Shown here: positions 1-46,705 of the stretch, piece by piece
How positions within the stretch are numbered: the stretch's first letter is position 1
How the letters are laid out: each line of letters begins with the position of its first letter
Assembly: GCA_026392045.1 (NCBI GenBank)
Contig: JAPLCU010000126.1
Location: 1-46,705 of the forward strand
Direction of reading: 5' to 3'
Source: Armatimonadota bacterium
Lineage (GTDB): Bacteria > Armatimonadota > UBA5829
Length of the DNA stretch: 46,705 nucleotides
Translations under genes and position numbers: made by a program
Notes under the pieces: model-generated
What the model saw: the letters and a program-made list of their open reading frames with translations, nothing else
The model's database searches: none
What the model was told of the DNA's origin: nothing

Positions 1-34
1 GAGTTGGACTGAATGACTCGTGCGAAGACAAATC

Positions 35-69
35 AAAAACTCAGAACTCAAAACTCAAAACTCAAAACT
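35..69. repeat. AACTCAAA-type short tandem tract
   Basis: An imperfect 7-8-nt tandem tract (units such as ACTCAAA). It lies in the 355-nt stretch before the first gene. Related tracts recur between genes at about 1770, 6543, 29736, 32738 and 35501. No gene or clear promoter was seen in 1-355. Confidence 0.6.
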
Positions 70-140
70 ATTACATCGAATGCTATGGGACGGTACTGAA
101 TCAAGTTCGGAATGACAAATACACTAAGACTGAACTCTTA

Positions 141-172
141 CGGTATCCTGATGCCGAAGCCTACCGCACATC
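141..172 (-). repeat. truncated copy of the RYPDAEA palindromic repeat
   Basis: On the minus strand this reads GATGTGCGGTAGGCTTCGG followed by CATCAGGATACCG. It is the same unit as the five-copy array at 14707-14933, but the second palindrome arm is cut off. It shows that the GATGTGCG leader is part of the repeat family and not only a local spacer. Confidence 0.7.
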
Positions 173-355
173 ATGAATAATATAGGCTAGGAAAGTGAAA
201 TACGCACTGCCAATGCTTGTTCCTCATTCGCGAAATCAGCGCATATTCGCGGCATTCGCGAATCAACATGCCAGCGTATTACGCAATCCAACTTTTTGAC
301 TTGCCTGCCAAAACCTAGTATCATTCGTATGATTATTTCTGTGATTCGGGGGATT

Positions 356-1726
356 ATGGATTTGGCTGACGATGCGATTGTGCGACTTGAGGACGAACTT
401 AATAGTTTTGATTCTTTTGAGAGGGCGGATGCGCTGTGCAGCCTGAGCGTGCGGGCTGAAATGGGTGAGATTGTTTTGCCGCGCACATCAAACAAAGTTA
501 ACCTGCACTTTCATACTTTCTTTTCATATAACGTTAACGGCTGGTCGCCTAGCAGGATTGCGTGGGAATCTGCGAAACATGGGCTTTTGATTTCGGGAAT
601 AGTGGATTTTGACGTGCTGGACGGTACGGAAGAGTTCCTTGCTGCGGGTGAGCTCATTCATCTGCGCACCACCGCAGCGCTGGAGACTCGAGTGTTCATC
701 AGCGAGTATTTCGACAAGGTTATTAACTCCCCTAATGAGCCCGGCATAGCATATTTTATGGCGGCAGGGTGTTTCAAGCAGCCTCCCCCCGGAAGCCCTG
801 CCCACGACTCCCTGCGCCAAATGCGCGAAATGGCCGAGCGCAGAAATACGCAGGTGATGGAACGGGTGAACGCCTTTCTGCAAAGGGTTCAGCTCGACTA
901 CGAAGCCGATGTTATCCCGCTCACGCCCTCCGGCAACGCCACCGAAAGGCATTTGTTGGCAGCTTATGACGCCAAGGCGAGAGAAGTTTTCTTAAATGAC
1001 GAATGCACCCTCGCGGCTTTCTGGGCGAATGCGCTTGAGATATCATGCGATGAGGCCGCCGCGCTCGTCATGGATACTCCAAACTTGCATGAAAATATGC
1101 GCGCCAAGCTTATGAAATTTGGCGGAGTGGGATATGTTTCGCCGTCTGCGGGGTCTTTCCCATCGGTTGAGCAGGTTATTGAGATGGCGCTGGGGATGCA
1201 GGCAATACCGACCGCCACCTGGCTCGACGGCGCCAACCCCGGCGAATCCGACATGCCCGCAATGTTCGAATTGCTCGCCTCCAAGGGGGTTGCGGCGCTG
1301 AATATCATCCCGGACCGCAACTGGAACATTAAGAACTCTGATGAAAAAGCGGCCAAGCTCGCCAACCTCCAAGCTGTTGTTGAAGCTGCGCGGGAAATCG
1401 GTTTTCCGATATGTATAGGCACTGAAATGAACAAAGTCGGGCTGCCTTTTGTGGATGATTTTTCGGCGCCGGAGCTTGCGCCTTTCATTGAAGACTTCGT
1501 TGAGGGCGCCAATTTCTTCTGGGGACACACAGCGCTTGCGCGTAACGTCGACATAGGGTTCTCCAGCGAATGGGCAGACCACCATTTCGGGGACGACCGG
1601 CTCGCAAGAAGCAGATTTTATGCCAATGTCGGCAAGATCATCAGCCCTAATGAAGAAAGCTTGCTCGCAGCCAGCAATCTGAGAACAGGCTCACCCATAG
1701 AAGTCTTGAGGGCATTACAGAGATAA
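356..1726 (+). CDS. PHP-domain protein, putative metal-dependent phosphoesterase
   Basis: The protein has about 456 residues and looks cytoplasmic. The clearest signal is the N-terminal motif NLHFHTFFSYN near residue 50. It matches the first metal-binding motif (HxH) of PHP-superfamily enzymes, which bind two or three metal ions and usually hydrolyse phosphoesters. A later stretch with PTATWLDGANPG and a C-terminal GHTALARN segment are consistent with further metal ligands, but the substrate cannot be read from the sequence. I chose the ATG at 356 because GGGGGA stands just before it. An in-frame alternative start at 296 would add 20 residues that do not look like part of the domain. The gene stands alone and shows no link to the flagellar genes. 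Confidence 0.7.
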   Translation: MDLADDAIVRLEDELNSFDSFERADALCSLSVRAEMGEIVLPRTSNKVNLHFHTFFSYNVNGWSPSRIAWESAKHGLLISGIVDFDVLDGTEEFLAAGELIHLRTTAALETRVFISEYFDKVINSPNEPGIAYFMAAGCFKQPPPGSPAHDSLRQMREMAERRNTQVMERVNAFLQRVQLDYEADVIPLTPSGNATERHLLAAYDAKAREVFLNDECTLAAFWANALEISCDEAAALVMDTPNLHENMRAKLMKFGGVGYVSPSAGSFPSVEQVIEMALGMQAIPTATWLDGANPGESDMPAMFELLASKGVAALNIIPDRNWNIKNSDEKAAKLANLQAVVEAAREIGFPICIGTEMNKVGLPFVDDFSAPELAPFIEDFVEGANFFWGHTALARNVDIGFSSEWADHHFGDDRLARSRFYANVGKIISPNEESLLAASNLRTGSPIEVLRALQR

Positions 1727-1769
1727 GAATGGGACGGCGGGCAGAAAATGCGGAACAGCATATATATAA

Positions 1770-1802
1770 GAGTTGTGAGTTATGAGTTTTGAGTTTTGAG
1801 TT
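1770..1802. repeat. GAGTTTT/GAGTTAT tandem tract
   Basis: Imperfect 7-nt units (GAGTTTT, GAGTTAT) in the 128-nt gap before the GH106-like gene. The tract belongs to the same type as those at 32738-32828 and 29736-29762. Confidence 0.6.
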
Positions 1803-1854
1803 AATGAATACAACGTCATGCTGAACTCTTACCTATAACCAGCAAGGAATATCC

Positions 1855-4185
1855 ATGCTTGATTTGTTTAAGAACCCGACCAACGAGTATCGAATTGCAC
1901 CTCTTTGGTTCTGGAACGCCAAACCGACAACCGTGGAGATCGAGCGCCAAATCCGTGAGATGCATGAAAAGGGAATCGGCGGTTTCTTCATAGTTGAGCC
2001 TGCTGAGGCTCTCGATACGGCCTGCAAGAACAACTGGCCGGAATGCATCGACTTTGCAAAAAAACTGGCAAGCGAGCTCAACATGTTTGTGTGCTCTTAC
2101 AACCACAATCTCGATTCAGGCAGCAACCCTGCACAACTTTGCGCTCTAAACTTATACAACTCTGCACAAGAATCTGCAATTGGCGGCATTGTGGATATTC
2201 CGCTCCCCAACACAACTTCGTTCCAGGCGCTGCAAATTAACGCTGGCTGGCTAAATGATATCAAAGATGCTTATATATTACGCGAAAAGCTGGGAGTATC
2301 GGCTGCTCACTTATCTGGAATAAAGAGGGTACTCTGCACTCCTTTTGCTGACACAGATTGGGACTTGACCCCTGCCCAAATGAAAACAGTAATCGACCTC
2401 GCCGCAGTTTTGGGAGCAAACGCATTCAGCCCACGTCCATTTTTCTATACAGTTATCGAATCCGGCAAGTCGACTCCCCTGCCCTCGCAGTCATATCAAT
2501 CGACATTCTGGGCGCACTACAAACAATTTGCAGATTACACCGCTCGCCTGTCTTTCGCACTCTCGCAAGGCTCGCACAAAGCCCAAGTTGCTCTCTTGAA
2601 CCCAATCAATACCCTGGAATATGAATTCACACAGGATCCAATGGGAATACCAAACCGCTTGACCCTTGATTATTTCAAATTCTACTGTGAAAACCTATTG
2701 AAAGAGCATATCGACTACGACATCGTCTCGGAAGAAAGCATTTCGCGAGCGCTTGCTGTCGACCAACATCTCATAATACAAGACGAGGAATATGAGATGT
2801 TGATCATACCCCCGAGCACATCCATCACACATGCGGCAGCCGTGAAAATTGCCGAATATGCAGAAGATGGCGGGGCTATTCTTGCCACAACTCTCCTGCC
2901 ATTCAGAGATGCCGATGGCGCCAAACACGAGGAAGTTCGCCGCATATTCATGGACATATTCGATATGGACCCGGAGGCACTTCGGGCAAATGCGGTCATT
3001 GGAACCCTCACCCGCAGACCAGCGCTCGGCCACAACTCATCCAATTTGCTGTTCTACGAGTGCGCCGATTCATCCGAACTGACTCATGGCCTCAGAGGCA
3101 TGGTATCGATGGGGATTAAGCCTGAAGTCTCCATTCGAAGGTCTGGTTCAGAATGCAGAGACATCATCTATCATCACCGAATTATAGATGACAACGACAT
3201 CTTTTTCTTTGTAAATACATCCAGGATCACGCGCGAAGTCAAATTGTCCATAAGGTGCAATAAACTCCCTTATAAGCTGGACCCCGAAACCGGACAGATA
3301 TCCGCGCTTGCGAACTGCACCCAAAAAGGCGACAGAACGCTGTTTCTATATAAGTTTGAGCCCACTGAGTCTCTGCTAATTTACTTTACCAATGAGCTCA
3401 TCTTGCCTGCTGTACAACATAAGTGCGAAAACCGCAACAAACTTGTACTAGTGGACATCTGGAACTTCTCAATTCATGGGCACAACTGTATAACTTTGCC
3501 CGATTGGAACTTAGACACCCCTATACAACATCCGACGCCAGCGCCCCAGTTCAAAACGCACTTTTCGGTAGAAGCGGCGCTGCACGAGCTGCTCCTGGTC
3601 ATTGAGCGGCCATCGTCGAAAGAAAATGCATATTCAGTCCTAATCAATGGCGCGCAGACTCATACTGCCTCGGACTGGGTCACAGACATCAATTTTGCGG
3701 CAACAAACATAACTGAGCTCATAAAGCCTGGCACAAACGAGATCATATTTGTATGGAAGAATAAATCTGCAAATTGTAATCCCCCCAAAGCACGCCTTAT
3801 GGGCTCGTTCAGCCTGGATAAATCGTGTTCAGCGCTCATGGGGCCGCGCGACTCAATGCGCTCAGGCTCCTGGACAGATCACGGCTACCCATTCTACTCA
3901 GGATCTGCAAGCTACACCCAGGAAATCGAAATCCCCCAATTGATCGAGAATCAACGCGTCTTCCTCCGCGCCAACAGCCCGGCTCACATCGTCGAGTTCG
4001 TGGTAAATGGTGAAAAAGCGGGAACTCGTCTTTGGCCCTCTTTTGAGATCGACATAACCGCTTTCACCAAGCCCGGTCTCAACACCATTGAAATCAAAGT
4101 GACCAACTCTCCAGCCAGTATGATGTTGCAGGAACCTCGCCTCTCCGGCCTGATCAATGGCGCCCAAATGATTATCTGCTCCTGA
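1855..4185 (+). CDS. GH106-like glycoside hydrolase (putative alpha-L-rhamnosidase)
   Basis: A 776-residue protein without a signal peptide. The N-terminus reads PLWFWNAKPTTVEIERQI, followed by MHEKGIGGFFI. This matches the opening of the GH106 TIM barrel, which hydrolyses alpha-L-rhamnosides. The last 250 residues look like beta-sandwich, galactose-binding-type domains (FVVNGEKAGTRLWPSFEIDI, then a LNTIEIKVTNS pattern), as is usual in this family. The protein is shorter than many GH106 enzymes (often over 1000 residues), and I could not assign catalytic carboxylates with confidence. AAGGA seven bases before the ATG supports the start. An intracellular role on imported oligosaccharides is inferred from the missing export signal. 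Confidence 0.65.
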   Translation: MLDLFKNPTNEYRIAPLWFWNAKPTTVEIERQIREMHEKGIGGFFIVEPAEALDTACKNNWPECIDFAKKLASELNMFVCSYNHNLDSGSNPAQLCALNLYNSAQESAIGGIVDIPLPNTTSFQALQINAGWLNDIKDAYILREKLGVSAAHLSGIKRVLCTPFADTDWDLTPAQMKTVIDLAAVLGANAFSPRPFFYTVIESGKSTPLPSQSYQSTFWAHYKQFADYTARLSFALSQGSHKAQVALLNPINTLEYEFTQDPMGIPNRLTLDYFKFYCENLLKEHIDYDIVSEESISRALAVDQHLIIQDEEYEMLIIPPSTSITHAAAVKIAEYAEDGGAILATTLLPFRDADGAKHEEVRRIFMDIFDMDPEALRANAVIGTLTRRPALGHNSSNLLFYECADSSELTHGLRGMVSMGIKPEVSIRRSGSECRDIIYHHRIIDDNDIFFFVNTSRITREVKLSIRCNKLPYKLDPETGQISALANCTQKGDRTLFLYKFEPTESLLIYFTNELILPAVQHKCENRNKLVLVDIWNFSIHGHNCITLPDWNLDTPIQHPTPAPQFKTHFSVEAALHELLLVIERPSSKENAYSVLINGAQTHTASDWVTDINFAATNITELIKPGTNEIIFVWKNKSANCNPPKARLMGSFSLDKSCSALMGPRDSMRSGSWTDHGYPFYSGSASYTQEIEIPQLIENQRVFLRANSPAHIVEFVVNGEKAGTRLWPSFEIDITAFTKPGLNTIEIKVTNSPASMMLQEPRLSGLINGAQMIICS

Positions 4186-4263
4186 TAAGCATTGTCCAGC
4201 GCTTCGAGTGCCTCAGCATGGCGAAGTGTAACTAGAGGTCACATATCCCAGATGGCCACTTAC

Positions 4264-4336
4264 GGGCGGGATTGCAAATCCCCCCGAACAATTATTTGCA
4301 AATCCGCCCGAACAATTATTTGCAATCCCCCGAACA
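4264..4336. repeat. tandem TTTGCAATCC/GCCCGAACAA repeat
   Basis: Three imperfect copies of a 23-nt unit (AATCCGCCCGAACAATTAT followed by TTGC) lie between the glycosidase gene and the next gene. A related inverted form, GTTCGGGTGGGATTTGC followed by AATCCCGCCCGAA, occurs at 11944-11973 between flhB and flhA. Just upstream, at 4209-4222, is a lone CCTCAGCATGGCGA, the core of the 21-nt array at 14045-14220. Confidence 0.65.
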
Positions 4337-4447
4337 GTCGTTAGTCAGCCATACAAAAATCAAACAGTTTGCTTCATTTCAACGCGGGGTATTATTGTGC
4401 AGAAAGCAATAGGCTTCAATACATAGCGCTTGAGGAGGTTCAGCAAT

Positions 4448-5572
4448 ATGAGAGTAAACTGCCAAGGAAAATGGCGCATCATCACAGTTTTGGCGCTGTT
4501 CGCCATCAGCGCCACACTTCTAATCTCGACTTCAGTTCTGACCAGAGCGGAACCAACACAGCCCTCCGAACTCGGATCGGGTCCTGCATGCCTGACATCA
4601 GTAACTGCGTCGACTTCAGGAAGAGCCTGGATTTTTACTAGTCCGGATTTTGTCTCTACCCCCGAACAGACGGAGGGCAGCATCCAGATTTTTGCCTGCA
4701 CCCGGCAAGCGGGCATGACTTCCATCGATAACCCCACAGCCGAAGTGGTGGCAAAGTTCACTTATCCGTCCCCCGGCGGCTCGCAGTATATGATGAAGTT
4801 CACATGTGTGCTACCGAGCCAGATGGGGTTCAACGGCGTTGAGGTCTTGAAGTCTGTATTCGGTTCGACATCCACCAATATCCCCGGCATAACCATGCCG
4901 GAGACTCTCGCATACATTTCGGTAATTGGAAACGCAACTATCACAAAAGATGGCGCTATAATTGCCGAAAATCAGCCGGCGATTGTGATGGTAACTTCAG
5001 CCATACACGACTCAAGCCAGCGTTTGCTTACCCAGGCGGATCCCAGCAGGCGAGAAATACAATTGGTCGTGCCGGGAGCAAAAGCCGCGAACAGCAAAGA
5101 AGTTGAGGGGTTCCCGAGCGGAAGTTTTTATATCTACTGGCCAAGCGCCTCGCTCAATATGAACAATGTGGGCGGCGTGGTGCAGCAGAATGAGGTTATG
5201 CCTCCACCGACTGTTGTGACCACGCCTGCAACTATTGCCCGTGGTCCGGTCATTCCGATGAAACTGCATATTATATTGACGGACAACGGGATTGTGAACC
5301 CAATGAGGGAGGCGGATGCCGGTCTCTACGATATCACTCTCACCAACAAATCCTCCACACCAAGAGGACTGTATATGACCGGCACGGATATCTGCTGCAC
5401 AGAGTTCAACAGATACTCGAAGGTCTTGAAAAGGAACCAGAGCCAGTCTTTCAGGTTCTACTTCGCCGCCGGCAAAGTGGAATTCAAAGATATGCTCAAA
5501 TGCGTGCACAGAGCAAGGACATGTGCTGTGGCCAAGTTCGGCAAGCACACTTCATCCATGGTGTTCAAATAA
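4448..5572 (+). CDS. exported protein of unknown function
   Basis: About 374 residues. The N-terminus is a typical Sec signal peptide: basic start, then the hydrophobic stretch IITVLALFAISATLLIST, ending near TRA-EP. The rest is rich in Ser, Thr, Pro and Gly with many alternating beta-strand patterns, and five cysteines fall in the last third (DICC, KCVHRARTC). I do not recognise a family. The ATG at 4448 is chosen because a strong GAGGAGG lies nine bases upstream. A TTG further upstream at 4430 would place that SD inside the coding region. It ends just before a strong terminator and is probably monocistronic. Confidence 0.75.
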   Translation: MRVNCQGKWRIITVLALFAISATLLISTSVLTRAEPTQPSELGSGPACLTSVTASTSGRAWIFTSPDFVSTPEQTEGSIQIFACTRQAGMTSIDNPTAEVVAKFTYPSPGGSQYMMKFTCVLPSQMGFNGVEVLKSVFGSTSTNIPGITMPETLAYISVIGNATITKDGAIIAENQPAIVMVTSAIHDSSQRLLTQADPSRREIQLVVPGAKAANSKEVEGFPSGSFYIYWPSASLNMNNVGGVVQQNEVMPPPTVVTTPATIARGPVIPMKLHIILTDNGIVNPMREADAGLYDITLTNKSSTPRGLYMTGTDICCTEFNRYSKVLKRNQSQSFRFYFAAGKVEFKDMLKCVHRARTCAVAKFGKHTSSMVFK

Positions 5573-5584
5573 CAACAATGCAAA

Positions 5585-5620
5585 ATTGGGTGGCAGCTCG
5601 TAGATGAGCTGCCACCCAAT
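5585..5620. terminator. bidirectional intrinsic terminator
   Basis: A perfect 15-bp stem (ATTGGGTGGCAGCTC paired with GAGCTGCCACCCAAT) around a 6-nt loop, placed between convergent genes. ACAATTCTTT follows on the plus strand and TTTG on the minus strand. It can end the exported-protein gene (+) and also the whole flagellar operon (-). Confidence 0.85.
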
Positions 5621-5651
5621 ACAATTCTTTGCACAATGCCGACGTGTTTTC

Positions 5652-6092
5652 CTACTGCCGATGCTCCATAGTCTTCAAGCCCCGCATAAGTTCTATCTCG
5701 CCGGTCGTCATACCAGATTCTCTCGCGAGGTATGCAGCGGACTCATACGAATCCAGCGCAGGAACAGCGCCGTCGATTGGTATCGGCTTCCAGGTATTGC
5801 TGAACTGGGCAGCGTTCATGCTAGCCGATGACACGCGCGCGGGTTCAAGGCTCTCAATTCTCATCTGCGCTTGAGTGCACGCCTGCTCGATACGCGCAAC
5901 ACATTCATCAGTAACAATCCGCATATCCGCCATCAGACGCTCGGCGCTCTCTTCAAGCACCCTGAGGTCCGTCGGCGATAGCGGCGCATTCTTACCTGCC
6001 TGAATGTGCCCGTTTTTCATTATCCATTTGAAACCACAAAAACCTGCATAACCTACGCCAAAAAGGGCAATCAAAGATATTAATGCTTCCAT
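5652..6092 (-). CDS. DUF2802/DUF6115-like membrane-anchored flagellar-cluster protein
   Basis: A 146-residue protein and the last gene of the minus-strand flagellar cluster. One N-terminal membrane helix (residues 4-22, ISLIALFGVGYAGFCGF) is followed by a helical, charged region and a C-terminal helix-turn-helix-like segment, AAYLARESGMTTGEIELM. Small proteins with this plan (N-terminal anchor, coiled coil, C-terminal AxxLAxxGxxxxEIxxxxG-type motif) are found in flagellar loci of Proteobacteria (DUF2802) and Firmicutes (DUF6115). Their exact role is not established. The assignment rests on architecture, the C-terminal motif and position, not on a database match. Confidence 0.6.
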   Translation of the reverse strand: MEALISLIALFGVGYAGFCGFKWIMKNGHIQAGKNAPLSPTDLRVLEESAERLMADMRIVTDECVARIEQACTQAQMRIESLEPARVSSASMNAAQFSNTWKPIPIDGAVPALDSYESAAYLARESGMTTGEIELMRGLKTMEHRQ

Positions 6093-6150
6093 CTTCTCAC
6101 ATCAACCGCACCTCATCACCGTGAGATTGGCGGTCTCCTTCCAAGTTTGA

Positions 6151-6393
6151 TCACACCACAACATCTAAGCGTGTTTCTTCGTCATTCGGTGGTTCTTTAC
6201 CGAGCTGATCATGTTCATGGCGCTCGAAATTCCTGCGTTTACGCTCGCGCTCCTGCCTGATCTTGTCGCGGCGCATACGTTCCGAAGCATCTGCCCTTTT
6301 TCGCTCGAGTATTGCTGCCGCCGCTTCCGTTACATGCACCTGCGCTATATCGTGCGCCCGTTGTGTGATAATGGGCGGCCTGTCCCATGACAT
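6151..6393 (-). CDS. small highly charged protein downstream of fliA
   Basis: 80 residues, starting MSWDRPPIITQRAHDIAQVH and then a long basic/acidic helix (ILERKRADASERMRRDKIRQ and onward), probably a coiled coil. The ATG at 6393 is preceded by GGGGAGGTGA, the strongest SD in this region, so I prefer it to an in-frame TTG at 6510. The longer form would begin inside a palindromic repeat (6489-6512) and gain 39 residues, the first of them repeat-encoded (MGNPFPETSS). No family was recognised. It lies between fliA and the DUF2802-like gene, so it is probably co-transcribed with the flagellar operon. Confidence 0.6.
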   Translation of the reverse strand: MSWDRPPIITQRAHDIAQVHVTEAAAAILERKRADASERMRRDKIRQERERKRRNFERHEHDQLGKEPPNDEETRLDVVV

Positions 6394-6488
6394 CGCCCTC
6401 ACCTCCCCGCGTCCATAGATAGGTATTGCGAGACGGCCTTTTTGCGCCGTTTGTCCTATTATCGGTAATTTTGCGTCGAAACTTGAGG

Positions 6489-6512
6489 TTTCGGGAAAAG
6501 GGTTTCCCAAAA
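6489..6512. repeat. TTTCGGGAAA/TTTCCCGAAA palindromic repeat
   Basis: TTTCGGGAAA, loop AGGG, then TTTCCCAAAA. A second copy at 46568-46591 has a perfect 10-bp stem. It lies between fliA and the small charged gene. Confidence 0.7.
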
Positions 6513-6542
6513 CAACTCAACTGCCCCGCATTTCCCTTCCCA

Positions 6543-6572
6543 CATTCATAATTCATAATTCATAATTCATAA
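6543..6572. repeat. ATTCATA tandem tract
   Basis: Four imperfect 8-nt units (AATTCATA) immediately downstream of the fliA stop codon. Confidence 0.6.
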
Positions 6573-6578
6573 CTTGAC

Positions 6579-7340
6579 CTACGCACTCATCGCGAAGCCG
6601 GCTGAAGTGCGAGCGAGCTTACCGGATAGCCTCAAGACCGCTCTTGTATGGATCTGGCAGATTCTAGACTCGGTAACACCCATCACCGCAGCGATTTCAT
6701 TCTGAGTGAGGTTCTCATAGTAATACAACGCTACCACGTCGTGCTCTCGCTGCGGAAGCTCATCAATCGCTCGGGCAAGGATTCTGCGCTGATCTGAACG
6801 CTCAGCGCACATCGCGGGGTCGTCGCGTTCATCATCGTTAGATCGGGCTATGATATCGCCTCCGCTCGCCACGACTTCGTCCAAAGAGAACAACGCAGAC
6901 TGTCCGACATCCGCAAGCATCTTCTCAAGCTCGCACATTTCTATTCCAAGGTATTTGGAGACTTCGATATCATCGGGCGGGCGCTCAAGCTCCATTTCGA
7001 GCCTGGCATAAGCCTCGCGAAGAATCGTCTCATGCTTTCTGACGGAACGGGGAGTCCAATCGAGACTCCTGATCACGTCTATCACCTCGCCTCTGATGCG
7101 GGTGAGCGCATAAGTTTCGAACTTCACGTTGCGGTCAAGGTCGAACTTCTCTATTGCATCGATCAGTCCAACAACCGCGTGCCCAATCAAGTCATCATAA
7201 CTCAGGGCGCCCGACGGTGAAAGATTCAGTCTATCCACCGCATACTTTGCCAGATAAACATACTCCGAAATCAGCTTTTCCCTGGCAGTTTCGCTGCCCT
7301 TTTGTTTGTAATCCAGCCATAGCTTGTTACGCAGGTCCAT
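6579..7340 (-). CDS. fliA: RNA polymerase sigma-28 factor for flagellar genes
   Basis: A 253-residue FliA/WhiG-type sigma factor that directs RNA polymerase to late flagellar and motility promoters. Region 2 is clear: YDDLIGHAVVGLIDAIEKFD (2.2) and TYALTRIRGEVIDVIRSLDW (2.3-2.4), with region 3 (ARLEMELERPPDDIEVSKYL) following. Region 4 has the helix-turn-helix LTQNEIAAVMGVTESRICQ. The length is normal for the family. The ATG lies three bases after the stop of the upstream two-helix protein gene, with GAGAGG as SD, so translation is probably coupled. Location next to flhF-flhG is typical of many phyla. No flgM (anti-sigma-28) gene was seen in this window. Confidence 0.95.
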   Translation of the reverse strand: MDLRNKLWLDYKQKGSETAREKLISEYVYLAKYAVDRLNLSPSGALSYDDLIGHAVVGLIDAIEKFDLDRNVKFETYALTRIRGEVIDVIRSLDWTPRSVRKHETILREAYARLEMELERPPDDIEVSKYLGIEMCELEKMLADVGQSALFSLDEVVASGGDIIARSNDDERDDPAMCAERSDQRRILARAIDELPQREHDVVALYYYENLTQNEIAAVMGVTESRICQIHTRAVLRLSGKLARTSAGFAMSA

Positions 7341-7343
7341 GGT

Positions 7344-7610
7344 CTATGTGCCTCTCTCGTTACCAGTGTCATCAATATCCACATCAGCATATTCTTCACT
7401 GATATCTTCTGCTGGCTTTTCGGCGATCATTCCTAATAATGCGCCGAGATAATTCAACAAAACCCAACATGCGATGAACGCGCCCATCGCCTTACCAATG
7501 CTCCACACCGGCTCGTCTCCGAATGAGAGGGCTAATATCCCTACTCCCAGGAACAAGCCCAGGCCAAGGAGCAAACTAATAATTTTCCACGCTGGTTGGA
7601 TAGCATCCAA
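7344..7610 (-). CDS. small two-helix membrane protein between flhG and fliA
   Basis: About 88 residues with two predicted membrane helices (IISLLLGLGLFLGVGILAL and a second beginning GAFIACWVLLNYLGALLGMI), then an acidic tail (EDISEEYADVDIDD). I place the start at the TTG at 7610, directly after the flhG stop, because GGTGG sits six bases before it. The ATG at 7673 would overlap flhG by 62 bases and has no SD. No family was recognised. Tight packing between flhG and fliA suggests a motility-related or regulatory membrane role, but this is only context. Confidence 0.6.
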   Translation of the reverse strand: MDAIQPAWKIISLLLGLGLFLGVGILALSFGDEPVWSIGKAMGAFIACWVLLNYLGALLGMIAEKPAEDISEEYADVDIDDTGNERGT

Positions 7611-7611
7611 G

Positions 7612-8478
7612 TTAAGCCACCACCAATTCAGCCAATGGCTCAATTTGGGCGCCCTGCTTGCGAATTCTATCATCCATCTTTATAGCAATCTTGCGCAGCC
7701 ACGGCCCGATTGCAGAATGGTTGTTAGAAATTGCCAGCGGCTTCTGGGTGCGAATTGCCCAACCAACTGAAGCATCATCAGGCAGGTATTCGTATCTCTG
7801 GAAACTCCTGCCCAGGAATTTCCGGCAAATATTATTCAGCCCATCGGCTACACAGGTCGCCTGGCTTGGGCTAGTGCAGCTATTTGCGATAAGTGTAATA
7901 TTTGCAGCGGGATTCTTATTAATCAGCACTTTCATCACGGCATAGGAATCTGTTATCGACGTAGGTTCGGGGCTTGTGACCACCATTACCTCGTCGGCAA
8001 ACGTCAGTAAAGATATTACGGAATCATTGATCCCCGGCGCTGTATCGATTATGACAACATCGCCATCCGATGCCGTCTGCAGCACGTGATTAATCAGCGT
8101 CACACCTATCGTGCCATCTATATTAGCCATCTCCTCCAGTCCCGATCCTGAAGACAGGAGCTTAATCCCCCCGGGCCCATCCGTCCACGCATCCCATGGG
8201 TCGATGCCTCCGCGAAGCACATCATTCAAAGAGCGCTTCGGGTTCATTCCCATCAAAACCTCCGCGTTGGACAACCCGAAATCAGCATCCACCAGGCGCA
8301 CTCGCCTCCCTGCTTTGGAGAGAAGCAAAGCGAGGTTGACCGCAATAGTGGTCTTTCCTACGCCCCCTTTGCCGCTGGTTACCGCCACCGTATAGAAATT
8401 GGGCGGGTGCGGGACAGGTCCGCTAAAATACACCTTGTCTCGCACGAGCGTGCGAAGAGTTTCAGCCTGGTCAAGCAT
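7612..8478 (-). CDS. flhG: MinD-like ATPase FlhG (FleN/YlxH), flagellar number control
   Basis: A 288-residue SIMIBI-class ATPase of the MinD/ParA type. It has the deviant Walker A GKGGVGKT (residues 36-43), a VDADFGLSN segment and the DTAPGINDSV switch region. The N-terminus begins MLDQAETLR, which matches the DQAxxLR motif by which FlhG activates the GTPase FlhF. FlhG usually limits the number or position of flagella and binds C-ring components. Its ATG overlaps the flhF stop in a TAATG junction, so the two are translationally coupled. Confidence 0.95.
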   Translation of the reverse strand: MLDQAETLRTLVRDKVYFSGPVPHPPNFYTVAVTSGKGGVGKTTIAVNLALLLSKAGRRVRLVDADFGLSNAEVLMGMNPKRSLNDVLRGGIDPWDAWTDGPGGIKLLSSGSGLEEMANIDGTIGVTLINHVLQTASDGDVVIIDTAPGINDSVISLLTFADEVMVVTSPEPTSITDSYAVMKVLINKNPAANITLIANSCTSPSQATCVADGLNNICRKFLGRSFQRYEYLPDDASVGWAIRTQKPLAISNNHSAIGPWLRKIAIKMDDRIRKQGAQIEPLAELVVA

Positions 8479-9671
8479 TAAACAACCTCCGTTATAACAT
8501 TGCGGGCAAGTTTGCCCGGCTCAGCAAAATCGATATCCTGGGGCACGTTCTGGCCTGCGGTAGTGCATGAAACAGCTAGCCCGGTCCGCAGAGGGAGGTT
8601 TACCAGGCAGCCTCTATCAGCAGACTCATCAAGCTTGGTGATGATAAGCTTGGTTGGACAAAGCACGGTAAACTTCTCAACAACTTCCCTCTGTATTTCA
8701 CCGGATAGCGAGGCCGAAACCACGAGGTGCGTGTCGGTAGGGGAAGCGGCTGCCACAAAGCTCTTGAGCTCCATCAAATGATCTTCATTACGCTGGCTGC
8801 GGCCAACTGTATCGATCAGCACAACATCCTTATCACGATGCTTTTCAACGCCCGCACTCACCTCCTCGGGAGAAAGCGCGATTTCCACGGGAATGCCTAT
8901 GATTCGCGCATAAGTCCTCAATTGATCCACAGCGCCGATTCTATAAGTATCGGCTGTAACAAGAGCAACTTTCTTCCCCTGCTCCAACGCAAACTTTGCG
9001 GCAAGTTTCGCCAGTGTGGTGGTCTTCCCCACCCCTGTGGGTCCAACTAACGCGATCACCTGCCTGCCATGACTAACAGGCGGATGAGCGAAAGCCTGCA
9101 TCTTCGCGGCAAGCGCTGAAACCAGCGTATTCGGGTCCTCTATGGAAAGCAAATCAGCCAGAATTCCACGGGCCAAATCTTCGTCCACGCCAAACCTCAT
9201 CAGCAAGGGTATCGCTGCCTCAGCAACAGGCACATCGGTTCGTGAACCCATCAGGCCATTGACCATCGCGGCGAGCTGCTTAAGCTCATTGCGGAGCTGA
9301 TCCATCTCGCAGAGAGGTTCCGCTGTGGCCACATTTCGTGTTTCAGAATAGGTCCTTGCGGCCAACGAGGACATGCCCGGGCTATAAGTATCAACTCTAT
9401 GCTCAGCGGGAGCTTCGCCCTCCCCATTTCCACGCTTCACCGCCGGCTGAAGCATATATGCCGGAGCTGAAACGGATTCCGGGGCGGAATACCCCATTGC
9501 CATCTCATCAGCTGCGGCCATAAGCTCCACTCTATCGGAGCCGCCAAGGCCCAAAAGCCCGCCGCTCTTCACACGTTTTGTATTCAGGACCACTGCGTCC
9601 TCGCCAAACTCCATTTTCGCGAGCACTAGAGCCTCTTGCATTGTTGGCGCTTCAAAAGTCTTAATTCGCAT
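8478..9671 (-). CDS. flhF: SRP-type GTPase FlhF, flagellar placement
   Basis: A 397-residue member of the SRP GTPase family. The N-terminal B domain opens MRIKTFEAPTMQEALVLAKM and is followed by a low-conservation linker, then the NG domain with G1 GPTGVGKT (residues 210-217), DTVGRS (G3) and TKLDE (G4). FlhF recruits the first basal-body parts at the site of flagellum assembly. Residues 83-90 (GEGEAPAE) are encoded by a short palindromic element that also occurs in fliK. It lies in the disordered linker, where an insertion should be tolerated. The gene is followed directly by flhG. Confidence 0.95.
   Translation of the reverse strand: MRIKTFEAPTMQEALVLAKMEFGEDAVVLNTKRVKSGGLLGLGGSDRVELMAAADEMAMGYSAPESVSAPAYMLQPAVKRGNGEGEAPAEHRVDTYSPGMSSLAARTYSETRNVATAEPLCEMDQLRNELKQLAAMVNGLMGSRTDVPVAEAAIPLLMRFGVDEDLARGILADLLSIEDPNTLVSALAAKMQAFAHPPVSHGRQVIALVGPTGVGKTTTLAKLAAKFALEQGKKVALVTADTYRIGAVDQLRTYARIIGIPVEIALSPEEVSAGVEKHRDKDVVLIDTVGRSQRNEDHLMELKSFVAAASPTDTHLVVSASLSGEIQREVVEKFTVLCPTKLIITKLDESADRGCLVNLPLRTGLAVSCTTAGQNVPQDIDFAEPGKLARNVITEVV
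9401..9425. repeat. GAGGCTCCCGCC-type palindromic element inside flhF
   Basis: The minus strand reads GGGGAGGGCGAAGCTCCCGC followed by TGAGC. It is translated in frame as GEGEAPAE in the FlhF linker. The copy at 24461-24485 inside fliK differs by only a few bases and is in the opposite orientation, so it is read there as QGSAGASPSQ. Confidence 0.75.
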
Positions 9672-9710
9672 CGTAAATCGTCACCATTCCTATAGTTATT
9701 TTCTTCAGAC

Positions 9711-11819
9711 TCAGGCAGCCTGTGCGTTATCGTCGAACATTACCATACCGATTGAGTCAACATCTATATCCGGCGCTATCTCTGCGTAGGAGAGCACCGC
9801 GAGCATCGGAAAAGACTGCTCTACCAATCTACGTATGTGGAGCCTGGTCCTCGGTGAGCAAAGCGCCACTGGCGCAAATCCTCGCTGTGAGAGGTTCTCC
9901 ACTTGTTCCTGAATGGCACTTAGCAATTTCTGTACCATGTCCGGATTGATGATGAGCCTGAAACCGAGTTCAGTTTGACGAATGTTATCAGTGATGATTT
10001 GCTCCACGGCTGGATGGAGTGCAAAAACCGTCAGCTTGCCATCCATGCCCTGATGTTGACGACAAATAGCCAAGCTCAAGCGCTGGCGGACATACTCAGT
10101 CAGCACATCGGTATCCTTGGTGGTGCAAGCGTAATCAGCAAGCGATTCGAGTATTACCACAATATCCTTTATCGACACCCGCTCAATAAGCAGGTTCTGA
10201 AGCACTTTCTGAATGTCGCCGATGCCCATGATATCCGGTATGAGCTCGCTGACGACGGTCGGCGCATCGGTTTTTGCAGCTTCGATGAGCTGCTGAGTCT
10301 CCTGGCGAGTGAGGAGTTCCGCCGCGTGCTTGTGGACGATTTCGGTGACGTGCGTGATAAGCACAGTAGTAGGATCGACCACCGTATAGCCCGCCACCTC
10401 GGCAAACATCCGCTGCGATTCCGATATCCATGTGGCAGGGAGGCCGAACGCAGGCTCAATGGTATCCATTCCAGTCAATTTCTCCATAGCCCCCCCAGGG
10501 TTCATCGCCAAAAACTGACCTGGGTAAACTTCCCCTTGCGCGATTTCTATGCCGCGAAGCTTTATCATATATTGATTGGGTGTAAGCTGTACATTATCTC
10601 TCACCCGAATCGCAGGCACTAGAATACCCTTATCCGTAACAGCCTGTTTTCTTAAAAGCGTAATTCGATCCAGCAACTCGCCTCCCTGCTTGGGATCGGC
10701 TAATGCGATCAAGCCATAGCCGATCTCCAACGCCAATGGGTCAACGCCGATCAAATCAGTCATCTGTTCAGGAACTGCAGGGCCTTCGACTGGCTTCGCA
10801 GCCTTGATCTTGGCCTCTTCCTCAACTTGTTTGGCGGAAGACGCCAGGAAATATGCAAGTAAGCCAACAACAGACGCGGCAAAAAGCAACGGGGTCTTAG
10901 GCATACCCGGCACTATAAACATGGCAACGAACACACAAGCCGTAATCCCCAACGCCTTCGGACTGCTCAGCACCTGGCTCATAAGCTCCATGCCGAGGCT
11001 TTCCTTGGTGCCGTTCTTGGTAACCATAAGGCCGGTGGCAGTCGAAACCAAAAGCGCGGGCACCTGGGTGACCAGACCTTCACCAACGGTCAACAGCGTA
11101 TAGGTCTGCAGCGCTTGCATAATATCCATATTCTTCTGCAGAACACCAACAGCAAATCCGCCGAGAATGTTCACAACGATCATAATAATAGCAGCGATTG
11201 CGTCTCCACGAATAAACTTGGTTGCACCATCCATAGCTCCATAAAAGTCGGCTTCACGGGAGATGTCTTTTCGGCGCTGCTGTGCCATTTGCTCATCTAT
11301 GATGCCGGCGTTCAGGTCTGCGTCAATAGCCATCTGCTTACCGGGCATTGCGTCCAAAGTAAATCGAGCTGCGACCTCTGCAACTCGGCCTGCGCCATTC
11401 GTGATAACAACAAACTGGATAATTACAAGCAAGATAAATATAACAATGCCGACGACATAGTTGCCTCCGACCACAACCTGCCCAAATGCCCTGATAACCG
11501 TACCGGCATCAGCCTGAAGTAGAATCTGCCGTGTAGCAGAAATATTAAGCGACAACCTGAAAAGGGTGGTCATGAGGAGCAGCGAAGGAAACGAGCTGAA
11601 CGCAAGCGGCTCGGAAGTGTACATTGACACAAGCAAAATCGATAGCGAGAGGGCAATATTCGCACACAGGAGAATATCCAGCAACCAATGAGGTATGGGC
11701 AGGATCATCATGCCTACGATCAAAACAGCGACGCCTGCTATTGCAATGTCACTGTATTTCGCCATAAATCCCAATGAGCCTATCGCTGCGCTACTTTTTG
11801 CTGTTGTTGTAACTGCCAT
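9711..11819 (-). CDS. flhA: flagellar export gate protein FlhA
   Basis: About 702 residues. The N-terminal half has about eight membrane helices, and the C-terminal half is the cytoplasmic platform of the type III export gate that docks chaperone-substrate complexes. The FHIPEP-family signature is visible at residues 152-205 (RFTLDAMPGKQMAIDAD through GATKFIRGDAIA). I set the start at the ATG at 11819 (MAVTTTAK) with AAAGGA six bases upstream. A longer form from 11861 would add LRYPDAEAF, which is the translation of a palindromic repeat and should not be taken as real protein. It follows flhB after a 210-nt block of repeats. Confidence 0.95.
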   Translation of the reverse strand: MAVTTTAKSSAAIGSLGFMAKYSDIAIAGVAVLIVGMMILPIPHWLLDILLCANIALSLSILLVSMYTSEPLAFSSFPSLLLMTTLFRLSLNISATRQILLQADAGTVIRAFGQVVVGGNYVVGIVIFILLVIIQFVVITNGAGRVAEVAARFTLDAMPGKQMAIDADLNAGIIDEQMAQQRRKDISREADFYGAMDGATKFIRGDAIAAIIMIVVNILGGFAVGVLQKNMDIMQALQTYTLLTVGEGLVTQVPALLVSTATGLMVTKNGTKESLGMELMSQVLSSPKALGITACVFVAMFIVPGMPKTPLLFAASVVGLLAYFLASSAKQVEEEAKIKAAKPVEGPAVPEQMTDLIGVDPLALEIGYGLIALADPKQGGELLDRITLLRKQAVTDKGILVPAIRVRDNVQLTPNQYMIKLRGIEIAQGEVYPGQFLAMNPGGAMEKLTGMDTIEPAFGLPATWISESQRMFAEVAGYTVVDPTTVLITHVTEIVHKHAAELLTRQETQQLIEAAKTDAPTVVSELIPDIMGIGDIQKVLQNLLIERVSIKDIVVILESLADYACTTKDTDVLTEYVRQRLSLAICRQHQGMDGKLTVFALHPAVEQIITDNIRQTELGFRLIINPDMVQKLLSAIQEQVENLSQRGFAPVALCSPRTRLHIRRLVEQSFPMLAVLSYAEIAPDIDVDSIGMVMFDDNAQAA

Positions 11820-11835
11820 TAGTTTTCCTTTGAAG

Positions 11836-12020
11836 GCTTCGGCATCAGGATACCGAAGCAACTATCTGATTGCTTCGCTCGATGCCTTTGTTCGGTCTAT
11901 GTTGAAGGCTTCGGCATCAGGATACCGAAGCAACTAAAAGTTTGTTCGGGTGGGATTTGCAATCCCGCCCGAAGGCTTCGGCATCAGGATACCGAAGCAA
12001 CCAAATCAGGATACCGAAGC
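11836..12020. repeat. cluster of RYPDAEA palindromic repeats between flhB and flhA
   Basis: Three full copies of a 24-nt palindrome (GCTTCGG, 10-nt loop, CCGAAGC) at 11836-11859, 11908-11931 and 11975-11998. A truncated copy lies at 12005-12020, where ATCAGGATACCGAAGCAACC is tandemly doubled. A different palindrome (GTTCGGGTGGGATTTGC with GCCCGAA) lies at 11944-11973. No gene was seen. The mRNA between flhB and flhA would carry several hairpins. Confidence 0.85.
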
Positions 12021-12029
12021 AACCAAGCA

Positions 12030-13100
12030 TCACGCTCGCCTACCACCAAACCTCTTGCTAAGTTTATATACATAAGCGAGTATCTCAGCCACTGCCTGAT
12101 AGAGATCAGCGGGTATTTCGTCGCCAATCTCAACCGTAGCATACAGCGCCCTCGCCAACGCAACATTCTCAACCAACGGAACGTTGTTTTCTATAGCAAT
12201 AGCCTTGATCCGCTGAGCAAGATAATCCATACCTTTTGCAACCACCATCGGGGCGGCGCTGATGTCAGAGTCATATTTTAGCGCGACTGCGAAGTGTGTC
12301 GGGTTGCTGACAACCACATCCGCTTTTGGCACCTCGGCCATCATTCGCCTCTGGGATACTTCGCGCTGCTTCTGACGAATCTTGCCCTTGATCAGCGGGT
12401 CACCCTCAGTGCGCTTGGAATCATCTTTTACTTCTTGCTTGCTCATCTTGAGCTGTTTTTCGTTATTATAACGCTGATATGCATAATCAAGCGCCGCAAT
12501 TACAAGCAGCGCAAAAGCTGTTCTCATCAAGAGGCCGTATGTCAGGCTGCCTATGGTCGCGCAGGTGGTCTTATAACTGCCGCCCACCATAGCGATAATC
12601 TCGGATGCTTTGCTCATCAAAAACGTGTATATGATGAAGCTGATAACCAAAATCTTAGCTGTAGACTTTACCAGCTCAACCAAAGCCCTCATGGAAAACA
12701 TTCCAACGATTCCCTTGAGGGGGTTCATCCTGCCGCCCTTGATCTGAAAGGTCTTGGGAGAAATATGCAAGCCCACCTGAGCGACGTTCGCCACCACACC
12801 CGCCAGCATCACAGCCAGAATAAATGGCGCGATAGCCGAGCCGATGACCAGCAATAACCGTACCAGGTTCGTGGAGACGTCGCTTATGGCGATGTCGTGA
12901 GTAGGAAAGGTCGACAGCGAGCGAGTCATTGTGTCTGTAAGGCTGGTTCCCAATCGAGAGCCTGTCATTTTCAAGACAAGCAGGCCAGTTATGAGCACGG
13001 CAGCCGCATTGACTTCCGAGCTTTTTGCAACTTGCCCCTCATCGCGCGCTTCAGTGCGCCTACGGGGGGTTGGGGCCTCGGTCTTATCCTCTAACGCCAT
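12030..13100 (-). CDS. flhB: flagellar export switch protein FlhB
   Basis: 356 residues. It begins with the basic sequence DKTEAPTPRRRTEARDEGQV typical of FlhB. About four membrane helices follow, then the cytoplasmic domain with the autocleavage motif NPTH at residues 266-269. Cleavage between Asn and Pro switches export from rod/hook to filament substrates, together with FliK. Family length is normal. The gene follows fliR after 10 bases and is the first of the flhB-flhA-flhF-flhG block. Confidence 0.96.
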   Translation of the reverse strand: MALEDKTEAPTPRRRTEARDEGQVAKSSEVNAAAVLITGLLVLKMTGSRLGTSLTDTMTRSLSTFPTHDIAISDVSTNLVRLLLVIGSAIAPFILAVMLAGVVANVAQVGLHISPKTFQIKGGRMNPLKGIVGMFSMRALVELVKSTAKILVISFIIYTFLMSKASEIIAMVGGSYKTTCATIGSLTYGLLMRTAFALLVIAALDYAYQRYNNEKQLKMSKQEVKDDSKRTEGDPLIKGKIRQKQREVSQRRMMAEVPKADVVVSNPTHFAVALKYDSDISAAPMVVAKGMDYLAQRIKAIAIENNVPLVENVALARALYATVEIGDEIPADLYQAVAEILAYVYKLSKRFGGRRA

Positions 13101-13110
13101 AAGTTCTTCC

Positions 13111-13884
13111 TCAAACCAGATGCCTCAACAGCATCATAAGATCACGATGAAGGCCCGAAAACAGGCTCACCATCACAGTTGAAGTGGCAGGGAGAATGAT
13201 TATCATAACCCCCAAGCCCACAATAAGCTTCGTAGCAAAACCAACGCTGAAAATATTCATCTGCGGCACGGTTCGGGCGAGAATGCCGAGTGCGACATCC
13301 ACGATGAATATCACACCAATAATCGGAGATGCAATCTTGAGGGCGGCCATTATGAGCGCTCCAAAGACAACCAGCAAGCCATTGGCGGCTTCTGGAGTAA
13401 ATATTGCCTTACCGATTGGAACGACATCAAAGCTCTCAGCCAAACCGCGAATCATCATGTGGTGACCGTTCACTCCAAGAAATATCAGAGTAGCCACGAG
13501 GTTCAGCGCCATACCCATCACGGCTGTGTGGGCCTTGGTTAATGGATCCACCTGCTGCGCGAAGCTTAGACCGATTGCCAAATCGATATAAGCGCCTGCC
13601 ATAACAATTGCGGTAAACATCATGGTAGCGAGAAACCCCATCAGCACTCCAACCAAAGATTCCTTAACTATCAGCACGAAAAACGTAAACATATTCAGGT
13701 TTCCGGGATCATAGCTGATCATTGGCACAAAGATAAGAGTAAGGGCGACAGCGATGGTTATTCGGACCATTTTGGTTACATTCTGGTTGCCAAAAATAGG
13801 CGCAAGGGTAAATATGCCCCCCACTCTGCAGAGAACAAGCAAAAAAGTAACCATTTTGGCCATTCCGAATCCAAGCAAGTCCAT
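13111..13884 (-). CDS. fliR: flagellar export gate protein FliR
   Basis: 257 residues from the ATG at 13884 (MDLLGFGMAKMVTFLLVLCR), with CGGAG upstream. About six membrane helices are visible. FliR completes the FliP5-FliQ4-FliR1 core of the export gate. The reading frame stays open for 50 further codons upstream, but that part is encoded by a GGGTGTT tandem repeat and a palindrome (PETPNTQHPTPNTYL) and lacks an SD, so I exclude it. It lies between fliQ and flhB as in most flagellar operons, but the gap to fliQ is an unusual 519 nt full of repeats. Confidence 0.94.
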   Translation of the reverse strand: MDLLGFGMAKMVTFLLVLCRVGGIFTLAPIFGNQNVTKMVRITIAVALTLIFVPMISYDPGNLNMFTFFVLIVKESLVGVLMGFLATMMFTAIVMAGAYIDLAIGLSFAQQVDPLTKAHTAVMGMALNLVATLIFLGVNGHHMMIRGLAESFDVVPIGKAIFTPEAANGLLVVFGALIMAALKIASPIIGVIFIVDVALGILARTVPQMNIFSVGFATKLIVGLGVMIIILPATSTVMVSLFSGLHRDLMMLLRHLV

Positions 13885-13935
13885 ACAATACTCCGAGGGA
13901 AAGCATAGCAATAACCGTGCCTGGGGGAGGAGATA

Positions 13936-14001
13936 GGTGTTGGGTGTTGGGTGTTGGGTGTTGGGTGTTTCGGGATTTGAGCGACAGCGGAAATCCCGAA
14001 A
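13936..14001. repeat. GGGTGTT heptamer tract and TTTCGGGATTT palindrome
   Basis: At least four perfect GGGTGTT units (13936-13969) run into an 11-bp inverted repeat, TTTCGGGATTT (13968-13978) and AAATCCCGAAA (13991-14001), just upstream of fliR. No gene is seen in 13885-14403. This gap also holds the arrays at 14045-14220 and 14331-14402. Confidence 0.75.
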
Positions 14002-14044
14002 CTGATGAGATTTAGAAGTTAGCATGCTGCTCATGCTTCGAGAG

Positions 14045-14220
14045 CCTCAGCATGGCGAGGCGGGGGCTCAGCATGGCGAGGCAGAGCCTCAGCATGGCGA
14101 GGCGGGGGCTCAGCATGGCGAGGCGGGGGCTCAGCATGGCGAGGCGGAGGCTCAGCATGGCGAGGCGGGGGCTCAGCATGGCGAGGCGGGAGCTCAGCAT
14201 GGCGAGGCGGGAGCTCAGGA
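14045..14220. repeat. eight-copy 21-bp tandem repeat between fliQ and fliR
   Basis: Eight copies of a 21-bp unit with core CTCAGCATGGCGAGGC and a variable GGGGG/AGAG/GGAG tail. The period is a multiple of three, so both strands stay open and give repetitive peptides. There is no SD or start supporting translation, so I treat it as non-coding. A single related core is found at 4209-4222. Confidence 0.85.
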
Positions 14221-14330
14221 ATAATAATAGTTCCGGGTGATTCGGGATTTCCGGGTTGGGTTGAATACTTTGATTATAGCTTGATAAATTGTGCTCCAAC
14301 CCTCAAATCCCGAAATACCGACTCCCCTCC

Positions 14331-14402
14331 GGGGCTCTCCGCTCTCCACTCTCCACTCTCCACTCTCCGCTTTCCGCTTTCCGCTTTCCACTTTCCGCTA
14401 CC
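14331..14402. repeat. CTCTCCACT/CTTTCCGC polypyrimidine tandem repeat
   Basis: About ten 7-nt pyrimidine-rich units (CTCTCCA, CTTTCCG) with strong strand asymmetry. The tract ends directly after the fliQ stop codon. A closely related tract is translated inside fliK at 24839-24877. Confidence 0.8.
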
Positions 14403-14403
14403 T

Positions 14404-14673
14404 TCAGCGCACCAAATTCGGCAGGCTGATGAGGAGTTTGCTGGTGAAGTTAACCAGGCTCTTGAGCATCCACGGGCCACAGACTACCAGCGCCAGTGTT
14501 ACGGCTACGATCTTGGGGACGAATGTCAGCGTCATCTCCTGAATTTGGGTGGCTGCCTGGAATACACTTACCATCAGACCCACTATCAGCCCGACGCCCA
14601 ATGTGGGAGCGCATATCATTAAGGTTATAGCAATAGCTCGCTGTCCCAGTTCCAGAACTCCTGAATCGGTCAT
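14404..14673 (-). CDS. fliQ: flagellar export gate protein FliQ
   Basis: An 89-residue protein with two long hydrophobic helices (AIAITLMICAPTLGVGLIVG and LTFVPKIVAVTLALVVCGPW), the normal size and plan of FliQ. The phrase FQAATQIQEMTLTFVPKI is characteristic. The start is the ATG at 14673 with GGAG eight bases upstream. The SD-bearing sequence before this start is repeated exactly 263 nt further upstream at the fliP stop, on the other side of a five-copy repeat array. Confidence 0.96.
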   Translation of the reverse strand: MTDSGVLELGQRAIAITLMICAPTLGVGLIVGLMVSVFQAATQIQEMTLTFVPKIVAVTLALVVCGPWMLKSLVNFTSKLLISLPNLVR

Positions 14674-14953
14674 TTGATTTACTCCAGTCTCTAAGGCGTA
14701 TTATTCTCGATGTGCGATAGGCTTCGGCATCAGGATACCGAAGCAACTATTCTCGATGTGCGATGGGCTTCGGCATCAGGATACCGAAGCAACTATTCTC
14801 GATGTGCGATAGGCTTCGGCATCAGGATACCGAAGCAACTATATCTCGATGTGCGATGGGCTTCGGCATCAGGATACCGAAGCAACTACTCTCGATGTGC
14901 GATGGGCTTCGGCATCAGGATACCGAAGCAACTAATTTGATTTACTCCAGTCT
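14672..14953. repeat. five-copy palindromic array between fliP and fliQ, flanked by a 19-bp direct repeat
   Basis: Five palindromes (GCTTCGG, 10-nt loop, CCGAAGC) start at 14721, 14767, 14813, 14860 and 14906, a 46-47-nt period. Each is preceded by a CTCGATGTGCGATRG leader. The block is flanked by an exact 19-bp direct repeat, ATTTGATTTACTCCAGTCT, at 14672-14690 and 14935-14953. On the minus strand this is the sequence joining the fliP stop to the fliQ SD and start. No gene is seen in the gap. Confidence 0.9.
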
Positions 14954-15734
14954 AATGGAAACTCAGCGCTATCGAGCGCACTATCAAATGCCAGCCATCG
15001 ACCAGCACAAATAGAAGTATCTTGAAGGGCATTGATATCATCATAGGAGGAAGCATCATCATACCCATAGACATCAAGGTTACTGAAACCACCATATCAA
15101 TAACGAGGAATGGGATGAATATCACAAATCCTATCGTAAAAGCGGTCTTAAGCTCGCTTATCAAGAATGCAGGCACTATTACTGCCATGCTCAGGTCATT
15201 CTTGGTGCGAGGCCTTTCGGACTTGGACAAATTGACAAACAGCATAATGTCCTTGGTGCGGGTCTGCCGAAGCATAAATTCCTTGAGAGGAGCTGCGGCA
15301 TTATTGGTTGCGCTCTGAAACGATATTTTGTGCTCCATATAGGGGCGAAATGCGCTCTGGTTGATCTTTTGCATGACCGGGGCCATCGTAAAGAATGTCA
15401 AAAACAGCGCCAATCCCACCAGAACGGTATTCGGCGGCACCTGCGGCGAGCCGATAGCTGTGCGGGTGAAAGATAGAATAATTATAATCCTCGTGAATGA
15501 TGTCAACATTATAAGCAGCGCCGGCGCGAGCGAAAGAACGGTCATTACCAGCAATATCTGCAAGCTGCTCGATACTTCTTCGGGACTACTTGCTTTGCCT
15601 ACCCCGATATTGATCTTAGGCACGCTAATGCCATTTTGCGCAAAGCAAGGAATCGCCATTGCCAAAGCAAAACCCAACACAACCATCATGACGATAATTC
15701 TAATGATTATCTTTTTATTATCCGTTGTCGGCAT
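14952..15734 (-). CDS. fliP: flagellar export gate protein FliP
   Basis: 260 residues. It begins with a cleavable-looking signal segment (IIIRIIVMMVVLGFALAMAI, ending near CFAQ), as is usual for FliP. The conserved core (LLIMLTSFTRIIIILSFTR, GSPQVPPNTVLVGLALFLTF and the C-terminal MSMGMMMLPPMMISMPFKIL) follows. It forms the pentameric part of the export pore. The start overlaps fliO by 17 bases. The stop TAG (14952-14954) overlaps the outer copy of the 19-bp direct repeat described for the fliP-fliQ array. Confidence 0.96.
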   Translation of the reverse strand: MPTTDNKKIIIRIIVMMVVLGFALAMAIPCFAQNGISVPKINIGVGKASSPEEVSSSLQILLVMTVLSLAPALLIMLTSFTRIIIILSFTRTAIGSPQVPPNTVLVGLALFLTFFTMAPVMQKINQSAFRPYMEHKISFQSATNNAAAPLKEFMLRQTRTKDIMLFVNLSKSERPRTKNDLSMAVIVPAFLISELKTAFTIGFVIFIPFLVIDMVVSVTLMSMGMMMLPPMMISMPFKILLFVLVDGWHLIVRSIALSFH

Positions 15735-16395
15735 TTCTGAACATCCTTCGGAAGTTTCCCATTTCCCCTACTTTGCCTTGTATATGCGAGATGGAATCTC
15801 GCATCATCTGTGCTACGGTTTTCGCACTCTTGGTAGAATCGGCTTTTGTGCCGAGGAACTGCGAAAGCTGTTCTTTAAACCCTGAAACCCCTTGATCGGG
15901 CGCGGACTCGGGTATGTCGCTCGCCTCTAATTCTGTGAGCAGATTTACCTGGGTTGGTGTAGAAGCGACAAGCAGCCTCTTCGATCCGATCTCTATCAAG
16001 TGCAGAGTTCTATTTGCTCCAAGGTTGGAGTTATCGATTACTTTTATCCGGCTGCGGCTCGAACCCACCATACTCTTAACATTTGAGAATTTCTTAAGGC
16101 CGAGCATGGTCGCATAACACAAGCCAAGAACCAGCGCCAAGCTTCCAATGAACCGCGCAACGGTCAAAGGCGTGCTCGACTCCTCAGCCGGTTTCGGTTT
16201 CTTCTCTGCCGCTGCGCCCGGAGCCGGCCAACCGTAACCATCGGCTGGGGTCGTATTACCCACTGGTGGGGCGCTTTTGACTTCAGTGGTCTTGGCCGAC
16301 CCCGCAGCAGTTTTTTCGGCCGCAATGCCAGGGTTCACAACAACAGCCATGCCTGCAAGCAGAACCATTATGGCCAGTTTAAGCAGCCTTTGCAT
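15718..16395 (-). CDS. fliO: flagellar biosynthesis protein FliO
   Basis: About 225 residues. The N-terminus is a signal peptide (LLKLAIMVLLAGMAVVVNPG, ending near IAA). It is followed by a Pro/Ala/Lys-rich periplasmic linker, one membrane helix (ARFIGSLALVLGLCYATMLG) and a cytoplasmic domain with the FliO-type pattern RIKVIDNSNLGANRTLHLIE ... RLLVASTPTQVNLL. FliO helps assemble the FliP ring. Two ATGs lie six bases apart (16401, 16395); I take the inner one because AAAGAG is then better spaced. The coding region overlaps both fliN and fliP. Confidence 0.9.
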   Translation of the reverse strand: MQRLLKLAIMVLLAGMAVVVNPGIAAEKTAAGSAKTTEVKSAPPVGNTTPADGYGWPAPGAAAEKKPKPAEESSTPLTVARFIGSLALVLGLCYATMLGLKKFSNVKSMVGSSRSRIKVIDNSNLGANRTLHLIEIGSKRLLVASTPTQVNLLTELEASDIPESAPDQGVSGFKEQLSQFLGTKADSTKSAKTVAQMMRDSISHIQGKVGEMGNFRRMFRNADNG

Positions 16396-16957
16396 GTGCA
16401 TCTCTTTCTGCTTTATTGATAATCTCTGTTATACGCACGCCGAATTTTTCGTCGATCAAGACCACTTCACCGCGAGCCAGGAGCTTGCCGTTAACGACAA
16501 CTTCCACTGGTTCGCCCGAGTGTTTTTCCAACTCGACGACCGCGCCAGGACCAAGGCCCAGAATATCGCGAACATGAAGCTGAGTGCGGCCAAGTTCGAC
16601 TGCTACGGTAAGCTGCACATCCAACAATAGATCAATGCCATTGCGCGGACCGCTATCCATAGTGCGAGAAAGCGAAGAGAACTCCGCCGGTCTTACCGAT
16701 GGCTCCGGAGCTGTGCTAACTCTGATATCAGGTATCGCAGGAGCAGCCGGCGCTTCGGGCACGGCCTGAACTTCTGGTGTTTCGTCCGCGGCCTGAACTT
16801 CTGGTGTTTCGTCCGCAGCCTGAACTTCTGCGGTTTCGTCCGCATCCGCCACAGTTTCACTCGCCGCTGCAGCTTCTGACGCTGCGTTACTCTCGGCAGC
16901 TGCGCCGCCGCCCATTAAAGCTTCAATTTCTTCTTGAGACATTACTTCGTCCGACAT
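16379..16957 (-). CDS. fliN: flagellar switch protein FliN with a FliM/FliY-type N-terminal motif
   Basis: About 192 residues. The C-terminal 85 residues are a normal FliN (SpoA) domain: LLLDVQLTVAVELGRTQLHV, then ILGLGPGAVVELEKHSGEPV and ARGEVVLIDEKFGVRITEII. It forms part of the C-ring. The N-terminus MSDEVMSQEEIEALMGGG resembles the LSQxEIDALL segment of FliM and FliY, which binds phosphorylated CheY. A linker with three nonapeptide repeats (ADETxEVQA) joins the two parts. GGGAGG six bases before the ATG at 16957 fixes the start. A fliM gene would be expected next to it, but fliL follows directly upstream. It may function alone or with a distant FliM; this cannot be decided here. Confidence 0.9.
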   Translation of the reverse strand: MSDEVMSQEEIEALMGGGAAAESNAASEAAAASETVADADETAEVQAADETPEVQAADETPEVQAVPEAPAAPAIPDIRVSTAPEPSVRPAEFSSLSRTMDSGPRNGIDLLLDVQLTVAVELGRTQLHVRDILGLGPGAVVELEKHSGEPVEVVVNGKLLARGEVVLIDEKFGVRITEIINKAERDAHAKAA

Positions 16958-16999
16958 TTCCAACCTCCCAGCGGTTACATATCATGGCTGGTTTTCAGC

Positions 17000-17482
17000 T
17001 TACTGCATTGCGAATTCGCTAAAAAATACTTCTACAGCCTTGACTGGTGTTTCTTTGCCTTTATCCGACCTTTCGGCATTTTCTGCGAAACGCTCGTTGA
17101 CCGCTATTATGATCTCTTTCTTGAGCTTTTCCTTGCCCTTGGGATCTGCGAGTTCAGAGAAATGCTTACTGCTCATTATCTGGATAACGGCATCTCTTAT
17201 GCGTGGGTCACCGCCCTCGCCTTTACCTTCGCCGCTGGCTGCGGGCAGTTCGCCTTCGACCTCAAGAACAATGTTTGCTTTAACATAGCGGACCTCGTTT
17301 TTGTCGGCGAGGTTTACGATGAACTCGCCCAACGCCATTTCAACGGTCGGCAGTTTTTCGGGTTTGCCGTGCTTTTTGCCACTATTTTTTAACACAACCA
17401 CTCCGACACCCGCGAGCACTGCGACAGCCGCAAGCGCTATGATGATGACCATTTTTCCTTTGCCGCTCTTACCAAACAACAT
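17000..17482 (-). CDS. fliL: basal body-associated protein FliL
   Basis: 160 residues with one N-terminal membrane helix (MVIIIALAAVAVLAGVGVVV) and a periplasmic domain with the FliL pattern PTVEMALGEFIVNLADKNEV ... YVKANIVLEVE ... RIRDAVIQIMSSKHFSEL. FliL forms rings around the MotAB stator and supports torque. The TAA of motB is immediately followed by the fliL ATG (TAAATG), so the two are coupled. Confidence 0.95.
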   Translation of the reverse strand: MLFGKSGKGKMVIIIALAAVAVLAGVGVVVLKNSGKKHGKPEKLPTVEMALGEFIVNLADKNEVRYVKANIVLEVEGELPAASGEGKGEGGDPRIRDAVIQIMSSKHFSELADPKGKEKLKKEIIIAVNERFAENAERSDKGKETPVKAVEVFFSEFAMQ

Positions 17483-18277
17483 TTAATCGATGCTCCTTTG
17501 AAATACGGCTTCCAATGGGTTGCTGATGCGTCTTGGCTCAACACTGGGTTCAACTCCAATGGGCGCTTCAGGCCTCAGTATCACTATTTCGACCCGTCGG
17601 TTCTGTGATCTCTCTTTCTCCGTATTATTTGGGCTTACCGGCCTAATGCTGCCGTATCCTGCTACGGAAAATTGTTTTGCCGGTAAACCTTTGTTTTCAA
17701 CTAAGTATCTGAGAACACTAATCGCTCTCGCGCTGGAAAGCTCCCAGTTATCTGCATATTTTTCGTTTTTCGTCTGCAGATCGCAGGTGTGCCCTTCGAT
17801 CTGGACATTATTAGGAACCTTGCCTAACGTGTCCGCGATGTTGTCTAGCAATTTGTATGCCTGCTGATTGATTTGGGCGCTTCCTGGCTCAAATAAAAAC
17901 TGATCACTTGATAAGGTGATCACAATACCTCTGTTATCCTCGCCAATTTTAGCGGACATTTTCTGCTCTTTTTGCTCAATACTGTTGACGAGAGGGCTGA
18001 TTATTCTCCATTTCACACCAGCTATCTGCGCATTTTGCGAAGGGTCAAATGAACCACCACTGGGGCGAACCACCGCATTGCCCTGGCGTGGCATAATGCC
18101 GCCAAAACCGCTTCTTATTGAAATAGCGGCTTGCTTGAACTTGGCGGTATTAAGCACAGACATGGAATACATCATGATAAAAAACGCCATGAGCAGCGTT
18201 ATCATATCAGCGTATGTCAGTAGCCAACGATCTGCGTTTCCATGTTCTTCCGGATGGCTTTTCTTTCTACGTCTCAT
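17483..18277 (-). CDS. motB: flagellar motor stator protein MotB
   Basis: 264 residues. The single membrane helix carries the proton-binding Asp24 (LLTYADMITLLMAFFIMMYS). The plug and linker follow, then an OmpA-type peptidoglycan-binding domain (NNVQIEGHTCDLQTKNEKYA ... ELSSARAISVLRYLVENKGL ... SQNRRVEIVI). With MotA it makes the ion-driven stator. A proton-type stator is suggested by Tyr-Ala-Asp in the helix, but coupling ion choice is not certain from sequence. It overlaps motA in an ATGA junction. Confidence 0.96.
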   Translation of the reverse strand: MRRRKKSHPEEHGNADRWLLTYADMITLLMAFFIMMYSMSVLNTAKFKQAAISIRSGFGGIMPRQGNAVVRPSGGSFDPSQNAQIAGVKWRIISPLVNSIEQKEQKMSAKIGEDNRGIVITLSSDQFLFEPGSAQINQQAYKLLDNIADTLGKVPNNVQIEGHTCDLQTKNEKYADNWELSSARAISVLRYLVENKGLPAKQFSVAGYGSIRPVSPNNTEKERSQNRRVEIVILRPEAPIGVEPSVEPRRISNPLEAVFQRSID

Positions 18278-19077
18278 GCTGCTTTTCTAACTCCATAATC
18301 GGCTTTTGAATCGTCTGCGACGGAGACTCTCAAGCTCGGCGGCAAGTATGCCATCATTCTTGTCTCTACGATTCTTGGACTGTCACCGGCCTGTATGGAC
18401 ATAACCCCTTCGATGATCATTTCGTAGATTATGACCTCTTCGGCGGTCTTGGATTTTAGTTTGCCGGCGATCGGCAGGTAGATCAGGTTGGCAAACGCAA
18501 CGCCATACAGCGTGGCAATGAACGCCGCCGCAATGGCATGTCCCATTTTTCCCGGCTCGCTTAGTTTAGAAAGCATGCTGATCAAACCCATAACGGTCCC
18601 GATAATACCCAGGGTGGGAGAAAATCCTCCCAATGTGGTGAAAACCGTCTCACCGATCTTGTGGCGCTCTTGCATGGCCACGATCTCTGTCTCAAGGATC
18701 TCACGCACCATAACGCTGGGTGTGCCGTCCACAACCAGTTCGAGACCCTTGCGCAAAAACAAGTTTTCTATCTTAGCGGCGGTCACTTCGAGAGCAAGCA
18801 CACCATCTCGACGCGCCACTCTTGCATACCCAACCACCTTTTCTATAACGTCCTGCGCATCTATATCCTTATTGATAAGCGCATTTCTAAAAATTGAGGA
18901 CAGCGAAAGCAGCGTTTTCATACTCGATCCAACAACAGTCGCGCCAATCGTACCAAACACAACCAAGACGAACGCAGGCGCGTTTATCAGGTCGTTTATG
19001 GTTCCACCCTCAAGGCCAAGGCTTAGAAACAACGCTCCCCAGGCAAGAAGAAGCCCTAAAACGGTTGCTATGTCCAT
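18274..19077 (-). CDS. motA: flagellar motor stator protein MotA
   Basis: 267 residues with four membrane helices. The conserved third-helix motif FSPTLGIIGTVMGLISML contains the functionally important proline. The cytoplasmic loop between helices 2 and 3 (about residues 65-140) carries the charged residues that contact FliG. Length is normal. The start overlaps the end of flbD by ten bases, and the stop overlaps motB. Confidence 0.96.
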   Translation of the reverse strand: MDIATVLGLLLAWGALFLSLGLEGGTINDLINAPAFVLVVFGTIGATVVGSSMKTLLSLSSIFRNALINKDIDAQDVIEKVVGYARVARRDGVLALEVTAAKIENLFLRKGLELVVDGTPSVMVREILETEIVAMQERHKIGETVFTTLGGFSPTLGIIGTVMGLISMLSKLSEPGKMGHAIAAAFIATLYGVAFANLIYLPIAGKLKSKTAEEVIIYEMIIEGVMSIQAGDSPRIVETRMMAYLPPSLRVSVADDSKADYGVRKAA

Positions 19078-19322
19078 TTTTCAATATTCCTTACTTCAGC
19101 TCTGAGGTAGTTGTTGCCTCTTGCGCCAAACATGCGCTGGTGCTTTGCGATTAGCCGTCGATATGCAACAACCTTGCCGATTACATCCTCAACCGACTCC
19201 TTCACCATCACTTTCTTGCCTGTTACGAGCGAAATAATGGTATCCGGGGTCTTTTCGATACACTCGATAAGATCCGCATTCACCACCAGATCCGAATTAT
19301 TGTAAAGTGTAAGCTTAATCAT
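19068..19322 (-). CDS. flbD: flagellar protein FlbD
   Basis: 84 residues. The N-terminal 60 match the small FlbD family (MIKLTLYNNSDLVVNADLIE followed by IEKTPDTIISLVTGKKVMVK). These proteins sit between flgE and motA in many Firmicutes and deep-branching bacteria, and their molecular role is unclear. AAGGA precedes the ATG. It is separated from flgE by 361 nt of repeats. Confidence 0.88.
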   Translation of the reverse strand: MIKLTLYNNSDLVVNADLIECIEKTPDTIISLVTGKKVMVKESVEDVIGKVVAYRRLIAKHQRMFGARGNNYLRAEVRNIEKWT

Positions 19323-19349
19323 TTATGCTTTCCTTGTTCTCGAGGTCGG

Positions 19350-19501
19350 TCCGGGAACGGATTTCCCGGACGATCATGTCCCGGACGATCATGTCCCGGA
19401 CGATCATGTCCGGGCGATCATGTCCCGGACGATCATGTCCGGGCGATCATGTCCCGGACGATCATGTCCGGGCGATCATGTCCCGGACGATCATGTCCGG
19501 G
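19350..19501. repeat. TCCGGGAA palindrome plus nine-copy CGATCATGTCC tandem repeat
   Basis: A 21-nt palindrome (TCCGGGAACGG then ATTTCCCGGA) at 19350-19370 is followed by nine copies of CGATCATGTCC alternating with CGGA or GGG (about 14-15-nt period). The palindrome is the same family as the copies in fliK, fliI and next to flgD. The block lies between flgE and flbD. At 19505-19529 CTCGCCCT/AGGGCGAG can form an 8-bp stem. Confidence 0.85.
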
Positions 19502-19563
19502 CGCCTCGCCCTCTATCTTGCAGGGCGAGACCGAGATCCCGCCCCGTTCGTTTTGGTTAGAGA

Positions 19564-19652
19564 TGCTGAATCAAGTTCAGCATGACATCAAGTTCAGCAT
19601 GACATCAAGTTCAGCATGACACGCGTCTGTCATCCCGAACTTGATTCGGGAT
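19564..19652. repeat. TCAAGTTCAGCATGAC triple repeat and inverted TCATCCCGAACTTGA copy
   Basis: Three direct copies of ATCAAGTTCAGCATGAC are followed by GTCATCCCGAACTTGATTC, a related inverted form. A diverged copy (TGAATCAAGTTCGGAATGAC) lies at about 96-115. It completes the 361-nt gene-free gap between flgE and flbD. Confidence 0.7.
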
Positions 19653-19683
19653 CAACAGGACGTTTCGCGCAAGCTCTAACTTA

Positions 19684-22098
19684 TTAGCGCTTGAGACTAA
19701 CCAGTTCCTGGAGAATCTCGTCAGATGTTGTTATGATCTTTGAAGTTGCCTGAAAACCGCGCTGCGCAACGATCATAGCTGCAAACTCGGTAGCAAGGTC
19801 CACATTCGAAGATTCAAGGAAACCAGCGTTGATCATACCTAAGCCGCCATCACCAGGCTTACCAATCTTAGCTGCTCCTGAGTTGGGGCTCTCATTGACT
19901 ACGTTGTTGCCAACTTTGGTCACACCCGCAGGGTTGTTAAACTGCGCCAGAGCCATCTGACCGAGCGGACGGTTGGAACCGTTGGTGAAAACGCCAGTGA
20001 TCGAACCATCTCGACCTATGGTGTATGATTCGAGCGTTCCCAACTCCAAACCATCCTGGTAAGTCAGGTCAACGGTGGTTGCGCCATTCAACTGGCTAAT
20101 GCTTCCCGTATTAATGCTTCCGATAAGCGGCTGGGTGGAACCGTTCGGGGTCGCCCAGACCAGCGAGTAAGGAATATTCGGCAACTGGCTATAGCCAAGG
20201 TTGTTGAAAGTGATCTGTCCGGGAGGCGGCAGCGAAGCAGCAGCAGCATCCGGGCACACCACCTCATAATCCCAAGAAGCCGGGTTGGCAGTCTTCATGA
20301 AGATGACCTTCATCTCATGAGTGATACCCAGTGAATCATATACATCGAATCTAATCGGAACGGGATCGCCAGGGGCTGAACCGTCCGGAGCCATAGTGGC
20401 GGGGAATGCAGCAATCGTTGCTGCGTCATCCAGCTTCAGATCCTCCGTGTCTATTGTCATATTCATTGGCTGCACTGAACCGTTTGAAGTATTCAACACC
20501 AAAGACATAGGAATCCCCGCCAAATCGCTAACGCCGCCTGTAAACGTGAAATTCGCATCAGTCGGAATTGAAGCCGGGGTTGCGTCAGGGCAAGCTATGG
20601 TATAGCGCCATGTGTCAGCTATCGGCTGCTTGGTGAACGTTACGGTCACAGGATGTGCATATCCAAGAGAATCATATATGTTCTTGGTGATGGTGACAGG
20701 CGCGCCGGGGGCGTAGCCATCTATGTCATCTGCAGTTACAACTGCGTTTGTAGAGACACCTTCAGTCATTACGCTCGTGTCTAGCGCTGCGGTGATGGAA
20801 TCTACACCCAAGTTCCAGGTCAGATTCAATGGTATGCTGGGGAGGTTGCTTACTCCGGAGGCGGGGTCAAATGTCACGCTTCCTGCCGGAGGAAGAGAAG
20901 CGACATCGGCGCCCGTCGCCGTAAGGACGTAGTTCCATGTATTCGCAACAGTATCTTTGGTAAATGTTGCAGTCACATCATGTGCAACGCCAGCTTGGTC
21001 GTATACAGTAAAGTTCACGCTGCGAATTGAGCCAGCGCTGAAGTCGTTGCCATCTTTGTTAGCTGCAGTTACGCTTGCGTTTGTAGAGATACCTTCAGTC
21101 ATTACACTCGTATCTATCGCCGCAGTAATGGAGTCCGCACCCGCGTTCCAGGTCAGATTCATCGGTATGCTGAGAGTACCGTTGCTTGCACCTGTTATGG
21201 CGTCAAATGTCACGCTTCCTGCCGGAGGAAGAGAAGCGACATCCACACCCGTTCCTGTAAGTGCATACGTCCATGTATTTGGCGCAGCATCCTTGGTAAA
21301 TGTTGCTTTTACGTCATGTGAAACGCCCGCCTGGTCATAGACAATAAAGTCCACGTCGTGAGTTGCACCAACAACAGCGCCAGAGTCGAAACTGCCGGTG
21401 ATCCTGGCAAATGTGGTTCCCTTAGCAGCTAGAGCATTTCTATCAAAACTGCCTGTGATCCTGGCAAATGTGGTTCCCTCTGGACCTGTTGTTTCATCCA
21501 TATTGCCCGCCAGTATGATCGATTTGGTCTGTGCAGGACCTACGGACGAAGCATCCAGGTTCCCTGCAACGTCAACCTTTGTGGTTGGTCGTGCGACCGA
21601 AAGCCCACCGACCGGAATCCTCATGGAGGATTGTGCATTGATCGGGACTGATGTGTCAACAGTGCCATTTGCCAAGTCGGCGGCCCACCCTAGAACTCTC
21701 AATCCTGACCCAGACTGCACAAGATTAAACTCGGCGTCCAAAACGAAGCTGCCGTCTCTGGTGTAAGCGACCCTATCGCCCCCGCCCAAAGCGAAGAAGC
21801 CGTTGCCTTCGACGGCAAGGTCGGTATTGCGTCCGGTGGCCTGCATGGAACCCTGAGCTGTGCTGATATCAATGGAACCAAGGATAACGCCCAAGCCGAC
21901 CTGAGTGGAGTTGCTTCCGCCCATTCCTGCGCTCGGCGCCGTGGCTCCTTTAATAGTCTGACTGAGCATGTCTTTGAAGTTTGCACGCCCACCTTTATAT
22001 GCAGTTGTGTTGATGTTTGCGATATTGTTACCTATGACATCGAGGGCGCCCTTGAATGCCTTCATGCCCGCGATGCCGCTATACATTGCTTGTATCAA
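19684..22098 (-). CDS. flgE: flagellar hook protein FlgE, enlarged by four tandem middle-domain copies
   Basis: An 804-residue hook protein, about twice the usual 400-450. The N-terminus has the flagellar rod/hook motif ALDVIGNNIANINTTAYKGG, and the C-terminus ends in the usual VDLATEFAAMIVAQRGFQA ... EILQELV helix. Between them a module built around VYDxxGxxHxVxxTFTK ... TW.Y ... SLPPAGSVTF ... IPxNLTWN occurs at about 250-345, 360-455, 470-555 and 582-668. The first two copies are the most alike. A 12-residue phrase GTTFARITGSFD is also doubled at 208-219 and 227-238. The start is a TTG at 22098 with AGGAGG eight bases upstream; the first ATG (codon 5) is badly spaced. It builds the hook outside the cell. 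Confidence 0.95.
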   Translation of the reverse strand: MIQAMYSGIAGMKAFKGALDVIGNNIANINTTAYKGGRANFKDMLSQTIKGATAPSAGMGGSNSTQVGLGVILGSIDISTAQGSMQATGRNTDLAVEGNGFFALGGGDRVAYTRDGSFVLDAEFNLVQSGSGLRVLGWAADLANGTVDTSVPINAQSSMRIPVGGLSVARPTTKVDVAGNLDASSVGPAQTKSIILAGNMDETTGPEGTTFARITGSFDRNALAAKGTTFARITGSFDSGAVVGATHDVDFIVYDQAGVSHDVKATFTKDAAPNTWTYALTGTGVDVASLPPAGSVTFDAITGASNGTLSIPMNLTWNAGADSITAAIDTSVMTEGISTNASVTAANKDGNDFSAGSIRSVNFTVYDQAGVAHDVTATFTKDTVANTWNYVLTATGADVASLPPAGSVTFDPASGVSNLPSIPLNLTWNLGVDSITAALDTSVMTEGVSTNAVVTADDIDGYAPGAPVTITKNIYDSLGYAHPVTVTFTKQPIADTWRYTIACPDATPASIPTDANFTFTGGVSDLAGIPMSLVLNTSNGSVQPMNMTIDTEDLKLDDAATIAAFPATMAPDGSAPGDPVPIRFDVYDSLGITHEMKVIFMKTANPASWDYEVVCPDAAAASLPPPGQITFNNLGYSQLPNIPYSLVWATPNGSTQPLIGSINTGSISQLNGATTVDLTYQDGLELGTLESYTIGRDGSITGVFTNGSNRPLGQMALAQFNNPAGVTKVGNNVVNESPNSGAAKIGKPGDGGLGMINAGFLESSNVDLATEFAAMIVAQRGFQATSKIITTSDEILQELVSLKR

Positions 22099-22190
22099 TT
22101 TAATGACCTCCTATTATAACCAACCGCCTCAATCATTCAGCGGTTATGCACTTCCTCAACGAGGTCCAGTGCGTGTTTAGTAGTTAATGC

Positions 22191-22574
22191 TTAGCCTATT
22201 ACGGCGCTCTCTATATTTGTGAAAACCGAGTCCTTTGCACTAGCCGAATCCACGGCCGTAATCACAATTCGGTTCCTGGCGCTTACAACCAAAGCCAGAT
22301 CATCAAGCAGCACAAGCGACTTGTCAGCGCCTTTCTGCTGTATTTTGTCCACTGCCGCTCCCAGCCTGGCCTGTTCATTTTCACCGAATGTAACGTTTCT
22401 CTCTTCCAGTCGCTTTTGTGCGTGCGCTGAGAAAGTTACCCCGGCCTGCTTCATTATCTCTGTCTGTAGCTGGCTGCCGAAAGATCCATCTCCACCAACT
22501 TTACTCGGCGGCTGCGGAGGGCTTCCGACTCTTCCAATACCAACTAGTTCTGTGCTCAGTCTAACCGGAGACAA
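22191..22574 (-). CDS. flagellar operon protein, TIGR02530-like
   Basis: About 127 residues. The C-terminal part reads FSAHAQKRLEERNVTF ... LGAAVDKIQQKGADKSLVLL, then LALVVSARNRIVITAVD. This is the pattern of the small flagellar operon protein family TIGR02530 found between flgD and flgE in Firmicutes and others; the function is not established. The N-terminus contains a Pro/Gly-rich linker. I place the start at the TTG at 22574 because AAAGGAG lies eight bases upstream. A GTG at 22613 would include the SD inside the gene. Its position between flgD and flgE is the canonical one. Confidence 0.8.
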   Translation of the reverse strand: MSPVRLSTELVGIGRVGSPPQPPSKVGGDGSFGSQLQTEIMKQAGVTFSAHAQKRLEERNVTFGENEQARLGAAVDKIQQKGADKSLVLLDDLALVVSARNRIVITAVDSASAKDSVFTNIESAVIG

Positions 22575-22647
22575 TATAATATCTCCTTTCTGTATATTTG
22601 AGCTACAATCCACCCCGATTAAATCGGGGTTATGCTCGGCCGATCAT

Positions 22648-22720
22648 CCGGGAAATCCGTTCCCGGACCTTATGTAGGTCCCGATCGTCCGGGAAATCCG
22701 TTCCCGGACCTTATGTAGGT
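22648..22720. repeat. two TCCGGGAA palindromes with a duplicated flgD 3' end
   Basis: Two copies of a 21-nt palindrome (TCCGGGAAATCC then GTTCCCGGA) at 22648-22668 and 22689-22709, 41 nt apart. The minus-strand sequence GACCTACATAAGG, which contains the flgD stop codon, is present once at the true end of flgD and once between the palindromes. Confidence 0.85.
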
Positions 22721-23541
22721 CTGTATACTCTGATCACATTACTCATATCGACCAAAGTGTTGTTAACCATAAGCTGCGGCATGCCGGCTGTGTAATTTAC
22801 GCCCTTAACCCATCCCTTGGCTATTGTGCCAGGTTTGGAGATGTCGCGATATTCGATGTTTTTGCCGTTCATGGCTTCAGCCATGGCTCTAGTGTCCGCA
22901 TCTTCAACTCGGTTTTCACTGCCGCTTACTCCAAGAACATTGCCGAGATCCACTGAAGCGCCGTTAATGCTGAGCTTGGGCCAACCGTCTACGAATGAGA
23001 CTCCGGCCACTTTGCCGTTTTTGACCGCCTCGGTCGTGGGATCGATATAATTGACCGTCTGATCGATCATGGAGATGGCTTGGGCGGATGTTCTGCCTTG
23101 GCCCACCGAGACATAACTCGGATAGACTTTTGTGATCGATGCAAGATCGACGCTGGATGTGCCGACCTTCAGCTTGGCCACGCCATTCTCAAAGGAAACA
23201 TTCTCCACTCTGCCGGTGAGAATTGCATCAGGATTGGACGGATCTTTGTAATCCACCCAGTTACCCGTCAGCGAATATGCCTGCGTAGCGCTCGAAGTTG
23301 TTGAGAATGTGGTTCCAAAGTCCTTGAAGTTCTGGTTCAATTGCTGCATCTGCTGCAGCGAAGTGAACTGTGCCAACTGAGCGATGGAATCTTTGTTGTC
23401 CATCGGGCTCAATGGATCCTGATTCTGCATTTCCACAATCAGCAGTTTCAGGAATGAGTCCTGATCCATCGTTTTTGCTTTTACATTTACTACTGAAGTA
23501 TCAGTAGTAGGTGACGTTGATGTTATTGCGTTCGTGCTCAT
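22711..23541 (-). CDS. flgD: hook-capping/assembly protein FlgD with three C-terminal modules
   Basis: 276 residues. The N-terminal part has the FlgD signature DQDSFLKLLIVEMQNQDPLS ... MDNKDSIAQLAQFTSLQQMQ (about 26-65), needed to cap the growing hook. The C-terminal part consists of three related modules at about 94-140, 161-206 and 227-273. Each has the form VxYxDPxx...GxVxxVxFxxGxxKLxV...VDLxxVxxV. FlgD of other bacteria usually has one Tudor/FnIII-type region. AGGAGG four bases before the ATG at 23541 also overlaps the fliK stop codon. The 3' end of the gene is duplicated in the adjacent palindromic repeats. Confidence 0.93.
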   Translation of the reverse strand: MSTNAITSTSPTTDTSVVNVKAKTMDQDSFLKLLIVEMQNQDPLSPMDNKDSIAQLAQFTSLQQMQQLNQNFKDFGTTFSTTSSATQAYSLTGNWVDYKDPSNPDAILTGRVENVSFENGVAKLKVGTSSVDLASITKVYPSYVSVGQGRTSAQAISMIDQTVNYIDPTTEAVKNGKVAGVSFVDGWPKLSINGASVDLGNVLGVSGSENRVEDADTRAMAEAMNGKNIEYRDISKPGTIAKGWVKGVNYTAGMPQLMVNNTLVDMSNVIRVYRPT

Positions 23542-23549
23542 GTTGCCTC

Positions 23550-25418
23550 CTAAGCCAGCCAACTATAGCCTACGGAACCGGCTGCGCCATCCAGAGCCTG
23601 TCGAAGGACGCCTGCCGCGTTTATCATGGCCGGATGAACGGTCATGTTTTGCGGGTTGTCTGAATGCTGCTGGCGCGTTTTGTTGCGTTGTTGATATGCA
23701 GTATCTGAAGTATTGTCCTGCATGAGTAAGTCAAATGACGTCTCTGAAGTCACGGATACCTGATCCATTTTCAAACCGGCGTCTGCGAGTGCGTTTGTCA
23801 AAGCGGGTATGTGGGCTTGAAGAAGTCCGCGTACCACTTCGCTGCTCGCGTTTATCTGAGTTGTCAGACCGTTTGCGGTCTGTGTGATTTGCAGGCGAAT
23901 TTGCCCCAATTCGGGCGGATTGAGCTTGACCGTAAGGTCGCTCTGACCTTGGAACTGGCGAAGCTTAACCTCGCGCACCAACTGATCGATGATCTTCGTC
24001 TGAAGCTCGGTGTTTGATGATGTCGAAGCCTCAGGCTTTTGCGCTGCATCCAGGCCTTTGACCATGTTATCAAACGACGATCTCACAGGCATGGCGATGG
24101 CTGCGTTCTGGGTGTCGCCGGTAGACGACGCCGTATTTGCGGTCTGGTTTTCATTGGTTGCCGATGAAACAGATGCTTCCGGCACACCAATTTGAGATGC
24201 GATATCTCCGGTGATAGCCTTGATCACCTGCGGCGAGAATGTCATATTCCCGGAAATGTCCAGAGGCGCTTTTCCCGAAATAATCGGGACAGGGGTCTCC
24301 GCCTTTGCGGGCATAGCTCCTGGTATGGGTACGTTTGTCTCGACATTCGCACCTTGAGCAAATGGACGCTCGGACTCATGGCGTTTGCCTGCTAAGAGCA
24401 GCATACCATTCTTGGTCTGATTTTCTGAACTTGTGTTCTGTCCAGGGTTCTTCTCAGACTGGGAGGGCGAGGCTCCCGCCGAGCCTTGTTCAGTTGTCTT
24501 AGCGCTGAGCCCGAAAAACGTGGTTTTCGTATTCGAGCTTTCGGTCGGCTTGGCATCGGACTTATCTTTCGCCTTAGCATCGATTATGGGAAGATTTACC
24601 GTTGTTGCGGCATTTTGCCCCATAGTGTCAACTGCCTCCATTTCGGAAACAGCCTGCGCCTGAGCGTTAGTCGTTGAAACCTGCTCGACCTTGGGCGCCT
24701 GTGCGTTGACTGCCGTCTGCTCGCTCGATCGTCCGGGAAATCCGTCCCCGGACGCAGTTTTGATGGATCGTCCGGGAAATCCGTCCCCGGACGCGGTTTT
24801 GACCGGAGTCGCAGTTTGGGTATCGGTCTGCACTTCCGGGCTCTCCGCTTTCCACTTTCCACTTTCCACTCCCCGCTCTATGGCAGGAACCGTGCTTTGG
24901 GTATCGGTCTGAACAACGACTTGATCAGGCGCGGTCTGCGTGAGTTCGGCTGAAGCCATGACGTCTGCAGCTGGTTGCTGCATTGGAATCGCAGCTTGAG
25001 CGTTTGGCGTCTGTACGGTTGCTTCGACAGTTGCCGCCTGAGCATTCTTGCTGTTTTCAGCAGTCTGTTCAGGCTTGGGCTGAGGGTCGATCTCTGCCTT
25101 GGCCTCAGCTTTTGGATCAGCCTTTGGATCAGTTTGAACGGCATCAGCTTTAGGCTCTTCTGTAGCTTCAACCTGCGGCTCGTCCTTTAGTTTGGCTTTG
25201 GAATCGTCCTTGGCTATCACTTTGGGTTCGGGACGATCCTGCACTTTCTCGGGCTGATCTTCTTTTGCTTCGAGTGTGTGATACTTTTGGTCCTTTATCT
25301 TGTTATCGAGCACGGAACCGAACTTGGGGGCTCCTGAATCATGCATTTGAACCCCAGAAGCGGCGCTGCGCTCAGTCACAATCTCAAAAGGACTGGAAAC
25401 GGTAGTTGCGTTTATCAT
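23550..25418 (-). CDS. fliK: flagellar hook-length control protein FliK with repeat-encoded insertions
   Basis: 622 residues. The C-terminal core is a normal FliK domain with LTVKLNPPELGQIRLQI (495-511), which signals to FlhB to switch export specificity. The N-terminal two thirds are low-complexity, rich in Ala, Pro, Gln, Lys and Glu, as expected for a molecular ruler. Three short repeat families are translated in frame inside this ruler: VESGKWKAES at 184-193 (polypyrimidine tract), KTASGDGFPGRS twice at 207-231 (TCCGGGAA palindrome), and QGSAGASPSQ at 311-320 (GAGGCTCCC palindrome). AGGAGGTGA precedes the ATG. It lies between the lytic transglycosylase gene and flgD. Confidence 0.93.
   Translation of the reverse strand: MINATTVSSPFEIVTERSAASGVQMHDSGAPKFGSVLDNKIKDQKYHTLEAKEDQPEKVQDRPEPKVIAKDDSKAKLKDEPQVEATEEPKADAVQTDPKADPKAEAKAEIDPQPKPEQTAENSKNAQAATVEATVQTPNAQAAIPMQQPAADVMASAELTQTAPDQVVVQTDTQSTVPAIERGVESGKWKAESPEVQTDTQTATPVKTASGDGFPGRSIKTASGDGFPGRSSEQTAVNAQAPKVEQVSTTNAQAQAVSEMEAVDTMGQNAATTVNLPIIDAKAKDKSDAKPTESSNTKTTFFGLSAKTTEQGSAGASPSQSEKNPGQNTSSENQTKNGMLLLAGKRHESERPFAQGANVETNVPIPGAMPAKAETPVPIISGKAPLDISGNMTFSPQVIKAITGDIASQIGVPEASVSSATNENQTANTASSTGDTQNAAIAMPVRSSFDNMVKGLDAAQKPEASTSSNTELQTKIIDQLVREVKLRQFQGQSDLTVKLNPPELGQIRLQITQTANGLTTQINASSEVVRGLLQAHIPALTNALADAGLKMDQVSVTSETSFDLLMQDNTSDTAYQQRNKTRQQHSDNPQNMTVHPAMINAAGVLRQALDGAAGSVGYSWLA
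24461..24485. repeat. GAGGCTCCCGCC palindromic element inside fliK
   Basis: The plus strand reads GGGAGGGCGAGGCTCCCGCC followed by GAGCC, with GGCTCCCGCC able to fold back on GGGAGGGCGAGGC. It is read in frame on the minus strand as part of QGSAGASPSQ. The second copy is in flhF (9401-9425). Confidence 0.75.
24732..24791. repeat. two in-frame TCCGGGAA palindromes inside fliK
   Basis: Two copies (24732-24752, 24771-24791) 39 nt apart, an exact multiple of three. They encode a doubled KTASGDGFPGRS-type peptide. The same family is found in fliI, next to flgD and between flgE and flbD. Confidence 0.85.
24839..24877. repeat. in-frame polypyrimidine tract inside fliK
   Basis: GGGCTCTCCGC followed by repeated TTTCCACT units, closely matching the non-coding tract at 14331-14402. 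Here it is translated as VESGKWKAESPE. Confidence 0.75.
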
Positions 25419-25503
25419 ATATTCACCTCCTCTCTTGTCAGGATGGGAGGGTGGCGATCAGAGATCACCACCCAACATTCCAGGGAGATCATCTCCCAAC
25501 ATG

Positions 25504-25719
25504 GCTTCGGCATCAGGATACCGAAGCAACAAATCTCCCAACATGGCTTCGGCATCAGGATACCGAAGCAACAAATCTCCCAACATGACTTCGGCATCAG
25601 GATACCGAAGCAACAAATCTCCCAACATGACTTCGGCATCAGGATACCGAAGCAACAACATGGCTTCGGCATCAGGATACCGAAGCAACAACATGGCTTC
25701 GGCATCAGGATACCGAAGC
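25504..25719. repeat. six-copy RYPDAEA palindromic array between lytic transglycosylase gene and fliK
   Basis: Palindromes (GCTTCGG or ACTTCGG, 10-nt loop, CCGAAGC) start at 25504, 25546, 25588, 25630, 25664 and 25696. The first four have a 42-nt period with the spacer AACAAATCTCCCAACATG; the last two are spaced 32-34 nt with a shortened spacer AACAACATG. Copies 3 and 4 share a G-to-A change, which suggests tandem copying. The 317-nt gap between the two genes holds no coding sequence. Confidence 0.9.
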
Positions 25720-25735
25720 AACAAACATACAAATA

Positions 25736-26326
25736 TTATTCACTCGCGAATTCGTCGCGATATGAAAGCACTCTGGCTATGTAGTTCTGAGTTTCTCTGA
25801 ATGGCGGAACTCCATCGTATTTCTTGACGCTCCCGGGGCCTGCGTTGTATGCCGCGAGGGCTTTATTGACATCGCCTCCGAATGCATCTAACTGCCGCTT
25901 GAGATACTTTGCACCGCCGTCGATGTTCTGTGCGGGGTCGAATGGGTCCGAGACACCAAGTGACGCCGCAGTGCCGGGCATTAGCTGCATGAGACCCAGG
26001 GCGCCTGCGCCGGACATTGTATTTGCCCTGAAACCGCTTTCGGCTCGAATTACAGCCTTAAGCAGTTCCGGCTGCAGGCCGTATTTTTGGGCGGCGTCAT
26101 TGATCAGGCCGTCGTAGCGCGATACGGTCTCCACCGACCCTTTCACTTTGGTCTGCACCTGCTTGATGAGGTAATCCGGGAAATACGGCTTTACCTCGCC
26201 AGGTTCCTTGAGACTGGCGGCTTCATAGTGCGGGGCGACGTTTACTATGCCCCCCACCCTCGCGCTTTTGAAGTGGGATTTTATCTCTTCAATGCGTGCT
26301 ATGGCGCCTGTTACGCTTTCAAGCAT
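25736..26326 (-). CDS. lytic transglycosylase (SLT domain), probable flagellar peptidoglycan hydrolase
   Basis: 196 residues. The C-terminal 120 form a Slt-type lysozyme-like domain: catalytic Glu96 in AVIRAESGF, then SGAGALGLMQLMPGTAASLG, the NIDGGAKYLKRQLDAFGGD stretch and ALAAYNAGPGSV. It cuts glycan strands of peptidoglycan, and here most likely opens the wall for the rod, as FlgJ does in gamma-proteobacteria. The N-terminal 70 residues are helical and may bind rod proteins. No signal peptide is seen, so export through the flagellar type III system is plausible (inference). The ATG overlaps the fliJ stop (TAATG). Confidence 0.88.
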   Translation of the reverse strand: MLESVTGAIARIEEIKSHFKSARVGGIVNVAPHYEAASLKEPGEVKPYFPDYLIKQVQTKVKGSVETVSRYDGLINDAAQKYGLQPELLKAVIRAESGFRANTMSGAGALGLMQLMPGTAASLGVSDPFDPAQNIDGGAKYLKRQLDAFGGDVNKALAAYNAGPGSVKKYDGVPPFRETQNYIARVLSYRDEFASE

Positions 26327-26769
26327 TACATTCCCCTCGCATATCTCATGGATGCCATTTCATCCAGTTGGTTCTGTTCTTCGCGTGCCACTGCGAGCAT
26401 ATACTCGCGCTCTTGTTTGTCTTTTAGAGCTTCAAGAACTTGCTTTTCCTGCATAGCCTTGACCACTTCAACGCGCTTTTCCTCGACTTTTTGGCTTATC
26501 GCTTCGATTGTCATTTCCTGCACCCGGATATCATCTCGAGTGGCCTTTGCGTAATCATCATGTAACACAACTCTGCTAACGGGTGCGTTCTCACGCAGCG
26601 CCTGTTCCATTGAGCGGCAAGATTCATCCAGTCGCTTTTCGAGGCTGTGCAGGTTTTCTATTTCCTGAACCTCGGTGCGCCTTATCTCGCCCAACTCCCA
26701 GAGAAGTTGCTCTTCTTTGGCTTTGCGCCGATCTAATAGGGTCTGTAATCTAAACTTAAAGCGCTTCAT
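26326..26769 (-). CDS. fliJ: flagellar export protein FliJ
   Basis: About 147 residues, almost entirely a coiled coil. The N-terminus MKRFKFRLQTLLDRRKAKEE is typical for FliJ, the stalk-like partner of the ATPase FliI and of FlhA. The ATG at 26769 is preferred over a TTG nine bases upstream that lacks an SD. It overlaps the fliI 3' end by 14 bases. Sequence conservation in this family is low, so the call rests on the N-terminal pattern, coiled coil, size and position directly after fliI. Confidence 0.88.
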   Translation of the reverse strand: MKRFKFRLQTLLDRRKAKEEQLLWELGEIRRTEVQEIENLHSLEKRLDESCRSMEQALRENAPVSRVVLHDDYAKATRDDIRVQEMTIEAISQKVEEKRVEVVKAMQEKQVLEALKDKQEREYMLAVAREEQNQLDEMASMRYARGM

Positions 26770-28120
26770 TATCACCAAACAGATCAGTCAGGGCAGCGCT
26801 GGTGGTGTTGAAATCCGAGCGCTCATCCACAGACTGTTTCAAAAATGCGTTCGCGTCGTCTATCTTGCTCAGAGCAAAGTCTATGCTCGGGTTGCTGCCG
26901 TGCGCGTAAGCTCCGATGTTTATAAGGTCTTCGCTGGACTTATAGGTCGCCAACACTTCACGCAGCATACCTGCACTGCGCCTGTGATCTTTGGTGGTGA
27001 CATCGACCATAAGTCGGCTCACGCTCGATAGGATGTCGATTGCCGGGTAATGGTTTCGAGCGGCGAGGTCTCGGCTGAGAACGATGTGGCCATCGAGAAT
27101 ACCTCTGACGGTATCGGCGACAGGCTCGTTCATGTCGTCGCCCTCCACCAAAACCGTGTAAAGTCCGGTGATGGAGCCTTTCTCGGATGTGCCCGCTCTC
27201 TCGAGCAACTGCGGCAAAACTGCGAATACCGACGGTGTGTAGCCGCGTGTGGTCGGAGGTTCGCCTGATGCAAGCCCGATCTCGCGCTGCGCCCAGGCGA
27301 CGCGGGTTACGGAGTCCATCATCAGAATGACATCCTTGCCGCAGTCTCTGAAATACTCGGCGATGCCCGTGGCTACCTGCGCGCCTCTGAGCCTTACGAC
27401 AGGCACCTGATCTGAAGTTGCAACTATAACAACGCTTCTCGCAAGACCTTCGGGGCCTAAGTCCTTTTCGAGGAAGTCACGTACCTCGCGGCCTCGTTCT
27501 CCGATCAGCGCGATTACGTTGACATCCGCCGAGGTGTTTCTCGCGATCATACCCATCAGAATGCTTTTCCCGACGCCGCTGCCGGAGAAAATACCAATTC
27601 TTTGTCCTTTGCCGATAGTCAGCAGGCCATCGATTGCGCGTACACCGAATGAAAGCGCATCATGGATTCTTTGCCTTTCAAGAGGATGCGGAGGGGTAGC
27701 GGCAGCTTTGATTGATCGTCCGGGGAATCTGTCCCCGGACGGACGGTTCAAAATGGGTCCGAGACCATCAAGCGGTCTTCCAAGGCCATCCAGAACTCGT
27801 CCCAACAAAGCCTGTCCAACCGGAACTCTCAGCGAAGAACCCTGCGCAACCACCGGGCTCCCAGGCCTGACATCATTGACCATGCTGTATGGCATGAGGA
27901 GGGTTCTCTTCTCACGGAATCCGACCACCTCAGCAAGCACGGGCGGCTCGGTGCGGCTGTTGTGAATCTCGCAGATCTCGCCGATGCCGCATTCCGGGCC
28001 GCAAGACTCGACAAGCACGCCGATAACCTGCGCAACTCTTCCGTTGGCCCGCACGGTATCGGTCTTTCGAATAGCTTCCCGATACTTCTCCAGATCAAGC
28101 GCTGGTCTCGTTGCAATCAT
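26756..28120 (-). CDS. fliI: flagellar export ATPase FliI with a repeat-encoded insertion
   Basis: About 454 residues, related to the F1-ATPase beta subunit; it energises flagellar protein export. Motifs from the ATG at 28120: GRVLDGLGRPLDGLGPILNR, Walker A GSGVGKS (180-186), the Glu-containing IGERGREVRDFLE and Walker B ILMMDSVTRVAWAQREIGLA. Between GPILNRP and PPHPLERQRI lies SGDRFPGRSIKAA (about 128-140), which is the translation of a palindromic repeat (27719-27739). That loop varies in length among FliI proteins, so function is probably kept. The start overlaps fliH by 26 bases, with GGAG upstream. Confidence 0.96.
   Translation of the reverse strand: MIATRPALDLEKYREAIRKTDTVRANGRVAQVIGVLVESCGPECGIGEICEIHNSRTEPPVLAEVVGFREKRTLLMPYSMVNDVRPGSPVVAQGSSLRVPVGQALLGRVLDGLGRPLDGLGPILNRPSGDRFPGRSIKAAATPPHPLERQRIHDALSFGVRAIDGLLTIGKGQRIGIFSGSGVGKSILMGMIARNTSADVNVIALIGERGREVRDFLEKDLGPEGLARSVVIVATSDQVPVVRLRGAQVATGIAEYFRDCGKDVILMMDSVTRVAWAQREIGLASGEPPTTRGYTPSVFAVLPQLLERAGTSEKGSITGLYTVLVEGDDMNEPVADTVRGILDGHIVLSRDLAARNHYPAIDILSSVSRLMVDVTTKDHRRSAGMLREVLATYKSSEDLINIGAYAHGSNPSIDFALSKIDDANAFLKQSVDERSDFNTTSAALTDLFGDNEAL
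27719..27739. repeat. TCCGGGGAA palindromic element inside fliI
   Basis: TCCGGGGAATC then TGTCCCCGGA, an almost perfect 21-nt palindrome translated in frame as GDRFPGRS. The flanking residues are also alike in FliI (SIKAA) and FliK (SIKTA), so the mobile unit may be longer than the palindrome. Confidence 0.85.
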
Positions 28121-28799
28121 TCTCAAAACTCTCCGTGAACGTTTGCTCTACTTTTTCTAACTGTGTTTCAATGGTTGCGTCGAAATCTCCTACTGCAGTC
28201 TCTATTATGCAACCGCCGGGAGATACTCGTCTATCATCAATAATATTTATTGTCGTAACGCCCTCAGCGACGCTGAGTAGTTCGTCGCGGGCCGCTCTGA
28301 CACTTTCCAGCTCGCTGGGATTCACCCGCACCCGCACCTCATGGCTCTCTTTTACACGACGCAGACAATGTCTGATCACGCGCGTAATGACTTTCGGGTT
28401 CGTGCGAGCTTCATGTCTGATTACTTTTTCGACAGTATAGCGGCAAAGCTTTAGTATTTCTGGCTCCAATGATTCAAAAAAAGCTGCCGTCTCCGCGTCG
28501 AATGCGTTCATATCGGATTCCAGCCTCGCAATCAGCGACTCAACCAAAGCCATCGCTTCAGTCATACCAGCCTGGCGGCCTTCCTTACGGGCTTCTTCAA
28601 GCAATGCTTCTGCCTCGCTTCTAGCCGTATGCACGATAATCTCCGCTTCAGCCTTAGCTTTATTTACTACAGAAGCTGCGATTTCATTATCAGTCGGCTC
28701 GCGCTTAAGCCTTCCCGATGCTGAGTCGCATTGGAACACGCGGAAACTGACCGGACAGCTTGGAACCGGAATTACATCGGCTTTGATGAGCTTACCCAA
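28095..28799 (-). CDS. fliH: flagellar export regulator FliH
   Basis: About 234 residues. The middle is a long Ala/Glu-rich helix (VVNKAKAEAEIIVHTARSEA and onward), and the C-terminal domain has the FliH/V-ATPase E-subunit pattern CRYTVEKVIRHEARTNPKVI ... VRVRVNPSELESVRAARDEL ... RRVSPGGCIIETAVGDFDAT. FliH tethers FliI to the C-ring and regulates it. I choose the TTG at 28799 because GGAGG lies six bases upstream. It overlaps the fliG end by eight bases, so translation is probably coupled. Confidence 0.92.
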   Translation of the reverse strand: MGKLIKADVIPVPSCPVSFRVFQCDSASGRLKREPTDNEIAASVVNKAKAEAEIIVHTARSEAEALLEEARKEGRQAGMTEAMALVESLIARLESDMNAFDAETAAFFESLEPEILKLCRYTVEKVIRHEARTNPKVITRVIRHCLRRVKESHEVRVRVNPSELESVRAARDELLSVAEGVTTINIIDDRRVSPGGCIIETAVGDFDATIETQLEKVEQTFTESFENDCNETSA

Positions 28800-29709
28800 C
28801 GACTGCCTCCAAGGCCTGTCCATCACCGAACAGCTTGTTTAATGCTTCAACAATTCTTAACTGAGCGCGCTCGATCTCGCGGACTCTGATCTGCGATGTG
28901 GAAGCGATTTCGCGATGTAGTGTAAGCCCAGCTTCCTCAGAAGCATTTCTCAGCACTGCCATGCGCATGTCTTCGCCTCCAACTCTCATAACCAGGCACA
29001 GATCATCAAAATCCATCTCCGCCAGAGCCGTTTTTATCTCTGAGTCGTTTAGCTGAGCAATGTCTTCGGGAACGCTAAATGAACGGGGGATCTTAGGCAG
29101 TGAATTGGTATCCACCTTGCCGAGCGCTCCTCTGACAGAATCGCTTACTCGCTGGGCCGCGCCATTTAGAATGCTCGGTTTATTTTCACGATTGGAGGTT
29201 GGCGCTCCTACACGGCGTCTCATGGCTTCATCCACGGCCTCGATTGCTTCCCTTGAAACCGGCTTCATAGCAGCTAGACGATTGGCAACCTGATTGCGTA
29301 CGTTTTCTTTAAGATTCGACAAAACTACGGCTGCATTATGAGGCGAAATGTGCGCAAGCACCAATGCAACATTCTGAGCGCGCTCGCTTGCGATTAGCAC
29401 GGCGACTTCGCGCGGATCGAGTGCGTCTAACCATCTCAACGGTTCATCTGAAATACCAGGTGTAGCCGCCTCTCCAACCGTTACGAAAGCTGGCATAGAA
29501 TGCTGCTTGACAATTGCGTTAACTTCATCCAATACTCGTCGACGCACCACATTGTCCACATGTCGAAGTTTTACTATTTCGGAACCCAGAAGCTCTCTTT
29601 CTTCGGGAGTAAGGTGATCGAACACCTTTGCTGAAGCTTCGGCTCCGAGAGACATCAGCAGCACTCCGGCCTTTTGCAGGCCGCTCAAATTACTTACAGT
29701 CGTACTCAT
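28792..29709 (-). CDS. fliG: flagellar motor switch protein FliG
   Basis: 305 residues from the ATG at 29709 (MSTTVSNLSGLQKAGVLLMS), with GGAGG five bases upstream. The N-terminal FliF-binding, middle and C-terminal torque domains can be followed. The C-terminal domain has charged residues in the usual places (DIAQLNDSEIKTALAEMDFD ... REIERAQLRIVEALNKL). The middle-domain EHPQ motif is replaced by ERAQ (SERAQNVALVLAHI), a variant in the surface that contacts FliM. That is worth noting because no fliM is found in the window. The frame is open 28 codons upstream through a repeat tract, which I exclude. Confidence 0.95.
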   Translation of the reverse strand: MSTTVSNLSGLQKAGVLLMSLGAEASAKVFDHLTPEERELLGSEIVKLRHVDNVVRRRVLDEVNAIVKQHSMPAFVTVGEAATPGISDEPLRWLDALDPREVAVLIASERAQNVALVLAHISPHNAAVVLSNLKENVRNQVANRLAAMKPVSREAIEAVDEAMRRRVGAPTSNRENKPSILNGAAQRVSDSVRGALGKVDTNSLPKIPRSFSVPEDIAQLNDSEIKTALAEMDFDDLCLVMRVGGEDMRMAVLRNASEEAGLTLHREIASTSQIRVREIERAQLRIVEALNKLFGDGQALEAVVG

Positions 29710-29735
29710 ACTTTCCTCCACTCCTTTGAGTTCTA

Positions 29736-29762
29736 AGTTGTAAGTTATAAGTTTTAAGTTTT
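29736..29762. repeat. AAGTTNTAAGTT tract upstream of fliG
   Basis: Imperfect 7-8-nt units (TAAGTTG, TAAGTTA, TAAGTTT) lie just upstream of the fliG SD, in the 113-nt gap after fliF. Confidence 0.55.
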
Positions 29763-29822
29763 GGGAAGGGAGTAGTTTCCCCTCATTCAGCATTTACGAA
29801 GTAATCGCCCGTTACTCACCAA

Positions 29823-31460
29823 TTACTGCTCCGTCATCCACGTTCTGACAAGCCGCGCCAGTTCTTCAGGGTTAGATTCTGCTATCTCAGGTGGGACTGG
29901 TTCCTGCTCTTGCTTGATATAAGGCTGCTGCGGCTCCTTCTGCTGCGGCTGCGCCTCGGTTTTTTGGCTTGAGTTCATAGCGGCAAGTAAATCAGCCTGA
30001 TTATATGCTCCCGCAACCGGCGCAGGCCTGGGCGCTGCAGCAGGCGCGCGCGCAGTCACAGGCACCTTGATCTGTTTGATAATCCGCTTCAAGAAAACAA
30101 GGAACAAAACAAGCATTATCACAGCGCCTGCATTCTTTGCTATGACCATGATCATTGCATTTTTGCTCTCAGCAGCCATCTCTTGTTCTATCTGAAGTTT
30201 TGTAGTATCGCTGAACTTGGCTCGGTCAACGTAGAGAATGTCTTTTCGCCCGGTCTCGTCTATACCTGCGGCAGCCCGAACAGCTTCTTTCAGCACGCCC
30301 AGCGTGGCAGCTGGGACTTTATCGTCCACCAATACCGACACACTCAACCTCTTTATCGTTCCAGGCGCTTTAGTAGTATGCTCGATGGTTTTGTTTACAC
30401 CATAAATGCGGGTTGAGTCATCGCGAGTGTATTTGTCATTCGAGCCGCTGTTCGCCGATACTGAGGCAGGCACATTGCCTCCCATATTAGTCAATGGGCC
30501 ATTGTAGGCCTCGCTTTTTTTCTCTTCATTTATCAAGATGCCTTTGGCGTCTGTGGTGATTTTCTCGCCATTTGGTCCAATAGTAGTCCCGGCGGGAGTT
30601 GCCGGTAACCAGCTCTCTTTCTCAGTATCTGTCTGGTCGAAAACCATATCAGCGATGACACTTACCGTGCCCTTATCCGGGCCGACAACTTTATTGAGGA
30701 TTTTCTGCACGTTCTTGGTGATTTCTTCCTCAACTTGTCTCTTTTGCTTGGCATGGGCAGAATTCACAAGGCTGCTGCCTGGTTTCATTGAAGGGCCTTC
30801 GCTAAGTACATTGCCGTCTGAATCAGTCACAGTTACATTCTCAGGTGAAAGTCCTTTGATAGACGACGAAACCAAGTGAACAACCGCGCCCACCTGTTCA
30901 TCGCCGAAGGGTTCGCCTGTCTTGAGCTTCAGCCATACAGCAGCTTTAGCAGGTTCTTCTTCAGAAACAAACACATTGTCACCAGGCACTGTAATATGGA
31001 TACGAGCATTGCTTACGGCAGAATATGAGCAGACTGTGCGAGTAAGCTCACCCTCAAGGGCATGTTGATAGTTCACCTTCTCCATAAACTCGGTCTGGCC
31101 GAATGTAGATTTATTAAGGTCTCTGAAACCGGCATTACCGCTTGGAAGGTCCGAAGCAGCCATTTGAAGACGCAGTTCGGCGACTTTTTCCGATGGAACC
31201 CTTATTGTTGTGCCATCCGACGATGGTTCATTCACCACCTTGGCCTCGTCCAATTTCTGAGCAATTGCGCCCGCGTCTTCCTGGCTCAAACCTGAAAACA
31301 GCACATCCATCTTTGGCTTGGTCAAGCTCGTTGCAGCAAATATGAGCGTGATGACACTCAACAGCGCAAACGTCGTCACAACGACGCGCTGCGAAGATGT
31401 TAGCTCATTCCATAATTTTATTAATGCCACAATCGGCCCCATCTGTTTAAACTGATCCAT
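29823..31460 (-). CDS. fliF: flagellar MS-ring protein FliF
   Basis: 545 residues from the ATG at 31460 (MDQFKQMGPIVALIKLWNEL), with GAGGAG close upstream. Two membrane helices flank the periplasmic ring-building part: one near residues 27-47 (VVVTTFALLSVITLIFAATS) and one near 435-455 (MIMVIAKNAGAVIMLVLFLV). The YscJ/FliF signature DVLFSGLSQEDAGAIAQKLD and VNYQHALEGELTRT ... ARIHITVPGDNVFV are clear. The cytoplasmic C-terminus ends PEELARLVRTWMTEQ, the FliG-binding tail. The upstream in-frame extension is encoded by a repetitive GAGTG-rich stretch and is excluded. Confidence 0.96.
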   Translation of the reverse strand: MDQFKQMGPIVALIKLWNELTSSQRVVVTTFALLSVITLIFAATSLTKPKMDVLFSGLSQEDAGAIAQKLDEAKVVNEPSSDGTTIRVPSEKVAELRLQMAASDLPSGNAGFRDLNKSTFGQTEFMEKVNYQHALEGELTRTVCSYSAVSNARIHITVPGDNVFVSEEEPAKAAVWLKLKTGEPFGDEQVGAVVHLVSSSIKGLSPENVTVTDSDGNVLSEGPSMKPGSSLVNSAHAKQKRQVEEEITKNVQKILNKVVGPDKGTVSVIADMVFDQTDTEKESWLPATPAGTTIGPNGEKITTDAKGILINEEKKSEAYNGPLTNMGGNVPASVSANSGSNDKYTRDDSTRIYGVNKTIEHTTKAPGTIKRLSVSVLVDDKVPAATLGVLKEAVRAAAGIDETGRKDILYVDRAKFSDTTKLQIEQEMAAESKNAMIMVIAKNAGAVIMLVLFLVFLKRIIKQIKVPVTARAPAAAPRPAPVAGAYNQADLLAAMNSSQKTEAQPQQKEPQQPYIKQEQEPVPPEIAESNPEELARLVRTWMTEQ

Positions 31461-31543
31461 AGTCTCCTCGCAACCAAATGCAGAGTGTTGAGTGCAGATT
31501 GCGGAATAATTCTCCGCACTCCGCACTCGTCACTGCGCACAAA

Positions 31544-31867
31544 CTAGACTTGCATCCTCATAACTTCCTGATATGCTTCCAAGACTTTATTTCTTACCTG
31601 AAGAGTCATATCAAAAGCCAATTTGGCTTTGTTCATTGCGATCATCGCCTTGTGAACGTCTTCGACATCACCCGTGGCGAGTTGCACAGCCATCTTGTCA
31701 GCATCCTGTTGGAGGTTATTGACCTCACCCAGGGCCTTCTTCATAGCTCCACCGAACGAAACACTTCCAGTTCCTTCGGACTGCTCAGACGAGCTAGTTT
31801 TTCCTATCTGCTCTATCCCACCAAGTGAGCTCAGCGAGCCAATAGGGCTTATTGGTGAAATTCTCAT
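31544..31867 (-). CDS. fliE: flagellar hook-basal body protein FliE
   Basis: 107 residues. The C-terminal helices match FliE (FGGAMKKALGEVNNLQQDAD, then VHKAMIAMNKAKLAFDMTLQ and VRNKVLEAYQEVMRMQV). FliE joins the MS ring to the rod. The SD AGGTGA overlaps the flgC stop (ATAGGTGA), so flgC and fliE are coupled. Size and order (flgB-flgC-fliE-fliF) are standard. Confidence 0.95.
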   Translation of the reverse strand: MRISPISPIGSLSSLGGIEQIGKTSSSEQSEGTGSVSFGGAMKKALGEVNNLQQDADKMAVQLATGDVEDVHKAMIAMNKAKLAFDMTLQVRNKVLEAYQEVMRMQV

Positions 31868-31875
31868 TTAGTCAC

Positions 31876-32292
31876 CTATGCCTTTCCAATTCCAATGGCT
31901 TCATTGATCATGGATTTTGTCGCGTTCAGCGCCGTAACATTTGCTTCATAAGCACGGGTCGCTGATATCATATCAACCATCTCTTCCACCACGTTAATGT
32001 CCGGCATCTGCACGTTTCCGTTCGCATCAGCATCCGGGTGACCCGGCATGTTAACGCTGCGAGTAGCGCCGTCAGATGTCACACCATCGACCCTTACGCC
32101 GCCATTGGTAACCTGGTTACCTAAGGCATCTTCGTAGGCCGCCCTAAATGTGACGTGCTGACGCTTGTAAGGTCCGCCCTCGGGTGTGCGGGTAGTCTCA
32201 GCGTTGGCGATGTTATTTGCAACAGCATCCATACGCACGCGTTGGGCATAAATCCCCGACGCACTTATGTCGAATGAGGAAAAAGTTCCCAT
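31876..32292 (-). CDS. flgC: flagellar proximal rod protein FlgC
   Basis: 138 residues. The N-terminal rod motif (FSSFDISASGIYAQRVRMDA, then VANNIANAETTRTPEGGPYK) and the C-terminal motif (MPDINVVEEMVDMISATRAY, then EANVTALNATKSMINEAI) are typical. It is part of the proximal rod with FlgB. AGGTGA precedes the ATG; it lies six bases after flgB. Confidence 0.96.
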   Translation of the reverse strand: MGTFSSFDISASGIYAQRVRMDAVANNIANAETTRTPEGGPYKRQHVTFRAAYEDALGNQVTNGGVRVDGVTSDGATRSVNMPGHPDADANGNVQMPDINVVEEMVDMISATRAYEANVTALNATKSMINEAIGIGKA

Positions 32293-32298
32293 TTATCA

Positions 32299-32679
32299 TC
32301 ACCTACCTTGGATTGCGGAGCGAAGCATGACTGCTCTTGCCTCAAGAATCGTGGCCGTCGCCTTGTATTTCAGCGAATTCTTGGCCAGATCAGCAATTTC
32401 CGCGTCGATATTGACATTGTTTCCGTCCGCCCTTGCCGGACTCTGCATATCAGTCAGACTTATAGGTTCAAGCTCATTGAGAGCCTGGCGGCGGTCGTGG
32501 CCGCTTTCACCATTCATTATGGCCCGAAGCTCATCTTCAAACGCAACGTAACTACGCTTGTAGCCAGGTGTCTCTACATTAGCTATATTGTTCGATATAG
32601 CCCGTTGGCGAAGCGCGCTCGCGTCAAGTGTCTTGGCTAGTGATTTTGATGTCACATCACTCAGAAAGTCTAGTGCCAT
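32299..32679 (-). CDS. flgB: flagellar proximal rod protein FlgB
   Basis: 126 residues from the ATG at 32679 (MALDFLSDVTSKSLAKTLDA), with GGGGGGA upstream. The motif RQRAISNNIANVETPGYKRS and the C-terminal IDAEIADLAKNSLKYKATAT identify FlgB. An upstream in-frame extension of 18 codons lacks an SD. It is the first flagellar gene after mreD and may start the flagellar transcript or be read through from mreBCD. Confidence 0.95.
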   Translation of the reverse strand: MALDFLSDVTSKSLAKTLDASALRQRAISNNIANVETPGYKRSYVAFEDELRAIMNGESGHDRRQALNELEPISLTDMQSPARADGNNVNIDAEIADLAKNSLKYKATATILEARAVMLRSAIQGR

Positions 32680-32737
32680 AGAATCCCCCCTTTCTGCCGC
32701 AGCGCTTATTAGCAATTTGCGTACCAGGGGCATAATA

Positions 32738-32828
32738 GTTTTGAGGTTTGAGTTATGAGTTTTGAGTTAGGGAAGGAAGAGATTAGTTTTGAGGTTTGAG
32801 GTTTGAGGTTTGAGTTATGAGTTGGGGA
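32738..32828. repeat. GTTTGAG tandem tracts between mreD and flgB
   Basis: Two blocks of 7-8-nt units (GGTTTGA, GTTTTGA, GTTATGA) interrupted by GGGAAGGAAGAGA. They fill most of the 164-nt gap between mreD and flgB. No promoter is convincing inside the tract. Confidence 0.65.
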
Positions 32829-32843
32829 AGGGATTGTTGAAAG

Positions 32844-33338
32844 TTATAGCCTTGCATTGACTAGCTTGTTTTTTCGGCGGTTGTCGAATTGCCGTATTGC
32901 CAGATAGAGAAGAAATGTGAAGATAGCATTGAGAATGCACTGGCCTGCCAATACGCCGAGGACCTTAGAAAGCTCCAGACGGGGGTTAAAGAGTTGAAAG
33001 AGACCACCACAGACGGCTGTCAGCCACAGAACAGAAAAAGTAGGCACTATTGCGTTCTCGCTGAAGAGTCTTGTTGATACTAAGCCCGCGATGAAGCCGG
33101 TAATGGCGCGAGTGGCGATAAAGCTGCCTACCGTAAGACCCACAGAGCATCCATGGATCAAACCCGCAATGAACCCGAGCGTTACGCCGAACTCCGGGTC
33201 TTGGGCAAGTGCATAGGCGATCAACACCACCAAAACGAGATCCGGCATCGCCCCAAAAATAGAGATGGATATGGGAAGATTGCCTTGTATTCCGGCTGCC
33301 AGAAAAAGGCATATTGTGGGCCAAATATATCTAATCAT
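32844..33338 (-). CDS. mreD: rod shape-determining protein MreD
   Basis: 164 residues and strongly hydrophobic, with five to six membrane helices. Patterns such as MPDLVLVVLIAYALAQDPEF and FGVTLGFIAGLIHGC match the MreD family, a membrane partner of MreC and the elongasome. The ATG overlaps the mreC stop (ATGA). Assignment is helped by position after mreC, since MreD sequences are poorly conserved. Confidence 0.88.
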   Translation of the reverse strand: MIRYIWPTICLFLAAGIQGNLPISISIFGAMPDLVLVVLIAYALAQDPEFGVTLGFIAGLIHGCSVGLTVGSFIATRAITGFIAGLVSTRLFSENAIVPTFSVLWLTAVCGGLFQLFNPRLELSKVLGVLAGQCILNAIFTFLLYLAIRQFDNRRKNKLVNARL

Positions 33339-34168
33339 TGCGCTGCGCTCTGCCCGATTCCGGCGATAAAGACGGTTTCGACCTGTTCAAATCTTACACT
33401 GGGTGCGATCAGCGCAGAGGTAGTGACGCCGCCGGTATCTCGAATCACCCTCACTACCCGTCCGATAGGCAGTCCCTTTGGAATCACTTTGCCCATACCT
33501 GACGACACAACGATATCGTTCGCTATAACATCGGCGTCCTTAGGCAGATACGTCAACACAAGATACTCGGACCCCTGCCCTCGCACGATACCCGAGCAGC
33601 GCGATCTCTGCACGGTGCCGCCGACAGCGCTGTCCAAGTCGGTCAGGGAAACCATCTGAGCTGTGAACGGGTCGATATCCACAATCTGCCCTATAAGGCC
33701 GAGATGATTGAAAACGGCCGAACCCTTTTCAACCCCTTTTCTGCTGCCGCAATTTAGCGTAGCGGTGTCGAACCAGCTGCTTTCGCTGTGGGAGATAACT
33801 TCTGCTGCGGTCATTTTCAGAGGGGATATCTGCTTTAAGCCTAAAGCCTTACGCAATGAAAGATTCTCAAAAGCCGCCTCACGGAGACGTGCATTGTCCA
33901 TTTGCAGGCTGCGGACCTGCTCGCGAAGGCGAGCGTTTTCTTTCAGAATTGAGGAAGTTGGCCTAAGCACTCGTTTCAGCCAGCCGCCCACGCCAAATAC
34001 AGCGTGCGCGGCGCTTTCGATAGGGGCGAGTATGGAGCTGATAGCATCCTGCACAAAGAAAGATTTGCCCGTTTCGAGCCCTCGGTTCTGTGCGAAGCCA
34101 ATGAGCATGCCCAGGCACACCAGAACAGCAAGTGTAGTTATTGTTTTATTGCGCAGGAAATTAAACAT
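33335..34168 (-). CDS. mreC: rod shape-determining protein MreC
   Basis: 277 residues. An N-terminal membrane anchor (ITTLAVLVCLGMLIGFAQ) is followed by a coiled coil (ILKENARLREQVRSLQMDNA, then RLREAAFENLSLRKAL) and the beta-rich periplasmic domain (AAEVISHSESSWFDTATLNC, GSRKGVEKGSAVFNHLGLIG). MreC links MreB filaments to wall synthesis enzymes. Length and domain order are normal. It follows mreB after 27 bases. Confidence 0.95.
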   Translation of the reverse strand: MFNFLRNKTITTLAVLVCLGMLIGFAQNRGLETGKSFFVQDAISSILAPIESAAHAVFGVGGWLKRVLRPTSSILKENARLREQVRSLQMDNARLREAAFENLSLRKALGLKQISPLKMTAAEVISHSESSWFDTATLNCGSRKGVEKGSAVFNHLGLIGQIVDIDPFTAQMVSLTDLDSAVGGTVQRSRCSGIVRGQGSEYLVLTYLPKDADVIANDIVVSSGMGKVIPKGLPIGRVVRVIRDTGGVTTSALIAPSVRFEQVETVFIAGIGQSAAQ

Positions 34169-34195
34169 CTCTTATATATTCGCCCCAGCAAAGAC

Positions 34196-35260
34196 CTAGT
34201 TGTTAGACCGATAACGTCGAACGCCGTTGGAACAAAGCAACGCCTTTTTGAGGGCCGGATTAGTTTCAGATTCTTCCAATGCTTTTGCGGTTCCCAAGAC
34301 AACGCAGCTCAGTGGATCAGGGGCAATATGAACCGGCATTGCGGTCTCGAAGTTGATCAACGCGTCCAATCCCTTAAGCAGCGCGCCGCCGCCGGCAAGC
34401 ACGATTCCGCGCTCCATAATATCTGCCGAAAGTTCGGGCGGAGTCAGCTCCAGAGTCAGTTTTATAGCCTCAACAATTTCCATCAGCGGATCGTGAATAG
34501 CCTCGCGAATTTCCTGGCTGGTGAGCACGGCGCTTCGCGGCAGACCTGTAATAAGGTCTCTTCCGCGCACCTCCATGGTCATTTCTTCTTCAAGCTGATA
34601 GGCTGATCCGATTTCAAGCTTGACTTCTTCTGCGGTTCTATCACCGATTAGCAGATTGTAGACTCTGCGCACATAAGCAACGATCGCTTCATCTATCTCA
34701 TCACCAGCAACTCGTATCGAGCGGCTTGTGACAATACCTCCAAGTGAGATAACTGCGACCTCGCTGGTGCCGCCACCGATATCGACTATCATGCTGCCGG
34801 TCGGTTCGCTAACAGGAAGCCCGGCTCCAATGGCTGCGGCAAATGGCTCTTCGAGAGTATATGCTTCGGATGCGCCAGCCTTCATGGTGGCTTCTTTGAC
34901 CGCACGCCACTCCACTTCAGTGACGCCCGACGGAATTCCAACAACCACCCGCGGACCAAAAAACGCATTGTGCCGCACAACTTTTCTTATAAAACCGCCC
35001 AACATTTGCTGGGTCTGGTCGAAATCCGCTATGACGCCGTCTTTCAACGGACGAATAGCAATAATGCTCCCCGGGGTTCGCCCAAGCATCCGCTTCGCCT
35101 CTTCACCAACAGCCAATACCTTTCTCGACTGCGTATCCAGCGCAATAACGCTGGGTTCACGAAGAAGAATACCCTTACCGCGAACGTGTATCAGGGTGTT
35201 TGCCGTACCCAAGTCAATGCCGATAGCTTTGGAAAATCTGCTGAAAATTTTTAATGCCAT
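34196..35260 (-). CDS. mreB: rod shape-determining actin homologue MreB
   Basis: 354 residues from the ATG at 35260 ([20 protein letters not shown]). It is a bacterial actin that organises lateral wall synthesis. The phosphate-1 motif [13 protein letters not shown], the phosphate-2 motif [20 protein letters not shown] and the adenosine motif [18 protein letters not shown] are intact. The reading frame is open for 29 more codons upstream (GTG at 35347), but family alignment favours MALKIF, although the SD there is weak. Finding mreBCD directly upstream of and co-oriented with the flagellar operon is unusual and suggests possible co-transcription. Confidence 0.95.
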
Positions 35261-35352
35261 CTGGTCTAGATAGAAACCGCCTTCCATAATAAGCGAGTCG
35301 TTAGGCAATTTTGCCCTTTTTGGAGCAAAATATCGGAACCTACTCACAGTAG

Positions 35353-35381
35353 ACTATATCATACCACAAAAGTCCAGTCAG
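35353..35381 (-). promoter_or_regulatory. possible sigma-70 promoter upstream of mreB
   Basis: CTGACT (-35, four of six matches), 17-nt spacer, TATAGT (-10, five of six). It lies about 93 nt upstream of the mreB ATG and could start transcription of mreBCD and possibly the flagellar genes. This is a pattern match only. Confidence 0.35.
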
Positions 35382-35471
35382 TTTCGAGTGCGAAATTACC
35401 AATATTTTTCTTGGGGGGTTGGGGGCTGGAAGGGAAGAAAGCGGTCCCGAAGTATATCAACGGGCGGATCA

Positions 35472-35553
35472 TCCCGATTAAATCGGGACGCCCGAACATC
35501 GACTTATGACTTATGACTTATGACTTATGACTTATGACTTATGACTTATGACT
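35472..35553. repeat. TCCCGATT palindrome and GACTTAT heptamer tract
   Basis: A 17-nt palindrome (TCCCGATT, A, AATCGGGA) at 35472-35488 is followed by seven perfect GACTTAT units (35501-35549). The tract lies directly after the stop of the zinc-ribbon gene, in its 294-nt gap to mreB. Confidence 0.75.
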
Positions 35554-35554
35554 C

Positions 35555-36781
35555 CTACAGCTCGTCCTGATGCGACAAGTTCTGCCTGACCTCGTTAGCC
35601 TCGGGAGAATGAGGAGCGATTTCTATAATCTTGCCCCACACTTGCTCCGCCTTATCCATCTCATCGCGCTCGTTATACATATAGCCCAGGGAAAGAAGAG
35701 CCGTGACGTCGTTGGGGTCTATCTCAAGAGCTTTGTAATACTCAAGAAACGCCAGATCGTCCTGATCGTTTTCATCGTAAGCCACAGCCAGGTTGCAGCG
35801 ATAGGAACCGTTGTTTGGATCGAGCTTAACCGCTGCAGCAAACTCGCGGATGGCTCCTGCAAGGTCATCTGCCTCAAAGAGAGCGCGTCCGCTGGAATTA
35901 TGCTGAGCAGCTTCGTCTCCTCTAGCCGCGTGTGTTGGGGCTGGTTGGGTCTCTGATGGCTCCTCCTGCCCTCTCTGAGCCTCCCTGACACTATCCAAAC
36001 GGTTCATTGCAGCCCGTGAAGTTCGGGGATCAAACTCACCCGAACCCAGAAGACGACCGCAGTTGCCGCAGTGTCGCCAATTCGGCTGAATGGTTGAGCC
36101 GCAAGCGAGGCAGCTCTGGTGCTGCGAGGACCCGCACTCGGTGCAATAACTCATCCATCTCTGAACCCGAGCGCCACATTGGGCGCACGCAGGGGTGAAC
36201 TGAGCTAACTCCTTGCCGCAGACTATGCAAAAGGTCGATCCAACCGGCGATGACCCGCTGCACTCGGCGCACACCTCCCTCAACTGCTCTCCGCAATTCC
36301 CGCAGAAAACCGCTCGATCATCCACCTTGGAGCCACATTTTGAACACAAACCGTTGCCAGCTGCAATAACAGCGCCAGGCGCTGATTTGGAAACCGAGGC
36401 AGATTTCTCAGCCACAAGCTGCGATATTGCATCAGCGGCCGATTTGAACAAGCTCACATCATAAGACGGAAAATAGACCCTTGCGGTGTCTTTTTCGGAG
36501 ACAGGCTTAGCAAGCTGCAACTCGATATAGCCGCCGGTAGCAGAAGAAATATCCTCCACGCCCTTAATGTCCGCCAAATTGTAAGCATACGCGGCACATC
36601 CGGGGGTCGCCCCGGAATCGCAATCTCTGATAATGAGAACACGCCTATCGGTGGCGGCGATGGCCTCGCCAAAACTGCCCGGCAGTGAGAGCAACACCGT
36701 TTCACCGGCAACAACCTGCCTGTTCAGCTCGTTCTGTAGAGCCATGGACAGCTCTTTTTTCATATCTGCATTTATATTCAA
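35555..36781 (-). CDS. zinc-ribbon and TPR protein with an N-terminal PH-like domain
   Basis: 408 residues from the TTG at 36781, chosen because AAGGAG lies six bases upstream. The N-terminal 120 residues contain VLLSLPGSFGEAIAATDRRV, a pattern of bacterial PH-like domains. Then eight CxxC pairs (about 146-243) make four zinc ribbons. After a disordered linker come about three tetratricopeptide repeats (AGAIREFAAAVKLDPNNGSY ... AFLEYYKALEIDPNDVTALL ... KAEQVWGKIIEIAPHSPEAN). No signal peptide is seen. It looks like a cytoplasmic scaffold or regulatory protein, and its partner is unknown. It lies upstream of mreB in the same direction but is separated by repeats. Confidence 0.75.
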   Translation of the reverse strand: MNINADMKKELSMALQNELNRQVVAGETVLLSLPGSFGEAIAATDRRVLIIRDCDSGATPGCAAYAYNLADIKGVEDISSATGGYIELQLAKPVSEKDTARVYFPSYDVSLFKSAADAISQLVAEKSASVSKSAPGAVIAAGNGLCSKCGSKVDDRAVFCGNCGEQLREVCAECSGSSPVGSTFCIVCGKELAQFTPACAQCGARVQRWMSYCTECGSSQHQSCLACGSTIQPNWRHCGNCGRLLGSGEFDPRTSRAAMNRLDSVREAQRGQEEPSETQPAPTHAARGDEAAQHNSSGRALFEADDLAGAIREFAAAVKLDPNNGSYRCNLAVAYDENDQDDLAFLEYYKALEIDPNDVTALLSLGYMYNERDEMDKAEQVWGKIIEIAPHSPEANEVRQNLSHQDEL

Positions 36782-36871
36782 TGGATTCTCCTTGAGTAAT
36801 AAATCATCATTGCATGTATCTGAAGACAGCATACTAATACAATCAGCCTCTGTCAATAGCTCGCATTGCTT

Positions 36872-36914
36872 TTGAGCATAAATAATTGCCATAGCTATAA
36901 TTGCAGGGTATAAT
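36872..36914 (+). promoter_or_regulatory. two overlapping sigma-70 promoters for the pseudopilin gene
   Basis: TTGCCA, 17-nt spacer, TATAAT (36886-36914), and an upstream overlapping TTGAGC, 18-nt spacer, TATAAT (36872-36901). Both have perfect -10 hexamers. The coding start at 36979 leaves a leader of about 55-70 nt. Confidence 0.7.
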
Positions 36915-36978
36915 AAATCCGATAATCAGACTAAGCATATTTTCCCAAGTTATAGTTTTTTAGAAGGTAGTAATTATT

Positions 36979-37647
36979 ATGGCACAAAGAAAATCGGGGT
37001 TCTCTTTAATCGAACTCTTAGTAGTTATCGGGATCATTGCTATTTTGGCGGCCATACTGTTTCCGATGCTCCTCAAAGCACAGGAACGTTCCAAAATGAT
37101 GAGCTGCCTGAGTAATCTTAAGCAACTGGGTAATGCAGTAATCGCTTACCGCAGCGACAATAATGGCTACATGCCAAATCCGGGTTGGTGGACTCAGGTA
37201 CATTGCCCTGAAATGGCTGGTTGCCCAGATTGGTGCGGATCAAACGGCACCGGCGTGGCAATTTACTTGGAACAGGGCTCAATCTGGCCCTATACTAAGA
37301 ACAAAAAAATCTACTCATGCGATACCGACAAAACGAAGCCTCACGGCTACGCAAAAACCAATGGTATTTGGCCACTCTCTTATTCTATGTTATACGCCCT
37401 CCATAGAGTGAACCCGGATAACAACGCTCAAATAAAGAAGAATTCCAGATGCTTACTTTTCATTCACGAGGCCGCAGCAACAGTCAATGATGGAGATTTC
37501 TTGCCAAGTGCGCAGGATATTCCCAGCGCTGTTCACTACGATGGCACTACGGTAGTATACGTAGACGGCCACGCTGTCTGGAAAACTGCAATAGCTCTGA
37601 GACAAGAATACGCTGATGGATACTGGAACACTGGGCATCAGTTATGA
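36979..37647 (+). CDS. type II secretion/pilus-like pseudopilin (N-methylation motif)
   Basis: 222 residues. The prepilin signal is clear: KSG then FSLIELLVVIGIIAILAAIL, with cleavage after Gly7 and the conserved Glu at +5. The helix continues as LFPMLLKAQERSKMMSCLSN and then LKQLGNAVIAYRSDNNGYMP. This is the N-terminal form used by pseudopilins of Planctomycetes and Armatimonadota. The C-terminal part contains AVHYDGTTVVYVDGHAV, the H-X9-DG-type ending of DUF1559-like proteins. These phyla often have many such genes, and the function of individual ones is unknown. A good promoter precedes it and a terminator follows, so it is probably monocistronic. Confidence 0.88.
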   Translation: MAQRKSGFSLIELLVVIGIIAILAAILFPMLLKAQERSKMMSCLSNLKQLGNAVIAYRSDNNGYMPNPGWWTQVHCPEMAGCPDWCGSNGTGVAIYLEQGSIWPYTKNKKIYSCDTDKTKPHGYAKTNGIWPLSYSMLYALHRVNPDNNAQIKKNSRCLLFIHEAAATVNDGDFLPSAQDIPSAVHYDGTTVVYVDGHAVWKTAIALRQEYADGYWNTGHQL

Positions 37648-37684
37648 TATTTTGAGAAACTTGTCCTCAAAACAAATGAACCAA

Positions 37685-37709
37685 CAGCCCCGTCACACCG
37701 TCGGGGCTG
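37685..37709. terminator. intrinsic terminator between pseudopilin and histidine kinase genes
   Basis: CAGCCCCG and CGGGGCTG form an 8-bp stem around a 9-nt loop, followed by ATTTCTAATT on the plus strand. It ends the pseudopilin transcript and lies at the end of the convergent kinase gene. Confidence 0.7.
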
Positions 37710-37713
37710 ATTT

Positions 37714-39525
37714 CTAATTACCGGCCTCATCTATTTCAGAATTACTCAAGGGCGGCATATGTGTTGGGCGCATACCCGGCTGATTGAGACGGTTCTTACC
37801 AAGCATGCCATCTTGGTCGACTTCGCCCACAAACTGCGGTGGACACTTTGGCAGCTCAAAGCTAAATTGCGAGCCGTTCCCTACCTCACTCTCCACCCAC
37901 ACCTTGCCTCCGTGCGCTTCCACAAGGTGCTTCACAAGATAGAGACCTATTCCCGTGCCTCCAACCTTGCGGGTGTCGCGGTTATCGATGCGATGGAACC
38001 TGTCGAAGACTTTTGCCAGTTGCTCTTTTGAAATACCAATGCCGGTGTCGGCAACGCTCACTCGCACAACTCCATCAATCTTATGACCAGAGATAGTGAT
38101 TACTCCGCCTTTTGGAGAATACTTCACTGCGTTGTTGATGAGATTGGTTAGAATCTGGTCGATCTTGTCTCGATCTCCCACAATAACGGGTAAATCCGGG
38201 TCCATTTCTATCTGAAAATCATGATTGGTCGAATAGGACTTTTGCGCGATTACAACCTTCTCCACAATATCTGCCACCCGCACCGGCGATGGATTAAGAT
38301 CCAAAGCTCGCCCGGCCTCTATGCGAGACACGTTCAATAGATCGTTGATAAGCCTGATCAAGCGGTCGCATTCCTGATCTATAATCGTATAAAACTCATG
38401 TATGGTGTCCGTGTCATAATAGGGGTCGGTGTCCTGAAGCAGCGTAGAAATAAAGCCCTTAATTGATGTGAGCGGGGTTCTGAGTTCATGGCTCACGGTG
38501 GAAACAAACGCGGTTTTCATACGATCGATGCTGCGAATATCGGTGATATCGTTGAAAATGGCGACCACACCGATCTTGGACTGATTCTCATCGCGCACTA
38601 TTGCAGTCTGCACCTGATAAAAGCGCTCTTCCAATTCCTCGCTCTTGTAATCAGGAACGATGACCTCTTCCTGAATCTCGCCTTCCTCAAAAGCTTTAAT
38701 CAAGACATTCCTTACGGCATTGTCTTCGATTACATCCTTATAGTTGCCGATGATCCTCGCGCCCTGATCTATATTGAGCATATCGCGCGCGGATGGGTTC
38801 ATCTGCATAACCCTGCCGCTGTTATGAACCATGATGATTCCCGCAAAAACGCTCTCAAAGACGTGTTCGAGTTCTCTTTTCTCTTTGACGATCTCGCGAT
38901 ACATCTGAGCGCTCGCAATGACCGATGAAGCGTTGCGCGCGAGGCGATCCAAGAGAATAAGGTCCTCTTGTATAAACTCATTGCCGAAGCGCTTGTTGAA
39001 GACCCAAAGCACGCCTATTGCCTTATGCTCGACAACTTTGTTGGTGTCCTCATCGCGCTTTTCAATGAAGAGCGGTACGCACACGCCGTTCACAATACCA
39101 ATAAGGCTCACAATTTCCTTGCCGGTAATGGGGTCGTTTACGGCATCGTGTACAATAACAGGTTTCTGGTTCCTGAAGACTTCGCCGGACACACCCTTTG
39201 TAGCAAGAATTCTAAACTGCCTGATCTGATCATCGGGAATGCCAATTGCGGGTTTTGCGGCCTGAAGCTCGTCGGAGTCTTGGTCATAAAGCATGAAAGC
39301 GCACTTATCAGCCTGCAGAATCATGCTGATCCTGGCAACAAGACGCTTGAGGGTATCGTCTATATCACTTAGCGGAGGGGGACTTGCGGCGGCATCAAGC
39401 TCCTTGATGCGGTCTTCCAGACGATTTCTGGCCTGCTCAAGAGCGCTTATGGCGGAATCTTTTTCTCTTAGCTGCTTTTCAAGTTCGAAAACCCTTGTTT
39501 GCAGGGGCTGTTCGTTATCGCGCAA
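37714..39525 (-). CDS. cytoplasmic GAF-PAS sensor histidine kinase
   Basis: About 603 residues from the TTG at 39525. Order: coiled coil (about 1-45), GAF domain (about 55-205), PAS domain (about 220-330), then the kinase core with the H-box VSTVSHELRTPLTSIKGF (His346), N-box DQILTNLINNAVKYSPKGG, and the ATP-binding ADTGIGIS and GGTGIGLYLVKHLVEAHGGK motifs. No membrane helix is seen, so it senses an intracellular signal. A promoter covers the codons before this TTG, so a longer start (GTG at 39603) would fall inside the promoter. The SD is a modest GAGG. No response regulator gene is adjacent, so the partner is unknown. Confidence 0.9.
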   Translation of the reverse strand: MRDNEQPLQTRVFELEKQLREKDSAISALEQARNRLEDRIKELDAAASPPPLSDIDDTLKRLVARISMILQADKCAFMLYDQDSDELQAAKPAIGIPDDQIRQFRILATKGVSGEVFRNQKPVIVHDAVNDPITGKEIVSLIGIVNGVCVPLFIEKRDEDTNKVVEHKAIGVLWVFNKRFGNEFIQEDLILLDRLARNASSVIASAQMYREIVKEKRELEHVFESVFAGIIMVHNSGRVMQMNPSARDMLNIDQGARIIGNYKDVIEDNAVRNVLIKAFEEGEIQEEVIVPDYKSEELEERFYQVQTAIVRDENQSKIGVVAIFNDITDIRSIDRMKTAFVSTVSHELRTPLTSIKGFISTLLQDTDPYYDTDTIHEFYTIIDQECDRLIRLINDLLNVSRIEAGRALDLNPSPVRVADIVEKVVIAQKSYSTNHDFQIEMDPDLPVIVGDRDKIDQILTNLINNAVKYSPKGGVITISGHKIDGVVRVSVADTGIGISKEQLAKVFDRFHRIDNRDTRKVGGTGIGLYLVKHLVEAHGGKVWVESEVGNGSQFSFELPKCPPQFVGEVDQDGMLGKNRLNQPGMRPTHMPPLSNSEIDEAGN

Positions 39526-39579
39526 TAATTCAATACCTCGCCTGGCTCTCGCCCCGACAACACTTGGGCTATGACACGA

Positions 39580-39608
39580 ATTATAGCACAGCGCATCAAA
39601 CACGGCAA
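39580..39608 (-). promoter_or_regulatory. sigma-70 promoter of the histidine kinase gene
   Basis: TTGCCG (-35), 17-nt spacer, TATAAT (-10). Transcription would begin near 39572, about 47 nt before the chosen TTG start. Confidence 0.65.
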
Positions 39609-39720
39609 TACCAGGGAACAGGTTACAGGGAACAGGGAATAGAAGGGAGGCGTCCTGCTAAGCAATGTATTTATTTCAAGTGATGTTTGGGGCCGGAGAC
39701 CCCCTGAGATCAACTTTACG

Positions 39721-41109
39721 CTAATACTTAACATCTCCCTGATTCACCACCAAAGGGGCTTTGTATATCTTTGAAAGCATTTCTTTGTCCATCTTCTTTG
39801 GCCCCATATTTCCCGTCCAACTTACGAAAAACGCCCACCTTGCGCCGAACCTGTGCATCTTCGCAACATCGGGCACGCCGCCGAACTCGGTGATGGCGAG
39901 AAGTTTTTTTCCGTCGAAGCGTTTGATGAGATCGTCCCAATTGCCGCTCAATGGGTCGCTGGTGTCGGCGGGATAAGCATCGACTCCCACCACATCCACA
40001 TACGCATCGCCAGGATACCATTCCTGCTTCACGCAATTGTGCACCCAGATGAGATTGTGAAGGCCGTGGTGATTTGTGAGGCGATCGAACATAATTTTCC
40101 AGAGCTTGATGTAGGATTCCGGTCCTTTCGCTCCCCACCAAAACCATCCTCCCTCAGCCTCGTGGAGCGGACGCCATAGCACGGGAATATCCGCATCGGC
40201 GAACTTCTTGAGCTGCACAGCAATGGCGTCGATATCGCTGATAAGCATCTTATAGTCATCCGAATTTAAATTGTCGAGGACAGTCTTAATATCGAACTTG
40301 GTCGCTTTCGTGTAAAATCCACTGTACCAGGGGTTTGCGGGGGTATCCAGCAGACCGCTGGGCGAGTTCCAATGCCAGCACATTGTTATTATCTGACCTG
40401 CTTTCGCGCTCTTTATAAGTTTCTCGACAAGGCCATTTGGGTTAGCGCCGCGCGCAATGCGTGATGGGGTGTAATCCATAAAATCGCCGCCCAAAATTGC
40501 AGGGGTCTTGCCGGTTACCTCACGAATATATTCGCATTCCGACTGATCGAACTGCCCCGAGAGCGTTTTCGAGCCATATTGCCCCGCAAGATAGCTCATC
40601 AGGGCGTGCGTGCGAGGAGTGGCCTTGTGGTCTGCGAGGGTCTCAGGAAGCTTCTGAGGCTTCTTAGAAGCGATTGCGGGTGTCAGCTCGACATAGTCGA
40701 CATCGTACCAGCCCCACCCTTTCTCGATTGCGATTTTATTTAGACCCTGCTGCAATTCAACTTTGCCTACGTAGACCGCGGCAAACTCCGCCCCGGTCTT
40801 AGCGAACATACCCGAGGATTTTGCGCCATTGACGGCAAGCTCAAAACCCTTTTCACCGTTAGATGCGCTGTAGCGAATACGCACCTCATAAAGTCCAGCT
40901 TTCGCCTGCACTTTCATGACCACTTTATCGTCCGCTTTATCAAAGCCGGTGACATAGCCCGTACCCGAGAAACCAGATATGTTCGTCGACACCTGCGTGC
41001 CGATTTGCTCCCCGCTCTCCGCCTCAATTCGTATTGATTTGGAAGACGCAGCAATCGATAATGACGCAACCAATATGACTAAAACAACTCCAATTAACAC
41101 AAAACGCAT
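39721..41109 (-). CDS. secreted GH26 glycoside hydrolase with CBM35-like domain (putative beta-mannanase)
   Basis: 462 residues. The signal peptide (FVLIGVVLVILVASLSIAAS) is followed by a carbohydrate-binding domain of the CBM35/CBM6 type (about 25-142: RIEAESGEQIGTQVS ... VDYVEL). The GH26 TIM barrel follows, with acid/base Glu317 in RPLHEAEGGWFWWG and nucleophile Glu408 in ITEFGG. GH26 enzymes mostly cut beta-1,4-mannan. The ATG at 41109 has GGGTGAG just upstream; an in-frame TTG four codons earlier is less likely. The gene is isolated, with no other mannan-use genes adjacent. Confidence 0.9.
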   Translation of the reverse strand: MRFVLIGVVLVILVASLSIAASSKSIRIEAESGEQIGTQVSTNISGFSGTGYVTGFDKADDKVVMKVQAKAGLYEVRIRYSASNGEKGFELAVNGAKSSGMFAKTGAEFAAVYVGKVELQQGLNKIAIEKGWGWYDVDYVELTPAIASKKPQKLPETLADHKATPRTHALMSYLAGQYGSKTLSGQFDQSECEYIREVTGKTPAILGGDFMDYTPSRIARGANPNGLVEKLIKSAKAGQIITMCWHWNSPSGLLDTPANPWYSGFYTKATKFDIKTVLDNLNSDDYKMLISDIDAIAVQLKKFADADIPVLWRPLHEAEGGWFWWGAKGPESYIKLWKIMFDRLTNHHGLHNLIWVHNCVKQEWYPGDAYVDVVGVDAYPADTSDPLSGNWDDLIKRFDGKKLLAITEFGGVPDVAKMHRFGARWAFFVSWTGNMGPKKMDKEMLSKIYKAPLVVNQGDVKY

Positions 41110-41342
41110 AGTCTCACCCAATACTTATCCGTAAGAGCTAGCTCTCGGTGAGTGACGGGAGGGCGACATAATCATCGTTTCTGAACTCTTACATTGACAA
41201 AAAAATGGCGCGTTTCCTAATGAGATGCCACTATATGAGCGCTAAAAGCGCCGAATCGGGGCGGCAGGTAACAATCTCATAGACCTGCGCTTTGATGGAG
41301 GATAACGCGCCAATAGTAATTTATCATAAATCATTTGCTGCG

Positions 41343-41459
41343 TCAAGAGTAACAGCTCACTCTTGATGAATACAATGTGAGCATGCTGAGCTCCGTCGAA
41401 GTATGCGGCTGCGAAGAAACATGTAACTAAACTTGACCGCGCCCTTCGACGGAGCTCAG
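41343..41459. repeat. hairpins in the intergenic region before the ECF sigma gene, including a 16-bp inverted repeat
   Basis: TCAAGAGT and ACTCTTGA form an 8-bp stem at 41343-41366. CTGAGCTCCGTCGAAG (41386-41401) is a perfect inverted copy of CTTCGACGGAGCTCAG (41444-41459), 42 nt apart. The second arm runs into the SD of the sigma gene. The rest of the gap (41110-41342) holds only smaller inverted repeats (GCGCTAAAAGCGC; CAGGT...ACCTG) and no gene. Confidence 0.75.
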
Positions 41460-41468
41460 GATGCTGGT

Positions 41469-42029
41469 TTGTACGTGTATTCTCACGAAGAGCTGGCGCA
41501 GTCCGGAAGTTTGGAGGCGTTTGATGAGCTCATGTCTATACACCAGGCGCGCATATTTGCGCTTGTATACAGGATGTTGGGGAATTCTGAGGACGCAGCG
41601 GACGTTGCGCAGGAGACGTTTGTTCGCGCCTGGAAATCGCTCAACAAGTTTAGAAAAGATGCCGAATTCAAAACTTGGCTGCATAGAATCGCTATGAATA
41701 TATGCCTTTCGATGAAAAAAAGGCAAAAGCTAATTTCTTACGAACCGCTATATGAAGACAGCATTCAGTGCAGTTCAGAAAGTTTGGAAGCTGGCGGAAT
41801 AGCAACAATGCAATCAGCGGAGACCGCGCTATACGTGCGAAAAGTGATGGCTGCGATGCCTGCCCATCACAAAGCGCTGCTGGTGCTCAGAGAAGTTGAA
41901 GGCCGTTGTTTCGAGGAAGTGGCCCGTATTCTTGGCTGCAGCGAACAAAGCGCCCGCACCCGGGCGAGTAGAGCCAGGAAATTACTTCGAGAGAGGTTGC
42001 AGCCCTACCTCGAGGAGGATTTATCATGA
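41469..42029 (+). CDS. ECF-type RNA polymerase sigma factor
   Basis: About 186 residues. Region 2 is seen in FDELMSIHQARIFALVYRML, then DAADVAQETFVRAWKSLNKF and FKTWLHRIAMNICLSMKKRQ. Region 4 is LREVEGRCFEEVARILGCSE and QSARTRASRARKLLRERL. It redirects RNA polymerase to envelope or stress genes. I place the start at the TTG at 41469 with AGGA seven bases upstream. A TTG at 41433 would add residues encoded by the inverted repeat. The stop overlaps the anti-sigma start (ATGA), so the two proteins are made together. Confidence 0.93.
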   Translation: MYVYSHEELAQSGSLEAFDELMSIHQARIFALVYRMLGNSEDAADVAQETFVRAWKSLNKFRKDAEFKTWLHRIAMNICLSMKKRQKLISYEPLYEDSIQCSSESLEAGGIATMQSAETALYVRKVMAAMPAHHKALLVLREVEGRCFEEVARILGCSEQSARTRASRARKLLRERLQPYLEEDLS

Positions 42030-43153
42030 GTATTATATGTCAATCATTCGAGGAAACAATCTGGGAACATGCGCGCACGGGAGCCAGGCTTTCCGCGCAA
42101 GCGCAAGCCCATATTGAGCGCTGCGAGAATTGCGCGCAGGCGCTCAGAGAGGCAAAACGGATAATGAATGCGGTTCTCAGCGCAGACTGCGTGCCTTATG
42201 CGCCGGACTGCAGACAAGCGGTTATGGCGCGTATCGCGCCGCCTGCAAGAAGACCGCGATTTGCATGGGCCTATGCTGGCGCAGGTCTCGTGTTCGCCGG
42301 GATTTCTGCACTTGCTATCGTAAATATGTTTACTCTCACTGCGCCAACCAAGCCAATAGCTAAGGCCACCGCTCCTCAATTGGCGGCTAAGCCTGCAATT
42401 GAACAACCGAGCGATAATCTTACTAGAGAAGTCGTAAAGCCGTACGCCCCGACATTCAAGATTAAGAATAGCAAGTCTTTCAGAATACCGGTTGTGCACA
42501 ACATGCCGAAACGCACTAATGATGCGCCATATATGGTGGCAAAATCGTCTGTTTCTCCGAGCGCATTAACGGTCGAAGTTAGGACGTCAGATTATAGCGT
42601 TGCGGCTCCCGGTACCGCAGGACACACAATGCATTTCAGCACAGGCGCAGGCACATCGCGTTCGGCTTCTGTGAGCAGCTTGCCAAGCGCCTCCATCGCC
42701 GTTGCGAAGGGTGATTATAATTTTAATGAAGCGGATGGATTCACCGCTATCAAAGATAAGGCAATAGGCGCTGATTACGCCGTCATAGATAGGACGGCAG
42801 ATTCCATGGTGGCATCTGGGGGGGCGGCTGAAGGCGCACTTGATCTGAAATCGAGTCTCCATTATGCCGCACCCGCGAAACCTATTGTCGGAAGGATCAG
42901 ATCGAGAGCGGACATCACCACAGAGCGACCCGTGGCGATTGCTGTGGTGCATTGGTCAACTCCTGTAGAAGAAGACCCAGGCAATTCCTACAGCTACAAT
43001 TATACTGATAAAGACACGGAAACCGGCGAGGTGACCAATTGTTCGGTCAAGCGAACCGGCGATACGGTGGAAATCCGGCTCGAATCTGAACCTGAGCTAA
43101 AAGATCCATCAAAAAGAGGTAGTATATATTATGAGAAATCTACAGAAGTTTAG
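42026..43153 (+). CDS. membrane anti-sigma factor with N-terminal zinc finger
   Basis: 375 residues. The N-terminus has the ZAS-type zinc-binding motif HIERCENC (His29, Cys33, Cys36), which holds the ECF sigma factor. One membrane helix follows near 78-103 (WAYAGAGLVFAGISALAIVN). The outer part of about 270 residues is rich in Ala, Ser and Pro and shows no known domain. It probably senses the envelope signal. GAGGAGG seven bases before the ATG is a strong SD. Its 3' end overlaps the next gene by 23 bases, which ties the exported protein genes to the regulator. Confidence 0.88.
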   Translation: MSIICQSFEETIWEHARTGARLSAQAQAHIERCENCAQALREAKRIMNAVLSADCVPYAPDCRQAVMARIAPPARRPRFAWAYAGAGLVFAGISALAIVNMFTLTAPTKPIAKATAPQLAAKPAIEQPSDNLTREVVKPYAPTFKIKNSKSFRIPVVHNMPKRTNDAPYMVAKSSVSPSALTVEVRTSDYSVAAPGTAGHTMHFSTGAGTSRSASVSSLPSASIAVAKGDYNFNEADGFTAIKDKAIGADYAVIDRTADSMVASGGAAEGALDLKSSLHYAAPAKPIVGRIRSRADITTERPVAIAVVHWSTPVEEDPGNSYSYNYTDKDTETGEVTNCSVKRTGDTVEIRLESEPELKDPSKRGSIYYEKSTEV

Positions 43154-44492
43154 CCCGTTGGCGTTCTTGATTGCGTTATTGGCGCTCTGCGCTGGGCAGT
43201 TGGTATTGGCAGCAGAGATTGTTGATGAATCTGCGGCCATTGTCGGGAGTCTCCAGGCGATAGTTCCGGCTGGCAAGATCGAAAAATCCATGCCGCTGGC
43301 CGAGGAACTGGCTGTGCTTTTGGGCGGCAAGGTTAAATGGTCTATGGAGCCAGCAACTCTCGGGCTAATGGTCGGGCCGATGGATATCCCAAGCTCTACT
43401 TTGGAAAATGTTCTGAGAAGAATCTTGAACGCCGCAAGCACAGATTACCGGGTTTCCGGCGATGTTATAGTTGTATTTAAGCTGCCGAATGCCGACAGTA
43501 ATAAACTCAGCAGCATCAATGCGCCAGCGCCTTCAAAATTGGCCAACGCGCAATTCAGAGAAATAATGGATAAACCACTCTATCTTGAGTTTGTGCAGAT
43601 GCCTTTGAATGCGGCCCTGGAGGCGATGCTGCGAGGAACCGGGCTGAACTACATCGTAAGCCCGGAGATTTCCGCCGTGAAGGTGAATGCCACCCTCAAG
43701 AACATATCTCTGGAAAGGGCGCTGCGAGAGGTGATTAACGCGGTTGGTGTTGATTATCGGATTTCTAACAATACCGTGCGCGTCACACCTACCCAGACGC
43801 AATCACAGGGATTTAACAACCAAATGCGACAGCCTGCGCCAAATAACAGTAATCGGGGCAACAATTCAAACCCTTCTGGCTCGAATAACCAAAAGCTCGA
43901 AAGCAAGAGCATAGGACTTAAGAATGTTACCGCTGCCGATGTTGCATCGGTTATTTCCCAGCAGGGGATGCAGGTCTCATCAACGAACTCAAAAAACATA
44001 GTGATTACCGGCCCGGAAGACCAGGTCAAACAAGCTATGAACCTCATCGGGGCGCTGGACAAAGACCAAAACCAGCCCGGGCCGATAAGCATAACTATCG
44101 CTGTTAATCTTGAACGCGGCAAGCTAGAGAAAAATTCCAAGCCGCAAGTTTTGCACTCCTTCACGATCAGCGCTTTCGATGGGCAACCGGCTATGATAGG
44201 AATCAACACAACAATATCATCTGATTTTATTCATGTAAATGTAACCCCGATGCTCACTGCAGATGGACGAATCAATTTGACAGGGATCATCAAACTGAGT
44301 TGGAGATTCAGGGACCCAAAACGGGGCGAGATCAACTATATCAGCCCGGAAACTCCATTTGCGGCATTGTTAGAGCCCAGCAGAGAACAAAGTGTGGCTG
44401 AAATGAAGGTAGGCGCGTTAACTGACGCGGCGTTGGATATTACGGCAACCGCGACGATTGTAAAGGGGCGAGGTAGCGCGAGGCCGAGATGA
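43131..44492 (+). CDS. exported secretin N-domain-like protein
   Basis: 453 residues with a signal peptide (LAFLIALLALCAGQLVLA). Two STN/secretin-N-like modules follow: about 85-115 (STLENVLRRILNAASTDYRV) and 140-215 (MPLNAALEAMLRGTGLNYIV ... ISLERALREVINAVGVDYRI). A third, NolW-like module lies at about 260-310 (SIGLKNVTAADVASVISQQG ... IVITGPEDQVKQAMNLIGAL). An Asn/Ser/Gln-rich linker separates them. The C-terminal 140 residues (VHVNVTP-like FIHVNVTPMLTADGRINL) recall only part of a secretin pore domain. The protein is therefore related to secretins but probably lacks a full outer-membrane channel. Confidence 0.7.
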   Translation: MRNLQKFSPLAFLIALLALCAGQLVLAAEIVDESAAIVGSLQAIVPAGKIEKSMPLAEELAVLLGGKVKWSMEPATLGLMVGPMDIPSSTLENVLRRILNAASTDYRVSGDVIVVFKLPNADSNKLSSINAPAPSKLANAQFREIMDKPLYLEFVQMPLNAALEAMLRGTGLNYIVSPEISAVKVNATLKNISLERALREVINAVGVDYRISNNTVRVTPTQTQSQGFNNQMRQPAPNNSNRGNNSNPSGSNNQKLESKSIGLKNVTAADVASVISQQGMQVSSTNSKNIVITGPEDQVKQAMNLIGALDKDQNQPGPISITIAVNLERGKLEKNSKPQVLHSFTISAFDGQPAMIGINTTISSDFIHVNVTPMLTADGRINLTGIIKLSWRFRDPKRGEINYISPETPFAALLEPSREQSVAEMKVGALTDAALDITATATIVKGRGSARPR

Positions 44493-44584
44493 TTTTGACC
44501 TCTTAGCGGATGCTGTTTCGGTACAAGGGATTTTCGAAACCGCAAATACTACATTTCTCATAACAAACTGGAGGGGGTCGAGTT

Positions 44585-46558
44585 TTGAAATTAGTCTCGT
44601 TTCTATTTGGAACAACCGTATTTGCAGTAATGTTATGTTCAATCGCAGGCGCTGAGAAGATAACAGCAGACCCCAACGCCACTCCAAAGGTCGAAATTCC
44701 CAGTGCAGAACCTCTTTGGAAGACAGACAAGAGGCTAGACCAGAAGATAGAATACGACGCAGGCGGCACGCGGCTCTATAAAGTGATCCGCGAACTCGCC
44801 GAAAAGAGCGGGCTCACCATATCCTGCGGCAGCGGAAGCGATGACTGGCGCGTCAGAGACATACCAGTGACTGTGGCCTCTCGAGGTCTGAAACTGAGTG
44901 ATCTGTTGGGTTATATTAACTTCGCCACTCACACTAAACTCACTGCTAAGAAGAATACGAAAGATGAAATAGTATACGCTGTGGTAGACAACGGAACTGC
45001 AACAGCGATAGCTGACAACAAGCGCGCAGTCGCTGATTACTACAAGAAACATGTCACTTGGTCGGTTGAAACAGCAAAGCGGCTCAAGGATATACAGCCA
45101 TCGCAGGTCAAAAACCCGATGCCTTGGCCGCTTCCGGACCTTCCGTCGCAGATGGATTATACCTTCAAAGCTTCCAGACTAATGGAGTTCATCGACAAGC
45201 CAATGCTCGACTCTATCATTTCCGGCACACCGGTTATACTTACCGCGAGCACCGCGCCCGCCACTCTGCAGCCCGCGCTCATTGACTTTCTGAACTCGGT
45301 CGAAGCTTATAAATTCGCCGAATACAGCAAAACACAGGTAGATAATAGAAAATGGGCTGCTGAGAGCGGCCAAAATTACCCTTATGACGATATAGCTCCA
45401 GCCACACAGGACCAGATACGTAATTCTGCCGTAAGGCTTGCTGTGCGTGGCAATGGCATTGAGATACACAGCTGTGTGATGGTCAACAACCCAAAAGAAG
45501 CGTTTCCTACACGTGAAGCAATAACCTCAACTGATTTCATGGCTCAACTTGCCGTTACCAGCAAGGCCTTGTCGGATCTTCCCGCAGAACCTAAAGACTT
45601 CCCCCAGATGCCTGAGGTCAAGCCGGCGACAATTGGCCTCACCAATAATAGCTATTGGCCTGAGCTGGCCAAGACCTATAAGCTAAAACTGGACGATAAA
45701 AAGCCGCTGAGTTACTGCGACATTGCCATAGCTTATTCAAAGGCTGCCGACCTCAGTATGGTGTTTATAGATGATTTGTCGCATCAGGGAGAAGAGACCC
45801 AGCCGCCGCCTGCGGATAAAGAGATAGATTGCAGTGAGGCGATGTGCCCAATTATAGGGAACATCGCGTGGGATAAAGAAAACCGGTGCATAGTCAGTAT
45901 TCCATGGTTAGGGCGCCTAAGCACGATACCCGAGCGCATTTTCAACAACATAACAAACAAGGCGAACAGCAGCGGAGCAGACTGGCAGGATATAGCCGAG
46001 CTGGCAGATTACCCGGATATGATAGAGCGATCCTGCTTCTCTCAGAAAATTATGCCAGCCTTGCCTGTCTTTGATTTTCAGGTACCACGTAACAAACCCC
46101 TTTGGCAGATATACAATTCTTTACCTTCTGACCGCAAGACAATGGTAGCCAGCGAGACAGGGCTGAAGTTGGATGCGAAAGAAACTGAGCGAGTGGTAGA
46201 TTTCTTTGAAAACAACCTCAAGAATGGATCGGAATCTAACTTCATCTCTGCGGTCAGCGCCAAATGGTGGGATGAATTCCTCATCCCGGAAGTCACCGCG
46301 ACTCTGGTCATGCGCGTGGACCGTTCTGACAAGTCGGAAAATAAGTCATTTGGCCCATCCAACACCGCTACCGCCGACATACCCGGCATCCCACATGGCT
46401 TCCTGAACAAACACTGGAGCCGAATGAGCATTGAGGGGATCAAAGACGGCAAAAAAATAAAGATAGACTTCCAATCCCAATACGACTTTCCCTACTTCTC
46501 CGCCGCCAGGCAAAAGGAGTTGGAAGAAGCCATTGCGAAGCAATCCGAAGAAAAATGA
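44585..46558 (+). CDS. large exported protein of unknown function with secretin-N-like start
   Basis: 657 residues. It has a signal peptide (VSFLFGTTVFAVMLCSIAGA). A short domain at about 52-125 (GGTRLYKVIRELAEKSGLTI ... LKLSDLLGYINFATHTKL) resembles the STN/secretin-N fold of the previous gene. The remaining 530 residues match no family I know. They are rich in charged residues, Pro and Trp, without further membrane helices. The start is a TTG at 44585, fixed by GGAGGGGG about seven bases upstream. It is 92 bases downstream of the secretin-like gene in the same direction, so it probably belongs to the sigma/anti-sigma operon. Confidence 0.7.
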   Translation: MKLVSFLFGTTVFAVMLCSIAGAEKITADPNATPKVEIPSAEPLWKTDKRLDQKIEYDAGGTRLYKVIRELAEKSGLTISCGSGSDDWRVRDIPVTVASRGLKLSDLLGYINFATHTKLTAKKNTKDEIVYAVVDNGTATAIADNKRAVADYYKKHVTWSVETAKRLKDIQPSQVKNPMPWPLPDLPSQMDYTFKASRLMEFIDKPMLDSIISGTPVILTASTAPATLQPALIDFLNSVEAYKFAEYSKTQVDNRKWAAESGQNYPYDDIAPATQDQIRNSAVRLAVRGNGIEIHSCVMVNNPKEAFPTREAITSTDFMAQLAVTSKALSDLPAEPKDFPQMPEVKPATIGLTNNSYWPELAKTYKLKLDDKKPLSYCDIAIAYSKAADLSMVFIDDLSHQGEETQPPPADKEIDCSEAMCPIIGNIAWDKENRCIVSIPWLGRLSTIPERIFNNITNKANSSGADWQDIAELADYPDMIERSCFSQKIMPALPVFDFQVPRNKPLWQIYNSLPSDRKTMVASETGLKLDAKETERVVDFFENNLKNGSESNFISAVSAKWWDEFLIPEVTATLVMRVDRSDKSENKSFGPSNTATADIPGIPHGFLNKHWSRMSIEGIKDGKKIKIDFQSQYDFPYFSAARQKELEEAIAKQSEEK

Positions 46559-46567
46559 GTCTTACGG

Positions 46568-46591
46568 TTTCGGGAAAAGGGTTTCCCGAAA
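46568..46591. repeat. TTTCGGGAAA/TTTCCCGAAA palindrome
   Basis: A perfect 10-bp stem with loop AGGG just downstream of the large exported protein gene. It is the same element as at 6489-6512. Confidence 0.75.
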
Positions 46592-46631
46592 GAACTAAAA
46601 CAACTAATATCCAAATGGAGGTTATAACATC

Positions 46632-46705
46632 ATGAGAAACATAATATTCGTATTTCTAGTAATGTTAGCTTGCTTGGCGGCTGTATCCAGCGCTTTTGCC
46701 GCTGC
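46632..46705 (+). CDS. start of an exported protein, cut by the window end
   Basis: 24 codons of an open frame: MRNIIFVFLVMLACLAAVSS then AFAA, a complete-looking signal peptide. GGAGG lies ten bases before the ATG. It is co-directional with the preceding exported protein genes and probably belongs to the same operon. The mature protein lies outside the window. Confidence 0.7.
   Translation, partial: MRNIIFVFLVMLACLAAVSSAFAA

Follow-up and report, generated by a model that had tools for sequence, protein, structure and literature searches.

Three unrelated genomic repeat families read in frame within a predicted fliK gene of an Armatimonadota bacterium

In Rickettsia, numerous protein genes with no relation to one another carry, in frame, the palindromic dispersed repeats known as RPEs (PMC10969869; PMC3733652). 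REPs of the GTAG/CGTC-tagged kind are, according to PMC3733652, palindromes of 20-40 bp present in tens to hundreds of copies, often paired or grouped, known from several phyla and in some cases intragenic. Tandem heptanucleotide repeats of the TAACTGA type occur in Beggiatoaceae and cyanobacteria (PMC4679880). For the hook-length control protein FliK, Salmonella variants of 363-785 residues gave hooks of 42-135 nm, a linear relationship with 0.2 nm per inserted residue (PMC6126814); changes in the FliK linker affect switching too (PMC6972891).

The fliK gene described here lies in a 46,705-nt stretch (the window) of an Armatimonadota genome and carries segments of three repeat families, termed F1, F2 and F3. 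Like RPEs, the F1 palindromes add peptides at tolerated places of unrelated proteins. Unlike RPEs, they are 28 nt long, against about 150 bp (PMC10969869), their sequence is unrelated, and their host is a free-swimming member of the Armatimonadota with an ordinary-sized genome, in which three unrelated repeat types share one gene. F1 resembles intragenic REPs in palindrome size, in copy number, in occurring in pairs and in having some copies inside ORFs, but it has no unpaired tag of the GTAG/CGTC kind: its CGTC pairs with GACG in the stem, and the unpaired 5′ bases are GAT. F3, like the TAACTGA repeats, consists of tandem 7-nt units found at numerous genomic sites; its unit differs, however, and since every frame of that unit is free of stop codons, F3 is also predicted to be translated where it lies inside genes. 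As in the engineered Salmonella variants (PMC6126814), the insertions leave the C-terminal switch domain of FliK intact, but those variants were made and measured, whereas the insertions here are natural, amount to only about 45 residues and are known from sequence. In-frame insertion of palindromes is already familiar from RPEs and intragenic REPs, and what is new here is the families, the co-occurrence of three of them in one ruler gene and, probably, the phylum. Armatimonadota are not among the phyla named for intragenic REPs in the available part of PMC3733652, titles and abstracts on palindromic repeats in Armatimonadetes offered nothing relevant, and a literature search found no paper on a fliK with tandem repeats.

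The fliK gene and the repeats in its window

The gene (23550-25418, minus strand) is an uninterrupted ORF of 622 codons. Its product is identified as FliK by a C-terminal match to Pfam PF02120 Flg_hook (E 2.4e-17), the only domain that Pfam recognises in it, and by its position in a flagellar operon with the order fliI, fliJ, a lytic transglycosylase gene, fliK, flgD and flgE; syntenic FliK homologues stand at the equivalent place in relatives, those named at the locus being Armatimonadota metagenome assemblies, with UBA5829 nearest. The conserved Flg_hook or switch domain (23739-23960, minus strand; residues 487-560) is free of repeats and is the sole confidently folded part of the structural model. 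All of the F1, F2 and F3 segments lie N-terminal to it, in residues 183-320, and within one open frame.

The initial annotation had placed here a pyrimidine tract, a doubled KTASGDGFPGRS peptide and a palindrome reading QGSAGASPSQ, and had assigned them to a ruler domain. The tract is present as a heptanucleotide array of the TTTCCAC type, F3 (24840-24877, minus strand), of which 24840-24872 reads GVESGKWKAES. The doubled peptide is likewise there, with a period of exactly 39 nt: the first F1 unit (24762-24800, minus strand), a 28-nt palindrome at 24766-24793 with its flank, reads KTASGDGFPGRSI, and the second (24723-24761, minus strand; palindrome at 24727-24754) is a tandem copy reading KTASGDGFPGRSS. 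The QGSAGASPSQ segment is an exact match to the F2 family (24459-24488, minus strand; core 24465-24485), but this G+C-rich repeat folds no better than its shuffles (z -0.2) and is not a strong hairpin. The details of the earlier description hold, with the exception that F1, the TCCGGGAA element, alone is strongly palindromic; F3 consists of tandem heptamers and is no palindrome. The label of ruler domain is approximate, as the segment lies N-terminal to the only recognised domain, in a region predicted to be disordered by a model built on a shallow alignment. That unrelated genomic repeats lie in frame in FliK is well supported, and parts of the predicted protein are, as read from the DNA, translated repeat sequence.

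Further sites of F1, F2-like and F3 repeats in the window, asserted from the start, were found in both coding and non-coding DNA. An F1 copy in fliI (gene 26756-28126; copy 27714-27741, minus strand) reads PSGDRFPGRSI and makes a net insertion of 8 residues, and an F2-like copy in flhF (gene 8478-9671; copy 9400-9420, minus strand) reads GEGEAPAEH and lies in the linker that precedes the GTPase domain. The other sites, listed without a strand, are an intergenic F1 pair with a period of 41 nt downstream of flgD (22642-22710), an intergenic F1 copy downstream of flgE (19348-19375) with partial units arrayed after it (19348-19511 in all), and a non-coding F3 heptamer array (14322-14399).

The window holds other repeats as well. 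A fourth family, F4 (GGCTTCGGCATCAGGATACCGAAGC), forms six tandem copies at 25490-25725, between fliK and the lytic transglycosylase gene, and further arrays at 11822-12026 and 14707-14935. Arrays of other heptanucleotides (GAGTTTT, GGGTGTT and TATGACT units) lie at 33-76, 1766-1808, 13933-13975, 32732-32829 and 35504-35560, and this genome seems to favour heptamers as tandem units; an array at 14004-14255 comprises about eight copies of a 21-nt unit, CTCAGCATGGCGAGGCGGGGG. Separately, the FlgE hook protein (19684-22098, minus strand) has 804 residues, against 416-450 in most relatives and 562 in one (G022). The extra 390 or so residues lie mid-protein and contain internally duplicated segments (DNA repeats 78-82% identical, 20702-21370), with four FlgE_D2 matches; the hook subunit itself is nearly doubled.

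The families across the genome and among relatives

Searches of the whole source genome (3.55 Mb, 206 contigs), allowing at most three mismatches and using the reversed patterns as controls, returned 81 copies of F1 (GATCGTCCGGGAAATCYGTTCCCGGACG type), 123 matches to F2 (GGGCGAGGCTCCCGCCGAGCC) and 155 overlapping matches to F3 (CTTTCCA heptamers). The fliK segments thus do match genomic repeats, and chance is excluded for all three families because the reversed pattern gave 0 matches in each search. The surroundings of the copies were read in 427 kb of stretches around them, and short ORFs lying over repeats were left out of the gene count.

F1 is a genuine hairpin whose stem carries compensatory changes. 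It folds with a 10-bp stem (z -2.39 in fliK, -4.1 in fliI); across 25 distinct variants the ten-pair stem is 96% paired, with 18 two-sided cells, and four stem pairs change on both sides, for example from C-G to G-C at the fifth pair. The covariation score was reached by none of 500 shuffles. The copies have a sharp 5′ boundary at GATC, the sequence before it being random, and many of the intergenic ones extend rightward into CACGTTT and a second palindrome. At 28 nt, in 81 copies and with a covarying stem, F1 is a high-copy palindrome within the 20-40 bp range of REPs. F2 and F3, in contrast, do not form strong hairpins, and Rfam gave no match to positions 19000-28500 of the window.

Only 12 of the 81 F1 copies fall in coding-like ORFs of at least 300 residues. 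If coding density resembles that of the window, where greedy ORF coverage is 0.91 (an upper estimate), this is far below random placement, and F1 insertions into genes are presumably mostly lost. The tandem period of F1 is 39 nt in coding DNA (fliK) and 35, 36, 38, 41, 43 or 48 nt in non-coding arrays. All six frames of F1, F2 and F3 are open. This may help copies to survive within genes, but as evidence it is weak, since 14-19%, 85% and 5% of their respective shuffles are open too. Two further properties of F1 were considered and are not claimed. A preferred reading frame, SG(D/N)xF(P/A)(G/R)RS, appears in 5 of 11 independent long-ORF copies and is weak after correction for six frames; target-site duplications of at least 6 nt flank 2 of the 51 isolated copies, where the null gave a mean of 0.5 and a maximum of 3.

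Among 30 relatives F1 has 0-4 matches, and 0-1 in the nearest genus. This near-absence makes the F1 insertions lineage-specific, and the family would have expanded after the lineage split from the others sampled, among which there is no second strain or species of the source genus. F2 is patchy: one relative (G007) has 91 matches, its congeners have at most 15, and G030, a relative at phylum level only, has 108. Many of the 108 are letter-identical although most closer relatives have none; one reading we offer is horizontal spread or a shared mover. F3 occurs in most members of a neighbouring genus (g3) and also in G015.

In-frame insertions in other genes

The cleanest cases of insertion come from genes whose homologues have no insert. 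In FliI, encoded three genes upstream of fliK, the alignment shows the F1 peptide as a clean 8-residue gap in 18 of 18 relatives, and in the structural model it occupies a low-confidence loop (residues 128-135) between a better-modelled barrel and the ATPase core. In IspDF (contig C74), a 20-residue insert made of one partial and one full F1 is absent from 12 of 12 relatives, and, in keeping with an insert, the region matched to Pfam IspD exceeds the corresponding profile stretch by 21 residues. F1 thus shares with RPEs in-frame insertion into genes with insert-free homologues. Insertion is seen directly only in these two proteins; in FliK it has to be inferred, because the N-terminal part cannot be aligned reliably with relatives.

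Other genes carry the same repeats. CheA (G000 contig C112:25500-27843, minus strand) has a duplicated domain with no counterpart in relatives, and F2 and F4 peptides lie exactly at the junction. A permease ORF of the MacB/FtsX type (contig C146) contains GVESGKWKAES, identical to the FliK peptide. In FlhF, the linker that holds F2 in the window has, in four relatives (L317, L318, L320 and L329), peptides derived from heptanucleotide repeats, such as ESGEQRVESGEWRAE. We also observed an 888-residue ORF (G000 contig C147:15441-18107) that has two glycosyltransferase units linked by a translated stretch of five F4 repeats (WLASASASGYRSNQ) plus F2; in-frame reading of repeat DNA may have fused genes here.

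FliK length and the origin of its segments

Before the conserved L.PP.LG motif, FliK has 499 residues here and 353-478 in 14 relatives, which makes its N-terminal part the longest among the 15 proteins; after the motif, length is constant at 117-127 residues in all complete genes. The structural model, built on a shallow alignment, is folded only at about residues 466-560, and the N-terminal region is low-complexity and probably disordered. The repeats account for about 43-48 residues. With some 45 subtracted, the N-terminal part comes to about 454 residues, within the range of the relatives, and hence the repeats account for this FliK being the longest, though not for the general variability; the spread of roughly 145 residues among relatives is mostly not due to F1-F3. 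Repeat gain or loss could plausibly change hook length. If this FliK measures as that of Salmonella does, the repeat residues would add about 9 nm of hook, and under the same rule one 39-nt unit gained or lost would correspond to about 2.6 nm.

These figures invite the thought that the repeats are a selected tuning device, in which slippage of 39-nt or 7-nt units acts as a heritable, adaptive switch of hook length. The linear rule in Salmonella (PMC6126814), the suitability of tandem units for slippage and the exceptional N-terminal length all speak for it. However, the presence of the same repeats in FliI, IspDF, CheA and FlhF, which are unrelated genes, implies that fliK is not targeted, and a change of a single heptamer breaks the frame, which only three at once would preserve. 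We consider such a device very improbable. Still less credible is that the peptides are native and conserved, and resemble genomic repeats through biased composition only. FliK N-terminal regions are indeed low-complexity and poorly conserved, but the DNA matches are exact or near-exact at 81-155 places with none for the controls, the peptides are absent from the FliK of every relative compared, and the clean insertions in FliI and IspDF contradict it. Misjoining of repeats inside fliK, conceivable for a repeat-rich metagenome assembly in 206 contigs, is equally hard to credit, as the elements (21-40 nt; doublet 78 nt) are shorter than usual reads, random misjoins would not be expected to keep fliK, fliI and flhF open, and the order from fliI to fliK matches that of relatives.

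The reading that we prefer, at a probability of roughly 0.88, is that the three segments come from dispersed repeats of the genome, copied into fliK with its frame left intact, and are tolerated in its N-terminal region. It draws on the genome-wide distribution of the families, the conserved hairpin of F1 and the equivalent in-frame copies in genes with insert-free relatives. F1 would be a REP-like hairpin, F2 a G+C-rich dispersed repeat and F3 a slippage-prone heptanucleotide array. Most likely F1 and F2 spread by some copying process; F1 may have landed once in fliK and then been duplicated with 11 nt of flank as the 39-nt, 13-codon unit, and the F3 segment may have arisen when a heptamer array was transferred or slipped. 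Selection would have purged events that broke the frame. Those in fliK may owe their survival to the nature of the N-terminal part, a low-complexity and probably disordered spacer of freely varying length, and to the open state of all six frames of the repeats.

No transposase was linked to F1-F3: the genome has five Y1_Tnp genes, and none has an F1, F2 or F3 copy within about 1.5 kb. A RAYT was considered as the mover of these families, and no such flanking copies were found. A separate observation concerns a Y1/RAYT-type transposase ORF of 182 residues (L287, G000 contig C107), which is bracketed by inverted F4 repeats, one of them overlapping its first codons, an arrangement like that of a RAYT with its own REPs.

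On a much more speculative and rather doubtful view, a lineage-specific burst of unrelated, translatable repeat families would constantly supply the proteome with in-frame linker peptides, lengthening the FliK ruler, opening loops in FliI and IspDF and joining domains and genes (the CheA duplication and the two-glycosyltransferase fusion), with hook length drifting along. For the insertion of dispersed repeats into fliK itself, the significance is that in-frame, translated repeat insertion, best known in Rickettsia and a small number of REP-rich genomes, gains another phylum and several unrelated families together, and that genes of the flagellum and of the isoprenoid pathway offer clean comparisons of proteins with and without an insert. 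FliK is, moreover, rare among the targets of such insertions in that the physical effect per inserted residue has been measured, in Salmonella, so that the cost of an insertion would be predictable.
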